Shown here: positions 1 to 37,439 of the stretch, one piece after another
How positions within the stretch are numbered: position 1 is the stretch's first letter
How the letters are laid out: every line of letters starts with the position of its first letter
Origin: a virus
Virus record (IMG/VR): IMGVR_UViG_3300037488_000208
Location: 1-37,439 of that record
DNA length: 37,439 bases
Reading direction: 5' to 3' (one strand)
Notes under the pieces: generated by a model
Told to the model about the DNA's origin: nothing
Database searches by the model: none
Seen by the model: only the letters and a program-made list of their open reading frames with translations
Made by a program: the position numbers and the translations under genes

Positions 1-215
1 AGCGCTTTGATAATTGGTTTTAATGCAGCCCCGCGAGAGCATCCTAAATCAATAATGTCCGTGCCTTTTTGCGCAAATCGCAAAGCAAGTTCAGTAGTTG
101 TTCTACGCATACCCTCATAATCAGGAATAGAACGTGACAACATATCGTCAAACACTTCTGTAACCGCTTCGTTGAACTCCCATTTGTTGCCAGCCACAAC
201 TTCATCTTTAGGCAT
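1..215 (-). CDS. cmoA: CmoA-like carboxy-SAM synthase, N-terminal part (continues at 37439)
   Basis: This is the first 71 codons plus two bases of a gene whose remainder lies at the other end of the window (36995-37439). The ATG at 215 overlaps the end of the upstream ligase gene by 8 bases. The N-terminus (WEFNEAVTEVFDDMLSRS) matches E. coli CmoA (WTFDERVAEVFPDMIQRS) closely. SAM motif I is seen as DLGCSRGAA near residues 57-65. CmoA makes carboxy-SAM from SAM and prephenate in the cytosol. Joining base 1 to 37439 keeps the frame (codon 72 CTT), giving 219 residues. At the joint about 12 residues, covering the second strand and acidic ribose-binding residue of the Rossmann fold, are absent relative to CmoA. 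They may be lost from the contig or really deleted. Family call is sure; activity is inferred. Confidence 0.85.
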   Translation of the reverse strand, partial: MPKDEVVAGNKWEFNEAVTEVFDDMLSRSIPDYEGMRRTTTELALRFAQKGTDIIDLGCSRGAALKPIIKA

Positions 216-1041
216 TTTGTATCTCCCTTGCTATTGAATTGTAAATACCAACTACAGATAACGCGCCTGTAGTGTTGATTGGGTGGTCAATAAGTTGCGA
301 GAATAAATCAGAAATACCACTATCGCCTAGTTGCAAGTTTGAGTGCTTTTTGATTTTGAATCTATTCATCTCAGGAAACGCGTCACGTAAAGGTTGTTTC
401 TGTGTAGGCTTGTTACAACTTTGCCAAGAATGACCTTTCAAAATCTCTCTAAATCTTGCGTCACGAAACGGTGACAGTTCTTCCATTAAACGTTCACCCA
501 TAGCAACGTTCCAAGCCAAGCGTTGCCCGTAGGTTGGTTTTGCAAACTTTTCTTCTCGTAACTCTTCAAGCCAAGTCGGGTCATTACCATCTTCACCGGC
601 GCCACGAATAGAACAGTTACGGTCATCTCCAAATAATCCGCCAGCAGTCAGCCCTGTAGCAACTGCGCGTAATCCGTTCTCGTGCGCTGTTTTGATTGCG
701 TAATAACACGGCCAAAACGCTTCAAGTTCAGCCTTCTTTTTCAAATACAAATTACCAATCATATATTTCAAGTCAGCAACCAATACATCTAAATCAGTTG
801 GAAGAAACACAGGCAAGAAGTCTGCGCCAATTTTTTTAGCGGTATCTTGCGCTGAACGAAAATCTGTACTTGGTTTTCCGTCTAAACAAAATGAAGTAAT
901 TGTTGGTGTGATTCCGTTTTCCAAAAACGCGCAAAGGATTGCGTTACTATCAACACCAGCCGATAAGAACACGGTTACTTTCTTTGGCGTTTGACATAAT
1001 TCCAACATTAATTCACGAATAGCAGGAGCGGTCGCGTGCAT
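208..1041 (-). CDS. Asparagine-synthetase-like PP-loop ligase without glutaminase domain
   Basis: The 277-residue protein resembles only the synthetase half of AsnB. It has the PP-loop SAGVDS (residues 27-32) for ATP pyrophosphate, an AGGLFGDD segment near 133-140 like the AsnB DELFGG region, and PFRDARF near 191-197. Near 218-242 there is PLRDAF followed by a basic segment and GDSG, like the AsnB C-terminal R-x-K-x-x-F-S-D-G region. AsnB adenylates a carboxylate and replaces AMP with ammonia. There is no N-terminal Cys glutaminase domain, so free ammonia or another amine would be used. It starts at 1041 by a TAATG junction with the ParB-like gene and overlaps the CmoA-like gene by 8 bases, implying coupled translation. 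I infer that it activates a carboxyl group, perhaps on modified DNA. A PAPS-reductase-type or tRNA thiolase role fits the C-terminal motifs less well. Confidence 0.75.
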   Translation of the reverse strand: MHATAPAIRELMLELCQTPKKVTVFLSAGVDSNAILCAFLENGITPTITSFCLDGKPSTDFRSAQDTAKKIGADFLPVFLPTDLDVLVADLKYMIGNLYLKKKAELEAFWPCYYAIKTAHENGLRAVATGLTAGGLFGDDRNCSIRGAGEDGNDPTWLEELREEKFAKPTYGQRLAWNVAMGERLMEELSPFRDARFREILKGHSWQSCNKPTQKQPLRDAFPEMNRFKIKKHSNLQLGDSGISDLFSQLIDHPINTTGALSVVGIYNSIAREIQNA

Positions 1042-1529
1042 TATCTTGGCTTACCGTTCCATTCATAAGAACACTTAGGGCAACAATAATCTGTTAATGT
1101 TTCCGTGCTTATCTCTTTGAAATCATCTGGCGCTTGTTCTTCCTCTGGTTGCTGTTCTAAAGGATTGAAACCAAAAGTTTGAATATCAAACAAGCCTGAT
1201 AAATCCATTAATTGTTCAGCCAAAATAGTCGTATCCCACTCAGCCAATTCTGCGGCGCGGTTATCTACTAATGCAAAAGCCTTCACTTGGTCATGAGTCC
1301 AAGAAGCAGGTACGTACGTCACTTCTATTGATTCCCAACCAATACTCCTTGCGGCTTCTAGTGTTCCATTACCCGCAACAACTAATCCGCTTTCTGTAAC
1401 TACTATGGGTTTGCGTTGCCCAAAATCTTTTAGTGAATTAGCAATAACTTCTAAATTGCGAGCGCTATGTCTGCGCGCATTATTTGGGTCAAGTGTCAAA
1501 TCTTTTACTAATACTTTTTTGATTTCCAA
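1041..1529 (-). CDS. ParB/sulfiredoxin-fold protein with C-terminal zinc ribbon
   Basis: A TTG at 1529 is preferred over the TTG at 1544 because AAGGA lies six bases upstream of it. The 162-residue product starts with a ParB/Srx nuclease-like domain: DLTLDPNNARRHS, then SLKDFGQRKPIVV and VVAGNGTLEAARSIGW, the classic phosphate-binding stretch. After an acidic linker (EQQPEEEQAP) it ends in a CPKC pair, preceded by another Cys. Phage proteins of this type commonly sit beside DNA methyltransferases and base-modification genes. This one heads the modification operon and is coupled to the AsnB-like gene. It could guide the modification enzymes to DNA or act as a kinase/nuclease. The exact role is unknown. 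Confidence 0.8.
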   Translation of the reverse strand: MEIKKVLVKDLTLDPNNARRHSARNLEVIANSLKDFGQRKPIVVTESGLVVAGNGTLEAARSIGWESIEVTYVPASWTHDQVKAFALVDNRAAELAEWDTTILAEQLMDLSGLFDIQTFGFNPLEQQPEEEQAPDDFKEISTETLTDYCCPKCSYEWNGKPR

Positions 1530-1553
1530 TTTATTTCCTTCCAATTATTAAGG

Positions 1554-1588
1554 GAGAGGTGCGCTATTGAACGGATAACGCACCTCTC
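1554..1588 (-). terminator. Hairpin between replication and modification operons
   Basis: GAGAGGTGCG (1554-1563) pairs perfectly with CGCACCTCTC (1579-1588). One mismatch and three more pairs extend it inward, leaving a 7-base loop. It lies just after the HTH gene stop and before the ParB-like gene, so leftward transcription of the replication region probably ends or pauses here. The run after the stem on the minus strand (CCCTTAATAATT) is only weakly U-rich. Confidence 0.6.
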
Positions 1589-1602
1589 ATTAACTCACTC
1601 TG

Positions 1603-1791
1603 TTAAAGGGATGAAACAGAGCGAGAAACTTTCAGGGCTTCGACCTGTGCGCGGTCGAATGTAGAACGGCGTTTGTATTTACCAATAGGTGTTAGTAGTT
1701 TGCGAAATACAATTTGGCGTAAGTTTGTTTTTGATATGCCAAGAATTTCGCAAACCGTAAGAGAATCTATTATATCTTCTTGTGAATTCAT
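1603..1791 (-). CDS. Small HTH (excisionase-like) DNA-binding protein
   Basis: The 62-residue protein contains a winged-helix/MerR-like fold: a DSLTVCEILGISKTNLRQ helix-turn-helix near residues 9-26, then KYKRRSTFDRAQVEAL typical of excisionase/HTH_17 proteins. A good RBS (AAGGAAAAC) precedes the ATG at 1791, and the gene starts 10 bases after the SSB gene ends. With no integrase visible, a transcription regulator is likelier than an excisionase. As the last gene before the 1554-1588 hairpin it could control the switch to the late operon. Confidence 0.7.
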   Translation of the reverse strand: MNSQEDIIDSLTVCEILGISKTNLRQIVFRKLLTPIGKYKRRSTFDRAQVEALKVSRSVSSL

Positions 1792-1800
1792 AAGTTTTCC

Positions 1801-2202
1801 TTATCCCCAAATATCATCTACTGGGTCTTCAATAATAATATTTGGATTAACAATAGGTAATTCTGCTACAACATTACGTGGTGTAATTCCGTAATTGTCC
1901 ACGTTAATTTGTAACGTTTTGCGCTCTTTACCTTCTTTGTCAATATAGTTATCTAGACTAAATCGTCCTGTAACAAATACGCGTGAACCTTTGCGCAATT
2001 CGTTTGCTGCGCCTGTTGCATCTTTACCCCAGACAAAACAACGAAACCATACAGTCTCGCCATCAATCCATTCGTTGTTCTTTTGAATACGCGGTGTGTT
2101 ACCAACAGAAAATGAAGTAACTGTTTTTCCGTTTGGTGTTAATCGTAATTCTGCATCTGCCCCAAGGTTTCCCTGAACAGTTACTATTGCCTCACCAGCC
2201 AT
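1801..2202 (-). CDS. ssb: Single-stranded DNA-binding protein
   Basis: The 133-residue OB-fold protein shows typical SSB segments: GNLGADAELRLTPNGKTVTSFSVG, WFRCFVWGKDATGAANELRKG, and VTGRFSLDNYIDKEGKERKT. It ends in an acidic tail (EDPVDDIWG), the usual docking site for partner proteins. The ATG at 2202 is chosen over the upstream 2271 start because AAGGAAAGAAGG sits just before it and SSBs begin close to this point. It coats single strands during phage replication and RecT recombination. It overlaps the HNH gene end by 11 bases. Confidence 0.93.
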   Translation of the reverse strand: MAGEAIVTVQGNLGADAELRLTPNGKTVTSFSVGNTPRIQKNNEWIDGETVWFRCFVWGKDATGAANELRKGSRVFVTGRFSLDNYIDKEGKERKTLQINVDNYGITPRNVVAELPIVNPNIIIEDPVDDIWG

Positions 2203-2542
2203 AGCCTTCTTTCCTTTCCAAGTAGTTATATGTTCCTTCTTTGGTGAGTGTAACAGTAGAACCGTTAGCAAGTGTTAGTGGATATTCACTTGGAATAGCG
2301 TGTGTCGGAACAATATGTCCGGTGGATTCTGATAACGCTATATTAAAATGTATTGCGTTTGTATTACCGTTATGACAACCGTGATGTACTGCTATCAAAT
2401 TATCAATAGTGTCTTTGCCGCCACGCGATTTTAGTTTTCTATGATGTAATGCAAACGTTTCTGATAAGCCATTACCGCAAAATTCGCAGTAGCCTTCTGC
2501 TCGTGCAAGAACCAATTCGCGTAACTCTTTTGTCAGCGACAT
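2192..2542 (-). CDS. HNH endonuclease
   Basis: A 116-residue HNH nuclease: CEFCG (zinc-binding pair) near residues 19-23, HHRKLKSRGG (first catalytic His) near 33-42, DNLIAVHHGCHN with the Asn and the second Cys/His set near 47-58. Length and motifs match small phage HNH proteins, which often act in DNA packaging or recombination. Here it lies between RusA and SSB, so a recombination or junction-trimming role is possible. It is not inserted in another gene, so it is not a clear homing enzyme. Confidence 0.85.
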   Translation of the reverse strand: MSLTKELRELVLARAEGYCEFCGNGLSETFALHHRKLKSRGGKDTIDNLIAVHHGCHNGNTNAIHFNIALSESTGHIVPTHAIPSEYPLTLANGSTVTLTKEGTYNYLERKEGYGW

Positions 2543-2571
2543 TTGAAACCTCCATAAATTATGCAGACGGT

Positions 2572-3051
2572 TTAATTGGTATTGACGTCAATTATTCTTT
2601 CAGCGTCAGCAAGGATTGAGTTTAGTTTTTCTTTGTCAGTTATACGAATCCAAACGCCTTGATTTTCGCCATATGTTTTTGTAGCAGTAACTTTAGTTAC
2701 CTGACAATCATCTAAATATGCTACATCTGTTAATCCGTCAAGCACGGCACGAATCAACTTATCTAAATCAGGACGCACGAAAGGTTCTGTTCTCTTAACA
2801 CTTTTAGGTTTCAGCATTACAAAAGTTAGTGTTATTTCAACTGAACCTTCCGCTTTACTAATACCAGTTGCACGGGCGCTGTTAGCAATATCGGCTCGCC
2901 ATAACGCTAAGTCTTGGGCTCTGACGTGGATTGCATGACCATTAATAAATTTTAATGAACCTTGCGGAACAGGTTTACCTGCTACAAAAAAGTGCGCGCT
3001 AATACCATTTATGTCGTTGCCAGTATTTCCACGCGTTGCACGGTTTATCAT
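2572..3051 (-). CDS. rusA: RusA-family Holliday junction resolvase
   Basis: RusA signature: the N-terminal VAGKPVPQGSLK stretch and the catalytic RPDLDKLIRAVLDGL followed by AYLDDCQV, whose Asp residues bind magnesium in this family. It resolves four-way DNA junctions in replication or recombination. The start is uncertain: the frame is open to a TTG at 3084, and the ATG at 3051 is taken. Neither has a clear RBS, and both lie inside the preceding transglycosylase-like gene (which ends at 2999). Translational coupling is likely. Confidence 0.88.
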   Translation of the reverse strand: MINRATRGNTGNDINGISAHFFVAGKPVPQGSLKFINGHAIHVRAQDLALWRADIANSARATGISKAEGSVEITLTFVMLKPKSVKRTEPFVRPDLDKLIRAVLDGLTDVAYLDDCQVTKVTATKTYGENQGVWIRITDKEKLNSILADAERIIDVNTN

Positions 3052-3394
3052 AACGGTGCTTAATGTATCGTAACCCTTTGTCAATTTGCGGTTTTGGATG
3101 CTTTGCTTTTTCTTTCAACATTTGAGCAATTCCATAAGCGCTGCTCGTCGGGTTATCTGCTTTGTAATTCCAGCCTGATTCTTTGCCCCATAATTGCGAT
3201 AGACATTTGAACTCAATCACGTTCCAACCATAATCTTTTATCTTTATTGCCGCGTATTGCTTTGGTTCTTGTAACGCTAACACGTGCAACCTTTTAGTTT
3301 CAGTCAGCAAGGGTGCTTGCGCTTGCGCAGGACTTACAACTACTAATAGCAACACGGCTATTAGTAATCCGTTTATTTTATTTTTGTTTACCAT
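2999..3394 (-). CDS. Secreted lysozyme/transglycosylase-like protein
   Basis: The ATG at 3394 has AAGGAG eight bases upstream, so it is preferred to the GTG at 3403. The 131-residue protein starts with a basic N-region and a hydrophobic core (LLIAVLLLVVV), then a likely signal-peptidase site after AQA. The mature part carries the lysozyme-fold pattern LWGKESGWN (putative catalytic Glu), SSAYGIAQM, and a C-terminal RHKWY. This is like the small transglycosylase domain of actinobacterial wall enzymes. It would cut peptidoglycan outside the membrane. Its place in the replication region, far from the lysis cassette, is odd. Confidence 0.75.
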   Translation of the reverse strand: MVNKNKINGLLIAVLLLVVVSPAQAQAPLLTETKRLHVLALQEPKQYAAIKIKDYGWNVIEFKCLSQLWGKESGWNYKADNPTSSAYGIAQMLKEKAKHPKPQIDKGLRYIKHRYDKPCNAWKYWQRHKWY

Positions 3395-3406
3395 TTTCGA
3401 CACTCC

Positions 3407-3703
3407 TTACAGAGTTCGGGTTCTGCTCGCATTTTCTATGTCGTAATTTTCCGCTACCTTGTATTTACTGCGGCTTGCGAGTCTCTTATTACGTTCTTCT
3501 GGACTGTTTGATGTAGCAACAATGTGCGCTCTTTCAGGGTCGCACGTAGGACAAAACGTAAAAGAATTATACACCTGTTCTATTTGTTTAGTAGTGCCAT
3601 CACGTAAAGTTTTTAGCACTATCTCAACTTGTGTTACAGGTATCCAACCTGCGTCGCAAGGGTCTGTATGGTCGCAAGGGCAAAACTCTTTTTTACAATT
3701 CAT
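3407..3703 (-). CDS. Hypothetical protein with Cys clusters
   Basis: A 98-residue protein of unknown function with an RBS (GGGAGTTGTAATG). It has a Cys-rich N-terminus (CPCDHTDPCDAGW) and a CPTC pair near residues 52-55, so it probably binds zinc. The C-terminal half is basic (ERNKRLASRSKYK). It lies between a 51-aa gene (1-base junction at 3703) and the transglycosylase-like gene. I do not recognise a function. Confidence 0.7.
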   Translation of the reverse strand: MNCKKEFCPCDHTDPCDAGWIPVTQVEIVLKTLRDGTTKQIEQVYNSFTFCPTCDPERAHIVATSNSPEERNKRLASRSKYKVAENYDIENASRTRTL

Positions 3704-3858
3704 TACAACTCCCTTCGTATCTCGTTCATAGCGTTATCTATTGCGGTTTCATATCCTTCTTTCCAAGCAAAAGACAAGTCGTTCATAGGTTCATCTTTCC
3801 AGCGAATCCTTTCAAGATAACCCAATAGCCTTTGGATTAAATCGTAATTGTCGCTCAT
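3703..3858 (-). CDS. Hypothetical small protein
   Basis: The ATG at 3858 is chosen because AGGAG lies upstream and it gives an ATGA overlap with the preceding gene. The 51-residue product (starts MSDNYDLIQRLLGYLERIRW) is predicted helical, charged and soluble. No known motif was seen. It is coupled at both ends to neighbours in the early operon. Confidence 0.65.
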   Translation of the reverse strand: MSDNYDLIQRLLGYLERIRWKDEPMNDLSFAWKEGYETAIDNAMNEIRREL

Positions 3859-4118
3859 TTTTTTTCTCCTAACGCCACATCTGCGCAAATGCTTTGAACT
3901 GTTAAGGCTATGTTTTCAATTCCTGATTTCATTAATGCTTTGCGGTTATCTGTTAATTGCAGGGCGCATATTTCGTCGTAAATCTGTAAGCGAATTTGCG
4001 CTTCTAACACTTTAATCATTCTCTTAGGTGTATCCATATCACGACCTTCGGCAGTCTTTAATATCAAACGACCGTCCACGATTGCCCAATGGTTATCTTC
4101 TTTGCAAAATAGTTTCAT
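3855..4118 (-). CDS. Hypothetical protein
   Basis: An 87-residue protein (starts MKLFCKEDNHWAIVDGRLI) joined to the replication initiator gene by a TAATG junction and to the next gene by ATGA. The first 25 residues look like a short beta unit and the rest is helical (KRMIKVLEAQIRLQIYDEIC). No family is recognised. Its position directly after the initiator suggests a replication-related accessory role. Confidence 0.65.
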   Translation of the reverse strand: MKLFCKEDNHWAIVDGRLILKTAEGRDMDTPKRMIKVLEAQIRLQIYDEICALQLTDNRKALMKSGIENIALTVQSICADVALGEKK

Positions 4119-5092
4119 TACCTTTCCGCTTTCTCTTTGTATAGGTTTTGTGCTATGCGAAATGCATAACTCACTAAATCGTTTAAGTCTTTAGTTGCCG
4201 CTTCGTCAATCGCTAATAAGGCAATCCGACCAAACCGTTTTGTCATTTGACCTATTCGCGCTATGTCGCTTGACGATAGTTCGCGCGATTGAAGTTCTGA
4301 TACGTACCACACTGTAAGGGCGATACACCCGCCATTATCGTTAGCGTTATGTAATACATCCCATTCGTCTTCGATTAGGCGCGAGAGGTTCCAAGCGTTG
4401 ATTCCGTTTTTCCGCGCTTCCTCTAGGCGTAAAGAAACCCGCTCAACGGCTTTTGCGGCGCTTTTAACTCTAGGGCTAGGTGTAAGGTAGGGAACAGGGG
4501 TAAAAGTCTCGGCAATCGGCTTTTGAAGGCTCGTAATGGCAAGACCGCTAGAATCGGCTTTGGCGCTTTTTTCTTCCCCTATAAACAGGATTTCAGAATC
4601 ATTATCGGTTTTAACGATTTCTAAATTTGTACTCGTGGATGTAGTTACTTCTGTGTTCTGTATTCTGTCTTCTGTATTCTGTATTCTGTATTCTGGTCGT
4701 GTTATTAACGCGTTATTCCAATAATCATCAACTGGTTCAGCGTTGTTATCTGATACTGCGTGTTTCTCTCGATAACGCTTTTGCCTTTCTCTGAGACTTG
4801 CACGCTTCACCGCTACTTGTTCTTTACTTGTTTGATGAGTTAAATAATCGTGAATTTGCCAACCTTTTTCCTCACGTATCCACAAACCCATTTCTTCCAA
4901 TTCGTCTGTAGGTTTTTCGATTGCTTCATCATCCCGTAATCTCATATTGACCCATTGGTAAGATATAAAACCATCAGTTAAAAACTTTCCGCAATAACAG
5001 AGTGCGTGTATATGCAATCTGAACGCTAAATCGCTCAAACTAATAATCTTTGGGTGGTCTGGAAACGAGTCATCTATTTTTATCCAAGTCAT
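4118..5092 (-). CDS. Phage replication initiator / replisome organiser-like protein
   Basis: The 324-residue protein starts with WIKIDDSFPDHPKIISLSD, an N-terminal winged-helix pattern seen in phage replisome organisers (DnaD/lambda-O-like). A basic helix (KRASLRERQKRYREKH, about 98-113) follows. The middle is a low-complexity Thr/Ser/Asn linker with a doubled RIQNTE unit, and the C-terminal 100 residues are helical. No helicase or primase motif is present, so it probably loads host replication proteins. It overlaps the nuclease gene by ATGA (5089-5092). The linker DNA contains six tandem heptamers, reminiscent of an origin inside the lambda O gene. The family call is moderate. Confidence 0.65.
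   Translation of the reverse strand: MTWIKIDDSFPDHPKIISLSDLAFRLHIHALCYCGKFLTDGFISYQWVNMRLRDDEAIEKPTDELEEMGLWIREEKGWQIHDYLTHQTSKEQVAVKRASLRERQKRYREKHAVSDNNAEPVDDYWNNALITRPEYRIQNTEDRIQNTEVTTSTSTNLEIVKTDNDSEILFIGEEKSAKADSSGLAITSLQKPIAETFTPVPYLTPSPRVKSAAKAVERVSLRLEEARKNGINAWNLSRLIEDEWDVLHNANDNGGCIALTVWYVSELQSRELSSSDIARIGQMTKRFGRIALLAIDEAATKDLNDLVSYAFRIAQNLYKEKAER
4651..4692. repeat. Six tandem 7-bp repeats, possible iterons
   Basis: Six direct copies of CTGTNTT stand end to end; the fifth base reads g, a, c, a, a, a. They lie inside the replication initiator gene and encode two copies of a 7-residue unit (RIQNTE plus one). Regular repeats inside an initiator gene are how lambdoid phages carry their origin. 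Slippage in a disordered linker is the plain alternative. Confidence 0.6.
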
Positions 5093-5733
5093 CTGCCTCT
5101 GCCTTTACCTGCGCACTTGTCGCCATAGTAGGAACAATAAAGACTACAAAAGTTCGCATAGTTTTCTGGTTCTGGAATCTCCGTGCGACCTTTTACATCT
5201 TCTAACCAAGCGAGCGCTTCTAAAGCAATCGCTTCGTCATACGGTTCGGTATGAACTTTGATATCTCGTTCATCTCCGTCTCTAGGAATACCAACTAGAG
5301 ATACCGTCTTGACTGCTTCTCCGTTTTTGCTTAACAAGTAACCGTAAAGTTGTACTTGCCAGCGCTGTTGTGTTTTTGGAAAATCTTTTAGCCCCGCTTT
5401 CTTAGTAGTTTTCCAATCTACTACAGCGCCGATACTTGGAATGTACAAGTCGATGTGACCCATTAAATCCCCAAACGACACTTCGCGTTCTAGTTGATAT
5501 TCCTTATCCCAATCCATTTTGCTTATAGCGGTTTCAATAAGGGTATGAATAGCCGTACCCATTAACGCTGGAAGTTTGATAGTCGGATTTGTTTTTTCTT
5601 CTCCTTGTAGTGTAAACCAAACTTTTCTACGGCAACCGCCAATTGAAGATGGTCCTAACTTAACTTGCTGTGAACGTGGCTTGCTTTTTTCGTGCGCTGT
5701 AAGCGCCTTCATTAACAGTTCTTCTATTTCCAT
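5089..5733 (-). CDS. PD-(D/E)XK exonuclease, Cas4/RecB-like
   Basis: The 214-residue protein has a LGPSSIGGCRRKVWF N-terminus, GTAIHTLIE, then the nuclease core GHIDLYIP and VVDWKTTK (D and D-x-K), and later QVQLYGYLL. A first Cys near residue 34 and three C-terminal Cys (FCSLYCSYYGDKC) match the iron-sulfur cluster pattern of Cas4/AddB-type nucleases. It probably resects double-stranded DNA ends to feed RecT, as lambda Exo does for Bet. The RBS AAGGGATAAA precedes the ATG at 5733. It has only an ATGA overlap with the initiator gene. Confidence 0.88.
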   Translation of the reverse strand: MEIEELLMKALTAHEKSKPRSQQVKLGPSSIGGCRRKVWFTLQGEEKTNPTIKLPALMGTAIHTLIETAISKMDWDKEYQLEREVSFGDLMGHIDLYIPSIGAVVDWKTTKKAGLKDFPKTQQRWQVQLYGYLLSKNGEAVKTVSLVGIPRDGDERDIKVHTEPYDEAIALEALAWLEDVKGRTEIPEPENYANFCSLYCSYYGDKCAGKGRGR

Positions 5734-5755
5734 TTTTTATCCCTTTAGATAGTAG

Positions 5756-6094
5756 TTACATTTCTAATGAAGCGCGTACTGACGTACCTATGGAACGAGC
5801 GATATCAACTTGCGTTCTGATTCGCGTAGCGTTGGCCCTTGCCGCTTTCACAGTTGCCTCAGAAGAATTTAGCAAGCGATACAGGTGTGCGTTATCTCTT
5901 AACGCTATGTCTTGTACGTCTTGCACACGTAACTTCTCTGCGGCAAACGATAAACGTGAGGTTGCCATTCCTATTTCGTAATCAGTTTTTGCTTTGTGAT
6001 AAGCCATTTCTGATTGCTCTAAGAATGCATGCGATTCATCTACTTCCTTGCTTAGTGCCACTAATCGGTTTTCTATACCCTGAGGTGTGACCAT
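5756..6094 (-). CDS. Hypothetical coiled-coil protein
   Basis: The ATG at 6094 is chosen over 6130 because AGGAAGGG sits nine bases before it. The 112-residue protein is almost entirely helical (EVDESHAFLEQSEMAYHKAK and following), with heptad-like spacing, and no catalytic motif. It lies between the nuclease and RecT-side genes, so it may be a recombination accessory. The function is unknown. Confidence 0.7.
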   Translation of the reverse strand: MVTPQGIENRLVALSKEVDESHAFLEQSEMAYHKAKTDYEIGMATSRLSFAAEKLRVQDVQDIALRDNAHLYRLLNSSEATVKAARANATRIRTQVDIARSIGTSVRASLEM

Positions 6095-6194
6095 TAGGCT
6101 TTTCCCTTCCTGAGTTCCCGCATAAACCACAACGGTCTATGTCGTGTTCTTTCCATTGTGCGCAATACCAACATCTAAATTGTTGTTCTGGCAT
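6036..6194 (-). CDS. Small zinc-ribbon protein
   Basis: A 52-residue reading frame runs from the ATG at 6194 to a TGA at 6036, filling the gap between two clear genes. It starts MPEQQFRCWYCAQW and has a second pair, CGLC, near residues 22-25, giving CxxC-x(10)-CxxC, a compact zinc ribbon. It overlaps the upstream gene by 20 bases and the next by 59, more than usual here, and its RBS (CAGGTAG) is weak. The clean zinc pattern makes it plausible but not certain. Confidence 0.5.
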   Translation of the reverse strand: MPEQQFRCWYCAQWKEHDIDRCGLCGNSGREKPNGHTSGYRKPISGTKQGSR

Positions 6195-6429
6195 TTGCGG
6201 CTACCTGTGCTGTAATTACTAATGCCTCTGTATCGGTAAAACCGTTAAAAATTAAATTGTCGTGTAACTCTTTTAACTTATCTAACGGGATAGCAATAAT
6301 CGAATCGTCATTTACAAAGTTCGATTTTTTTAATGTTACCTTTGTAGAAGAAACGCGATTGTTAGAATCGCTTGTATAAATACGTTGTAGTAAAGATACC
6401 CACTCTTGCTCAGTTATTTCATTTGTCAT
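6175..6429 (-). CDS. Hypothetical protein
   Basis: An 84-residue protein (starts MTNEITEQEWVSLLQRIYTS) preceded by AAGGAGTGCATA and linked to the upstream gene by a TAATG junction. It looks like a small alpha/beta protein (SIIAIPLDKLKELHDNL, then ALVITAQVAANA). No family is recognised. Its position in the recombination block is the only clue to function. Confidence 0.65.
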   Translation of the reverse strand: MTNEITEQEWVSLLQRIYTSDSNNRVSSTKVTLKKSNFVNDDSIIAIPLDKLKELHDNLIFNGFTDTEALVITAQVAANARTTI

Positions 6430-6755
6430 TATGCACTCCTTAATTGTCGTAGTTCAAATACATCTACCCAATCTGGGTGACGTTCAATTAGCAAACGCGA
6501 GTAATACGGCGCATAGTTATTATTTATCTTGAAATCTGAATTAGGGTCTTCAGTTTTCATCTGGTAGTTCCAACGTAGAACTTCCATAAGCATCTTAATT
6601 CCTACACGCTTGCGACCACGCAAGATTAAATCTGCTGCCATATTTTCTAGCGCGAGCGCCACCTGCGGATTAAGTCTGTGAAACTCCTCAAACTTTTCAG
6701 CAGGTCGCGGTTCGCGTGATAAGAAATCAAACTCTAATAAAAAAGCGTTACTCAT
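6429..6755 (-). CDS. Conserved phage hypothetical protein
   Basis: The 108-residue protein has a helical centre (NPQVALALENMAADLILRGR) and a C-terminal pattern (YAPYYSRLLIERHPDW) that I recognise from hypothetical proteins of many tailed phages. The function is unknown. It is coupled to RecT by an overlap at 6755 and to the next gene at 6429, so it may act with the RecT/exonuclease pair. Confidence 0.7.
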   Translation of the reverse strand: MSNAFLLEFDFLSREPRPAEKFEEFHRLNPQVALALENMAADLILRGRKRVGIKMLMEVLRWNYQMKTEDPNSDFKINNNYAPYYSRLLIERHPDWVDVFELRQLRSA

Positions 6756-7573
6756 TACACTAACACTTCTCTTGCGATATTAAACTGCGCACGTAAAGTA
6801 GTTACACCTTCACCTTCGCCGTTAGGAAACTCAATATCAAGTAACTCTTTACAAGACGCATACAAAGTTCTTAGCGTTTCAATATCGTTCACTCCCATAA
6901 TTTCGGAGAACGCATCTTGTAATACTTGAACCATTTCCGGTGTAGCGGCAGGAACAGTTGCTATTACTTTTTCTGGAATAGAAACCGTTTCAGTTGAAGT
7001 CGGTACAACTTCTCGTACCGCTTGAACTGGTTGTACGTCTGCCTGAGCCATTTCTTCTGCGGTATAGATACCTGACAAGTCGTTAGGGAACGCCTTGCGT
7101 AGTGCTAGGGATTCGGCGCACTTTGCCAACATAACGTCAGGCATTTTTTTCCAGATAGGATTATTAGGAACTGCGTACGAATCGAACTTGGCAACTGCGT
7201 ACAAAGGCTCACGAAAGTCTTTGTGCATAACGCCTACACGCGCCGCAACTGGCGGTGTGGTTTCTAACCAAACGTCAATCCATTCGCCGTCTTGTCCGCA
7301 CCAATGTGGACCAACTTGTCCTGCGTATTTGTCAGAACGATTAGCGATAATGCGAAGTCCGTCAATACTTGCTTGGATTGTATATTTGCCACCTCTCGCA
7401 ATCATGTAAAGTTGCCGTGCGAATGGGTCAAGCCCTGTGCGTTGTGCGTAGTGTAGAAAGACAGCAAGTTCTGCTTTAGGTGCATCTGCTAATCCAATTT
7501 GCTTTAGTGCGGCAAGTTGGGTGTCAGCCCACCAAGTTTGCTCCTGATTAACTTTTAGTATTGCATTAGTCAT
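6755..7573 (-). CDS. recT: RecT/Bet-family single-strand annealing protein
   Basis: The 272-residue protein carries the Bet/RecT core: LAVFLHYAQRTGLDPFARQL, the Y-T-I-Q-A-S-I-D-G-L-R segment, then WKKMPDVMLAKCAESLALRK and FPNDLSGIYTAEEM. It anneals complementary single strands and, with the PD-(D/E)XK nuclease and SSB encoded downstream, forms a two-component phage recombination system. The C-terminal 100 residues are a variable linker and helix. GGGAGATAAATAA precedes the ATG at 7573. Length is normal for the family. Confidence 0.95.
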   Translation of the reverse strand: MTNAILKVNQEQTWWADTQLAALKQIGLADAPKAELAVFLHYAQRTGLDPFARQLYMIARGGKYTIQASIDGLRIIANRSDKYAGQVGPHWCGQDGEWIDVWLETTPPVAARVGVMHKDFREPLYAVAKFDSYAVPNNPIWKKMPDVMLAKCAESLALRKAFPNDLSGIYTAEEMAQADVQPVQAVREVVPTSTETVSIPEKVIATVPAATPEMVQVLQDAFSEIMGVNDIETLRTLYASCKELLDIEFPNGEGEGVTTLRAQFNIAREVLV

Positions 7574-7765
7574 TTATTTATCTCCCTTTGTTAGTCGGAC
7601 ACGTAGAACTTCTGGTTTTAGTTCTGCCATTGTTAGTGCATCTGTTACTAAATCCGTTGCGAGTTCGCGCAACGTTTCGTTTTGTTCGGTTTTGTTTTGC
7701 TTTTCTAGCGATGGTTTTGGCGTAGGAACATTAACGTTCACTACTACCTTTACTTGTGTTGCCAT
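7574..7765 (-). CDS. Hypothetical small protein
   Basis: A 63-residue protein directly abutting recT with its own RBS (AAGAAGG). The N-terminus is a Val-rich strand (TQVKVVVNVNVPTPK), then a polar linker and a helix (ETLRELATDLVTDALTMAEL). No family is recognised. Co-expression with RecT is certain from the spacing. Confidence 0.6.
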   Translation of the reverse strand: MATQVKVVVNVNVPTPKPSLEKQNKTEQNETLRELATDLVTDALTMAELKPEVLRVRLTKGDK

Positions 7766-7799
7766 TTGCTTTGCCTTCTTTCTGTTAGGTGTTTAGGGA

Positions 7800-8030
7800 T
7801 TAGAGCCAACTGATTACGCAAGCAGTTGTAGCGCCTTGTCGTAAATCGCAATTAACATTTATATTGAATGTGATATATGCCAAAACAAACCCGATAATAA
7901 TTGCGACAACGAATACAACACGTCTGCCGCGTAGAGTTAGGTTTGCTGGATTACCGTTTGCTTGATTAAGCCAAGCAACTAAAGCGCCAAAGAAAATAGC
8001 GTAGGTGATACAAAGTAAATAGATAATCAT
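7800..8030 (-). CDS. Small membrane protein, two TM segments
   Basis: A 76-residue protein with two hydrophobic spans (about residues 2-20 and 38-57), separated by a basic loop (LTLRGRR) that would be cytoplasmic. The C-terminus has two Cys and would lie outside. A strong RBS (GGAGG) precedes it. It follows the 8107-8141 hairpin, so it may begin a new transcript. The function is unknown; superinfection control is one possibility. Confidence 0.65.
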   Translation of the reverse strand: MIIYLLCITYAIFFGALVAWLNQANGNPANLTLRGRRVVFVVAIIIGFVLAYITFNINVNCDLRQGATTACVISWL

Positions 8031-8042
8031 TTTTGGGTTTCC

Positions 8043-8058
8043 TCCATAGGTTATTTTA
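8043..8058 (-). promoter_or_regulatory. Candidate -10 box and strong RBS for 8030 gene
   Basis: On the minus strand TAAAAT (8058-8053) is followed a few bases later by TGGAGG, then the ATG at 8030. The preceding 50 bases are AT-rich and follow a strong hairpin, as expected for a restart of transcription. No clear -35 box was seen. Confidence 0.35.
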
Positions 8059-8106
8059 CACGAAGTTAGATTTTATTTTTACTTTTATTTCATAAGATTA
8101 TGAGAA

Positions 8107-8141
8107 TCGGTGCGCGGTCTGCCTACTGAACCGCGCACCGA
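8107..8141 (-). terminator. Strong 12-bp hairpin after DUF932 gene
   Basis: TCGGTGCGCGGT (8107-8118) and ACCGCGCACCGA (8130-8141) form a perfect 12-bp GC-rich stem with an 11-base loop, 15 bases after the DUF932 stop. The T run lies on the plus-strand side (CTTTTTG). On the minus strand the tail is only AT-rich, so it may act as a hairpin-only terminator or protect the upstream mRNA end. Confidence 0.7.
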
Positions 8142-8155
8142 AACTTTTTGTAGCG

Positions 8156-9154
8156 TTATGAGATTAGGTTAAGCGCCTTATTCTTAAACCTATCGCCTAG
8201 CCCTGTTACTATCTTTTCTGCGCGAGCAACATCTGGGTTTGTTGAGCGAACTGGCTTTGCCCAATCCGCATACTCAACGATTGTGTTGTATGCCGCCCAC
8301 TTTGTATTTGCGATATTTGCCTGTGTTGGCGCTTTCCATAATCCCATTAGCGTTCCCCGTGCGGTTTCCGCAAGGTTGCGAGTACGGTCAGAATCTTCGT
8401 CAATCGGTACAAGCGTTTCTATTAACGTTGTGAATTGCTTATCCGTCATAGATTGAGCGAGAAGTTTTTCTGCTTCTTTCTCAAACTCTTCCACGTACTT
8501 GAAAGTGATTCCTAAAGTTTCTCTTGCGAGTTGAACTTTATTTCCTACCTTTGGTGTATGGCGCCAAGAAAAATTACTTTCTGCTTGCTTGATAGCCATT
8601 GATAAAGTGTTCTGACATACAACACGGATAGGTGTAACCATTATCTGAAAGGAACTTGAACCATCGTGTGTGTTCCAAGCCATTAGATAAAGGTTGATTG
8701 GGTCAATACCACCAACGTTTAACCCTTCGGGCATTTTCATAGTCATAAAAACTTTACGACCATTGTTAATACTTCCCGCAGTTTCAAATACAGCACCAGA
8801 TTCGTCAGCAATATCATTCAGAAAAGAGAAGGCTTCTGAATTTTGAACTGGTGTATATCGTGAACCAACTACTCCAAGCGCTTCTGGAATTAAAGTCTTT
8901 GGATTGTAACGATAAGTCATAAACTTATCGGTTGAAGAAATGTATTGGTCAATCTCCTTGCCATTATCATCAACAAGGTGAACGCCAACAGGTTTTTCTG
9001 ATTTCAATACTTGCCAATCTAAGTACGCTGTTTGAAGTGCTTCCTGTGCAGATAGCGCTCCAGTTGTAACCGTACCTAACTTGTGCCAAGCAACTTCTCT
9101 TGCTGAAAAGAAGGCTGTTGTGCCATCTTCAAACTGCTCTAGTGCATGTGCCAT
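8156..9154 (-). CDS. DUF932 phage/plasmid-like protein
   Basis: The ATG at 9154 is used because AAGGGATAAAC lies upstream and family members start this way (MAHALEQFEDGTTAFFSARE). The 332-residue protein matches the DUF932 (TIGR03299) pattern: AWHKLG near residue 23, a region with VVGSRYTPVQNSEAF, then RVVCQNTLSMAI, and a C-terminal helical part. The family is common on plasmids and phages. Its biochemical role is not known, though early expression is typical. It starts by TAATG after the preceding gene and ends at a strong hairpin, so it should be well expressed. Confidence 0.88.
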   Translation of the reverse strand: MAHALEQFEDGTTAFFSAREVAWHKLGTVTTGALSAQEALQTAYLDWQVLKSEKPVGVHLVDDNGKEIDQYISSTDKFMTYRYNPKTLIPEALGVVGSRYTPVQNSEAFSFLNDIADESGAVFETAGSINNGRKVFMTMKMPEGLNVGGIDPINLYLMAWNTHDGSSSFQIMVTPIRVVCQNTLSMAIKQAESNFSWRHTPKVGNKVQLARETLGITFKYVEEFEKEAEKLLAQSMTDKQFTTLIETLVPIDEDSDRTRNLAETARGTLMGLWKAPTQANIANTKWAAYNTIVEYADWAKPVRSTNPDVARAEKIVTGLGDRFKNKALNLIS

Positions 9155-9378
9155 TATTTGTTTATCCCTTCGATATTTTGTTTGTTTGGACAGTTTCCAA
9201 ACAACTGCATTAATAACAATCCAACATTTTTGCCTTGTATTATCCACTCTTTATAGAAGCGAACCCACTCACTTCCTACTGGGTGATAAATTAAACATTG
9301 ACAAGGAGATGTTTTTATCTCTTGAACTGCTACCTTTTGTGCTTCTATTTGTTCTTGTGGCCATATATTTTTGCTCAT
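9154..9378 (-). CDS. Hypothetical protein
   Basis: A 74-residue protein (starts MSKNIWPQEQIEAQKVAVQE) with GGGGTAAAT upstream and a TAATG junction to the DUF932 gene. It has a CQC pair and a Trp/Tyr-rich centre (GSEWVRFYKEWI). No family is recognised. Coupling to DUF932 suggests joint expression. Confidence 0.6.
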   Translation of the reverse strand: MSKNIWPQEQIEAQKVAVQEIKTSPCQCLIYHPVGSEWVRFYKEWIIQGKNVGLLLMQLFGNCPNKQNIEGINK

Positions 9379-9382
9379 TTAT

Positions 9383-9586
9383 TTACCCCTTTATTGTTTT
9401 AAGATGCCCGCATTTCGGACACTTTGTTTCTGAACCATCTATTGAGCCACGGTCGTCTGTATGAATATCGTCGGACCAAGCGCCGTCACATTTTGGCAAG
9501 CCTTCGTCTATACAAGATTCACATTCTTCGCAATCGAAATCCATTACGACTACAACTGAATTGACTCCTGAGCCGTGCCAACTCAC
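9383..9586 (-). CDS. Hypothetical zinc-ribbon protein
   Basis: A 67-residue acidic protein beginning at a GTG that forms a GTGA overlap with the upstream gene; an ATG at 9544 is an alternative start. It contains CEECESC near residues 19-25 and a C-terminal CPKCGHLK, which together could hold one or two zinc ions. The function is unknown. Confidence 0.6.
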   Translation of the reverse strand: MSWHGSGVNSVVVVMDFDCEECESCIDEGLPKCDGAWSDDIHTDDRGSIDGSETKCPKCGHLKTIKG

Positions 9587-9837
9587 TTTCTTACCGCCTC
9601 TGCGGATTCGTTTAACTCTTTACAAACTTTAAGTGCGGCTTCGTATGTATCGCCGCAGAAGTAAGGAGTTGGAACGATTGGGTTGCGTTGGTGACGTGCC
9701 GCGTTATACCAAGACACCCACGAATAGAAATCAATAACTAAGTATTGTTCTGGCTTGCACATATTCGCGTTGTAGCAAGCGTTGTGGTAGTGGCTGCTTG
9801 GCTGGATAGTGATATATGAGTTTGGTTCTTGTGTCAT
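9583..9837 (-). CDS. Hypothetical protein
   Basis: An 84-residue protein rich in aromatic residues (HYHNACYN, FYSWVSWYNAARHQRN) with a C-terminal helix (EAALKVCKELNESAE). ATGA-type overlaps join it to both neighbours. No family is recognised. Confidence 0.6.
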   Translation of the reverse strand: MTQEPNSYITIQPSSHYHNACYNANMCKPEQYLVIDFYSWVSWYNAARHQRNPIVPTPYFCGDTYEAALKVCKELNESAEAVRK

Positions 9838-10268
9838 TTTCTTTCTCCTTCGTAGTAAGTGCCGTCTTGTCTGAACCAGATGTACGGCAGATTGTTTTTG
9901 ACTTGGAACTTATAGAAACTTGAATCCTTGCGGACCAAGTTAGACTGATGTGAGATATGTAATTTGGTATCGCCTAACCAGAAAGGCATTTCTGGATTAG
10001 TAGTAGTTACTTGTGCTTGAAAACGTGGCAACAAAGTGTCTTTGTATCCCCGCGCAATCCACTCTTCGCAAATAACTATTGCGTATTGAATTAGCGCTTG
10101 TTCGTAATCGCGCCACATAACCGTACAAGGATGATTAACCCACCCTTTTGTTTCTCCGCGCATAGCGTTAAGTATTTGTAATGCTTCTACGCGTTGCTTG
10201 CCTAGCCTTTTGTAATCGAGAACTTGCGCGGTTTGGCGAAAGTCTGGATATGGTAGAAACGTTTGCAT
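9834..10268 (-). CDS. Pyrimidine-dimer DNA glycosylase-like protein (MSMEG_6728 type)
   Basis: The 144-residue protein begins MQTFLPYPDFRQTAQVLDYK followed by RLGKQRVEALQIL, a pattern I know from MSMEG_6728-type proteins related to T4 endonuclease V. Later HPCTVMWRDYEQAL and WLGDTKLHISHQSNLVRKD are also conserved. These enzymes excise UV-damaged pyrimidines from DNA. That fits a phage of sunlit water. A role tied to modified cytosines is conceivable but unsupported. AAGGGAGAAA precedes the ATG at 10268. Confidence 0.82.
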   Translation of the reverse strand: MQTFLPYPDFRQTAQVLDYKRLGKQRVEALQILNAMRGETKGWVNHPCTVMWRDYEQALIQYAIVICEEWIARGYKDTLLPRFQAQVTTTNPEMPFWLGDTKLHISHQSNLVRKDSSFYKFQVKNNLPYIWFRQDGTYYEGERK

Positions 10269-10283
10269 ATTTTCTCCCTTTGT

Positions 10284-10469
10284 TTATTGAAGTGAACCGT
10301 TGATACGGATATAGTCTGTAGCCATACGCAGTGCTTTCTTGACTGTAGTACCGCGATATATGCGTTGACCTAAATCTAAATCGCCAATCCAAGCATTTAC
10401 TTGAATTGAATCCGGTGTTGGTCGCGTGATAGAAGTTTCAACCTCTAACATATTTATTTTGCTTTGCAT
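10284..10469 (-). CDS. Hypothetical small protein
   Basis: A 61-residue protein (starts MQSKINMLEVETSITRPTPD) with AAGGGAGAAAATAA upstream. It looks like a beta-rich half followed by a basic helix (TTVKKALRMATDYIRI). No family is recognised. Confidence 0.6.
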   Translation of the reverse strand: MQSKINMLEVETSITRPTPDSIQVNAWIGDLDLGQRIYRGTTVKKALRMATDYIRINGSLQ

Positions 10470-10481
10470 TTATTTTCTCCC

Positions 10482-10970
10482 TTAGTTTTCTTCTGAACTG
10501 AAGTCATCTACTTCAGTAGATAGGTCGTCACATTCAACTTCGTCGTAACTACCGTTCCAGTCAATACGAATATCAAAATCACCGTCATTGATATCGTCTG
10601 CGTCGAAATCAAGAGGAACAGTTAGTTCTGCTTCTACTTGAACTGTGAAAGTAACCGTTACTGTCTTTGTAAGTTCGATGTCAAGTTGTGCCGCAAGTTC
10701 TTTTAGTTCTTCTACTGAGGCTGAATCGTTCTCTACGATATGTTCTTTGAGAAACTCTTCAACTGTATTTGTAACATTGCGCCAATTAGCGCGGTATGTA
10801 TTAGCGCTTTGTTCTGAATACTCTAAACGCTTTTTGAGAGATTCGATTGCGTTGTAATGATTTACGAACTCATCTACAAGAGAACCAAAAGAATTATCCT
10901 TGATAAAGTTCTCTGCAATTTGTGCTGGTGTTAGTTCTACTGTCTCTGTTGTTGTGTTTTCTGTAGTCAT
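10482..10970 (-). CDS. Hypothetical acidic protein
   Basis: A 162-residue protein. Residues about 15-95 are helical with coiled-coil character (HYNAIESLKKRLEYSEQSAN); then comes a beta segment (TKTVTVTFTVQVEAELTVPL) and a strongly acidic tail rich in Asp and Glu. The acidic tail could mimic DNA, and early position fits a host-directed factor, but that is speculation. RBS AAGGGAAAA is clear. Confidence 0.65.
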   Translation of the reverse strand: MTTENTTTETVELTPAQIAENFIKDNSFGSLVDEFVNHYNAIESLKKRLEYSEQSANTYRANWRNVTNTVEEFLKEHIVENDSASVEELKELAAQLDIELTKTVTVTFTVQVEAELTVPLDFDADDINDGDFDIRIDWNGSYDEVECDDLSTEVDDFSSEEN

Positions 10971-10995
10971 TTTATTTTCCCTTTGTTAGTTATTT

Positions 10996-11047
10996 CTGAT
11001 GAGGCTCATCAGTAGCGTCGTTCAACGCCAGACACCCTTGCGGGTGT
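10996..11047 (-). terminator. Two hairpins between early genes
   Basis: CTGATGA/TCATCAG (10996-11012) has a 3-base loop and ACACCC/GGGTGT (11032-11047) a TTGC loop. They lie just after the 59-aa gene stop on the minus strand and before the acidic-protein gene. Partial termination or mRNA end protection is likely. The second shares flanks (AGACAC ... GTGTTTCG) with the hairpin at 11824-11850. Confidence 0.5.
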
Positions 11048-11054
11048 TTCGCCT

Positions 11055-11234
11055 TTACTCAGTACCGCAAGCAGTTTTGAAAATATCTGCTTTGAAGTTT
11101 GGATAAGTGTGAGCGAACGCACCTATAAATCGGTACGTAATAGAGTCTGCGATTGAGTCGCACTCTGGATTAACGTCACGTAGTGATTTAACGATACGTG
11201 CTACTAATTCGTAATCTGCTTTAGTCATTGTCAT
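11055..11234 (-). CDS. Hypothetical small protein, 59 aa
   Basis: The frame runs from the ATG at 11234, directly after the stop of the preceding gene (TAAATG), to a TAA at 11055. It starts MTMTKADYELVARIVKSLRD. The sequence is a plausible helical protein with normal composition, and it fills an otherwise empty 260-base gap in a series of abutting genes. No family is recognised. Confidence 0.65.
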   Translation of the reverse strand: MTMTKADYELVARIVKSLRDVNPECDSIADSITYRFIGAFAHTYPNFKADIFKTACGTE

Positions 11235-11435
11235 TTACTTATACCCCTTTTCTTGTTGTTCGGTTACGTATTGAAGAAACGTACTTGCGCAAGCGCTAAG
11301 TTCTAGTGCGATTTGGCAAGCATCAGCGTCATTAGTCCAATCAACTTCTTCCTTGCTTTTTAGAATCTTATTTGCCTCTTGCATTAAGAAACGAACGTGC
11401 TTAAAATCTCTACGAATTTGTCCTTTGGTTGTCAT
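11235..11435 (-). CDS. Hypothetical small protein, 66 aa
   Basis: An all-helical, mixed-charge protein (starts MTTKGQIRRDFKHVRFLMQE) that abuts both neighbours by TAAATG junctions. Two Cys (DACQIALELSACAS) lie in one helix. No family is recognised. Confidence 0.6.
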   Translation of the reverse strand: MTTKGQIRRDFKHVRFLMQEANKILKSKEEVDWTNDADACQIALELSACASTFLQYVTEQQEKGYK

Positions 11436-11552
11436 TTACTTAGTTCCCTTCTCTAACATTTTTAGTATTGCTTCTGTTTGGTCTATTGCGTAAATCAGTA
11501 ACATTGCTTCTTCGATTGAAGTTGTTTCTATCTTTCCTGTTTTAGTAGTCAT
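11436..11552 (-). CDS. Hypothetical micro-protein, 38 aa
   Basis: A 38-residue frame (starts MTTKTGKIETTSIEEAMLLI) sits exactly between two genes with TAAATG junctions on both sides, the pattern of the whole cluster. It is predicted as one amphipathic helix. Its start resembles the MTTK start of the next gene, which hints at duplication of the translation-initiation region. Confidence 0.55.
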   Translation of the reverse strand: MTTKTGKIETTSIEEAMLLIYAIDQTEAILKMLEKGTK

Positions 11553-11765
11553 TTAGTTGATGTTTTCCTTTGCGAAATCGTTTATCATTTCTTTATCTGT
11601 TGAATACTCTTCGTGATACCAAGCAATTATTTCGTTTAGCATTTCTGATACTTTTTCAATAGCGATATTTGTTAATACAAGTTCTTCGTGCTTTTTGTTT
11701 GGAAGTGAATCTATTAACGCGCTTTTGATTCTGTATAAGTCACCTGCGTTTAGTTTTGATTGCAT
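11553..11765 (-). CDS. Hypothetical protein, first gene of early operon
   Basis: A 70-residue helical protein (starts MQSKLNAGDLYRIKSALIDS) with AAGGGAGATACAAA upstream. It is the first protein gene of the leftward early cluster and follows two tandem hairpins in its leader. No family is recognised. Confidence 0.6.
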   Translation of the reverse strand: MQSKLNAGDLYRIKSALIDSLPNKKHEELVLTNIAIEKVSEMLNEIIAWYHEEYSTDKEMINDFAKENIN

Positions 11766-11801
11766 TTTGTATCTCCCTTTGTAATTGGCTGTTCTCGTCA
11801 G

Positions 11802-11850
11802 TAACAGTTCGCCTAACTGTTAGACACCGCGACTTTTAGTGCCGCGGTGT
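11802..11850 (-). promoter_or_regulatory. Tandem hairpins in early-operon leader
   Basis: TAACAGTT/AACTGTTA (11802-11822, 5-base loop) and ACACCGCG/CGCGGTGT (11824-11850, 11-base loop) stand side by side, about 37 bases before the 70-aa gene. They could end the structured RNA proposed upstream, or regulate the early mRNA. Confidence 0.5.
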
Positions 11851-11879
11851 TTCGATTCTTGTAACTGGTTAAGGCTGGT

Positions 11880-12420
11880 TCGCCATCTTCTATTAACTTT
11901 TATTTGCATTGCGCTAAGTCGTGAAGTCTGTATCGCTCGCCTTGCGGGTCGTCGCGCTTTTTGACTATAGGTACTTGGTACCGTGCGGTGCTTTATTTTG
12001 TTTAGAACCGTTACTTGTAAAAGTAATCCGTTTGTTTCTACCTAAAGTTGCTGGCAACTTGTGGGCTTTTACTTTGTCGGCTGGCTACGTGTTGAAATCA
12101 ATCGTGTTACGACTAACTGATTTCGTGCCTTCTCTATTTAGTTTGATTGGCGTTAGGCTTCCGTCACCCGATTCAGATTCCCTTGGGATTCTTTATGTTC
12201 TGAATCGGTTCACCGTAGTGGCTAAACCTTTCTTGGCTTTTTTCTCCCGCTTTGCTCGCCTTGGCGATACCCTTGCGCTGAGTGCCTTTCGTTCGTACTA
12301 TCTCAATATAGAGGTAAAAGCGTTACGAGCGCCAATAGGCTCAATCTAGGCGCGTCATACGCTCAAAATAGGGTCGAAATCGCCCGTATGAGCCCCGTAC
12401 GCGGTCGCGGGGAATCGGGG
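11880..12420 (-). ncRNA. Candidate large structured noncoding RNA
   Basis: No convincing gene lies between 11766 and 12530, but hairpins are dense. GGTAC/GTACC is at 11970-11982, TTACTT/AAGTAA at 12011-12026, and AAGTTG/CAACTT at 12045-12060. GAAATCA/TGATTTC at 12094-12124 encloses TCGT/ACGA. A perfect 10-bp stem pairs 12168-12177 with 12199-12208. CATACG/CGTATG at 12356-12390 encloses a smaller stem. On the minus strand a CAC-UACG-GUG hairpin has a UNCG loop inside GGUU/AACC. CAAGGCGAGC occurs twice. Leftward transcription is inferred from strand composition like that of the neighbouring leftward genes. Size and phage setting recall GOLLD/ROOL RNAs, but I cannot show homology. Confidence 0.4.
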
Positions 12421-12493
12421 AAGGGTAAAGGGTAGGGAAGCAAAATATGCCGCCGCATTTCCAGTAACGGTAACAAAATAAATACAAATTGAT

Positions 12494-12530
12494 TTGACTT
12501 GTAAGCCTGTAACTCAATTACCATTACGGT
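12494..12530 (+). promoter_or_regulatory. Candidate promoter for leaderless rightward gene
   Basis: TTGACT (12494-12499) and TACCAT (12519-12524), 19 bases apart, put the start of transcription at or next to the ATG at 12531. No Shine-Dalgarno is present before that ATG. A leaderless transcript, common in actinobacteria, would explain both facts. Confidence 0.45.
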
Positions 12531-12743
12531 ATGTCATATAGCCAAATTGAAATCCGTTGCGGCGGTCTTGTTGTAACACTTAGCACTGAACTTGTTTATC
12601 CAGATGCTATGGACGATTTATGCACACGCACATTGAATCTATTCAAAGAAGGTGCGGCTGTAGCAAAAGAGAACGGTGTTGATATTAGCAATATGCGTTT
12701 GATAACTTCTGATTACGGTGAGGACTATGAGGAAGAAGATTAG
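12531..12743 (+). CDS. Hypothetical protein, the only rightward gene
   Basis: A 70-residue acidic protein (starts MSYSQIEIRCGGLVVTLSTE) with a beta hairpin, a helix (DDLCTRTLNLFKEGAAVAKE) and an acidic end (EDYEEED). Composition is protein-like. It lacks an RBS and probably is translated leaderless. It converges with the metallophosphoesterase gene, overlapping its stop by 4 bases. Its lone orientation next to the noncoding region suggests a regulatory or early-establishment role. No family is recognised. Confidence 0.6.
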   Translation: MSYSQIEIRCGGLVVTLSTELVYPDAMDDLCTRTLNLFKEGAAVAKENGVDISNMRLITSDYGEDYEEED

Positions 12744-13771
12744 TCTAACCAAATTTGATACTGCGCAGTAACTCTACCCTTAACTGGGTCAATGAAATGA
12801 AGTCGTTGTGACGGTACACCACTTACAGCCATAGAATCTCTTGCATATCTGTTATCTGATTCAGTAGAACCAGTCCAATAAATACTTCCTGTTTGGTCTG
12901 ACATAGGTTCTTGCGCAAACCTGTGATAGTGACCTAAGTAAATATCTTGGAAGTGCCACTTAAAACTTCCAGCCTTCCAGCGATTACCTGCTGCTTGCCA
13001 AGCAGAAGGTGACGCAAATCCAGCACGACCAACTTCGTCTCCGTGCATAAGCAACGCACGATAGTTTCCTATTTCAACCTTTTGAATATCTTCTGGGCAG
13101 TCTTCCCAAGTTAATCTTTTTTCATTGCCAAGTAATTGTCTTGCTAATTCGTAACACATACGGTCAAAGTTATCGCCCTTTGGAACGTGGTCGCGTTTGC
13201 TTCCAATTCTTCCGTGATTGCCCCACTCTGCAATTACGGTTACTTTGTCAAACTTAGTTAAAATGTATCTAATAAAATCAACCATAAGTCTTGACACAGT
13301 TACATATTGCTCAAACAAACTTGAATCTACTTCCCACAGTTGAGCAGGATAGTTAAATAATCCTTCAACCATATCTCCACCAAACATAACTACACAGTTA
13401 TTAACTGGGTGGTCTTGCCGGTGAATTTCGGTTATCTTTACTGATTTATGCGCAAACTCCATTACTCTTTTCTTCATAACCTCAGAATCATAAGTTGTAG
13501 TTACTTTTGCGCCTTGCCAATCTGTAGCGTGAAGTAATGCAACCTCAGCCTTTGCTTTCGACTTAGGTAATTTTGGCGACTCAACTGGTGCAACTTGACC
13601 CATAGCAAGCATCGCTTCATAAACCGCACGAGATACCGCATCTGTGATTTCGTCACCGCGTTGCTTTACTTTTTGTAATTGTTTTTGTGTATTAACAAGC
13701 GCCTTGCGTAGTTCTGCAATTTGTGGGTCGGCTGCAACCTGCTCCTGAGCAATTTTATCTTCTAGGCTCAT
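12740..13771 (-). CDS. Metallophosphoesterase
   Basis: The 343-residue protein starts at the ATG at 13771 (MSLEDKIAQEQVA); the longer frame to 13849 has no supporting start. A helical N-terminus (residues 1-65) precedes a calcineurin-like core: ATDWQGAK (first metal motif), GGDMVEG, EWGNHGR (GNH motif with Gly in place of the usual Asp/Glu), LLMHGDEVG, and LGHYHRF. These are the metal ligands of the superfamily. The substrate could be DNA ends, nucleotides or RNA. Related phage proteins are common downstream of lysis genes. It overlaps the DUF6378-like gene by 17 bases. Confidence 0.88.
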   Translation of the reverse strand: MSLEDKIAQEQVAADPQIAELRKALVNTQKQLQKVKQRGDEITDAVSRAVYEAMLAMGQVAPVESPKLPKSKAKAEVALLHATDWQGAKVTTTYDSEVMKKRVMEFAHKSVKITEIHRQDHPVNNCVVMFGGDMVEGLFNYPAQLWEVDSSLFEQYVTVSRLMVDFIRYILTKFDKVTVIAEWGNHGRIGSKRDHVPKGDNFDRMCYELARQLLGNEKRLTWEDCPEDIQKVEIGNYRALLMHGDEVGRAGFASPSAWQAAGNRWKAGSFKWHFQDIYLGHYHRFAQEPMSDQTGSIYWTGSTESDNRYARDSMAVSGVPSQRLHFIDPVKGRVTAQYQIWLD

Positions 13772-14018
13772 ACGATTCTGCAATCTCAAATCCGTGCTGG
13801 GTATAGCCCTGCTTGTCAAACCAAGAATCTTGATGTAAAGGATTATCAAAACAACGAACGGTCTTTAATGCGTCCATCATTAACGCAACTTGATAAGGTT
13901 CAATTTTTGCAATATCTAAAAGCGCGCCCCAGATAATTCCAATCTTAGTAAAATTGCTTATAGCATCGCCATATTCTTCTTGGCGCGTATCTAGGACTTT
14001 TTCTAATTTTTTGGACAT
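13755..14018 (-). CDS. DUF6378-like protein
   Basis: The 87-residue protein has VLDTRQEEYGDAISNFTKIG, WGALLDIAKIEPYQVALMM, and later HQDSWFDKQGY, the pattern I recognise from DUF6378 phage proteins. The EEYGD helix recalls MazG-like pyrophosphohydrolases, so nucleotide metabolism is possible but unproven. It overlaps both neighbours (16 and 17 bases). Confidence 0.75.
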   Translation of the reverse strand: MSKKLEKVLDTRQEEYGDAISNFTKIGIIWGALLDIAKIEPYQVALMMDALKTVRCFDNPLHQDSWFDKQGYTQHGFEIAESYEPRR

Positions 14019-14236
14019 TTACATTGTCCTGTTCGGTGAGCCATAATCGCTTCGTTGCTTGTCTTAAAACCATCAGCCCTAAGCGCTCGCAGAATAACTC
14101 GTTGTGAATAACCTTTATCCCATGCACCTTGCAAAGCAGCGCGGTCGGCTTCGTTCATGTTATCTACCATGAATTGATAAGCGCACTTGGGTCTTACTAA
14201 TTCGTTTGCTTCTTCCAACTTGTCAAATAGTGCCAT
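14003..14236 (-). CDS. Small helix-turn-helix-like phage protein
   Basis: The ATG at 14236 has a perfect AGGAGG seven bases upstream, so it is preferred over 14266. The 77-residue product includes KGYSQRVILRALRADGFKTS, an HTH-like unit, and ends in HRTGQCKCPKN with a CKC pair. It probably binds DNA. It is the first gene of a short operon with DUF6378 and the phosphoesterase. Confidence 0.7.
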   Translation of the reverse strand: MALFDKLEEANELVRPKCAYQFMVDNMNEADRAALQGAWDKGYSQRVILRALRADGFKTSNEAIMAHRTGQCKCPKN

Positions 14237-14242
14237 TCGTGT

Positions 14243-14262
14243 GCCTCCTAGTGCAAAGTGTA
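14243..14262 (-). promoter_or_regulatory. Extended -10 promoter and AGGAGG RBS
   Basis: On the minus strand TGCTACACT (TG-n-TACACT, hexamer at 14262-14257) is an extended -10 element, followed by AGGAGG at 14249-14244 and the ATG at 14236. It lies just after the 14303-14335 hairpin, as expected for a new transcript. The -35 region is weak. Confidence 0.5.
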
Positions 14263-14302
14263 GCACTCAATCTCGTGTAGAAGGTTACAACACACCTAGT
14301 CC

Positions 14303-14335
14303 GTGGATGGGAACTTCCCCAAGAATCCCATCCAC
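14303..14335 (-). terminator. Terminator hairpin of the late operon
   Basis: GTGGATGGGA (14303-14312) pairs perfectly with TCCCATCCAC (14326-14335) around a 13-base loop, 11 bases after the holin-like gene stop. It ends the long structural and lysis transcript. There is no clear U run, as is often true in actinobacteria. Confidence 0.75.
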
Positions 14336-14345
14336 AGGCTGAGCG

Positions 14346-14588
14346 TTATTTAGTTTTTTTCTTGCTTTTGCTAGCAGCCGCAATTATTGCATTTTCTACG
14401 GTATCTGCAACTAGACCAAACGAAGGGTCATTTTTGTCAATGCCACGAATAGCAGGTCCAACAACAGCAGCCGCAGTTGCAAACGCAAGCGCTTTGAGGT
14501 CAGTTACCCCAGCGGCATATAACGCAACCGCAGTTACCGCAAAGTGACGTAGTGCAGATTTAAGCATTTCAAGATGTTTCTTTTCCAT
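14346..14588 (-). CDS. Putative holin
   Basis: An 80-residue protein with a basic start, a hydrophobic stretch (ALRHFAVTAVALYAAGVTD), a second Ala-rich stretch (ALAFATAAAVVGPAIRG) and a Lys-rich tail (SKSKKKTK). Small size, one or two membrane segments, a charged C-terminus and position two bases after the endolysin gene are typical of phage holins, which open the membrane for lysis. Confidence 0.75.
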   Translation of the reverse strand: MEKKHLEMLKSALRHFAVTAVALYAAGVTDLKALAFATAAAVVGPAIRGIDKNDPSFGLVADTVENAIIAAASKSKKKTK

Positions 14589-14590
14589 TT

Positions 14591-15058
14591 TTACTCCTTT
14601 GGTCTGGCAATTGCCATGATTGTTTTGTAATCACGCTTTTTCAAATAGAAACCATCACCATTTGATTGACTACCTGATTTACCGCTTGAAGTGTTACCTT
14701 CAAACACTTGAAGATATTTTAATGTTGTGTTGTGAAATTTAACAATACCGACATGGTCTGGTTGTGCATCTTCATCAAATTGAAAGAATACAAGGTCGCC
14801 TCTTTTGGCTTGTCCTAGCGGTACAAGTTGATTGTTTTTTGTTAAATACTTTAACCATTCATCACAAGATGCGTAACCTTTTCTGGTATTAGCAACTGAT
14901 TTAATAATTCCAGCATCAAAATACATCTTTGATGCAGACATGGCGCACCATGGTTGGTTGTTTAATCCAAACCATTTACCAAATGTTGTATCGTTATTTG
15001 CGCCTTCGGTATAACCGACAGATGCCTCACATAATTCAATTACTTTATTTAGACTCAT
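14591..15058 (-). CDS. CHAP-domain endolysin
   Basis: A single-domain, 155-residue amidase/peptidase. The catalytic Cys is in QPWCAMSASKMY (about residue 38), His in DHVGIV (about 102), and the third polar residue in FEGNTS (about 118-123), the CHAP order. GDLVFFQFD just before the His is also typical. There is no separate wall-binding domain or signal peptide, so export would need the holin. It would cut peptidoglycan stem peptides or cross-bridges. It overlaps the upstream membrane-protein gene by 14 bases. Confidence 0.9.
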   Translation of the reverse strand: MSLNKVIELCEASVGYTEGANNDTTFGKWFGLNNQPWCAMSASKMYFDAGIIKSVANTRKGYASCDEWLKYLTKNNQLVPLGQAKRGDLVFFQFDEDAQPDHVGIVKFHNTTLKYLQVFEGNTSSGKSGSQSNGDGFYLKKRDYKTIMAIARPKE

Positions 15059-15329
15059 TTGTTTCTCCTTCTTCTTTAACCTTCGGCTTGGATTTTAAAC
15101 CATTAGCAGAAAGTATGCCTGAAAGAGTACCAGTAAGAAAGACACATAAAGTGGAAACAAGGTCAATAAATGCGGCATCGTTTGGTGCTTGCGCTAACGG
15201 TTGTGTTACAAATACCAGCGCGTAAAGCATGGCAAAGACTGAACCGGCAAAAACAACTGCCAACAAAATGCCTATTGTTACAATTAAACGTGCGTGTAAT
15301 TCTTCTGGCGTAAATTTATGTCTAGCCAT
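15045..15329 (-). CDS. Small membrane protein of the lysis cassette
   Basis: The ATG at 15329 has GGAGACGCAAA upstream. The 94-residue protein has two membrane spans (about residues 16-43 and 54-74) and a Lys/Glu-rich C-terminus. It could be a second holin or a holin regulator, given its place between the lipoprotein and the endolysin genes. No family name is certain. Confidence 0.7.
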   Translation of the reverse strand: MARHKFTPEELHARLIVTIGILLAVVFAGSVFAMLYALVFVTQPLAQAPNDAAFIDLVSTLCVFLTGTLSGILSANGLKSKPKVKEEGETNESK

Positions 15330-15507
15330 TTTGCGTCTCCACATTTGGTAATAAATCCTTTGTACATTGACCTACCGCTTCACATTGCGGCGGATTACAT
15401 TCTGCTTTTGTCCAATTTTCAAACTCTTGGCAAGGATATCTTGTGTAACCTTGATAACCACAACCAGTTAAACTAAATGCGATTAACAAGCAAAGTATAG
15501 ATTTCAT
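15322..15507 (-). CDS. Small lipoprotein
   Basis: A 61-residue protein with a signal peptide and lipobox (LCLLIAFSLTGC, lipidated Cys at about 16), then a Cys-rich mature part (YPCQEF, ECNPPQCEAVGQC). The ATG at 15507 is preferred to the TTG just before it. I recall similar lipoproteins in lysis regions of aquatic phages. It may act like a spanin or exclude other phages. Disulfide bonds outside the cell are likely. Confidence 0.75.
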   Translation of the reverse strand: MKSILCLLIAFSLTGCGYQGYTRYPCQEFENWTKAECNPPQCEAVGQCTKDLLPNVETQNG

Positions 15508-15691
15508 CAACTCGGCTTTCTAATCGCTTAATTGTTTCACCTTGCCTATTTTGCTCGTCACGCAAACTTGAACCGCCATTAGGTTTCAATTCTGCAAGAT
15601 AGTATTTAACAAGATGCCGAACACCGATTGCTACTGCACCAATTAGTGTTGATACACCTACGGCAAAACCCACCCATTCATTTACACTCAT
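15473..15691 (-). CDS. Membrane-anchored coiled-coil protein
   Basis: A 72-residue protein with one N-terminal membrane span (WVGFAVGVSTLIGAVAIGV) followed by a helix with heptads (RLESRVDEIYTLLVNRI). The layout matches DUF2746-like phage holin or spanin-type proteins. It overlaps the lipoprotein gene by 35 bases, and such nested pairs recall inner and outer spanin genes. Confidence 0.7.
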   Translation of the reverse strand: MSVNEWVGFAVGVSTLIGAVAIGVRHLVKYYLAELKPNGGSSLRDEQNRQGETIKRLESRVDEIYTLLVNRI

Positions 15692-15692
15692 T

Positions 15693-15908
15693 TTATGTCC
15701 AAGTCAGTATTCGTACAGTTCCGCTTGCATCAACAATCTTTGCTTGGTTGCTGGTTGTATTTAACCAAGCGTCACCGATGCGCGGATTACTAGGGTCTGA
15801 TGTTACATTAGGAAAGGTAAATCTTGTACCAGTTTCCAACTTTCTTAACCTGTTTTGCAAGTCATCAATAATGTCTTTAAGAGCAGGTGGATAGTTTATG
15901 TATGCCAT
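15693..15908 (-). CDS. Hypothetical small structural protein
   Basis: A 71-residue protein: an N-terminal helix (LKDIIDDLQNRLRKLE), then DPSNPRIGDAWLNTTSNQAK, a pattern common at the ends of phage tail proteins, where GD-x-W-x-N-x-x segments form small beta units. It lies between tail and lysis genes and probably belongs to the tail tip. Confidence 0.65.
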   Translation of the reverse strand: MAYINYPPALKDIIDDLQNRLRKLETGTRFTFPNVTSDPSNPRIGDAWLNTTSNQAKIVDASGTVRILTWT

Positions 15909-15917
15909 TTCTGCTCC

Positions 15918-17009
15918 TTAACTTACCGAATAACTTAGTGTAACAGTTACAAGTTCAGGTGAATTGTTTTCTCCTGCGGTTACATTTAATGCAATAACGC
16001 GATAAACAACATCTAAACCATTTGGAAATCTATCATCATTGATTAACAAACGAGCATCATCACCGACTGCAAAAGAACCAAGAATTGGGTCTTGTGTTGC
16101 CGTAATACTTAACTTGACTGTTGTTGGCGGATAAGAAACAACCGCAACCTGTCCTTGCGCTAATTGCGCTAATAAGGTTGCATTTGAAATATCTGAGTAA
16201 CTTGGTGCTTCTTCAAGCAACGGCCAACCATCTGTAAGTTTTGCGCCATCAACCGCAGTTGAAATAAGTTTGCCTTCGTTGCTTCCTGCGCCTAACGCAT
16301 AAACAGTATTAGCAGCAATCGCGCCATCTTCGGGATATGAGTATTCAACAACATTGCCCGGAAGTTGGAATACAGGAATTGTTAGTGATGTTGTTGAATA
16401 AACTTGTCCTGAACGCGGATAACCTAATTTTAATAATTTTGCGGGATTACCGTTGGAGTCATAATAAACAAAAATGTTAAAATCAAATCCATTTAACGCT
16501 TTAGATAAATCTTGAATTGCGCTATAAACAGTTTTGCGTTCGTAACCATAGAATGTTCTTGTAACAGTTACGCTTGATGTTTCTCCCCCTAATTGCACAC
16601 CAATGTTTCCGCTTGATGCCGCTTGTGCATTTGTAATTAAAGTTTGTACGGCAGTTAATTGGTCTGTTGCATTAAATACCGTTGTGGTTGTAATTCTGCG
16701 CCGTTCAAAATAACTTTCAAATTCTCTTGCCTGAAAAGAAATTCTTTGAGATTTTGAGTTGTATTCTCTGCCCCACAAAACACCACCCCAGATAAGTGTG
16801 CCGTCTCTATCTACATACACCGCAGTACGCGCAGGAATAGTTGAGTCAGCAACATTGTAAGTGTTTGCATCTACACCTGATAGAAGCAAGTTACCTGAAA
16901 ATGTACCTGATGAATTTAATTGCTGAGTAAAATTAACGCCAGTTAAAGGCAATTCGCCTAGTATGGTGTTTGTGAGTAAATCAGCAAACAGGTATCGGTA
17001 TGTAGCCAT
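15918..17009 (-). CDS. Minor tail protein (tail hub-like)
   Basis: The 363-residue protein begins TYRYLFADLLTNTILGELPL, then has RTAVYVDRDGTLIWGGVLWG and FQAREFESYFERRRI. I recognise this order from minor tail proteins of actinobacterial siphoviruses (Gp37-like, hub-related). It probably sits at the tail tip below the Dit protein. No enzymatic motif was seen. Confidence 0.8.
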   Translation of the reverse strand: MATYRYLFADLLTNTILGELPLTGVNFTQQLNSSGTFSGNLLLSGVDANTYNVADSTIPARTAVYVDRDGTLIWGGVLWGREYNSKSQRISFQAREFESYFERRRITTTTVFNATDQLTAVQTLITNAQAASSGNIGVQLGGETSSVTVTRTFYGYERKTVYSAIQDLSKALNGFDFNIFVYYDSNGNPAKLLKLGYPRSGQVYSTTSLTIPVFQLPGNVVEYSYPEDGAIAANTVYALGAGSNEGKLISTAVDGAKLTDGWPLLEEAPSYSDISNATLLAQLAQGQVAVVSYPPTTVKLSITATQDPILGSFAVGDDARLLINDDRFPNGLDVVYRVIALNVTAGENNSPELVTVTLSYSVS

Positions 17010-17021
17010 AAGGCAATCCGA

Positions 17022-17210
17022 TTACTTAACAGGTGCAGGTGGAATAAATTTGCCTGTTACTGAGTCGTAAGTCCAACCAATAGCAGCAGGGTTTTCATCT
17101 GTGTATTCAATGCAAATTTCATGCGTCACTAAGTCTGCCGTTTCGGCTGAGTCGCAAACAATGACATTTGTAACAACATTGTTAGCATCTAATACTGCAA
17201 AAGTTTTCAT
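17022..17210 (-). CDS. Small tail-associated protein
   Basis: A 62-residue protein (KTFAVLDANNVVTNVIVCDS, ending GKFIPPAPVK) with AGGAGCCAAGAT upstream. The Y-D-x-V-T-G-K-F-I-P-P-x-P end is common in short phage proteins next to fibre genes. It may be a fibre accessory or assembly factor. Confidence 0.7.
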   Translation of the reverse strand: MKTFAVLDANNVVTNVIVCDSAETADLVTHEICIEYTDENPAAIGWTYDSVTGKFIPPAPVK

Positions 17211-17220
17211 ATCTTGGCTC

Positions 17221-18126
17221 CTAGTAATAAATCAGAATTGCGCCAGCACCACCTGTGCCGCCTAATTCGGTGCCACCAGCACCAGCACCGCCACCGCCAC
17301 CGCCACCATTACCGCCATTTCCGCCAGCAGCAGTTGCAACAGCACCAGCACCTAAATAACCACCGCCACCAGTTCCGCCTGCGACTGATGTTGCTTTTGC
17401 TCCACCTGCAAAAACTCCTTTACCGCCAAAACCGCGAGCAGTAGTAGCGCTTCCACCGCCACCGCCACCACCAGTAAAACCTGAACCGCCATTTTCTCCT
17501 TGTGAACCAAAAGAACCACCACCGCCACCGCCAGCAATTCCGTTACCACCAGCAGCACCAACAACGCTATTTCCACCACCGCCACCACCGCCTGTGTACC
17601 CGTTACCACCAGCAGTAGCGGTTACATTGCTTCCTACTCCTGCCGCGCCTGCTGTACCTGTATAAGTAACAGAAATAACTGGTGTGGCTCCAGCACTACC
17701 ATTAGTGCCAGAAGCGCCACCGCCACCGCCACCACCGTTTGCAGGAGCAGTAACTCCAGTCTGATTAGAGTAACCACCACCAGCACCGCCACCTACAAAA
17801 ATTGGACCAAATGTTGTTGTACCGCCATTTCCACCAAGTTGACCGCCTGCTGCGCTCCCACCAGCACCAATAATGCAAGTTGATAAAGCACTGCCAACAG
17901 GCAACCAAGTTGAAATTACATTGCCACCACCTCCACCGCCACCGCCAGTACTTACAAGGGGATTTCCACCACCAGCGCCACCGCCACCAATTACTACCGC
18001 CCACACCCAAGAAATACCAGTAGGGATAGTAACTGCTCCTGTCGCTGTGATTGTCTGTCGTAATACAAGTCCAGCAGGCGCAACATCGTTAGATGATGCA
18101 CCGCCACCGATAACGCTAACTGACAT
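17221..18126 (-). CDS. Polyglycine-rich tail fibre protein
   Basis: The 301-residue protein has a 55-residue start (VLRQTITATGAVTIPTGISW) and then runs of 3-8 Gly alternating with Ser, Thr, Asn, Val and Ala almost to the end (GAGAILIYY). Such glycine-rich blocks form packed polyglycine helices in some phage adhesins and cell-surface proteins. It is probably the receptor-binding fibre tip. Low complexity produces long open frames on other strands. The start at 18126 overlaps the preceding gene by one base. Confidence 0.82.
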   Translation of the reverse strand: MSVSVIGGGASSNDVAPAGLVLRQTITATGAVTIPTGISWVWAVVIGGGGAGGGNPLVSTGGGGGGGGNVISTWLPVGSALSTCIIGAGGSAAGGQLGGNGGTTTFGPIFVGGGAGGGYSNQTGVTAPANGGGGGGGASGTNGSAGATPVISVTYTGTAGAAGVGSNVTATAGGNGYTGGGGGGGNSVVGAAGGNGIAGGGGGGSFGSQGENGGSGFTGGGGGGGSATTARGFGGKGVFAGGAKATSVAGGTGGGGYLGAGAVATAAGGNGGNGGGGGGGAGAGGTELGGTGGAGAILIYY

Positions 18127-18938
18127 TAGGTATTCTCGCTTCCGTCAATAGTGAAGATAACTTGATTTGATGAGGCTTGCATGGTGACTATCTCTGCCGC
18201 GTTAAGCGCAAGTCCAGTTGTTAGCGCAACAGTAGCGTTTGCTTCAATAGATGCGTCAAACGCAATAAATTGATTTGCTAACGCTGCTCCGCCTTTTTGC
18301 GCTGACAGTCTGTAATACTGAGTGCTTTTTGAAGTGTTTGTAATATAAACAGTTGAAGATACACCTTGCGTTGAAGCAGGTACGGTGTATGAAGATTGGA
18401 ATGTTGTTTTACACCACGAGCCTTGAGTAACTGCCGCACTTGCAAGCGTTGTAGTTGCTGAAACAAATGAGAACAATGTTGAAGAAGGAATGCCAATTAC
18501 CTGCGCTTGCTGAGTATCAACATTTGTATCGCCAATAGTCACCGCTATGTAATCACCAACGCTTAATCCGTGAGCAGATGATGAAGTAAGTGTACAAACA
18601 GTATTTTGAATAACTTTATTGCTAACGGTAAATCCTGATGTGACTGGTAAGAATGTTGCAGTTCCAACAGGCGATACTGCTACTGAAACAATGTTTGCAG
18701 TAGTTTTAACAAATGTAAATGTTGTTGTAGTTGGGATTGAATGAATAGTGTATGTGCCGTCTAATGTGCTATCTACGCCTTGCACAATTACGATTGTTCC
18801 TACCTGAGAGATACCATGAACCGCGTTTGTTGTAAGCGTGGCAAGGTTAGAAGTAAGCGCCTTATTTGAAATGTACTTGGTGCTAGTTACTGCCGTTACA
18901 GCAGGAAACTGAGCCTGTACCTTGTATGTTGTTGCCAC
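18126..18938 (-). CDS. Tail protein with two FCCH-like repeats
   Basis: A 270-residue protein with two related beta units: LATLTTNAVHGISQVGTIVI then LDGTYTIHSIPTTTTFTF, and CTLTSSSAHGLSVGDYIAV then later SSTLFSFVS. This H-G-x-x-x-G-D pattern is the FCCH-type fold found in phage tail proteins. The C-terminal 90 residues (TVYITNTSKSTQYYRLSAQK) look like a jelly-roll interaction domain. It probably decorates the tail tip or links the fibre. Confidence 0.75.
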   Translation of the reverse strand: MATTYKVQAQFPAVTAVTSTKYISNKALTSNLATLTTNAVHGISQVGTIVIVQGVDSTLDGTYTIHSIPTTTTFTFVKTTANIVSVAVSPVGTATFLPVTSGFTVSNKVIQNTVCTLTSSSAHGLSVGDYIAVTIGDTNVDTQQAQVIGIPSSTLFSFVSATTTLASAAVTQGSWCKTTFQSSYTVPASTQGVSSTVYITNTSKSTQYYRLSAQKGGAALANQFIAFDASIEANATVALTTGLALNAAEIVTMQASSNQVIFTIDGSENT

Positions 18939-18941
18939 TTG

Positions 18942-19628
18942 TTATGCTCCTATCAATAAGAACGGGTTAAATCCTGCGGTGACTGCAAGTGTACCTTGTG
19001 GATTGCCTGATGAGTCTATCCAGCCCACAACTGTACCTGATGAGTTTTTGATTTCTAAGGTGTTGGCTGTCTGCGCCGCAACATTTTGGATAATCAAAGG
19101 CACGCCTGTAGTCGCGCTAGTTGAAAGCACCATTTCATCGCGGTCTGCTCTAATGCGGGTGTCTGTAATGTTTGCATTAACGATAGTAGTTGTCGCTGCC
19201 GCAACTGCAATAGTCGCCAAAGAAATGCTATTTGTTGGAGTTGCTGGCGCAACAGGTGAAGCAGCAGCAGTTCCAGTAACAACGCCTATTGTTACATCGT
19301 TTGTTGAACCTGAATAGTAAGCATCATTAATGGTCATAACAATGCGGTCAATGCGTGGGTTGGTAGGGTTTGCGCCAGTAATTGCTACTGTGTAATCAGC
19401 ATCATTGTAAGCAACATAAGTTCCCATGTTGATTTGATAATCACCAAGAATAATTCCCCAACCAGCCGCAACTACAACACTCATTCCCGGTGTTCCACTT
19501 TGTGTAACTTTAAGGTCATTTGTTCGCGCCACACCTGATGCCGACCATGAAGCCTGTGTTGTTAATCGGTCATTTTCAGCAGGGTGAGAAGATTGTTGTT
19601 GCCAACTCGGTGGTGTTCTTAAAGTCAT
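18942..19628 (-). CDS. Baseplate/upper fibre protein (BppU-like)
   Basis: The 228-residue protein follows the usual upper-baseplate pattern: MSVVVAAGWGIILGDYQINMG, AYNDADYTVAI, PRIDRIVMTINDAYYSG, then linker repeats and LEIKNSSGTVVGWIDSSGNP at the C-terminus, a common fibre attachment motif. It likely joins the tail tip to the receptor-binding proteins encoded downstream. Confidence 0.75.
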   Translation of the reverse strand: MTLRTPPSWQQQSSHPAENDRLTTQASWSASGVARTNDLKVTQSGTPGMSVVVAAGWGIILGDYQINMGTYVAYNDADYTVAITGANPTNPRIDRIVMTINDAYYSGSTNDVTIGVVTGTAAASPVAPATPTNSISLATIAVAAATTTIVNANITDTRIRADRDEMVLSTSATTGVPLIIQNVAAQTANTLEIKNSSGTVVGWIDSSGNPQGTLAVTAGFNPFLLIGA

Positions 19629-19637
19629 TTCTTCTCC

Positions 19638-20501
19638 TTAGATGTAAGCGTTACGCCAAGTGACTGTTGCCATTGTAGTGCCTGACACTACCGCTTGTCC
19701 TGTAAAGTAAAATGATGATGTTCCAGCAGGAGCATCAAACCAAGCAGAACCGCCTTTAAGCAAATTACGAGCAGGATTTCCGTTTAGTGTAACTGTTCTG
19801 GCGTATAAATCAACTACCAAAACATCAGCCGCCCCCATTGTGGTTGAAAAGTACAAATAATCATTTGTTGTTAAATTGCCCAAAACAAGATTTGTTACTG
19901 GTCCATTAACTGTAATTGTTGGGTATGTAGTAGCCCAACCGTTATTTGTTATAGTTCCCGTGCCTGTTTGAGAACCGCCACCAAATACTAAATCATAAAC
20001 ACGATTATATGTGCGACCTAAAGCAACCGTTGAGGTCATGGTTACTGACTGTAATGTATCGTCATAATAGTTTGCATCAGGCGCAAAGAATTCATACTGT
20101 GCTTTGATAAAACCATAAGTATATTCGGGGTCAATTACTGTTCTGCTACCACGAACACGCGCATTTACTCTTTGTAAAGTTCCTGCTGGTGATAATTGAA
20201 ACTGTAACGGTGTAGTTCCTGATTGCTGAGGCAATAAAGCAGATTGAAGTAAATTGTAATTTGTTTGTGCGCTATTTGTGCCGTCACCTAAAATTAACAT
20301 TTGTATTGTTATGTAGCGACCTGAAAGAAAATCTCTACCTGAGAACATTCCGTCAAGATAACCACGGTCTGAGTCTTGAACGCGTAATGATGGTAACATT
20401 TCTAAACCATCAACAGATGTAATTTGGTACGGAGAATTTGCGCCACCAAACACAAAATCATTAAAGGCAAAAGAATAATTATTAAGTGTAGTTACAGTCA
20501 T
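19638..20501 (-). CDS. Distal tail protein (Dit-like)
   Basis: The 287-residue protein lies directly after the tape measure gene, the position of Dit. Sequence features fit the siphovirus tail-component family: NSPYQITSVDGLEMLPSLRV, GYLDGMFSGRDFLSGRYITI, an N-terminal half, then a beta-rich C-terminal half (GWATTYPTITVNGPVTNLVL). It forms the ring joining tube and tip. Confidence 0.82.
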   Translation of the reverse strand: MTVTTLNNYSFAFNDFVFGGANSPYQITSVDGLEMLPSLRVQDSDRGYLDGMFSGRDFLSGRYITIQMLILGDGTNSAQTNYNLLQSALLPQQSGTTPLQFQLSPAGTLQRVNARVRGSRTVIDPEYTYGFIKAQYEFFAPDANYYDDTLQSVTMTSTVALGRTYNRVYDLVFGGGSQTGTGTITNNGWATTYPTITVNGPVTNLVLGNLTTNDYLYFSTTMGAADVLVVDLYARTVTLNGNPARNLLKGGSAWFDAPAGTSSFYFTGQAVVSGTTMATVTWRNAYI

Positions 20502-20504
20502 TTG

Positions 20505-23357
20505 TTATACCACCAACGGCAATCCAAAGCGTAGTGCATTTAAGGTAGTATTTGCTATTAAATCAGGTGTTGCGTTTGAGTTTGCAGTAACAGTTAAGTT
20601 TATATTGCTACCGCTTGGATTTCTTGAATTGTTTGGGCTGGTTGAATTGCTTGGTGAACCGCTAGGCACATTAGCATTTTGTTGCGCTTGGGCATCAACA
20701 TATTGCTGACGAGCACCTGCTAGTCGCGCAATTAACGCTTCAATTTGACCGCCAAGTCCTGCAATCTCGCTACCAATTCCAGTAACAACTGCTTTAACAG
20801 GTGCTAATTTATCTTCAAATGCTTTTCTTAATTTTGTAAGTGCATCAAGCATTGTTTTTTCAGATGCGGCAATGTCTTTTACTAAATCCTCTTGTGCGTT
20901 CTTAAATGCTTCATCTCGCATTTCTGCTGCTTTAGTAATAGCGTCATTATATGCTTTTTCAGCATCTCCCAATTTTTCATTGTAAGTCTCAGACTCCTTA
21001 GCCAGTTGTTCTTCTAATTTTAATTTTGCAGCAGCAAGCGCTTTTGTTAATTCTTCATTTGCTTTAATTAACGCTTCTTGTAGTTTTATTGCTTGCTCTG
21101 CAAGTGCAGATTGATAAAGTCTGTTTTGTTCGGCAAGAGCATTTGCTAATTCTTTTTGAGTATTTTTGTATTCTTGCATAAGTGCTTTAGTGGCTAATTT
21201 GCCACCGCTATTCATTGACTTAGCAAGGTCGGTTACACCTTCGTTAGAAACATCTTCTAACTGACCAAACAAATCTTGCATTTCTTTTGCAGTTTCTGGC
21301 GAACCTTTAAGCAAAGACTCAGCCAATTTATTACCTGCATCTGGTCCCATTGCAGCAACTTGTTCAATAAATGTTTGAGAGAAACCTGCACCAGCCAACG
21401 CGGAAGCATTTTCTGCCAATTTCTTAATTGACATTAAGCGTTCCTTCATTTTTGCAACTAACGCTTCGCCAGATGAGTCTCCTGCTGCTTCTAAGTCGCT
21501 AAACATCTTGCCAACATCTGTTTGTGTTGCACTAGCAAACGCATCAGTTAAACGTGCAATTGATTTATCAACAATGCTTTGTAACTTTTCACCGTATGAT
21601 TTTTGTATTTCTGCAATCTTTTGGAAATGGTTTGCGTTAATGCTTTCAACAGCCTTGGCATTGTCTGAATTGATTTGTTTCATTTTTTCAGCAAAGTCGG
21701 ACTTAATATCTAAAACTTCGCGGTAATAATCTTTATCAATTTCTGCAAGACGCTTTGTATGGTCTTCTTCAATTTCTGCTTGCTTGTCAGCGTAATCTTT
21801 ATTTAAGTCTCGCATTGTGTCGTTAAAACGCTTTTGAGCAGCAAAGCGAGCATCAATTTCTTTTTGATGTGCTTCTGAAATACTCTCATCAAAATTTGCT
21901 TGAATTTCTGCTAACTTTTCTTGTAAGTCTTTTAAGTCTTGGACTGCTTTTTCTTGACCAGCAAAAGGCGTACCGCCACCGCCACCCTTAGGTGTTGGAG
22001 TTCCATTTCCAAAGTCAGGAAGTTCGCTATCCATAAATTTAATTTTAATTGGTTTGTTAAATTTATCTAAACCAGCAGCAAGATTTTTTGCTTTAATGGC
22101 TGCCTTATCAGCAAAATCGCTAACGCCATCAAGTCCTTTATTCAAAATATCTAAACCTGCTTTGGCATACTTACCAACACCGGGCACATGAGACAATGCT
22201 TTTAATAATGTTTCTAACGGTCTAAGAGTAAATTTTAAGATTGCTTCCCCAACTTGACCGACCATAGGAATAATTGAAGCAAATGCATTTAGTGCTGCTT
22301 TTGCCATTGCGATTACACCCTTGCGGAAAGTATCAGATTTATTCCACACAATTACAAGCACACCGATAAGCGCCACAACCGCCATAACAACAAGACCAAT
22401 TGGATTAACTGCCATAACGCCATTAAGAGCCGCTTGTTGTCCTGTAAGATACGCGGTTGCAGTTTTAGCAACGCCTTGAATAAATGCGTATGCCTTTGTA
22501 GCCGCAGTTATTACTTTTAGAGTTAATGCGTAAGATGCTAACGCAACTGTAACAGTTAAAATAATACCGCCAAAGATTTGAAACGCGGTTGAATTCTTTT
22601 TAACAAAAGCGGCTACATTGCTTAATATATCCATACCTCGCTTTAAGTAAGGTATTAGTTGCGTACCGATTGCTTGTGCAGCATTATTAAATTCTTCTTT
22701 AAGAATTTGTAATTGAACCGTAAATGTTTGCGCTGCTTTTTCTGCTTGACCGCTTAATTTTTCCTTTAATTCACCCATTGCTTTTGCAACTGCTTGGGAT
22801 TTAGGTAAAGTTGAGTCTAAAGTAATACCCATTTGTGTAAATACTTTAGCATTACCCATACTTGCTTTTGCAAGCATTGATGATGCTTCTGACAAACTTA
22901 CAGTTTTAGCACGCGCTAAATCTGCTGACATTGATAATAAAGTTTTTGACTGAGTTAAATCGCCTGTTGTTCTTATTAAAAGTTCCATACTTGCTGCGGC
23001 TTCTTCATCATCAAATCCAAGTTGAACAAAACTGCTGGCAAGCGCATCAATTTCTTCTCTTGTCTTGGCAGTATTTAATCCTTGATTTTTCAATGTTGTA
23101 TTTAATCTTGTCATAATGACTTCGGCGCCCATTGCCTCTTTTACGCCAAGCGCAGCAAAACCAGCAAACGCCGCGCCCATAGCCAACAAACCAGCAGTAG
23201 CAACACGACTTGCTTTATCAATACCGCCAATAGCGCCACCAGCCTTTAGTGACTGGTCTTCTAATTTACCTAGTTCGTCATTAACTTGCTTAAATTCTGC
23301 AATAGCCTTATCTGCAACTGCTTTAATCTCAAAAACTGCTGGTGGCAAAAATGACAT
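20505..23357 (-). CDS. Tape measure protein
   Basis: The longest gene (950 residues) follows the tail chaperones. The N-terminus has FEIKAVADKAIAEFKQVNDE and an Ala-rich helix. Hydrophobic spans are at about 260-290 and 315-345 (AVNPIGLVVMAVVALIGVL). Long charged coiled coils cover about 470-620 and 720-850 (repeated KQAEIEEDHTKRLAEIDKDY-type units), with a Gly/Pro linker near 455. At roughly 1.5 angstrom per residue it sets a tail near 140 nm. No peptidase domain was seen. It begins with a 1-base overlap at 23357. Confidence 0.95.
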   Translation of the reverse strand: MSFLPPAVFEIKAVADKAIAEFKQVNDELGKLEDQSLKAGGAIGGIDKASRVATAGLLAMGAAFAGFAALGVKEAMGAEVIMTRLNTTLKNQGLNTAKTREEIDALASSFVQLGFDDEEAAASMELLIRTTGDLTQSKTLLSMSADLARAKTVSLSEASSMLAKASMGNAKVFTQMGITLDSTLPKSQAVAKAMGELKEKLSGQAEKAAQTFTVQLQILKEEFNNAAQAIGTQLIPYLKRGMDILSNVAAFVKKNSTAFQIFGGIILTVTVALASYALTLKVITAATKAYAFIQGVAKTATAYLTGQQAALNGVMAVNPIGLVVMAVVALIGVLVIVWNKSDTFRKGVIAMAKAALNAFASIIPMVGQVGEAILKFTLRPLETLLKALSHVPGVGKYAKAGLDILNKGLDGVSDFADKAAIKAKNLAAGLDKFNKPIKIKFMDSELPDFGNGTPTPKGGGGGTPFAGQEKAVQDLKDLQEKLAEIQANFDESISEAHQKEIDARFAAQKRFNDTMRDLNKDYADKQAEIEEDHTKRLAEIDKDYYREVLDIKSDFAEKMKQINSDNAKAVESINANHFQKIAEIQKSYGEKLQSIVDKSIARLTDAFASATQTDVGKMFSDLEAAGDSSGEALVAKMKERLMSIKKLAENASALAGAGFSQTFIEQVAAMGPDAGNKLAESLLKGSPETAKEMQDLFGQLEDVSNEGVTDLAKSMNSGGKLATKALMQEYKNTQKELANALAEQNRLYQSALAEQAIKLQEALIKANEELTKALAAAKLKLEEQLAKESETYNEKLGDAEKAYNDAITKAAEMRDEAFKNAQEDLVKDIAASEKTMLDALTKLRKAFEDKLAPVKAVVTGIGSEIAGLGGQIEALIARLAGARQQYVDAQAQQNANVPSGSPSNSTSPNNSRNPSGSNINLTVTANSNATPDLIANTTLNALRFGLPLVV

Positions 23358-23821
23358 TATCTGACCACCTTGCCAATATGTTTAGCAATAATGGCAGGAG
23401 CAACTGTACGAAACTTCATAAATGCTGGCTTCATGTAAGGAAAACCAGCCATAGCAGAAGTTCCTTTCCATGAGTCAGGCGCGAACGAACCGCCTAATTC
23501 AACGGCGCGTCCATAAATAATTGTTGGACCAACAATAGCAGAATAACTTGCAAAACCTTTGCGAAACTTCTGACCGCGTATGGAACGTCGCAGATTTCCT
23601 GTTCGGTTCATAGGTGGTTGCCCAGATGTTGCCTTTTCATAAATTCGACCACCAAATGGTCCTTTTGTATAAGGACGCTTGCCAACAATTTCTTCTTTTG
23701 ATAACTGAATTAAAGTGAGCATCATTTCATCTCGCGCTCTTTGCGCGCCTTGGTCAAGTCCAGAGCCAGCCTTTTCTAACGCTTTACGGACTTGATTAAG
23801 ATTTGTAACTATCACTCTCAA
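23357..23821 (-). CDS. HK97 gp10-like tail completion protein
   Basis: The 154-residue protein matches the gp10 family: a helical N-terminus (NQVRKALEKAGSGLDQGAQR), PPMNRTGNLRRSI, ELGG near the middle and FPYMKPAFMKF near the end. These proteins act at the head-tail joint or tail terminator. Here it lies after the tail chaperone and before the tape measure rather than before the tube gene, an unusual place. It overlaps the frameshifted chaperone end by 26 bases. Confidence 0.8.
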   Translation of the reverse strand: MRVIVTNLNQVRKALEKAGSGLDQGAQRARDEMMLTLIQLSKEEIVGKRPYTKGPFGGRIYEKATSGQPPMNRTGNLRRSIRGQKFRKGFASYSAIVGPTIIYGRAVELGGSFAPDSWKGTSAMAGFPYMKPAFMKFRTVAPAIIAKHIGKVVR

Positions 23822-24346
23822 CCTGTTTCATTAATGAAGAAATTGCAAGTATCCAATCTACCAACGCGGCAGGTTGTTCATCTACTTGTTGTGGTGTCCA
23901 ACCAAAGTCCTTTGCACAAATGAAGTAAAACCATTGTTCATCTGGATATGTAAAGGCTTCATGTCGTTCACCACCTTCAAGCAGCCACCTTAAACGTTGG
24001 AGTTGTCTAAAGGGCTTTCGGCATCCTTTTCATTTTCTTCTGTTTTGTTTAATGCAGGAAATAACACTTTCTGCGCTTCTTTTGTTTCTTCAACAAGAAA
24101 GTCGTAGTCAGCCATTTCAAGTTCATCTAATGAGTCAATTTTAATTGACGGAATAATATAATCAAAAGACCAATCTTCAACAAGTATTGCAATTAGTCCA
24201 TCTGTTAATGAAAGTGCTTGCATAATACCTTCATCTGCTTTACCTGCGTTTGCATAAACTTTCTTGCGGTCTTTTACGCGCAATTCTTTTGGGTCGCGTA
24301 ATGTAACTGTTGCACCACTAGGTAGTGTGATTTTCTTTTTTGACAT
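23796..24346 (-). CDS. Tail assembly chaperone, frameshifted long form
   Basis: A -1 slip at CCCTTTA (24014-24008) fuses the upstream frame (ending 23990) to an overlapping frame ending with TAA at 23796, giving 183 residues. The added part reads RQLQRLRWLLEGGERHEAFT and later QWFYFICAKDFGWTPQQVDE, a typical second domain of tail chaperones (lambda G-T equivalent). Such a fusion binds both the tube and the tape measure. Position between tube and tape measure genes fits. The frame relation was worked out base by base. Confidence 0.85.
23990..24346 (-). CDS. Tail assembly chaperone, short form
   Basis: The 118-residue product ends at the in-frame stop. The ATG at 24346 is chosen because GGAAGGAAACAAA precedes it; the frame to 24379 has no such site. 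It starts MSKKKITLPSGATVTLRDPK and has an acidic C-terminus (NKTEENEKDAESPL). It equals lambda gpG, coating the tape measure during tail assembly and leaving before maturity. Confidence 0.85.
   Translation of the reverse strand: MSKKKITLPSGATVTLRDPKELRVKDRKKVYANAGKADEGIMQALSLTDGLIAILVEDWSFDYIIPSIKIDSLDELEMADYDFLVEETKEAQKVLFPALNKTEENEKDAESPLDNSNV
24008..24014 (-). promoter_or_regulatory. -1 programmed frameshift slippery site CCCTTTA
   Basis: Read on the minus strand the heptamer is C-CCT-TTA in the zero frame, fitting X-XXY-YYZ. After slippage it reads CCC-TTT. It lies in the only window where the -1 frame is open upstream of the zero-frame stop (33 bases before the last codon). No strong downstream hairpin was identified. 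Confidence 0.8.
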
Positions 24347-24394
24347 TTTGTTTCCTTCCAATCGGTAAGTGCCTTCCAATTTTACAACAAATAG

Positions 24395-24446
24395 GTGCTA
24401 GGGGGTGGGAACAGGGAAGGCGACTGCTCGACCAACCCCCTAGCAC
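24395..24446 (-). terminator. Strong terminator after tail tube gene
   Basis: GTGCTAGGGGGT (24395-24406) pairs perfectly with ACCCCCTAGCAC (24435-24446), 14 bases after the tube gene stop. The following minus-strand bases are T-rich (CTATTTGTTGT). Attenuation here would keep tube protein far above chaperone and tape measure levels. Confidence 0.75.
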
Positions 24447-24460
24447 ATTTATTCTGTTAC

Positions 24461-25447
24461 TTAGATATAAGTACCAGAAGCCTTTGCATTTTGTAGCACC
24501 CACTTAATCGGAGAGAAACCGCCAGATGCACCTGCATCTGTAGAGTTTGCTATTGCGTTGATATTAACTTTGATTTTAACAAAATCATCTCCACGGTCAT
24601 AAGCAGCGGCAGTATAAGCACCCTTTGTAAGTGTGCATTGAATTTGTACCGCAGCAGCAGCCGCACCATAAGCCCAGTTAAGAACAATGGCTGGTTGTGT
24701 GTTTGTTAGGTAGCGTGTTAATTCTGTATCCGCTTCCATGATGAATTCAATGTCACCTGTTACATCAAGCGCGCCAACAAAAATGCTAAATGGGTCTTGT
24801 GTTTGTGAGATGCCATAGATAGGTGTAACTGCTCGCTTTAACGCGATTGAACCAGTCATACCATTTGTGATTGGAGTTCCACCGATAGATACAGTTCCCT
24901 GCCAAACTGGTGTTGGCAAAACTGTGCTAAATGTTGGTGTAGGTGCAGTTGTTGTAGCAGATAAATTACCTGTTGATTTTGCATCGTATTCTAACATTCC
25001 ATCTGCACTAAACTTTAGTGTTACATCATGGAACTGTTGTGCAGCATATGTACGCACACCAGCAGCATAAAAATCTGTAAGTGTGTATGAAAGTGGCTGA
25101 ACATCAGTAGATGCTGCAAGGCTATTCTTTAGTGAGATTGTGTGTGTAAATGGAGCAGATGCGCCAGTTGTAGCGCAAGCACCCATAATACCTGTTAGTG
25201 CATAACCAATACCATCAGCGAATACCGCACCACCTAAATCAAATGTAGAGCGTGTTCTGCCCGGAATGTAATTGTAATTCTCAGCCATTGAACCGCGAAG
25301 TCCTTGGTCAAATAATGGGTCAATTACATCTACTGGCTTTACAGTATCTTTATTGACGAGAAGGTAATCTGTCGGTGCAACCGCAGTACCTTTTGTTGCT
25401 TCTTTTGCAATTCCTATGTAGGAACGGACGGAATTTTGGACTGCCAT
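24461..25447 (-). CDS. Major tail tube protein
   Basis: The 328-residue protein starts VQNSVRSYIGIAKEATKGTA, a pattern common to actinophage tube proteins, followed by RSTFDLGGAVFADGIGYAL and a beta-rich core (GTVSIGGTPITNGMTGSIAL). Its size, place upstream of the chaperone and strong terminator right after it all fit the major tail protein. The C-terminal segment (STDAGASGGFSPIKWVLQNA) may be exposed. Confidence 0.85.
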   Translation of the reverse strand: MAVQNSVRSYIGIAKEATKGTAVAPTDYLLVNKDTVKPVDVIDPLFDQGLRGSMAENYNYIPGRTRSTFDLGGAVFADGIGYALTGIMGACATTGASAPFTHTISLKNSLAASTDVQPLSYTLTDFYAAGVRTYAAQQFHDVTLKFSADGMLEYDAKSTGNLSATTTAPTPTFSTVLPTPVWQGTVSIGGTPITNGMTGSIALKRAVTPIYGISQTQDPFSIFVGALDVTGDIEFIMEADTELTRYLTNTQPAIVLNWAYGAAAAAVQIQCTLTKGAYTAAAYDRGDDFVKIKVNINAIANSTDAGASGGFSPIKWVLQNAKASGTYI

Positions 25448-25624
25448 TTACTCACTCTCCTGCGGTGTTGTGAAGGTTGGTTTGGTTGAAATCTTAGCAC
25501 TAACACTAATAACTTCGGGCGCATTGAAATCATCTGGCGCATCAAATTCTGCATTTGGCGCCACAACAATCCCAAGCGAAGGGAACACACGCTCGTCTGT
25601 TCCCGTGTATTTATACTTTGCCAT
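25448..25624 (-). CDS. Hypothetical 58-aa structural-region protein
   Basis: The ATG at 25624 has an excellent RBS (AAGGAGAACAT) and the frame ends just before the tube gene (TAAATG). The product starts MAKYKYTGTDERVFPSLGIV and continues VAPNAEFDAPDDF. This Y-x-Y-T-G-x-x-x-x-F-P-x-L pattern is seen in small phage proteins between head-tail genes. The role is unknown. Confidence 0.75.
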   Translation of the reverse strand: MAKYKYTGTDERVFPSLGIVVAPNAEFDAPDDFNAPEVISVSAKISTKPTFTTPQESE

Positions 25625-25633
25625 ATGTTCTCC

Positions 25634-26122
25634 TTATGCTTGTATCATCTCGGTAACATCAAACTGTAGTTCAGCGTATGTTTCCGTTGCTCCTTCAGCG
25701 ACCGTTGCTGGTTCGCCATAAGTAGCATTGATAATAGGTTCAGCACCTTGCCAAACCAATGTTCCTGTTGAGTCACCGAATCGGTGGTCTGAACGCAATC
25801 TTGTCTTAATGTTATCAATAAGTGTATCAAAGTCTGTCATTGCATCTTCTGCGTTTCTGTGCAAAGAGTGATGAAAGATTTGTAGAACTATTGAGTAATC
25901 TACACGCTTCCAACCGTTAGTAGCACCACCGATTGCCAAGCGTGTTTCATTTTCTGACTGAATAAATACCACTACTGCACAACGCGATAATTGACCTGCA
26001 ACTGAATTGACTTGAAAATTTATGCGCTTGGGGAATGAAGTGAATACTTGATTTAATGTAACTATCTGTGGTGTGCTTAAAAATGTTGCCAGCGTGGCAC
26101 GAACTCCTGTGCGCCCTGCCAT
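25634..26122 (-). CDS. Tail terminator-like protein
   Basis: The 162-residue protein sits between the head-tail connector and the tube gene, the position of the terminator. It has RINFQVNSVAGQLSRCAVVV, then a strand with RVDYSIVLQIFHHS, a helix with DAMTDFDTLIDNIKTRLRSD, and a closing strand (TYAELQFDVTEM), the order of this fold. It caps the tube. A 1-base junction joins the connector gene. Confidence 0.72.
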   Translation of the reverse strand: MAGRTGVRATLATFLSTPQIVTLNQVFTSFPKRINFQVNSVAGQLSRCAVVVFIQSENETRLAIGGATNGWKRVDYSIVLQIFHHSLHRNAEDAMTDFDTLIDNIKTRLRSDHRFGDSTGTLVWQGAEPIINATYGEPATVAEGATETYAELQFDVTEMIQA

Positions 26123-27006
26123 TATCTGACCCTGCGGTAAAGTTTAATCATTTCCAACGCAGAAGCAATATCTCCACCAAAGCGTTGTGCGCCATCAACA
26201 TTTGAAGTAGGGCTTGTAGTGACCTGCATAGTCATAGAGTTATCGCCACGCATTTTAATAAATGCAGTTGTGATAAGAATACAAGCCTGCTTAATTGTGG
26301 TTGGTAAATTACCAATGGCAACTCCTGCGGCGTGTGTAGAAACTAGCGCAGTTGTAAGCGGTACTGTGGTTGAGCCATTTGTGTAAGTAGATGCAACTGT
26401 TACATCTTCACTTGTTGCGCCATCATAGATATGCAAAATTTGACCAGCAATAATACCTGCGCCTGATTTAACAGTAAGCGTGGATTGAGTTGCAGTCGCA
26501 GTAACAATTCTTGTGTTTACATAACCAGCAACATAAGTGTATTTCATAAAGAGTTGCTGGCGTGGAAAACCACCGCCAAATGCAAGTGGTCCTTGACTTG
26601 AATATGAAGTTGATAATTGTGATAACGGAATAATTATTTGCTGGTTCTCAAACCAAGTTTGTGAACAATCTTGCAAAGTAATTAAATTAAGTGGGCTTCC
26701 GCCATATTGAAAATCTGATAACTGAATAACTGGTGCATTGTTTGGGTGTAACGCAATATAACCTTCACTTGTCATGCGTGTGCGTTGTGTTTCTGTATAT
26801 GTTTGCGCCGTTAGATTTTGATTAAAATGTTGGTCCATATAAGAAGAAGCACGCATAATAACATTTGCTAATTCTGCATCTTGCGCGCCAGAGTTACCGC
26901 CTACAACAAGATTGTCATAGTCAATAGATGTTGGTGCATTTTTGTATTCAGCAACGGTTAGATAGGCACTTTCGTCCGTAGTGTCGGGTGTAATACCTAC
27001 TGCCAT
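26122..27006 (-). CDS. Head-tail connector/adaptor protein
   Basis: The 294-residue protein begins with DTTDESAYLTVAEYKNAPTS and VIMRASSYMDQHFNQNL, the helical adaptor pattern, and ends in a helical part (TIKQACILITTAFIKMRGDN, then GDIASALEMIKLYRRV). A beta-rich insertion (ATQSTLTVKSGAGIIAGQIL) occupies about 170-225. It joins the portal ring to the tail. Confidence 0.75.
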   Translation of the reverse strand: MAVGITPDTTDESAYLTVAEYKNAPTSIDYDNLVVGGNSGAQDAELANVIMRASSYMDQHFNQNLTAQTYTETQRTRMTSEGYIALHPNNAPVIQLSDFQYGGSPLNLITLQDCSQTWFENQQIIIPLSQLSTSYSSQGPLAFGGGFPRQQLFMKYTYVAGYVNTRIVTATATQSTLTVKSGAGIIAGQILHIYDGATSEDVTVASTYTNGSTTVPLTTALVSTHAAGVAIGNLPTTIKQACILITTAFIKMRGDNSMTMQVTTSPTSNVDGAQRFGGDIASALEMIKLYRRVR

Positions 27007-27009
27007 TTG

Positions 27010-27291
27010 CTATTCTCCATCTCTTGACGGTGTGTTACTTTCGTGTCCGCAACGACCACACTTTTTGAACCAACTACCAAAACCACATTCATTGCAAGTA
27101 TAACCAAGCGACATATTGTTAGTCGTACCCATCAAACTTGCTTCAAAAAAACCTTCTGACTTTAATGCCTTTGCATCTTTTGCGTTTGAAACTTCAACCA
27201 TGCCTTTTTTGTTTTGATTATATTTACGCACACCGCGAGATGTGGTTATATCAACGCCTCTTAATCCTTTTGGACCAACCAATTTTGTCAT
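27010..27291 (-). CDS. Small head-region protein with zinc ribbon
   Basis: The ATG at 27291 has AAGGAAACAA upstream and is used instead of 27336. The 93-residue protein has a basic N-terminal half (TKLVGPKGLRGVDITTSRGV, KYNQNKKGMVEVSNAKDAKA) and a C-terminal ribbon TCNECG ... CGRCG (two CxxC pairs). It lies between capsid and connector genes. A zinc ribbon there is uncommon. The role is unknown. Confidence 0.7.
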   Translation of the reverse strand: MTKLVGPKGLRGVDITTSRGVRKYNQNKKGMVEVSNAKDAKALKSEGFFEASLMGTTNNMSLGYTCNECGFGSWFKKCGRCGHESNTPSRDGE

Positions 27292-27355
27292 TTGTTTCCT
27301 TCTTTTAGTAAATAGACACCGTGCGCCTTCCTGCACGGCATCTATTTATTGCTTA

Positions 27356-29062
27356 CTAAGCCTTGACAATTCCTGATACTGCGCCGTTCCATGCTGGAGC
27401 AGTGCAGAAGAAGTTACCACGGAAGTATGTGCTGAACTCATATGCGAACTGAGTTACTGGCCATTGAATGCCCATGTAATCCTGAACCATGAAGTTAGCC
27501 CAAACATCTGTTACCTCTGTGTCTGGAATTGGAAGTGTGTATGAAAGCACTGGTGATACACCCTGTGGAAGCCATGGGTGAACAGTTAGTGGAACCATCT
27601 TGCCAGTAATCTCGTTATTAAGAGCACCGATAACTGCACCGCCTACATAATCTCCTACTTCATTTTGTGAGAGATTGATACGGTAGTTAGCAGTTGAACC
27701 ATTTTTAATTGCATCTGATAGTTGCTTGCGGTCTGCGCCATTGAGGAAAATCTCATCTGGGTCAGCCTTAACTGCATCATATAGACCAGAGAATACTGTT
27801 TGGTATTCATTTCCTGGGTTTGATGTAGAGAAAGTTGAATTGACTGCGTTATTGAAACCACTTGATGAACCAAGAACAGTAGGCAGAATTCCGTCATAAC
27901 CTGTTGAATAAGCAGATGTGTCTGCTGATGCGCGAGATGCAGCGGCTCCTGATGTTGTAAATGCTGCATTGTTACCAGTTAAACCAGTAGCAGTAGTACC
28001 TTGAATTGTAAATGTACCAGTACCACGGAGTGTTCCCTGATACTTGAGGTTTGCTGCGCCTGTTGCAGTTCCAACATAGATGTTGTAACCAAGTGCGCCA
28101 GATACGGCAGTTGAAACTGCAATAGTGAGAACATCACCTGATGCAACTGCGGTGCTTGCTTCTGTGCCAAGAATTGACTCACCAAAACCTGAACCAGAAA
28201 TACCAGCATCAGCAGTAACATTTACATAGTAAGTGTTTGCTGCTAGTGCAGTCTGACCAGATGCTACTGGTGAAGCAAGTGTAAATGAAGGTGCTGAAAG
28301 TGCGCCAGAATATCCTGATGCAGTTCCGCGTGCCATAAGCATCATTCTTTCTTCCATCAACATTGTTGCGTAAAGTGTTGAAGTTGAAGATAGTTGGCGC
28401 AAGTCCTGATATCCCATACCTGAGAAGTTGGCATCAAATGATACTGAATCAGATAGTGAGTATGAGTTGTAAGGCAGTACTAAATCATCTGCTGCGTATG
28501 AAATCTTTGGACCACGCTCGTAGTTGATTGAACCGAAAGCAGTTGTTGTGCTTTCAGTAATTCCCGGCCATGTGTTACCAACTCCGCCTGTACCTGTACC
28601 TGTGTAACCATTGATGCGCTTTACACGGTGAGATGTACCGACACCCTTCTTGCGTGCAATTTTGTTACGCAATGGTGTTGGGCGTGGTGTAAGCAACTTA
28701 GAAGGTGCTTCGAGGTCAAATGCCGCGAAAGATGTGCTAAGTGGGCTTGTAAGTGTGATGTCTTTCTGAATGTCCTGCATTGCAAGGCGTTGTGAAGCAA
28801 GTGCGTTATTTAGCGCGCCTACTGCATCTGGTGAAAGAGACTTGTTTGTTGCTAGGGCTTCAAGAGTTGATACTGGGTCTCCAGATGCTGATGCAAATGT
28901 TGATGTACCTGACTTGATTGCCATGATTGCTGATGGGTCTGAAATAGATTGTCCAACAGACTTATTGAAAGCATCTGTGTATTCGTCCATGCGTACTGCT
29001 GCATCTTTTGGAGATACTGCATCGCCGAACAACTCAGTTGCTTTAACTGGTGCGAGAGCCAT
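27356..29062 (-). CDS. Major capsid protein with Ig-like insertion
   Basis: The 568-residue protein follows the protease gene and has AAAGGAAACAA as RBS. Residues 1-140 are N-arm-like and helical. An HK97-like core is seen in PLRNKIARKKGVGTSHRVKR, YSLSDSVSFDANFSGMGYQD and the C-terminal PDEIFLNGADRKQLSDAI and WANFMVQDYMGIQWPV. Residues about 250-370 are a beta-rich Thr/Ala/Gly domain (ANTYYVNVTADAGISGSGFG, GYNIYVGTATG) resembling an Ig/FN3 unit. It would project from the capsid surface. Confidence 0.88.
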   Translation of the reverse strand: MALAPVKATELFGDAVSPKDAAVRMDEYTDAFNKSVGQSISDPSAIMAIKSGTSTFASASGDPVSTLEALATNKSLSPDAVGALNNALASQRLAMQDIQKDITLTSPLSTSFAAFDLEAPSKLLTPRPTPLRNKIARKKGVGTSHRVKRINGYTGTGTGGVGNTWPGITESTTTAFGSINYERGPKISYAADDLVLPYNSYSLSDSVSFDANFSGMGYQDLRQLSSTSTLYATMLMEERMMLMARGTASGYSGALSAPSFTLASPVASGQTALAANTYYVNVTADAGISGSGFGESILGTEASTAVASGDVLTIAVSTAVSGALGYNIYVGTATGAANLKYQGTLRGTGTFTIQGTTATGLTGNNAAFTTSGAAASRASADTSAYSTGYDGILPTVLGSSSGFNNAVNSTFSTSNPGNEYQTVFSGLYDAVKADPDEIFLNGADRKQLSDAIKNGSTANYRINLSQNEVGDYVGGAVIGALNNEITGKMVPLTVHPWLPQGVSPVLSYTLPIPDTEVTDVWANFMVQDYMGIQWPVTQFAYEFSTYFRGNFFCTAPAWNGAVSGIVKA

Positions 29063-29088
29063 TTGTTTCCTTTCGTAAAGAGTATGAA

Positions 29089-30756
29089 TTATTTGTTGGC
29101 TTGTACTGCTAATGCTTTGGCTTCAAAATCTGATGCCAGTTCTTTGTAACCGCGTGCTAAATCTTTATCTTCGGTTACGGCAGACTTTGCGCGATATTCA
29201 GCAGCCTTTTGTAGTAAGTCACCGAGTTCGGCAATTACTGCTGGCTTGATAACTGAACGCTTTGGTCCACCTGCTACTGCTTTAGTTTTTGCCGTTGCTA
29301 ATTCTGCATTTAACTTGTTAATTTCCTCTTGATAGGAAACAACCTCTGTAGTTATAGCATCTTTTGCACTCTTTACGGCTTTCTCAATGATTGCAGTAAT
29401 TGTCTTGTTAGACAAATCCTCATCATCTGAGGAATCTTCATCTGTGCCATTGTCGGCAACATCATTTCCATCTACATCAATGCGTGGAATAATTGTGTCT
29501 AGTGACTTAGGAGTTTCAGTTGGTGAAACCATAGTTGCAGTTGATACATCTGTGCGACCGTGTGCGTTGCTTGGTTGGTCACAACCGCACTCTAAGCACT
29601 TTTCTGCTTTGTCCAAAGGCTTCTTGCCTTCTGCTTCTTCAACTTCTTCTTCTGCGGCTTCTGGCTTTGAACCTTCTGCGGTTTCTTCTTCTGCACTTTC
29701 GCCGACAGGCTTTAATTCTTTTTCTTCTACTTCTTCTTCATCTTCTTCAATTTCCATGCCAGCCTCTTTGCACATTGACTTACATTCTGCAAGTGCTTCT
29801 TTGGCGTCCATGTATGCAGATTTTGCTTCTTCATACATTTTTAGCATATCTTCTTTTGACGGCTTCTCAGAAACCGCTTTATCTTCTTCGTGTTCCATCA
29901 TTTCTCCTTTTACGGTTTGAGTTTCGTCTAAAAGTTCAGTTAATTCTTCAACTTGAACTAATTCTTTTTCGCCATCTACTGACTTTGCTAATGTTAGTTT
30001 TGCATTTGGATTTGCTGGTCTATCTACTAATGAAATTTCTACAATCTGTCCATCAATGATGCGACCGTTTGCTGCTTTTGTATCTCTAACAATACGAGGT
30101 GCGCGAATACCGATTGAAAAACCTTTTAGCACACCAGTTTCAACCTTCTTAACGCTAACTGGGTCAACAACTAATGCAGAGATGTAATGTCCATCTGCTT
30201 TGCTATCTAATTCTTTTGCAACACCTGCGGCAATATTGCTATGTTGTTCTCTAATGTTACCGCCAGTTTTGAACCATTCTGGCATTGCTCTATCTAACCA
30301 ACCTGCATCACAGATTTGTTGGTCAATATCTAATGCGTCATCAGTTGCTTTGCCATACACTAATAGCGTTCCATCATCTTGCTTTTCTTGCTTAATAATT
30401 TGCGCATATGAATGTGCTAAGTCTGTTGTCATTGATTTATCCTTTTTCTTTGCTCTCTGTGAAATACTGTCAGCCCAAGTCTTACCTGCGTCGCCACCCC
30501 ACAGAAGCCACGCAATATAACCGCGAGAAGGATTTGAGGCGTTGCCCCAGTCCTTTCCTTTTTTGTCTACTTCGTGTCGTGCAAAGTAACTTACCATACG
30601 ATTGACAGTTTCTAACGGTAAAGATGCACCATTCGATATATCTCTAGCGCGAGCAACTCCAACCATAGTGCCGCCACGATTAAATTCTCTGCGTAATTCC
30701 AGACCACGCTTTGCGTTTTCTTGTGCGCCTTTAGGCGGTACAAACCCATCTGCCAT
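29089..30756 (-). CDS. Prohead protease fused to scaffold-like region
   Basis: The 555-residue protein has three parts. Residues 1-105 form a domain with RGGTMVGVARARDISNG, YFARHEVDKKGKDW and YIAWLLWGGDAGKTWA, seen fused to phage head proteins. Residues about 110-265 are an XkdF/HK97-type serine protease: GKATDDALDIDQQI, REQHSN (putative His), LKGFSIGIRAP (putative Ser) and EISLVDRPANPNA. The rest is an acidic helical scaffold-like region with a CLECGCDQPSNAHG knob near 390. The region is probably cleaved and expelled. An internal ATG (MTTDLAHSYAQ, near residue 109) could give a shorter form. Confidence 0.82.
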   Translation of the reverse strand: MADGFVPPKGAQENAKRGLELRREFNRGGTMVGVARARDISNGASLPLETVNRMVSYFARHEVDKKGKDWGNASNPSRGYIAWLLWGGDAGKTWADSISQRAKKKDKSMTTDLAHSYAQIIKQEKQDDGTLLVYGKATDDALDIDQQICDAGWLDRAMPEWFKTGGNIREQHSNIAAGVAKELDSKADGHYISALVVDPVSVKKVETGVLKGFSIGIRAPRIVRDTKAANGRIIDGQIVEISLVDRPANPNAKLTLAKSVDGEKELVQVEELTELLDETQTVKGEMMEHEEDKAVSEKPSKEDMLKMYEEAKSAYMDAKEALAECKSMCKEAGMEIEEDEEEVEEKELKPVGESAEEETAEGSKPEAAEEEVEEAEGKKPLDKAEKCLECGCDQPSNAHGRTDVSTATMVSPTETPKSLDTIIPRIDVDGNDVADNGTDEDSSDDEDLSNKTITAIIEKAVKSAKDAITTEVVSYQEEINKLNAELATAKTKAVAGGPKRSVIKPAVIAELGDLLQKAAEYRAKSAVTEDKDLARGYKELASDFEAKALAVQANK

Positions 30757-30757
30757 T

Positions 30758-31039
30758 TTATGCTGAATAAGTCAAAACGATTGCGCCTGCTGCTGAGGCT
30801 GCTGCTGAGATTGCATAAATAATATCACCAGCACTTGCATAAAATATTTGTGAAGTACCTGTTGCTAATGTACGACCAATAGTTGCGCCTGATGTGGTAA
30901 TTGTGCTATCGCCAATAAAGATTGATGCACTATGCCCGTTGTAAATGCTAATTGGGGTCTGCGGTCTGGCGTTCTTATCTACTTGATGCAAAATTGATGT
31001 TGTTGTAAGTGTGCTTGCGTTTATATGTTCAAATGCCAT
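30758..31039 (-). CDS. Small beta-rich head protein
   Basis: The 93-residue protein (SIYNGHSASIFIGDSTITTS, GRTLATGTSQIFYASAGDI) is made of short strands and Gly turns, like small head-fibre or decoration domains. It is only one base from its downstream neighbour. It may decorate the capsid. Confidence 0.65.
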   Translation of the reverse strand: MAFEHINASTLTTTSILHQVDKNARPQTPISIYNGHSASIFIGDSTITTSGATIGRTLATGTSQIFYASAGDIIYAISAAASAAGAIVLTYSA

Positions 31040-31042
31040 TTG

Positions 31043-31885
31043 TTATTCTCCATTCAAAATATAGTCTAATGCATCTTGTCCTATGTCTCGCGTATCCACC
31101 ACATATGGCGCAATATCACAAACACAGTTTGGGTGTGCTGGCGGTTCGGTATCTCCGCTTGGGAATACATCACCAATACCGATAGGTGATACATCTGCAT
31201 TTTCTTGACATAAATCGCAAGGGTCTGCAACTATCCACTCTACCAGTTCCGCACCACTTTCTTGATATAACTCTCTTGAAGCAACCGATACTGCACTACT
31301 CATTTCAGTTTGCGCAATGGTCAAAGCGCGCTCGCTATCGCCAAGCAAGTCTTCTAATTCTGCACGCACGCTTGCTGGTGTTTGACCTTTTGCCAACGCT
31401 CTGGCTAAAAGAGTTCCAATTCTGTCAAGCGTGGTTCTATTTACGCTTTGAATTGTTACACCGCGCCTATCTAACAAACTAGATAATCCACGAGGTGGTT
31501 TTAACAAATTAGCAGCAGCACGATTGCCAGGTTTCCAAGTATCCCAGTTAATGCCCATTGCGCGTTGCAAGTCCGTCTTTGATGGCGCTTTGTTTATCTT
31601 GGCTTTTGCTAACGCGCTCATAGCAATATCTTGCCCAAGCGTGTAACTATCTACATAAATAGTTTGTAACGCATTGAACATTTCTTTGCTGTCTGGGCGT
31701 ATATGTATTTTGGCATAAGCGCGTGTTTCTTCTGGTGTTGTAGTTTCAGTAAATCCCATAGCAAAAAAATCATCTACAACCGTATTAACATCTATTGAAG
31801 CGCGCAACGCATCTCTAACAAGTTTTGCGCGCCGTGCAGCAAGACGTACTTTAGCGCCTTGTCTTTTCTTCCACGCTCTATTCAT
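31043..31885 (-). CDS. MuF-like head morphogenesis protein
   Basis: The 280-residue protein has a C-terminal MuF domain: TIAQTEMSSAVSVASRELYQ, then VEWIVADPCDLCQENADVSP, and HPNCVCDIAPYV, whose Cys and His likely bind zinc. The N-terminal 150 residues are helical and basic. MuF proteins join procapsids near the portal and are needed for DNA injection or head assembly. The place just after the portal gene is standard. Confidence 0.88.
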   Translation of the reverse strand: MNRAWKKRQGAKVRLAARRAKLVRDALRASIDVNTVVDDFFAMGFTETTTPEETRAYAKIHIRPDSKEMFNALQTIYVDSYTLGQDIAMSALAKAKINKAPSKTDLQRAMGINWDTWKPGNRAAANLLKPPRGLSSLLDRRGVTIQSVNRTTLDRIGTLLARALAKGQTPASVRAELEDLLGDSERALTIAQTEMSSAVSVASRELYQESGAELVEWIVADPCDLCQENADVSPIGIGDVFPSGDTEPPAHPNCVCDIAPYVVDTRDIGQDALDYILNGE

Positions 31886-31886
31886 T

Positions 31887-33710
31887 TTATGCTAGATAGC
31901 GTTCAGCATACCAACGTGCGCTGTCGTAATCTTTAGCGTTAACAAATTTATTTAACACATCTGCATAGACAACTGGTACATCTTGGAAACGAAAAGCCCT
32001 GTCTGGCGCTTTTGTCAAGAACCTCAGAAACTTTTTCAATTCCTGTTGCGCTTTAACTGCATCTGTTACATCTTCTTTTGGTTTATCTTCTATTGCAGGC
32101 AGTTCAACATCAGGTTCTAATTCACCATCTTCTGTTAGTGCTTGCATTCCGTCAATCAAAACCATGCCTGTTTCTGTTACAAAATATGAACCAGTTGCGG
32201 TTGTGAAGATAGGAATATCTGCTTCTGGTGCTTCAATTAAAGGCAAACCAGCGCGTGACCTTGCTTCGTTAAGTGTTAATGTTCCAGACTTAATGTTTAT
32301 GTCAATTGTGCGAGCATTACTTTCTGTATCTTCTCTACCGCTTTCCATAAACTTAAATTCAAGTTCCCGTGGCATACCAAGAAATACATACGACAACTGG
32401 GAAATCATTTTTGCAATCCAAGTTGCTAATGGGATTGCGCCAAGTACTTCACTACTCTCTGCCTGACCTAATTGGAAACCTGCACCACCTAATCCAGTAT
32501 TAGGATTGAATCCAATTTCAGAAGGCAAAACTCCAAAGTGACCACAAATGCTATTAACCAAATATGAATCAAGTGTATCCTTGAACTTTTCGCCATAACC
32601 ATCAAATTGGATTGGTTCCATACCGACTGGCAAAAGACGAACACGCTTGCGTTGTTCTGTTTGTCCTGCTAAATCGTTATTGAAAATGTTTTCATATGCG
32701 CGTAACAGTTCTGGATTATTACCAAAGTTTGCATCTGTTTTCATCATTAGTTCTGGCGTAACACCATCTGTGTATTCAGCACGAATCCATTGCTGACGGC
32801 GTAGGTAAATGTCTGCTAGTGGTAATGAACGCTCGATTGGTCCATATCCATACACGCTTGTTGTTCTACGGTTCTTGATTAAATAAGCGAGTTCATCACT
32901 TGTAAATTCACCATCTGCTTCTTCTGTTTCTGTTGGTGCTGTGAATTCACTACGTGGGAATCCAAACAAGATTTGCTGGTACGCGCTGTAGGGTGGCATT
33001 GGTCGCATACCACGGTCGTCAATAAGTGGCTTGATTGTTGAGCCATCAAGAATTTGTAATCCGTATAACTCTCCACCGACACTCTTTTGTGGCCATATAG
33101 CCCAAGCATCTAACACAAGAATTTCTTCTAATGCAATGTTTAACCAATCGTAAAATAATAATCCGTTTGCTTTGTCTGGTTGTTCCCAGAATGAGCGAAC
33201 TCTATCTATGTCTTTGGTGTAGTTATCTCGCGCGGTTTGCATAGCGCGTACGCGAGCGCCACCAATTTCACTAATAATCTTTTCTGCTGCATCTTCACCT
33301 AATGTAATATCCCAATCTAAACCAAGTATCTTTGCTTTTGTAACTTCAACACAACGGCGCAATATGTCAATCTGGTCTGCCGCAGCGCGTAATGTTTTGA
33401 AAGGTGTTAAGCGCGTTTCAGTAATGTTAATGTTCTGCGCAACTTGATATTCATATCTGCGTGGGTCTGGTCTGCCGCTATCTGGATTTGGAGGATTTAT
33501 TGCTCCAGGAACAATAGGCATGCCAGGAGCAAAAGGAACTGTCGCAAGATTAGGATTGCGTGGTAACGCATCTGTTTGTCCGTATGTTGTTGTTTGCCCA
33601 ATGTTATTACGCATTTGTGTTTCTGTTAGTGCTACTGCTCCTACTGGTAAATTAGGTGCTTTAGTAATCTCGTTTGCAACTTTTTGTGCAAGTCGGTCTA
33701 TTAAACCCAT
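31887..33710 (-). CDS. Portal protein
   Basis: The 607-residue protein shows portal signatures: LRRCVEVTKAKILGLDWDIT, DWLNIALEEILVLDAWAIWP, DELAYLIKNRRTTSVYGYGP, SICGHFGVLPSEIGFNPNTG, and SGTLTLNEARSRAGLPLIE. It forms the dodecameric ring for DNA entry. Acidic residues near 530-560 may line the exit. AGAGGTTAATGTA precedes the start. The portal follows the large terminase as usual. Confidence 0.93.
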   Translation of the reverse strand: MGLIDRLAQKVANEITKAPNLPVGAVALTETQMRNNIGQTTTYGQTDALPRNPNLATVPFAPGMPIVPGAINPPNPDSGRPDPRRYEYQVAQNINITETRLTPFKTLRAAADQIDILRRCVEVTKAKILGLDWDITLGEDAAEKIISEIGGARVRAMQTARDNYTKDIDRVRSFWEQPDKANGLLFYDWLNIALEEILVLDAWAIWPQKSVGGELYGLQILDGSTIKPLIDDRGMRPMPPYSAYQQILFGFPRSEFTAPTETEEADGEFTSDELAYLIKNRRTTSVYGYGPIERSLPLADIYLRRQQWIRAEYTDGVTPELMMKTDANFGNNPELLRAYENIFNNDLAGQTEQRKRVRLLPVGMEPIQFDGYGEKFKDTLDSYLVNSICGHFGVLPSEIGFNPNTGLGGAGFQLGQAESSEVLGAIPLATWIAKMISQLSYVFLGMPRELEFKFMESGREDTESNARTIDINIKSGTLTLNEARSRAGLPLIEAPEADIPIFTTATGSYFVTETGMVLIDGMQALTEDGELEPDVELPAIEDKPKEDVTDAVKAQQELKKFLRFLTKAPDRAFRFQDVPVVYADVLNKFVNAKDYDSARWYAERYLA

Positions 33711-33714
33711 TACA

Positions 33715-35067
33715 TTAACCTCTCAGGTTGTTTCCGCATTTAAGGCAAATGCTAGCCGTTTTTGGCGATGGCATACCGCAAGATGAACACAGTATAGACA
33801 TACCAGCAAGCGCTATCATACTTGCACCGCCTGTGTTTAATTCCGTTAATGCCCACACTAATGCATCTAGTCTGTCCGGTGATTCTTTATCAAGCGGTGT
33901 CCATTCACACATCTGTGTTTCAAGTTCAGCAAAGTATCCAACGTGATGAACCCTGCCTTGTTCATACAGAGAAGATATTGGCTCTGCTCTTAATTGCTTT
34001 CCTCTAGTTGCTGTGACTTTCTTTGTAGATACGTTACGGTCAACTTGCTGCATTAACAAAATAATCATATCGCCACCATTATTTGTTTCTGCAACGATTC
34101 TATCTGCGCTGTATTCGTGATAAAGATTCACTGCTTGCCTTGCCCAAGTGTCAGGTGTAGCGCGTAACGATTTATCTGATAAAACATAATACTGACCGTC
34201 TGCGGATATACCAGCTGCAACAATTCCAGTTAAGTCTGAAGTTTCTCCTGAAGTTACAGCAGGGTCAACTCCAATAACAATTCTAACCAAAGGTGGATGT
34301 TCCGTGACTCGTGCGTTTTCAATGAGTTCACGATTCCAAAGTGCGCCTTCAACAACATCAAGAATTTCACCGTATAGTTCTTGACGACCTAAGCGCGTGT
34401 TTTCGTATTTCAATTTCAAGTCAGCGAGCGCAGACGGGGCAAGATTCTCAGCGTTATCAAAAGTTGAACCACGAACTATCTTCACAGTTGAATCAGCCAT
34501 TAAACCTTTAATCAACTTAGTTGGTCGTGGCGTAGTTGTAACGATTGTTCTTGGGTGACTACCTAAACGCAAACCAAACTTATATTGGTCCCAAGTCTCT
34601 GGATACTTGAAGGCTGCTAATTCGTCAAACCAACCACCGTGAAACTGTGGACCACGAAAGCGGTCTGGCTCTTCTCCTGAGAACAATTTCATACGACTAC
34701 CATTATCAAGAAAGATTTCTGAGATAGAACGGTTGTAATCTTTCAGCACGCCATACTCGCGCAAGATATTCAATAAACCAGATTCACCTTCAACGCAAGT
34801 ATCTCTAGCATCAGCGTGCGTAGGTGCAGCGATAGCCCAGCGCGTCTTTGGATATCTAATCGCTTGCCAAGCAATCCATTCTGCTGCTGTTCTTGTCTTA
34901 CCAAATCCACGACCCGCTAACAGTAAGAAAGTATTCCAGTCGCCATCATCATCAGGTATCTGTTCTGCTCTCGCCAACTGGTGCGTCCAAAGCACGCGTC
35001 TGGCTGTTCTGTGTGCCAAGTAGGCTGACAAGTCGTTGGACTTCTGCGTCAATAGTTCCTGTGTCAT
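33715..35067 (-). CDS. terL: Terminase large subunit with C-terminal zinc ribbon
   Basis: The 450-residue packaging motor has Walker A LLLAGRGFGKTRTA (about 46-59), the Walker B region GGWFDELAAF, the coupling motif TTTPRPT, and nuclease motifs VIGVDPAVTSGETSDLTG, RIVAETNNGGDM and DRLDALVWALTEL. Unusually, after the nuclease domain the chain ends in a zinc ribbon, CSSC at 427-430 and CLKC at 441-444. The start at 35067 (RBS GAGGTAAC) lies 116 bases inside the small subunit gene, a large overlap. Confidence 0.94.
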   Translation of the reverse strand: MTQELLTQKSNDLSAYLAHRTARRVLWTHQLARAEQIPDDDGDWNTFLLLAGRGFGKTRTAAEWIAWQAIRYPKTRWAIAAPTHADARDTCVEGESGLLNILREYGVLKDYNRSISEIFLDNGSRMKLFSGEEPDRFRGPQFHGGWFDELAAFKYPETWDQYKFGLRLGSHPRTIVTTTPRPTKLIKGLMADSTVKIVRGSTFDNAENLAPSALADLKLKYENTRLGRQELYGEILDVVEGALWNRELIENARVTEHPPLVRIVIGVDPAVTSGETSDLTGIVAAGISADGQYYVLSDKSLRATPDTWARQAVNLYHEYSADRIVAETNNGGDMIILLMQQVDRNVSTKKVTATRGKQLRAEPISSLYEQGRVHHVGYFAELETQMCEWTPLDKESPDRLDALVWALTELNTGGASMIALAGMSILCSSCGMPSPKTASICLKCGNNLRG

Positions 35068-35428
35068 AAGTTGTTACCTCAATCTGCGCCCTTGTAGGTG
35101 AATCCAATCCAAGTAATCTTGCTCTGCGTTCCATAATTCTCAATAACGTTACGATTGAAGGTATGTCTCCACGAATAACACCATTCCAAATTGCTGCTTG
35201 TGCAATATCTAAACGCTCTGTTTCAATATTACGTATCTCTACAACGTCAGACAGAACGATTCTCTTACAAGCGTTCAGATAAGCCTTGTGTGCGCCTGAC
35301 GCGTGAGAGAAACCAAGTTGCTTAGCGATTAGGTCAAACGTTAATCCGCCACGGCGTAGTTCTAACACTTTGGCTTCACGCTCTAACACTTGCGGCGTTA
35401 TGCGTGACGGTCTTGCTCTGCCAGCCAT
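34952..35428 (-). CDS. terS: Terminase small subunit
   Basis: The 158-residue protein starts with an HTH (RRGGLTFDLIAKQLGFSHAS, about 27-46) followed by a helical oligomerisation part (DIAQAAIWNGVIRGDIPSIV). It recognises phage DNA and regulates the large subunit. GAGGATAACTA precedes the ATG at 35428. The C-terminal 39 codons overlap the large subunit gene in another frame. Confidence 0.88.
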   Translation of the reverse strand: MAGRARPSRITPQVLEREAKVLELRRGGLTFDLIAKQLGFSHASGAHKAYLNACKRIVLSDVVEIRNIETERLDIAQAAIWNGVIRGDIPSIVTLLRIMERRARLLGLDSPTRAQIEVTTYDTGTIDAEVQRLVSLLGTQNSQTRALDAPVGESRTDT

Positions 35429-35586
35429 TAGTTATCCTCTACATGCAATTCATTACTTGGATGTTTGACAAACGAAGTAATTAAGTTCAAGACAGCGCCC
35501 AAGTCTTCAACAACGCCATCTTCAATATCGAACGCAATAGAACCTTTACCTTTGTCAAACGTTGCTTCTAGATTTGTGATTATCAT
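35428..35586 (-). CDS. Hypothetical 52-aa protein upstream of terminase
   Basis: The ATG at 35586 has GAGAGGCTGAAA upstream and the frame ends in a TAATG junction with the small terminase gene. The product begins MIITNLEATFDKGKGSIAFD and ends in an acidic HVEDN. It looks like a small alpha/beta protein. Coupling implies a packaging-related or simply co-expressed role. Confidence 0.7.
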   Translation of the reverse strand: MIITNLEATFDKGKGSIAFDIEDGVVEDLGAVLNLITSFVKHPSNELHVEDN

Positions 35587-35621
35587 TTTCAGCCTCTCTT
35601 TGTTATGCCTATGGATACACT

Positions 35622-36698
35622 CTAACGTAACTTATCAAGAATATTGTAACGAATTGCATCGCCAATCGCTTTAGCCATAAGTGGTGGAACGCTTCTCCCA
35701 ATACGTTCCCATCTTTGAGGGAACGTTCCTGTTAATACAAAATCAGCAGGGAATGAACTTAAAGCACGTAATTCAATTAGCGTGAACTTGCGCTTTTGTA
35801 ATGGGTGCGTCACGCTGGCTGCTCCTACAATTCCACCTGTAGCAGTTATAGTTCCAACAGGCTTATCAAGACTTGGCTTAACAAGTTGAAAATACTTCTC
35901 GCTTTGTTCTCCTGTTTGCAATCTATCCCATTGTGCGCCTACTGCGTAACGGTCAAGAGTAATATCAAATCCTGTTTCAGGGTCGTGCGTAATCTGTTCT
36001 GCCTTAACATCTATTATGTCTTTTAGCACGAAACGCTTTTGTAACGGCGTTGGAAACGCAGGTGTAACACCGTAACGCTCTGCTAAATCATTACGTACTC
36101 CAATAATGATAAGTCTTTGTCGCGCTTGCGGTACGCCTAACCAACTTGCATCAAGAATCTTAGCGCTAACAATATAACCAGCAGATTCAAGTTCAGCAAC
36201 AATCTCCTTGAAATATCCAATGGCTTTTCCTTTTACCAAGCCTGTAACATTTTCTGCAATAAACACCTTTGGTTGTACGCCTTTAATCAAACGTGAATAC
36301 TCAAAAAACAAGTCGTCAGCGCGTTGGTTTGTATCGCTGTACTTCTTGTCTTTACCCCAAGCCTTCTCTCTACTTCCAGCCATAGAGAAAGAACTACAAG
36401 GGGGTGAGCCTTCAAACAAATCAAGTTCGCCAGCCTTCATACCGATTTCATCAAGAAGTTGTTCGGCAGTTATCTCTCTTATATCCTGAGGATTGAGGAT
36501 AACATTATCGTGATTGAGTTCATAAGTTGCTCGCGCTTCTGGTACAAATTCATTAGCCCAAAGGATTTCATAACCAGCCATTTCAAATCCCAAGCAAGAG
36601 CCACCGCAACCAGAGAAGGTACTAATCATTTTGTAACCGTTAGTATTTTTCACTTCAGCAACTTCAGCCATAGTTGGAATAACGTAATCAGGATTCAT
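35622..36698 (-). CDS. dcm: C5-cytosine DNA methyltransferase with Arg in motif X; candidate carboxymethyltransferase
   Basis: The 358-residue enzyme has all C5-MTase motifs: I STFSGCGGSCLGFEMAG (26-42), IV EGSPPCSSFS (catalytic Cys 101), VI AENVTG (148-153), VIII GVPQARQRLIIIG (188-200), a target domain at about 205-300, IX RALSSFPADF (311-320), and X ERIGRSVPPLM (331-341). Motif X normally reads G-N-S/A-V; here Arg335 (AGA, 35696-35694) replaces Asn. In M.MpeI the matching Asn to Lys change permits use of carboxy-SAM, giving 5-carboxymethylcytosine. The CmoA-like gene in the same coupled operon could supply carboxy-SAM. ATGA overlap with the FmdB-like gene. C5-MTase call sure; altered chemistry inferred. 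Confidence 0.93.
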   Translation of the reverse strand: MNPDYVIPTMAEVAEVKNTNGYKMISTFSGCGGSCLGFEMAGYEILWANEFVPEARATYELNHDNVILNPQDIREITAEQLLDEIGMKAGELDLFEGSPPCSSFSMAGSREKAWGKDKKYSDTNQRADDLFFEYSRLIKGVQPKVFIAENVTGLVKGKAIGYFKEIVAELESAGYIVSAKILDASWLGVPQARQRLIIIGVRNDLAERYGVTPAFPTPLQKRFVLKDIIDVKAEQITHDPETGFDITLDRYAVGAQWDRLQTGEQSEKYFQLVKPSLDKPVGTITATGGIVGAASVTHPLQKRKFTLIELRALSSFPADFVLTGTFPQRWERIGRSVPPLMAKAIGDAIRYNILDKLR

Positions 36699-36862
36699 TT
36701 ACCGCCCCAACCACTACCACGAAACACAGCAGGGGTAGCACGAAAGAGTTTTTTCATAGGCTTATTACAAGTTTGGCAATCGAACAGATGTTCGTCTGTG
36801 AAATTGAAATACTTTTCCGCGTTAGCGTTACAAGTTTCGCACTTAAACTCATAGGTTGGCAT
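36695..36862 (-). CDS. FmdB-type zinc-ribbon protein
   Basis: A 55-residue protein with the FmdB pattern: MPTYEFKCETCN, a FTDEHLFDCQTCNKPMKKL segment and the end FRGSGWGGK. Two CxxC pairs (8-11 and 29-32) bind zinc. It is joined to the methyltransferase by an ATGA overlap and to the 49-aa gene by 14 bases. FmdB-like proteins are annotated as regulators on weak grounds. In this operon it could be a DNA-binding helper of the modification enzymes. Confidence 0.82.
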   Translation of the reverse strand: MPTYEFKCETCNANAEKYFNFTDEHLFDCQTCNKPMKKLFRATPAVFRGSGWGGK

Positions 36863-36998
36863 ATTTATCCGTTATGAAATTAGCAATATTGTTCTTAGCA
36901 ACCATAAATCCAACACGTTCTTCCCAAGTCATATCTTGTGGAACTTCTATCTCACGTATTTCTGTAGCAAGATTTAGTAACAATTCTTTATTTATCAT
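36849..36998 (-). CDS. Hypothetical 49-aa protein
   Basis: The ATG at 36998 has GGGATAAA upstream and overlaps the CmoA-like stop (ATGA), so it is preferred to the start at 37046. The product (MINKELLLNLATEIREIEVP, then RVGFMVAKNNIANFITDKY) is a small helical protein. No family is recognised. Strict coupling makes it a candidate subunit of the modification pathway. Confidence 0.7.
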   Translation of the reverse strand: MINKELLLNLATEIREIEVPQDMTWEERVGFMVAKNNIANFITDKYANL

Positions 36999-37439
36999 TC
37001 TTTTATCCCTATCCACGCGGCAAAGTTCAGGTGCCTCCAATAACAATCAACGTGACTAAATCCTGCGCGCTCTAACAAATCTACGTTCCACTTAGCGGTA
37101 ACAGGAACTAACACGCCTTCAAGAGATACGCGCTTGGCTTTTATTTGTTCGGCTGTATAACCATTTTCGCCTTTACGTGCCAAATATGTTTCGATAAATG
37201 TTTGGTTTGATACAGCATCTTCGCCTAATACCTTTTCAACAAACAGGATAATTCCGCCTTGTACCGTGCGCTTGTAAGCATCAGCAATAATTCTTTGGCG
37301 GTACTCAATAGGAATAAATTGCAAAGTTAATACCGCTAATGTTACAGAAGCGCGTACGTTTGGATAATCCTCACGTAAGTCAAAGTATTGAATATATGCT
37401 TCTGGTATCTCTTGCTTTGCGGCTTCAAGCATTGGCTTA
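36995..37439 (-). CDS. cmoA: CmoA-like carboxy-SAM synthase, C-terminal part (continues from base 1)
   Basis: This is the larger part of the gene begun at 215. It reads on from codon 72 across the seam as K-P-M-L-E-A-A-K, matching the P-A-M-I-E-R-C helix of CmoA. Later it has LAVLTLQFIP (E. coli LNFTLQFLEP), ENGYTAEQIKAKRVSLEGVL (E. coli [20 protein letters not shown]) and a closing LERAGF. The Arg in AKRVSLE (residue 175 of the join) aligns with E. coli Arg199, which contacts the carboxylate of carboxy-SAM. No CmoB is seen in the window, so the acceptor need not be tRNA. It ends with an ATGA overlap to the 49-aa gene. Confidence 0.9.
   Translation of the reverse strand, partial: KPMLEAAKQEIPEAYIQYFDLREDYPNVRASVTLAVLTLQFIPIEYRQRIIADAYKRTVQGGIILFVEKVLGEDAVSNQTFIETYLARKGENGYTAEQIKAKRVSLEGVLVPVTAKWNVDLLERAGFSHVDCYWRHLNFAAWIGIKE

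Follow-up and report, generated by a model that had tools for sequence, protein, structure and literature searches.

A probable large structured noncoding RNA with a predicted hammerhead-made 3' end in a lineage of uncultured phages

Does a hairpin-rich, gene-free stretch of phage DNA encode a large RNA and, if so, of what kind? The stretch in question is an interval of 765 bases (11766-12530) in the record of an uncultured water phage, analysed here over its whole length of 37,439 bases (the window). Neighbouring genes on both sides run leftward, the exception being a small plus-strand ORF at 12531-12743. We know of very few large, highly structured RNA classes in bacteria or phages, and phage intergenic regions frequently carry structured DNA elements. 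Based on conservation, covariation, ribozyme motifs and synteny, we consider it quite probable that the interval encodes a phage noncoding RNA of ~465 nt after self-cleavage at a hammerhead ribozyme, HHR-A, and that this is a stable, free-standing structured RNA; its transcription, cleavage, stability and role are what we infer from that evidence. The features lie as follows.

12531-12743, plus strand: divergent small ORF, 70 aa, which adjoins the exonuclease gene in relatives (tblastn)
12291-12530, minus strand: interval upstream of the RNA, reaching to the divergent small ORF and presumed to hold the promoter
12129-12300, minus strand: 5' domain of the RNA, with hairpins P1 (12286-12235) and P2 (12225-12153), from covariation in alignments A3 and A5
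12094-12124, minus strand: P3 hairpin GAAAUCA/UGAUUUC, a two-level hairpin read from the sequences
11871-12131, minus strand: core domain, with closing helix AAGGC (12131-12127) / GCCUU (11875-11871), from partner permutations
11868-11998, minus strand: 3' core, with hairpins E2 (11982-11970) and E3, from covariation in alignments A2 and A4
11783-11857, minus strand: type II hammerhead HHR-A (Rfam RF02276, 37.3 bits, E 1.5e-5)
11553-11765, minus strand: small ORF, 70 aa, its ATG 17 nt past the end of HHR-A and preceded by AAAGGGAG
10996-11054, minus strand: type II hammerhead HHR-B (Rfam RF02276, 31.0 bits, E 1e-4)

For comparison we used 53 related phage loci from IMG/VR, retrieved via the DUF932 gene (8156-9247), and added more members of the RNA family by pattern and exonuclease searches. 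Relatives of the RNA occur in ~30 distinct uncultured-phage loci, all of them metagenomic contigs, with nhmmer E values from 1e-126 to 1e-15 (profile of seven sequences). Similarity starts at 12272-12291 by both nhmmer and blastn, and the blastn similarity extends to the hammerhead. Judged by this similarity, the conserved RNA is the minus strand from ~12290 to 11783, and 12290-12530 lies upstream, outside it. The 765-base giant noncoding RNA proposed in the first-pass annotation is thus retained as a structured noncoding RNA, at a size of ~0.46-0.5 kb and not 0.77 kb. A long inverted repeat, I1 (11994-12020 with 12458-12484), was left out of the structure because one of its arms lies upstream of the conserved RNA.

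The same setting is repeated in relatives: exonuclease gene (phrog_284), small divergent ORF, RNA, hammerhead and small ORFs. The divergent ORF at 12531-12743, which belongs to no known family, is found by tblastn at 33-71% identity in 48 loci. A sigma-70 scan of the promoter region in the window and its relatives found no clear or consistent site. Five more distant phages (L083, L101, L103, L112 and L116) have the same exonuclease and divergent ORF, and in these a strong promoter-like site (TTGACA/TATAGA) lies ~40 nt from the divergent ORF, oriented in the RNA direction; no type II hammerhead was found within 2.4-2.6 kb past that site.

A protein-coding reading of the interval would rest on a 142-codon plus-strand frame at 11921-12349, which is open in the window and gives tblastn fragments in the two closest relatives. 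However, these fragments are broken and track DNA similarity, and the 142-aa product has no Pfam or PHROG match. In relatives the longest stop-free run shrinks to 37-100 codons and shifts between frames and strands, which already refutes the gene reading there. The frame had been marked out for a check of conserved protein reading, and such a reading is not kept in relatives. We regard a gene at this position as scarcely credible.

The minus strand folds to -211.8 kcal/mol compared with a shuffled mean of -181.4 (z -4.7; 0 of 20 dinucleotide shuffles as good), and the plus-strand fold is weaker against its dinucleotide shuffles (z -2.7). The stems named in the first-pass annotation were found where it had placed them, including the two-level hairpin at 12094-12124 and the stem at 12168-12208, in which CCGATTCAGA (12208-12199) pairs with TCTGAATCGG (12177-12168) over a perfect 10 bp. 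A tight 8-bp reading of AAGUUGCCAGCAACUU was rejected; it is absent in L001 and L002, both of which conserve the letters GCCAGCA/ACCAGCA in its place.

To analyze covariation, we used MAFFT alignments built from sequence only and unfitted to structure. Within the 5' domain (P1 and P2), 31 cells changed on both sides among the 7 sequences of A3, and the 11 sequences of A5 gave 46 doubly changed cells compared with 13.7 when shuffled, with a covariation score of 0.477 against 0.185 (reached in 0 of 500 shuffles). The 3' core (E2 and E3) yielded 33 such cells in the 10 sequences of A2 and 61, compared with 20.7 shuffled, in the 19 sequences of A4, where the score was 0.401 against 0.117 (again 0 of 500). 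Controls with the partners slid by 1-3 columns lost the signal in every case. Compensatory changes, which the first-pass annotation had proposed seeking in aligned related phages, are thus present in both the 5' domain and the 3' core.

We picked the helices by eye, using the same sequences and their foldings, which biases the slid and shuffled controls in their favor; held-out matches to covariance models are therefore the better check. Model R2, built on the 5' domain, retrieved held-out L041-L043 at E 1e-18 to 1e-21 and also held-out L227 and L233 at E 1e-6 to 1e-7. Model R1, built on the 3' core, retrieved held-out L233 (1e-21), L227 (1e-19), L251, L248, L250 and L009. In L233 and L227 the R2 matches lie just upstream of the R1 matches on the same strand. 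Since both loci were fetched by a 16-base pattern inside the R1 region, R1 is not wholly independent for them; R2 is independent. Three other loci (L246, L254 and L256) were hit by a pattern search and gave no match to the model.

Each domain carries its own conserved elements. P2 contains an invariant internal loop, GUGAA/GUGA (12213-12209 / 12167-12164), and an apical AAUCCCAAGGGAA. Most of the inner P1 helix, which reads GGUUCG/CGAACC in L001, lacks pairing in the window itself. At the P3 position, L001, L002, L022 and L010 have another stem, changed in sequence but still complementary. Hairpin E3 carries the conserved CGCGANGACC...CGAGCGA, followed by AAUAAAAGUNAA (11904-11893). The closing helix of the core is long-range (~255 nt) and covaries in relatives (GGAGU/ACUUC, GAAGU/ACUUC, GGGAU/AUCCC and AUGGA/UCCAU); the observed pairing was reached by 11 of 20000 partner permutations, with marker windows chosen by eye. 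Additionally, the cores at L001 3962-4200, L047 4720-4964 and L187 9571-9797 hold an inserted hairpin module with the conserved loop UGUUACACGA or a near form of it. The stems of this module vary (CCGAAC/GUUCGG, CCAAAC/GUUUGG, CCUGAA/UUCAGG), and L187 has two such hairpins.

These helices bear on whether the interval is instead a structured DNA element, such as a replication origin or packaging site, or a set of chance hairpins. A replication initiation gene does lie in the same arm as the RNA (4118-5092). However, the helices covary across many loci with the long-range pairing kept, and a same-strand catalytic RNA motif closes the element, which makes a DNA element or chance hairpins very improbable. 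Wobble counts (G-U against A-C) were mixed between alignments, at 15 against 6 in A5 and 7 against 14 in A4, so we assign the strand from the ribozymes and the direction of the genes.

Two tandem hairpins at 11802-11850 had previously been taken for a terminator. They are actually stems III (GAAACACCGCG...CGCGGUGUC) and I of a type II hammerhead (RF02276), and HHR-A covers exactly both. Its score is barely above the gathering score of 37, and that of HHR-B is below the Rfam cut-off; core nucleotides are intact in both. An Rfam scan of the whole window at default gathering thresholds missed the two hammerheads, and short-stretch E-value searches found them. A motif scan identified the invariant core CUGANGA ... 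GAAA ... NUH with three helices and an open stem II. It predicts that HHR-A cleaves after C17 (position 11823), at 11823|11822, and HHR-B at 11031|11030.

Cleavage in vitro is established for type II hammerheads, as is cleavage in E. coli for expressed tandem hammerheads from A. tumefaciens (PMC3088659). A pseudoknot between loop I and the 3' tail and an arrangement in tandem arrays are both known for the class (PMC3088659). HHR-A and HHR-B resemble it in the intact core, in having stem II open and stems I and III closed, in the tandem arrangement and in the pseudoknot, which is GGC/GCC in HHR-A. In contrast to the known class, HHR-A has a stem III loop, CACUAAAAG, conserved in many relatives, and it terminates a large structured RNA. 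Our literature search, whose coverage was incomplete, turned up no large structured RNA that ends in a type II hammerhead; given that coverage, this absence is weak evidence of novelty.

The CACUAAAAG loop (within 11823-11853) would stay with the upstream RNA in the predicted cleavage. Many phages conserve it, in contrast to the variable loops of the other hammerheads. UAAAAGU turns up again within the RNA core (11904-11893), and the conserved loop and the recurring string may share a binding partner or contact.

Across the 53 related loci the motif scan found 101 hammerheads on the gene strand and 0 on the opposite strand. At least one same-strand hammerhead was present in 49 of the 53, two or more in 38, and often there were two to five; five dinucleotide shuffles of all 53 loci yielded 0. 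With 49 of 53 loci positive and none in the shuffles, the ribozymes are general to this phage lineage. In 33 loci, 338-941 nt separate the divergent ORF from the first hammerhead, and the sense frames within that span are mostly short. Thus, the earlier suggestion of a leftward, large structured noncoding RNA is well supported by compensatory changes, the lack of a conserved protein and same-strand ribozymes.

We propose that transcription would proceed leftward from a point between the divergent ORF and 12290, heading a run of small genes, and that the RNA would fold into the 5' domain and the core closed by the long-range helix. HHR-A would then cleave the nascent transcript between 11823 and 11822. 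The released RNA would end in the 9-bp stem III hairpin with loop CACUAAAAG, where a 2',3'-cyclic phosphate is expected. The downstream mRNA would carry a 5'-hydroxyl and start with the short stem I hairpin ahead of the ribosome-binding site of the next ORF. This ORF, at 11553-11765, would be the first gene of the predicted cleaved-off mRNA; it has no relatives by tblastn and no protein family match. HHR-B would cut again between 11031 and 11030, separating the following genes. Most likely, the released RNA is stable and functions by itself as a structured RNA.

The strongest rival holds that the RNA is not independent and is instead a cis-acting 5' leader, like a riboswitch or aptazyme, which responds to a signal by adjusting hammerhead cleavage and thereby expression of the small genes behind it. 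A ribozyme 17 nt ahead of a start codon would suit such a role, as would an RNA that heads the gene run in most relatives. However, other genes of these phages are also separated by similar hammerheads that have no such RNA ahead of them, and in L227 and L233 the RNA occurs without a hammerhead directly after it. Additionally, the RNA is conserved while the first downstream ORF in the window has no relatives. A leader is therefore unlikely, and we favor the free-standing RNA. The two loci without a following hammerhead indicate that release by the ribozyme is not universal.

Is the RNA a member of a catalogued family? In Rfam 15, searched with the window region and two sets of five relatives, only Hammerhead_II matches at significant E values; matches to PsrR1, snoR98, freshwater-2 and FMR1-AS1 fell far below their own cut-offs. 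The first-pass annotation had likened the RNA to GOLLD and ROOL, and the likeness stands in size and phage setting. The possibility of a diverged member of either family draws on these and on a conserved 3' core with a variable 5' region, as in GOLLD (PMC12286853). The Rfam models of GOLLD and ROOL, however, gave no match up to E 10 for the window region and the first five of these relatives, nor up to E 1 for the other five. GOLLD and ROOL usually lie near tRNA islands (PMC12286853), and we found no tRNA genes in the window or in 22 related loci. Membership is thus unsupported, and descent from either family has a very small chance of being right.

Compared with GOLLD (RF02032), the present RNA is likewise large, phage-encoded, ornate and noncoding, with its 3' part conserved and its 5' part variable, but it ends 3' in a hammerhead, has about half the length, matches no model and has no tRNA neighbourhood. 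ROOL, a large noncoding RNA from phages or prophages, is similar in length (659 nt for the one that has been solved), but it lies near tRNA islands and has no reported ribozyme, and the present RNA has no covariance-model match to it. Our best reading is that the RNA is comparable in kind to GOLLD and ROOL and unrelated to them in sequence; since no catalogued family matches the RNA body, we read it as a new class of large phage noncoding RNA.

The fuller proposal, to which we give about an even chance, is a new ornate class of large phage RNA with a hammerhead-made 3' end that works as a free-standing machine in a lineage whose gene runs are processed by serial hammerheads. By analogy, such a machine might be, for example, a homo-oligomer like GOLLD or ROOL, or a host-takeover RNA. 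A separate large RNA class would then stand beside GOLLD and ROOL, with ~30 relatives, a predicted defined 3' end, covarying domains and invariant internal loops, and phage hammerheads would gain a concrete predicted job in maturing a noncoding RNA and cutting a gene run.

A DNA search of an isolated-phage collection gave no match. A pattern scan of genome contigs returned 18 matches, close to the estimated chance number, and the two that matched the RNA profile reached only E 0.04-0.06. Terminase and exonuclease searches found no close isolate, every match being below 60% identity. The best exonuclease match was Actinomycetia phage DSL-LC01 (40% identity), and DUF932 relatives are mostly actinobacteriophages; from these sequence matches the host is likely actinobacterial.

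In L004 (7157-7232), L006, L007 and L017-L020, hammerheads near the DUF932 gene have long stem III extensions with a shared GGAAGU...UUUUUUAAUUCC insert. Lastly, family matches in the window include a C5 cytosine DNA methylase (35622-36698), an asparagine-synthase-like protein (208-1041), a RecT protein (6755-7573) and a PD-(D/E)XK/Cas4-like exonuclease (5089-5733).
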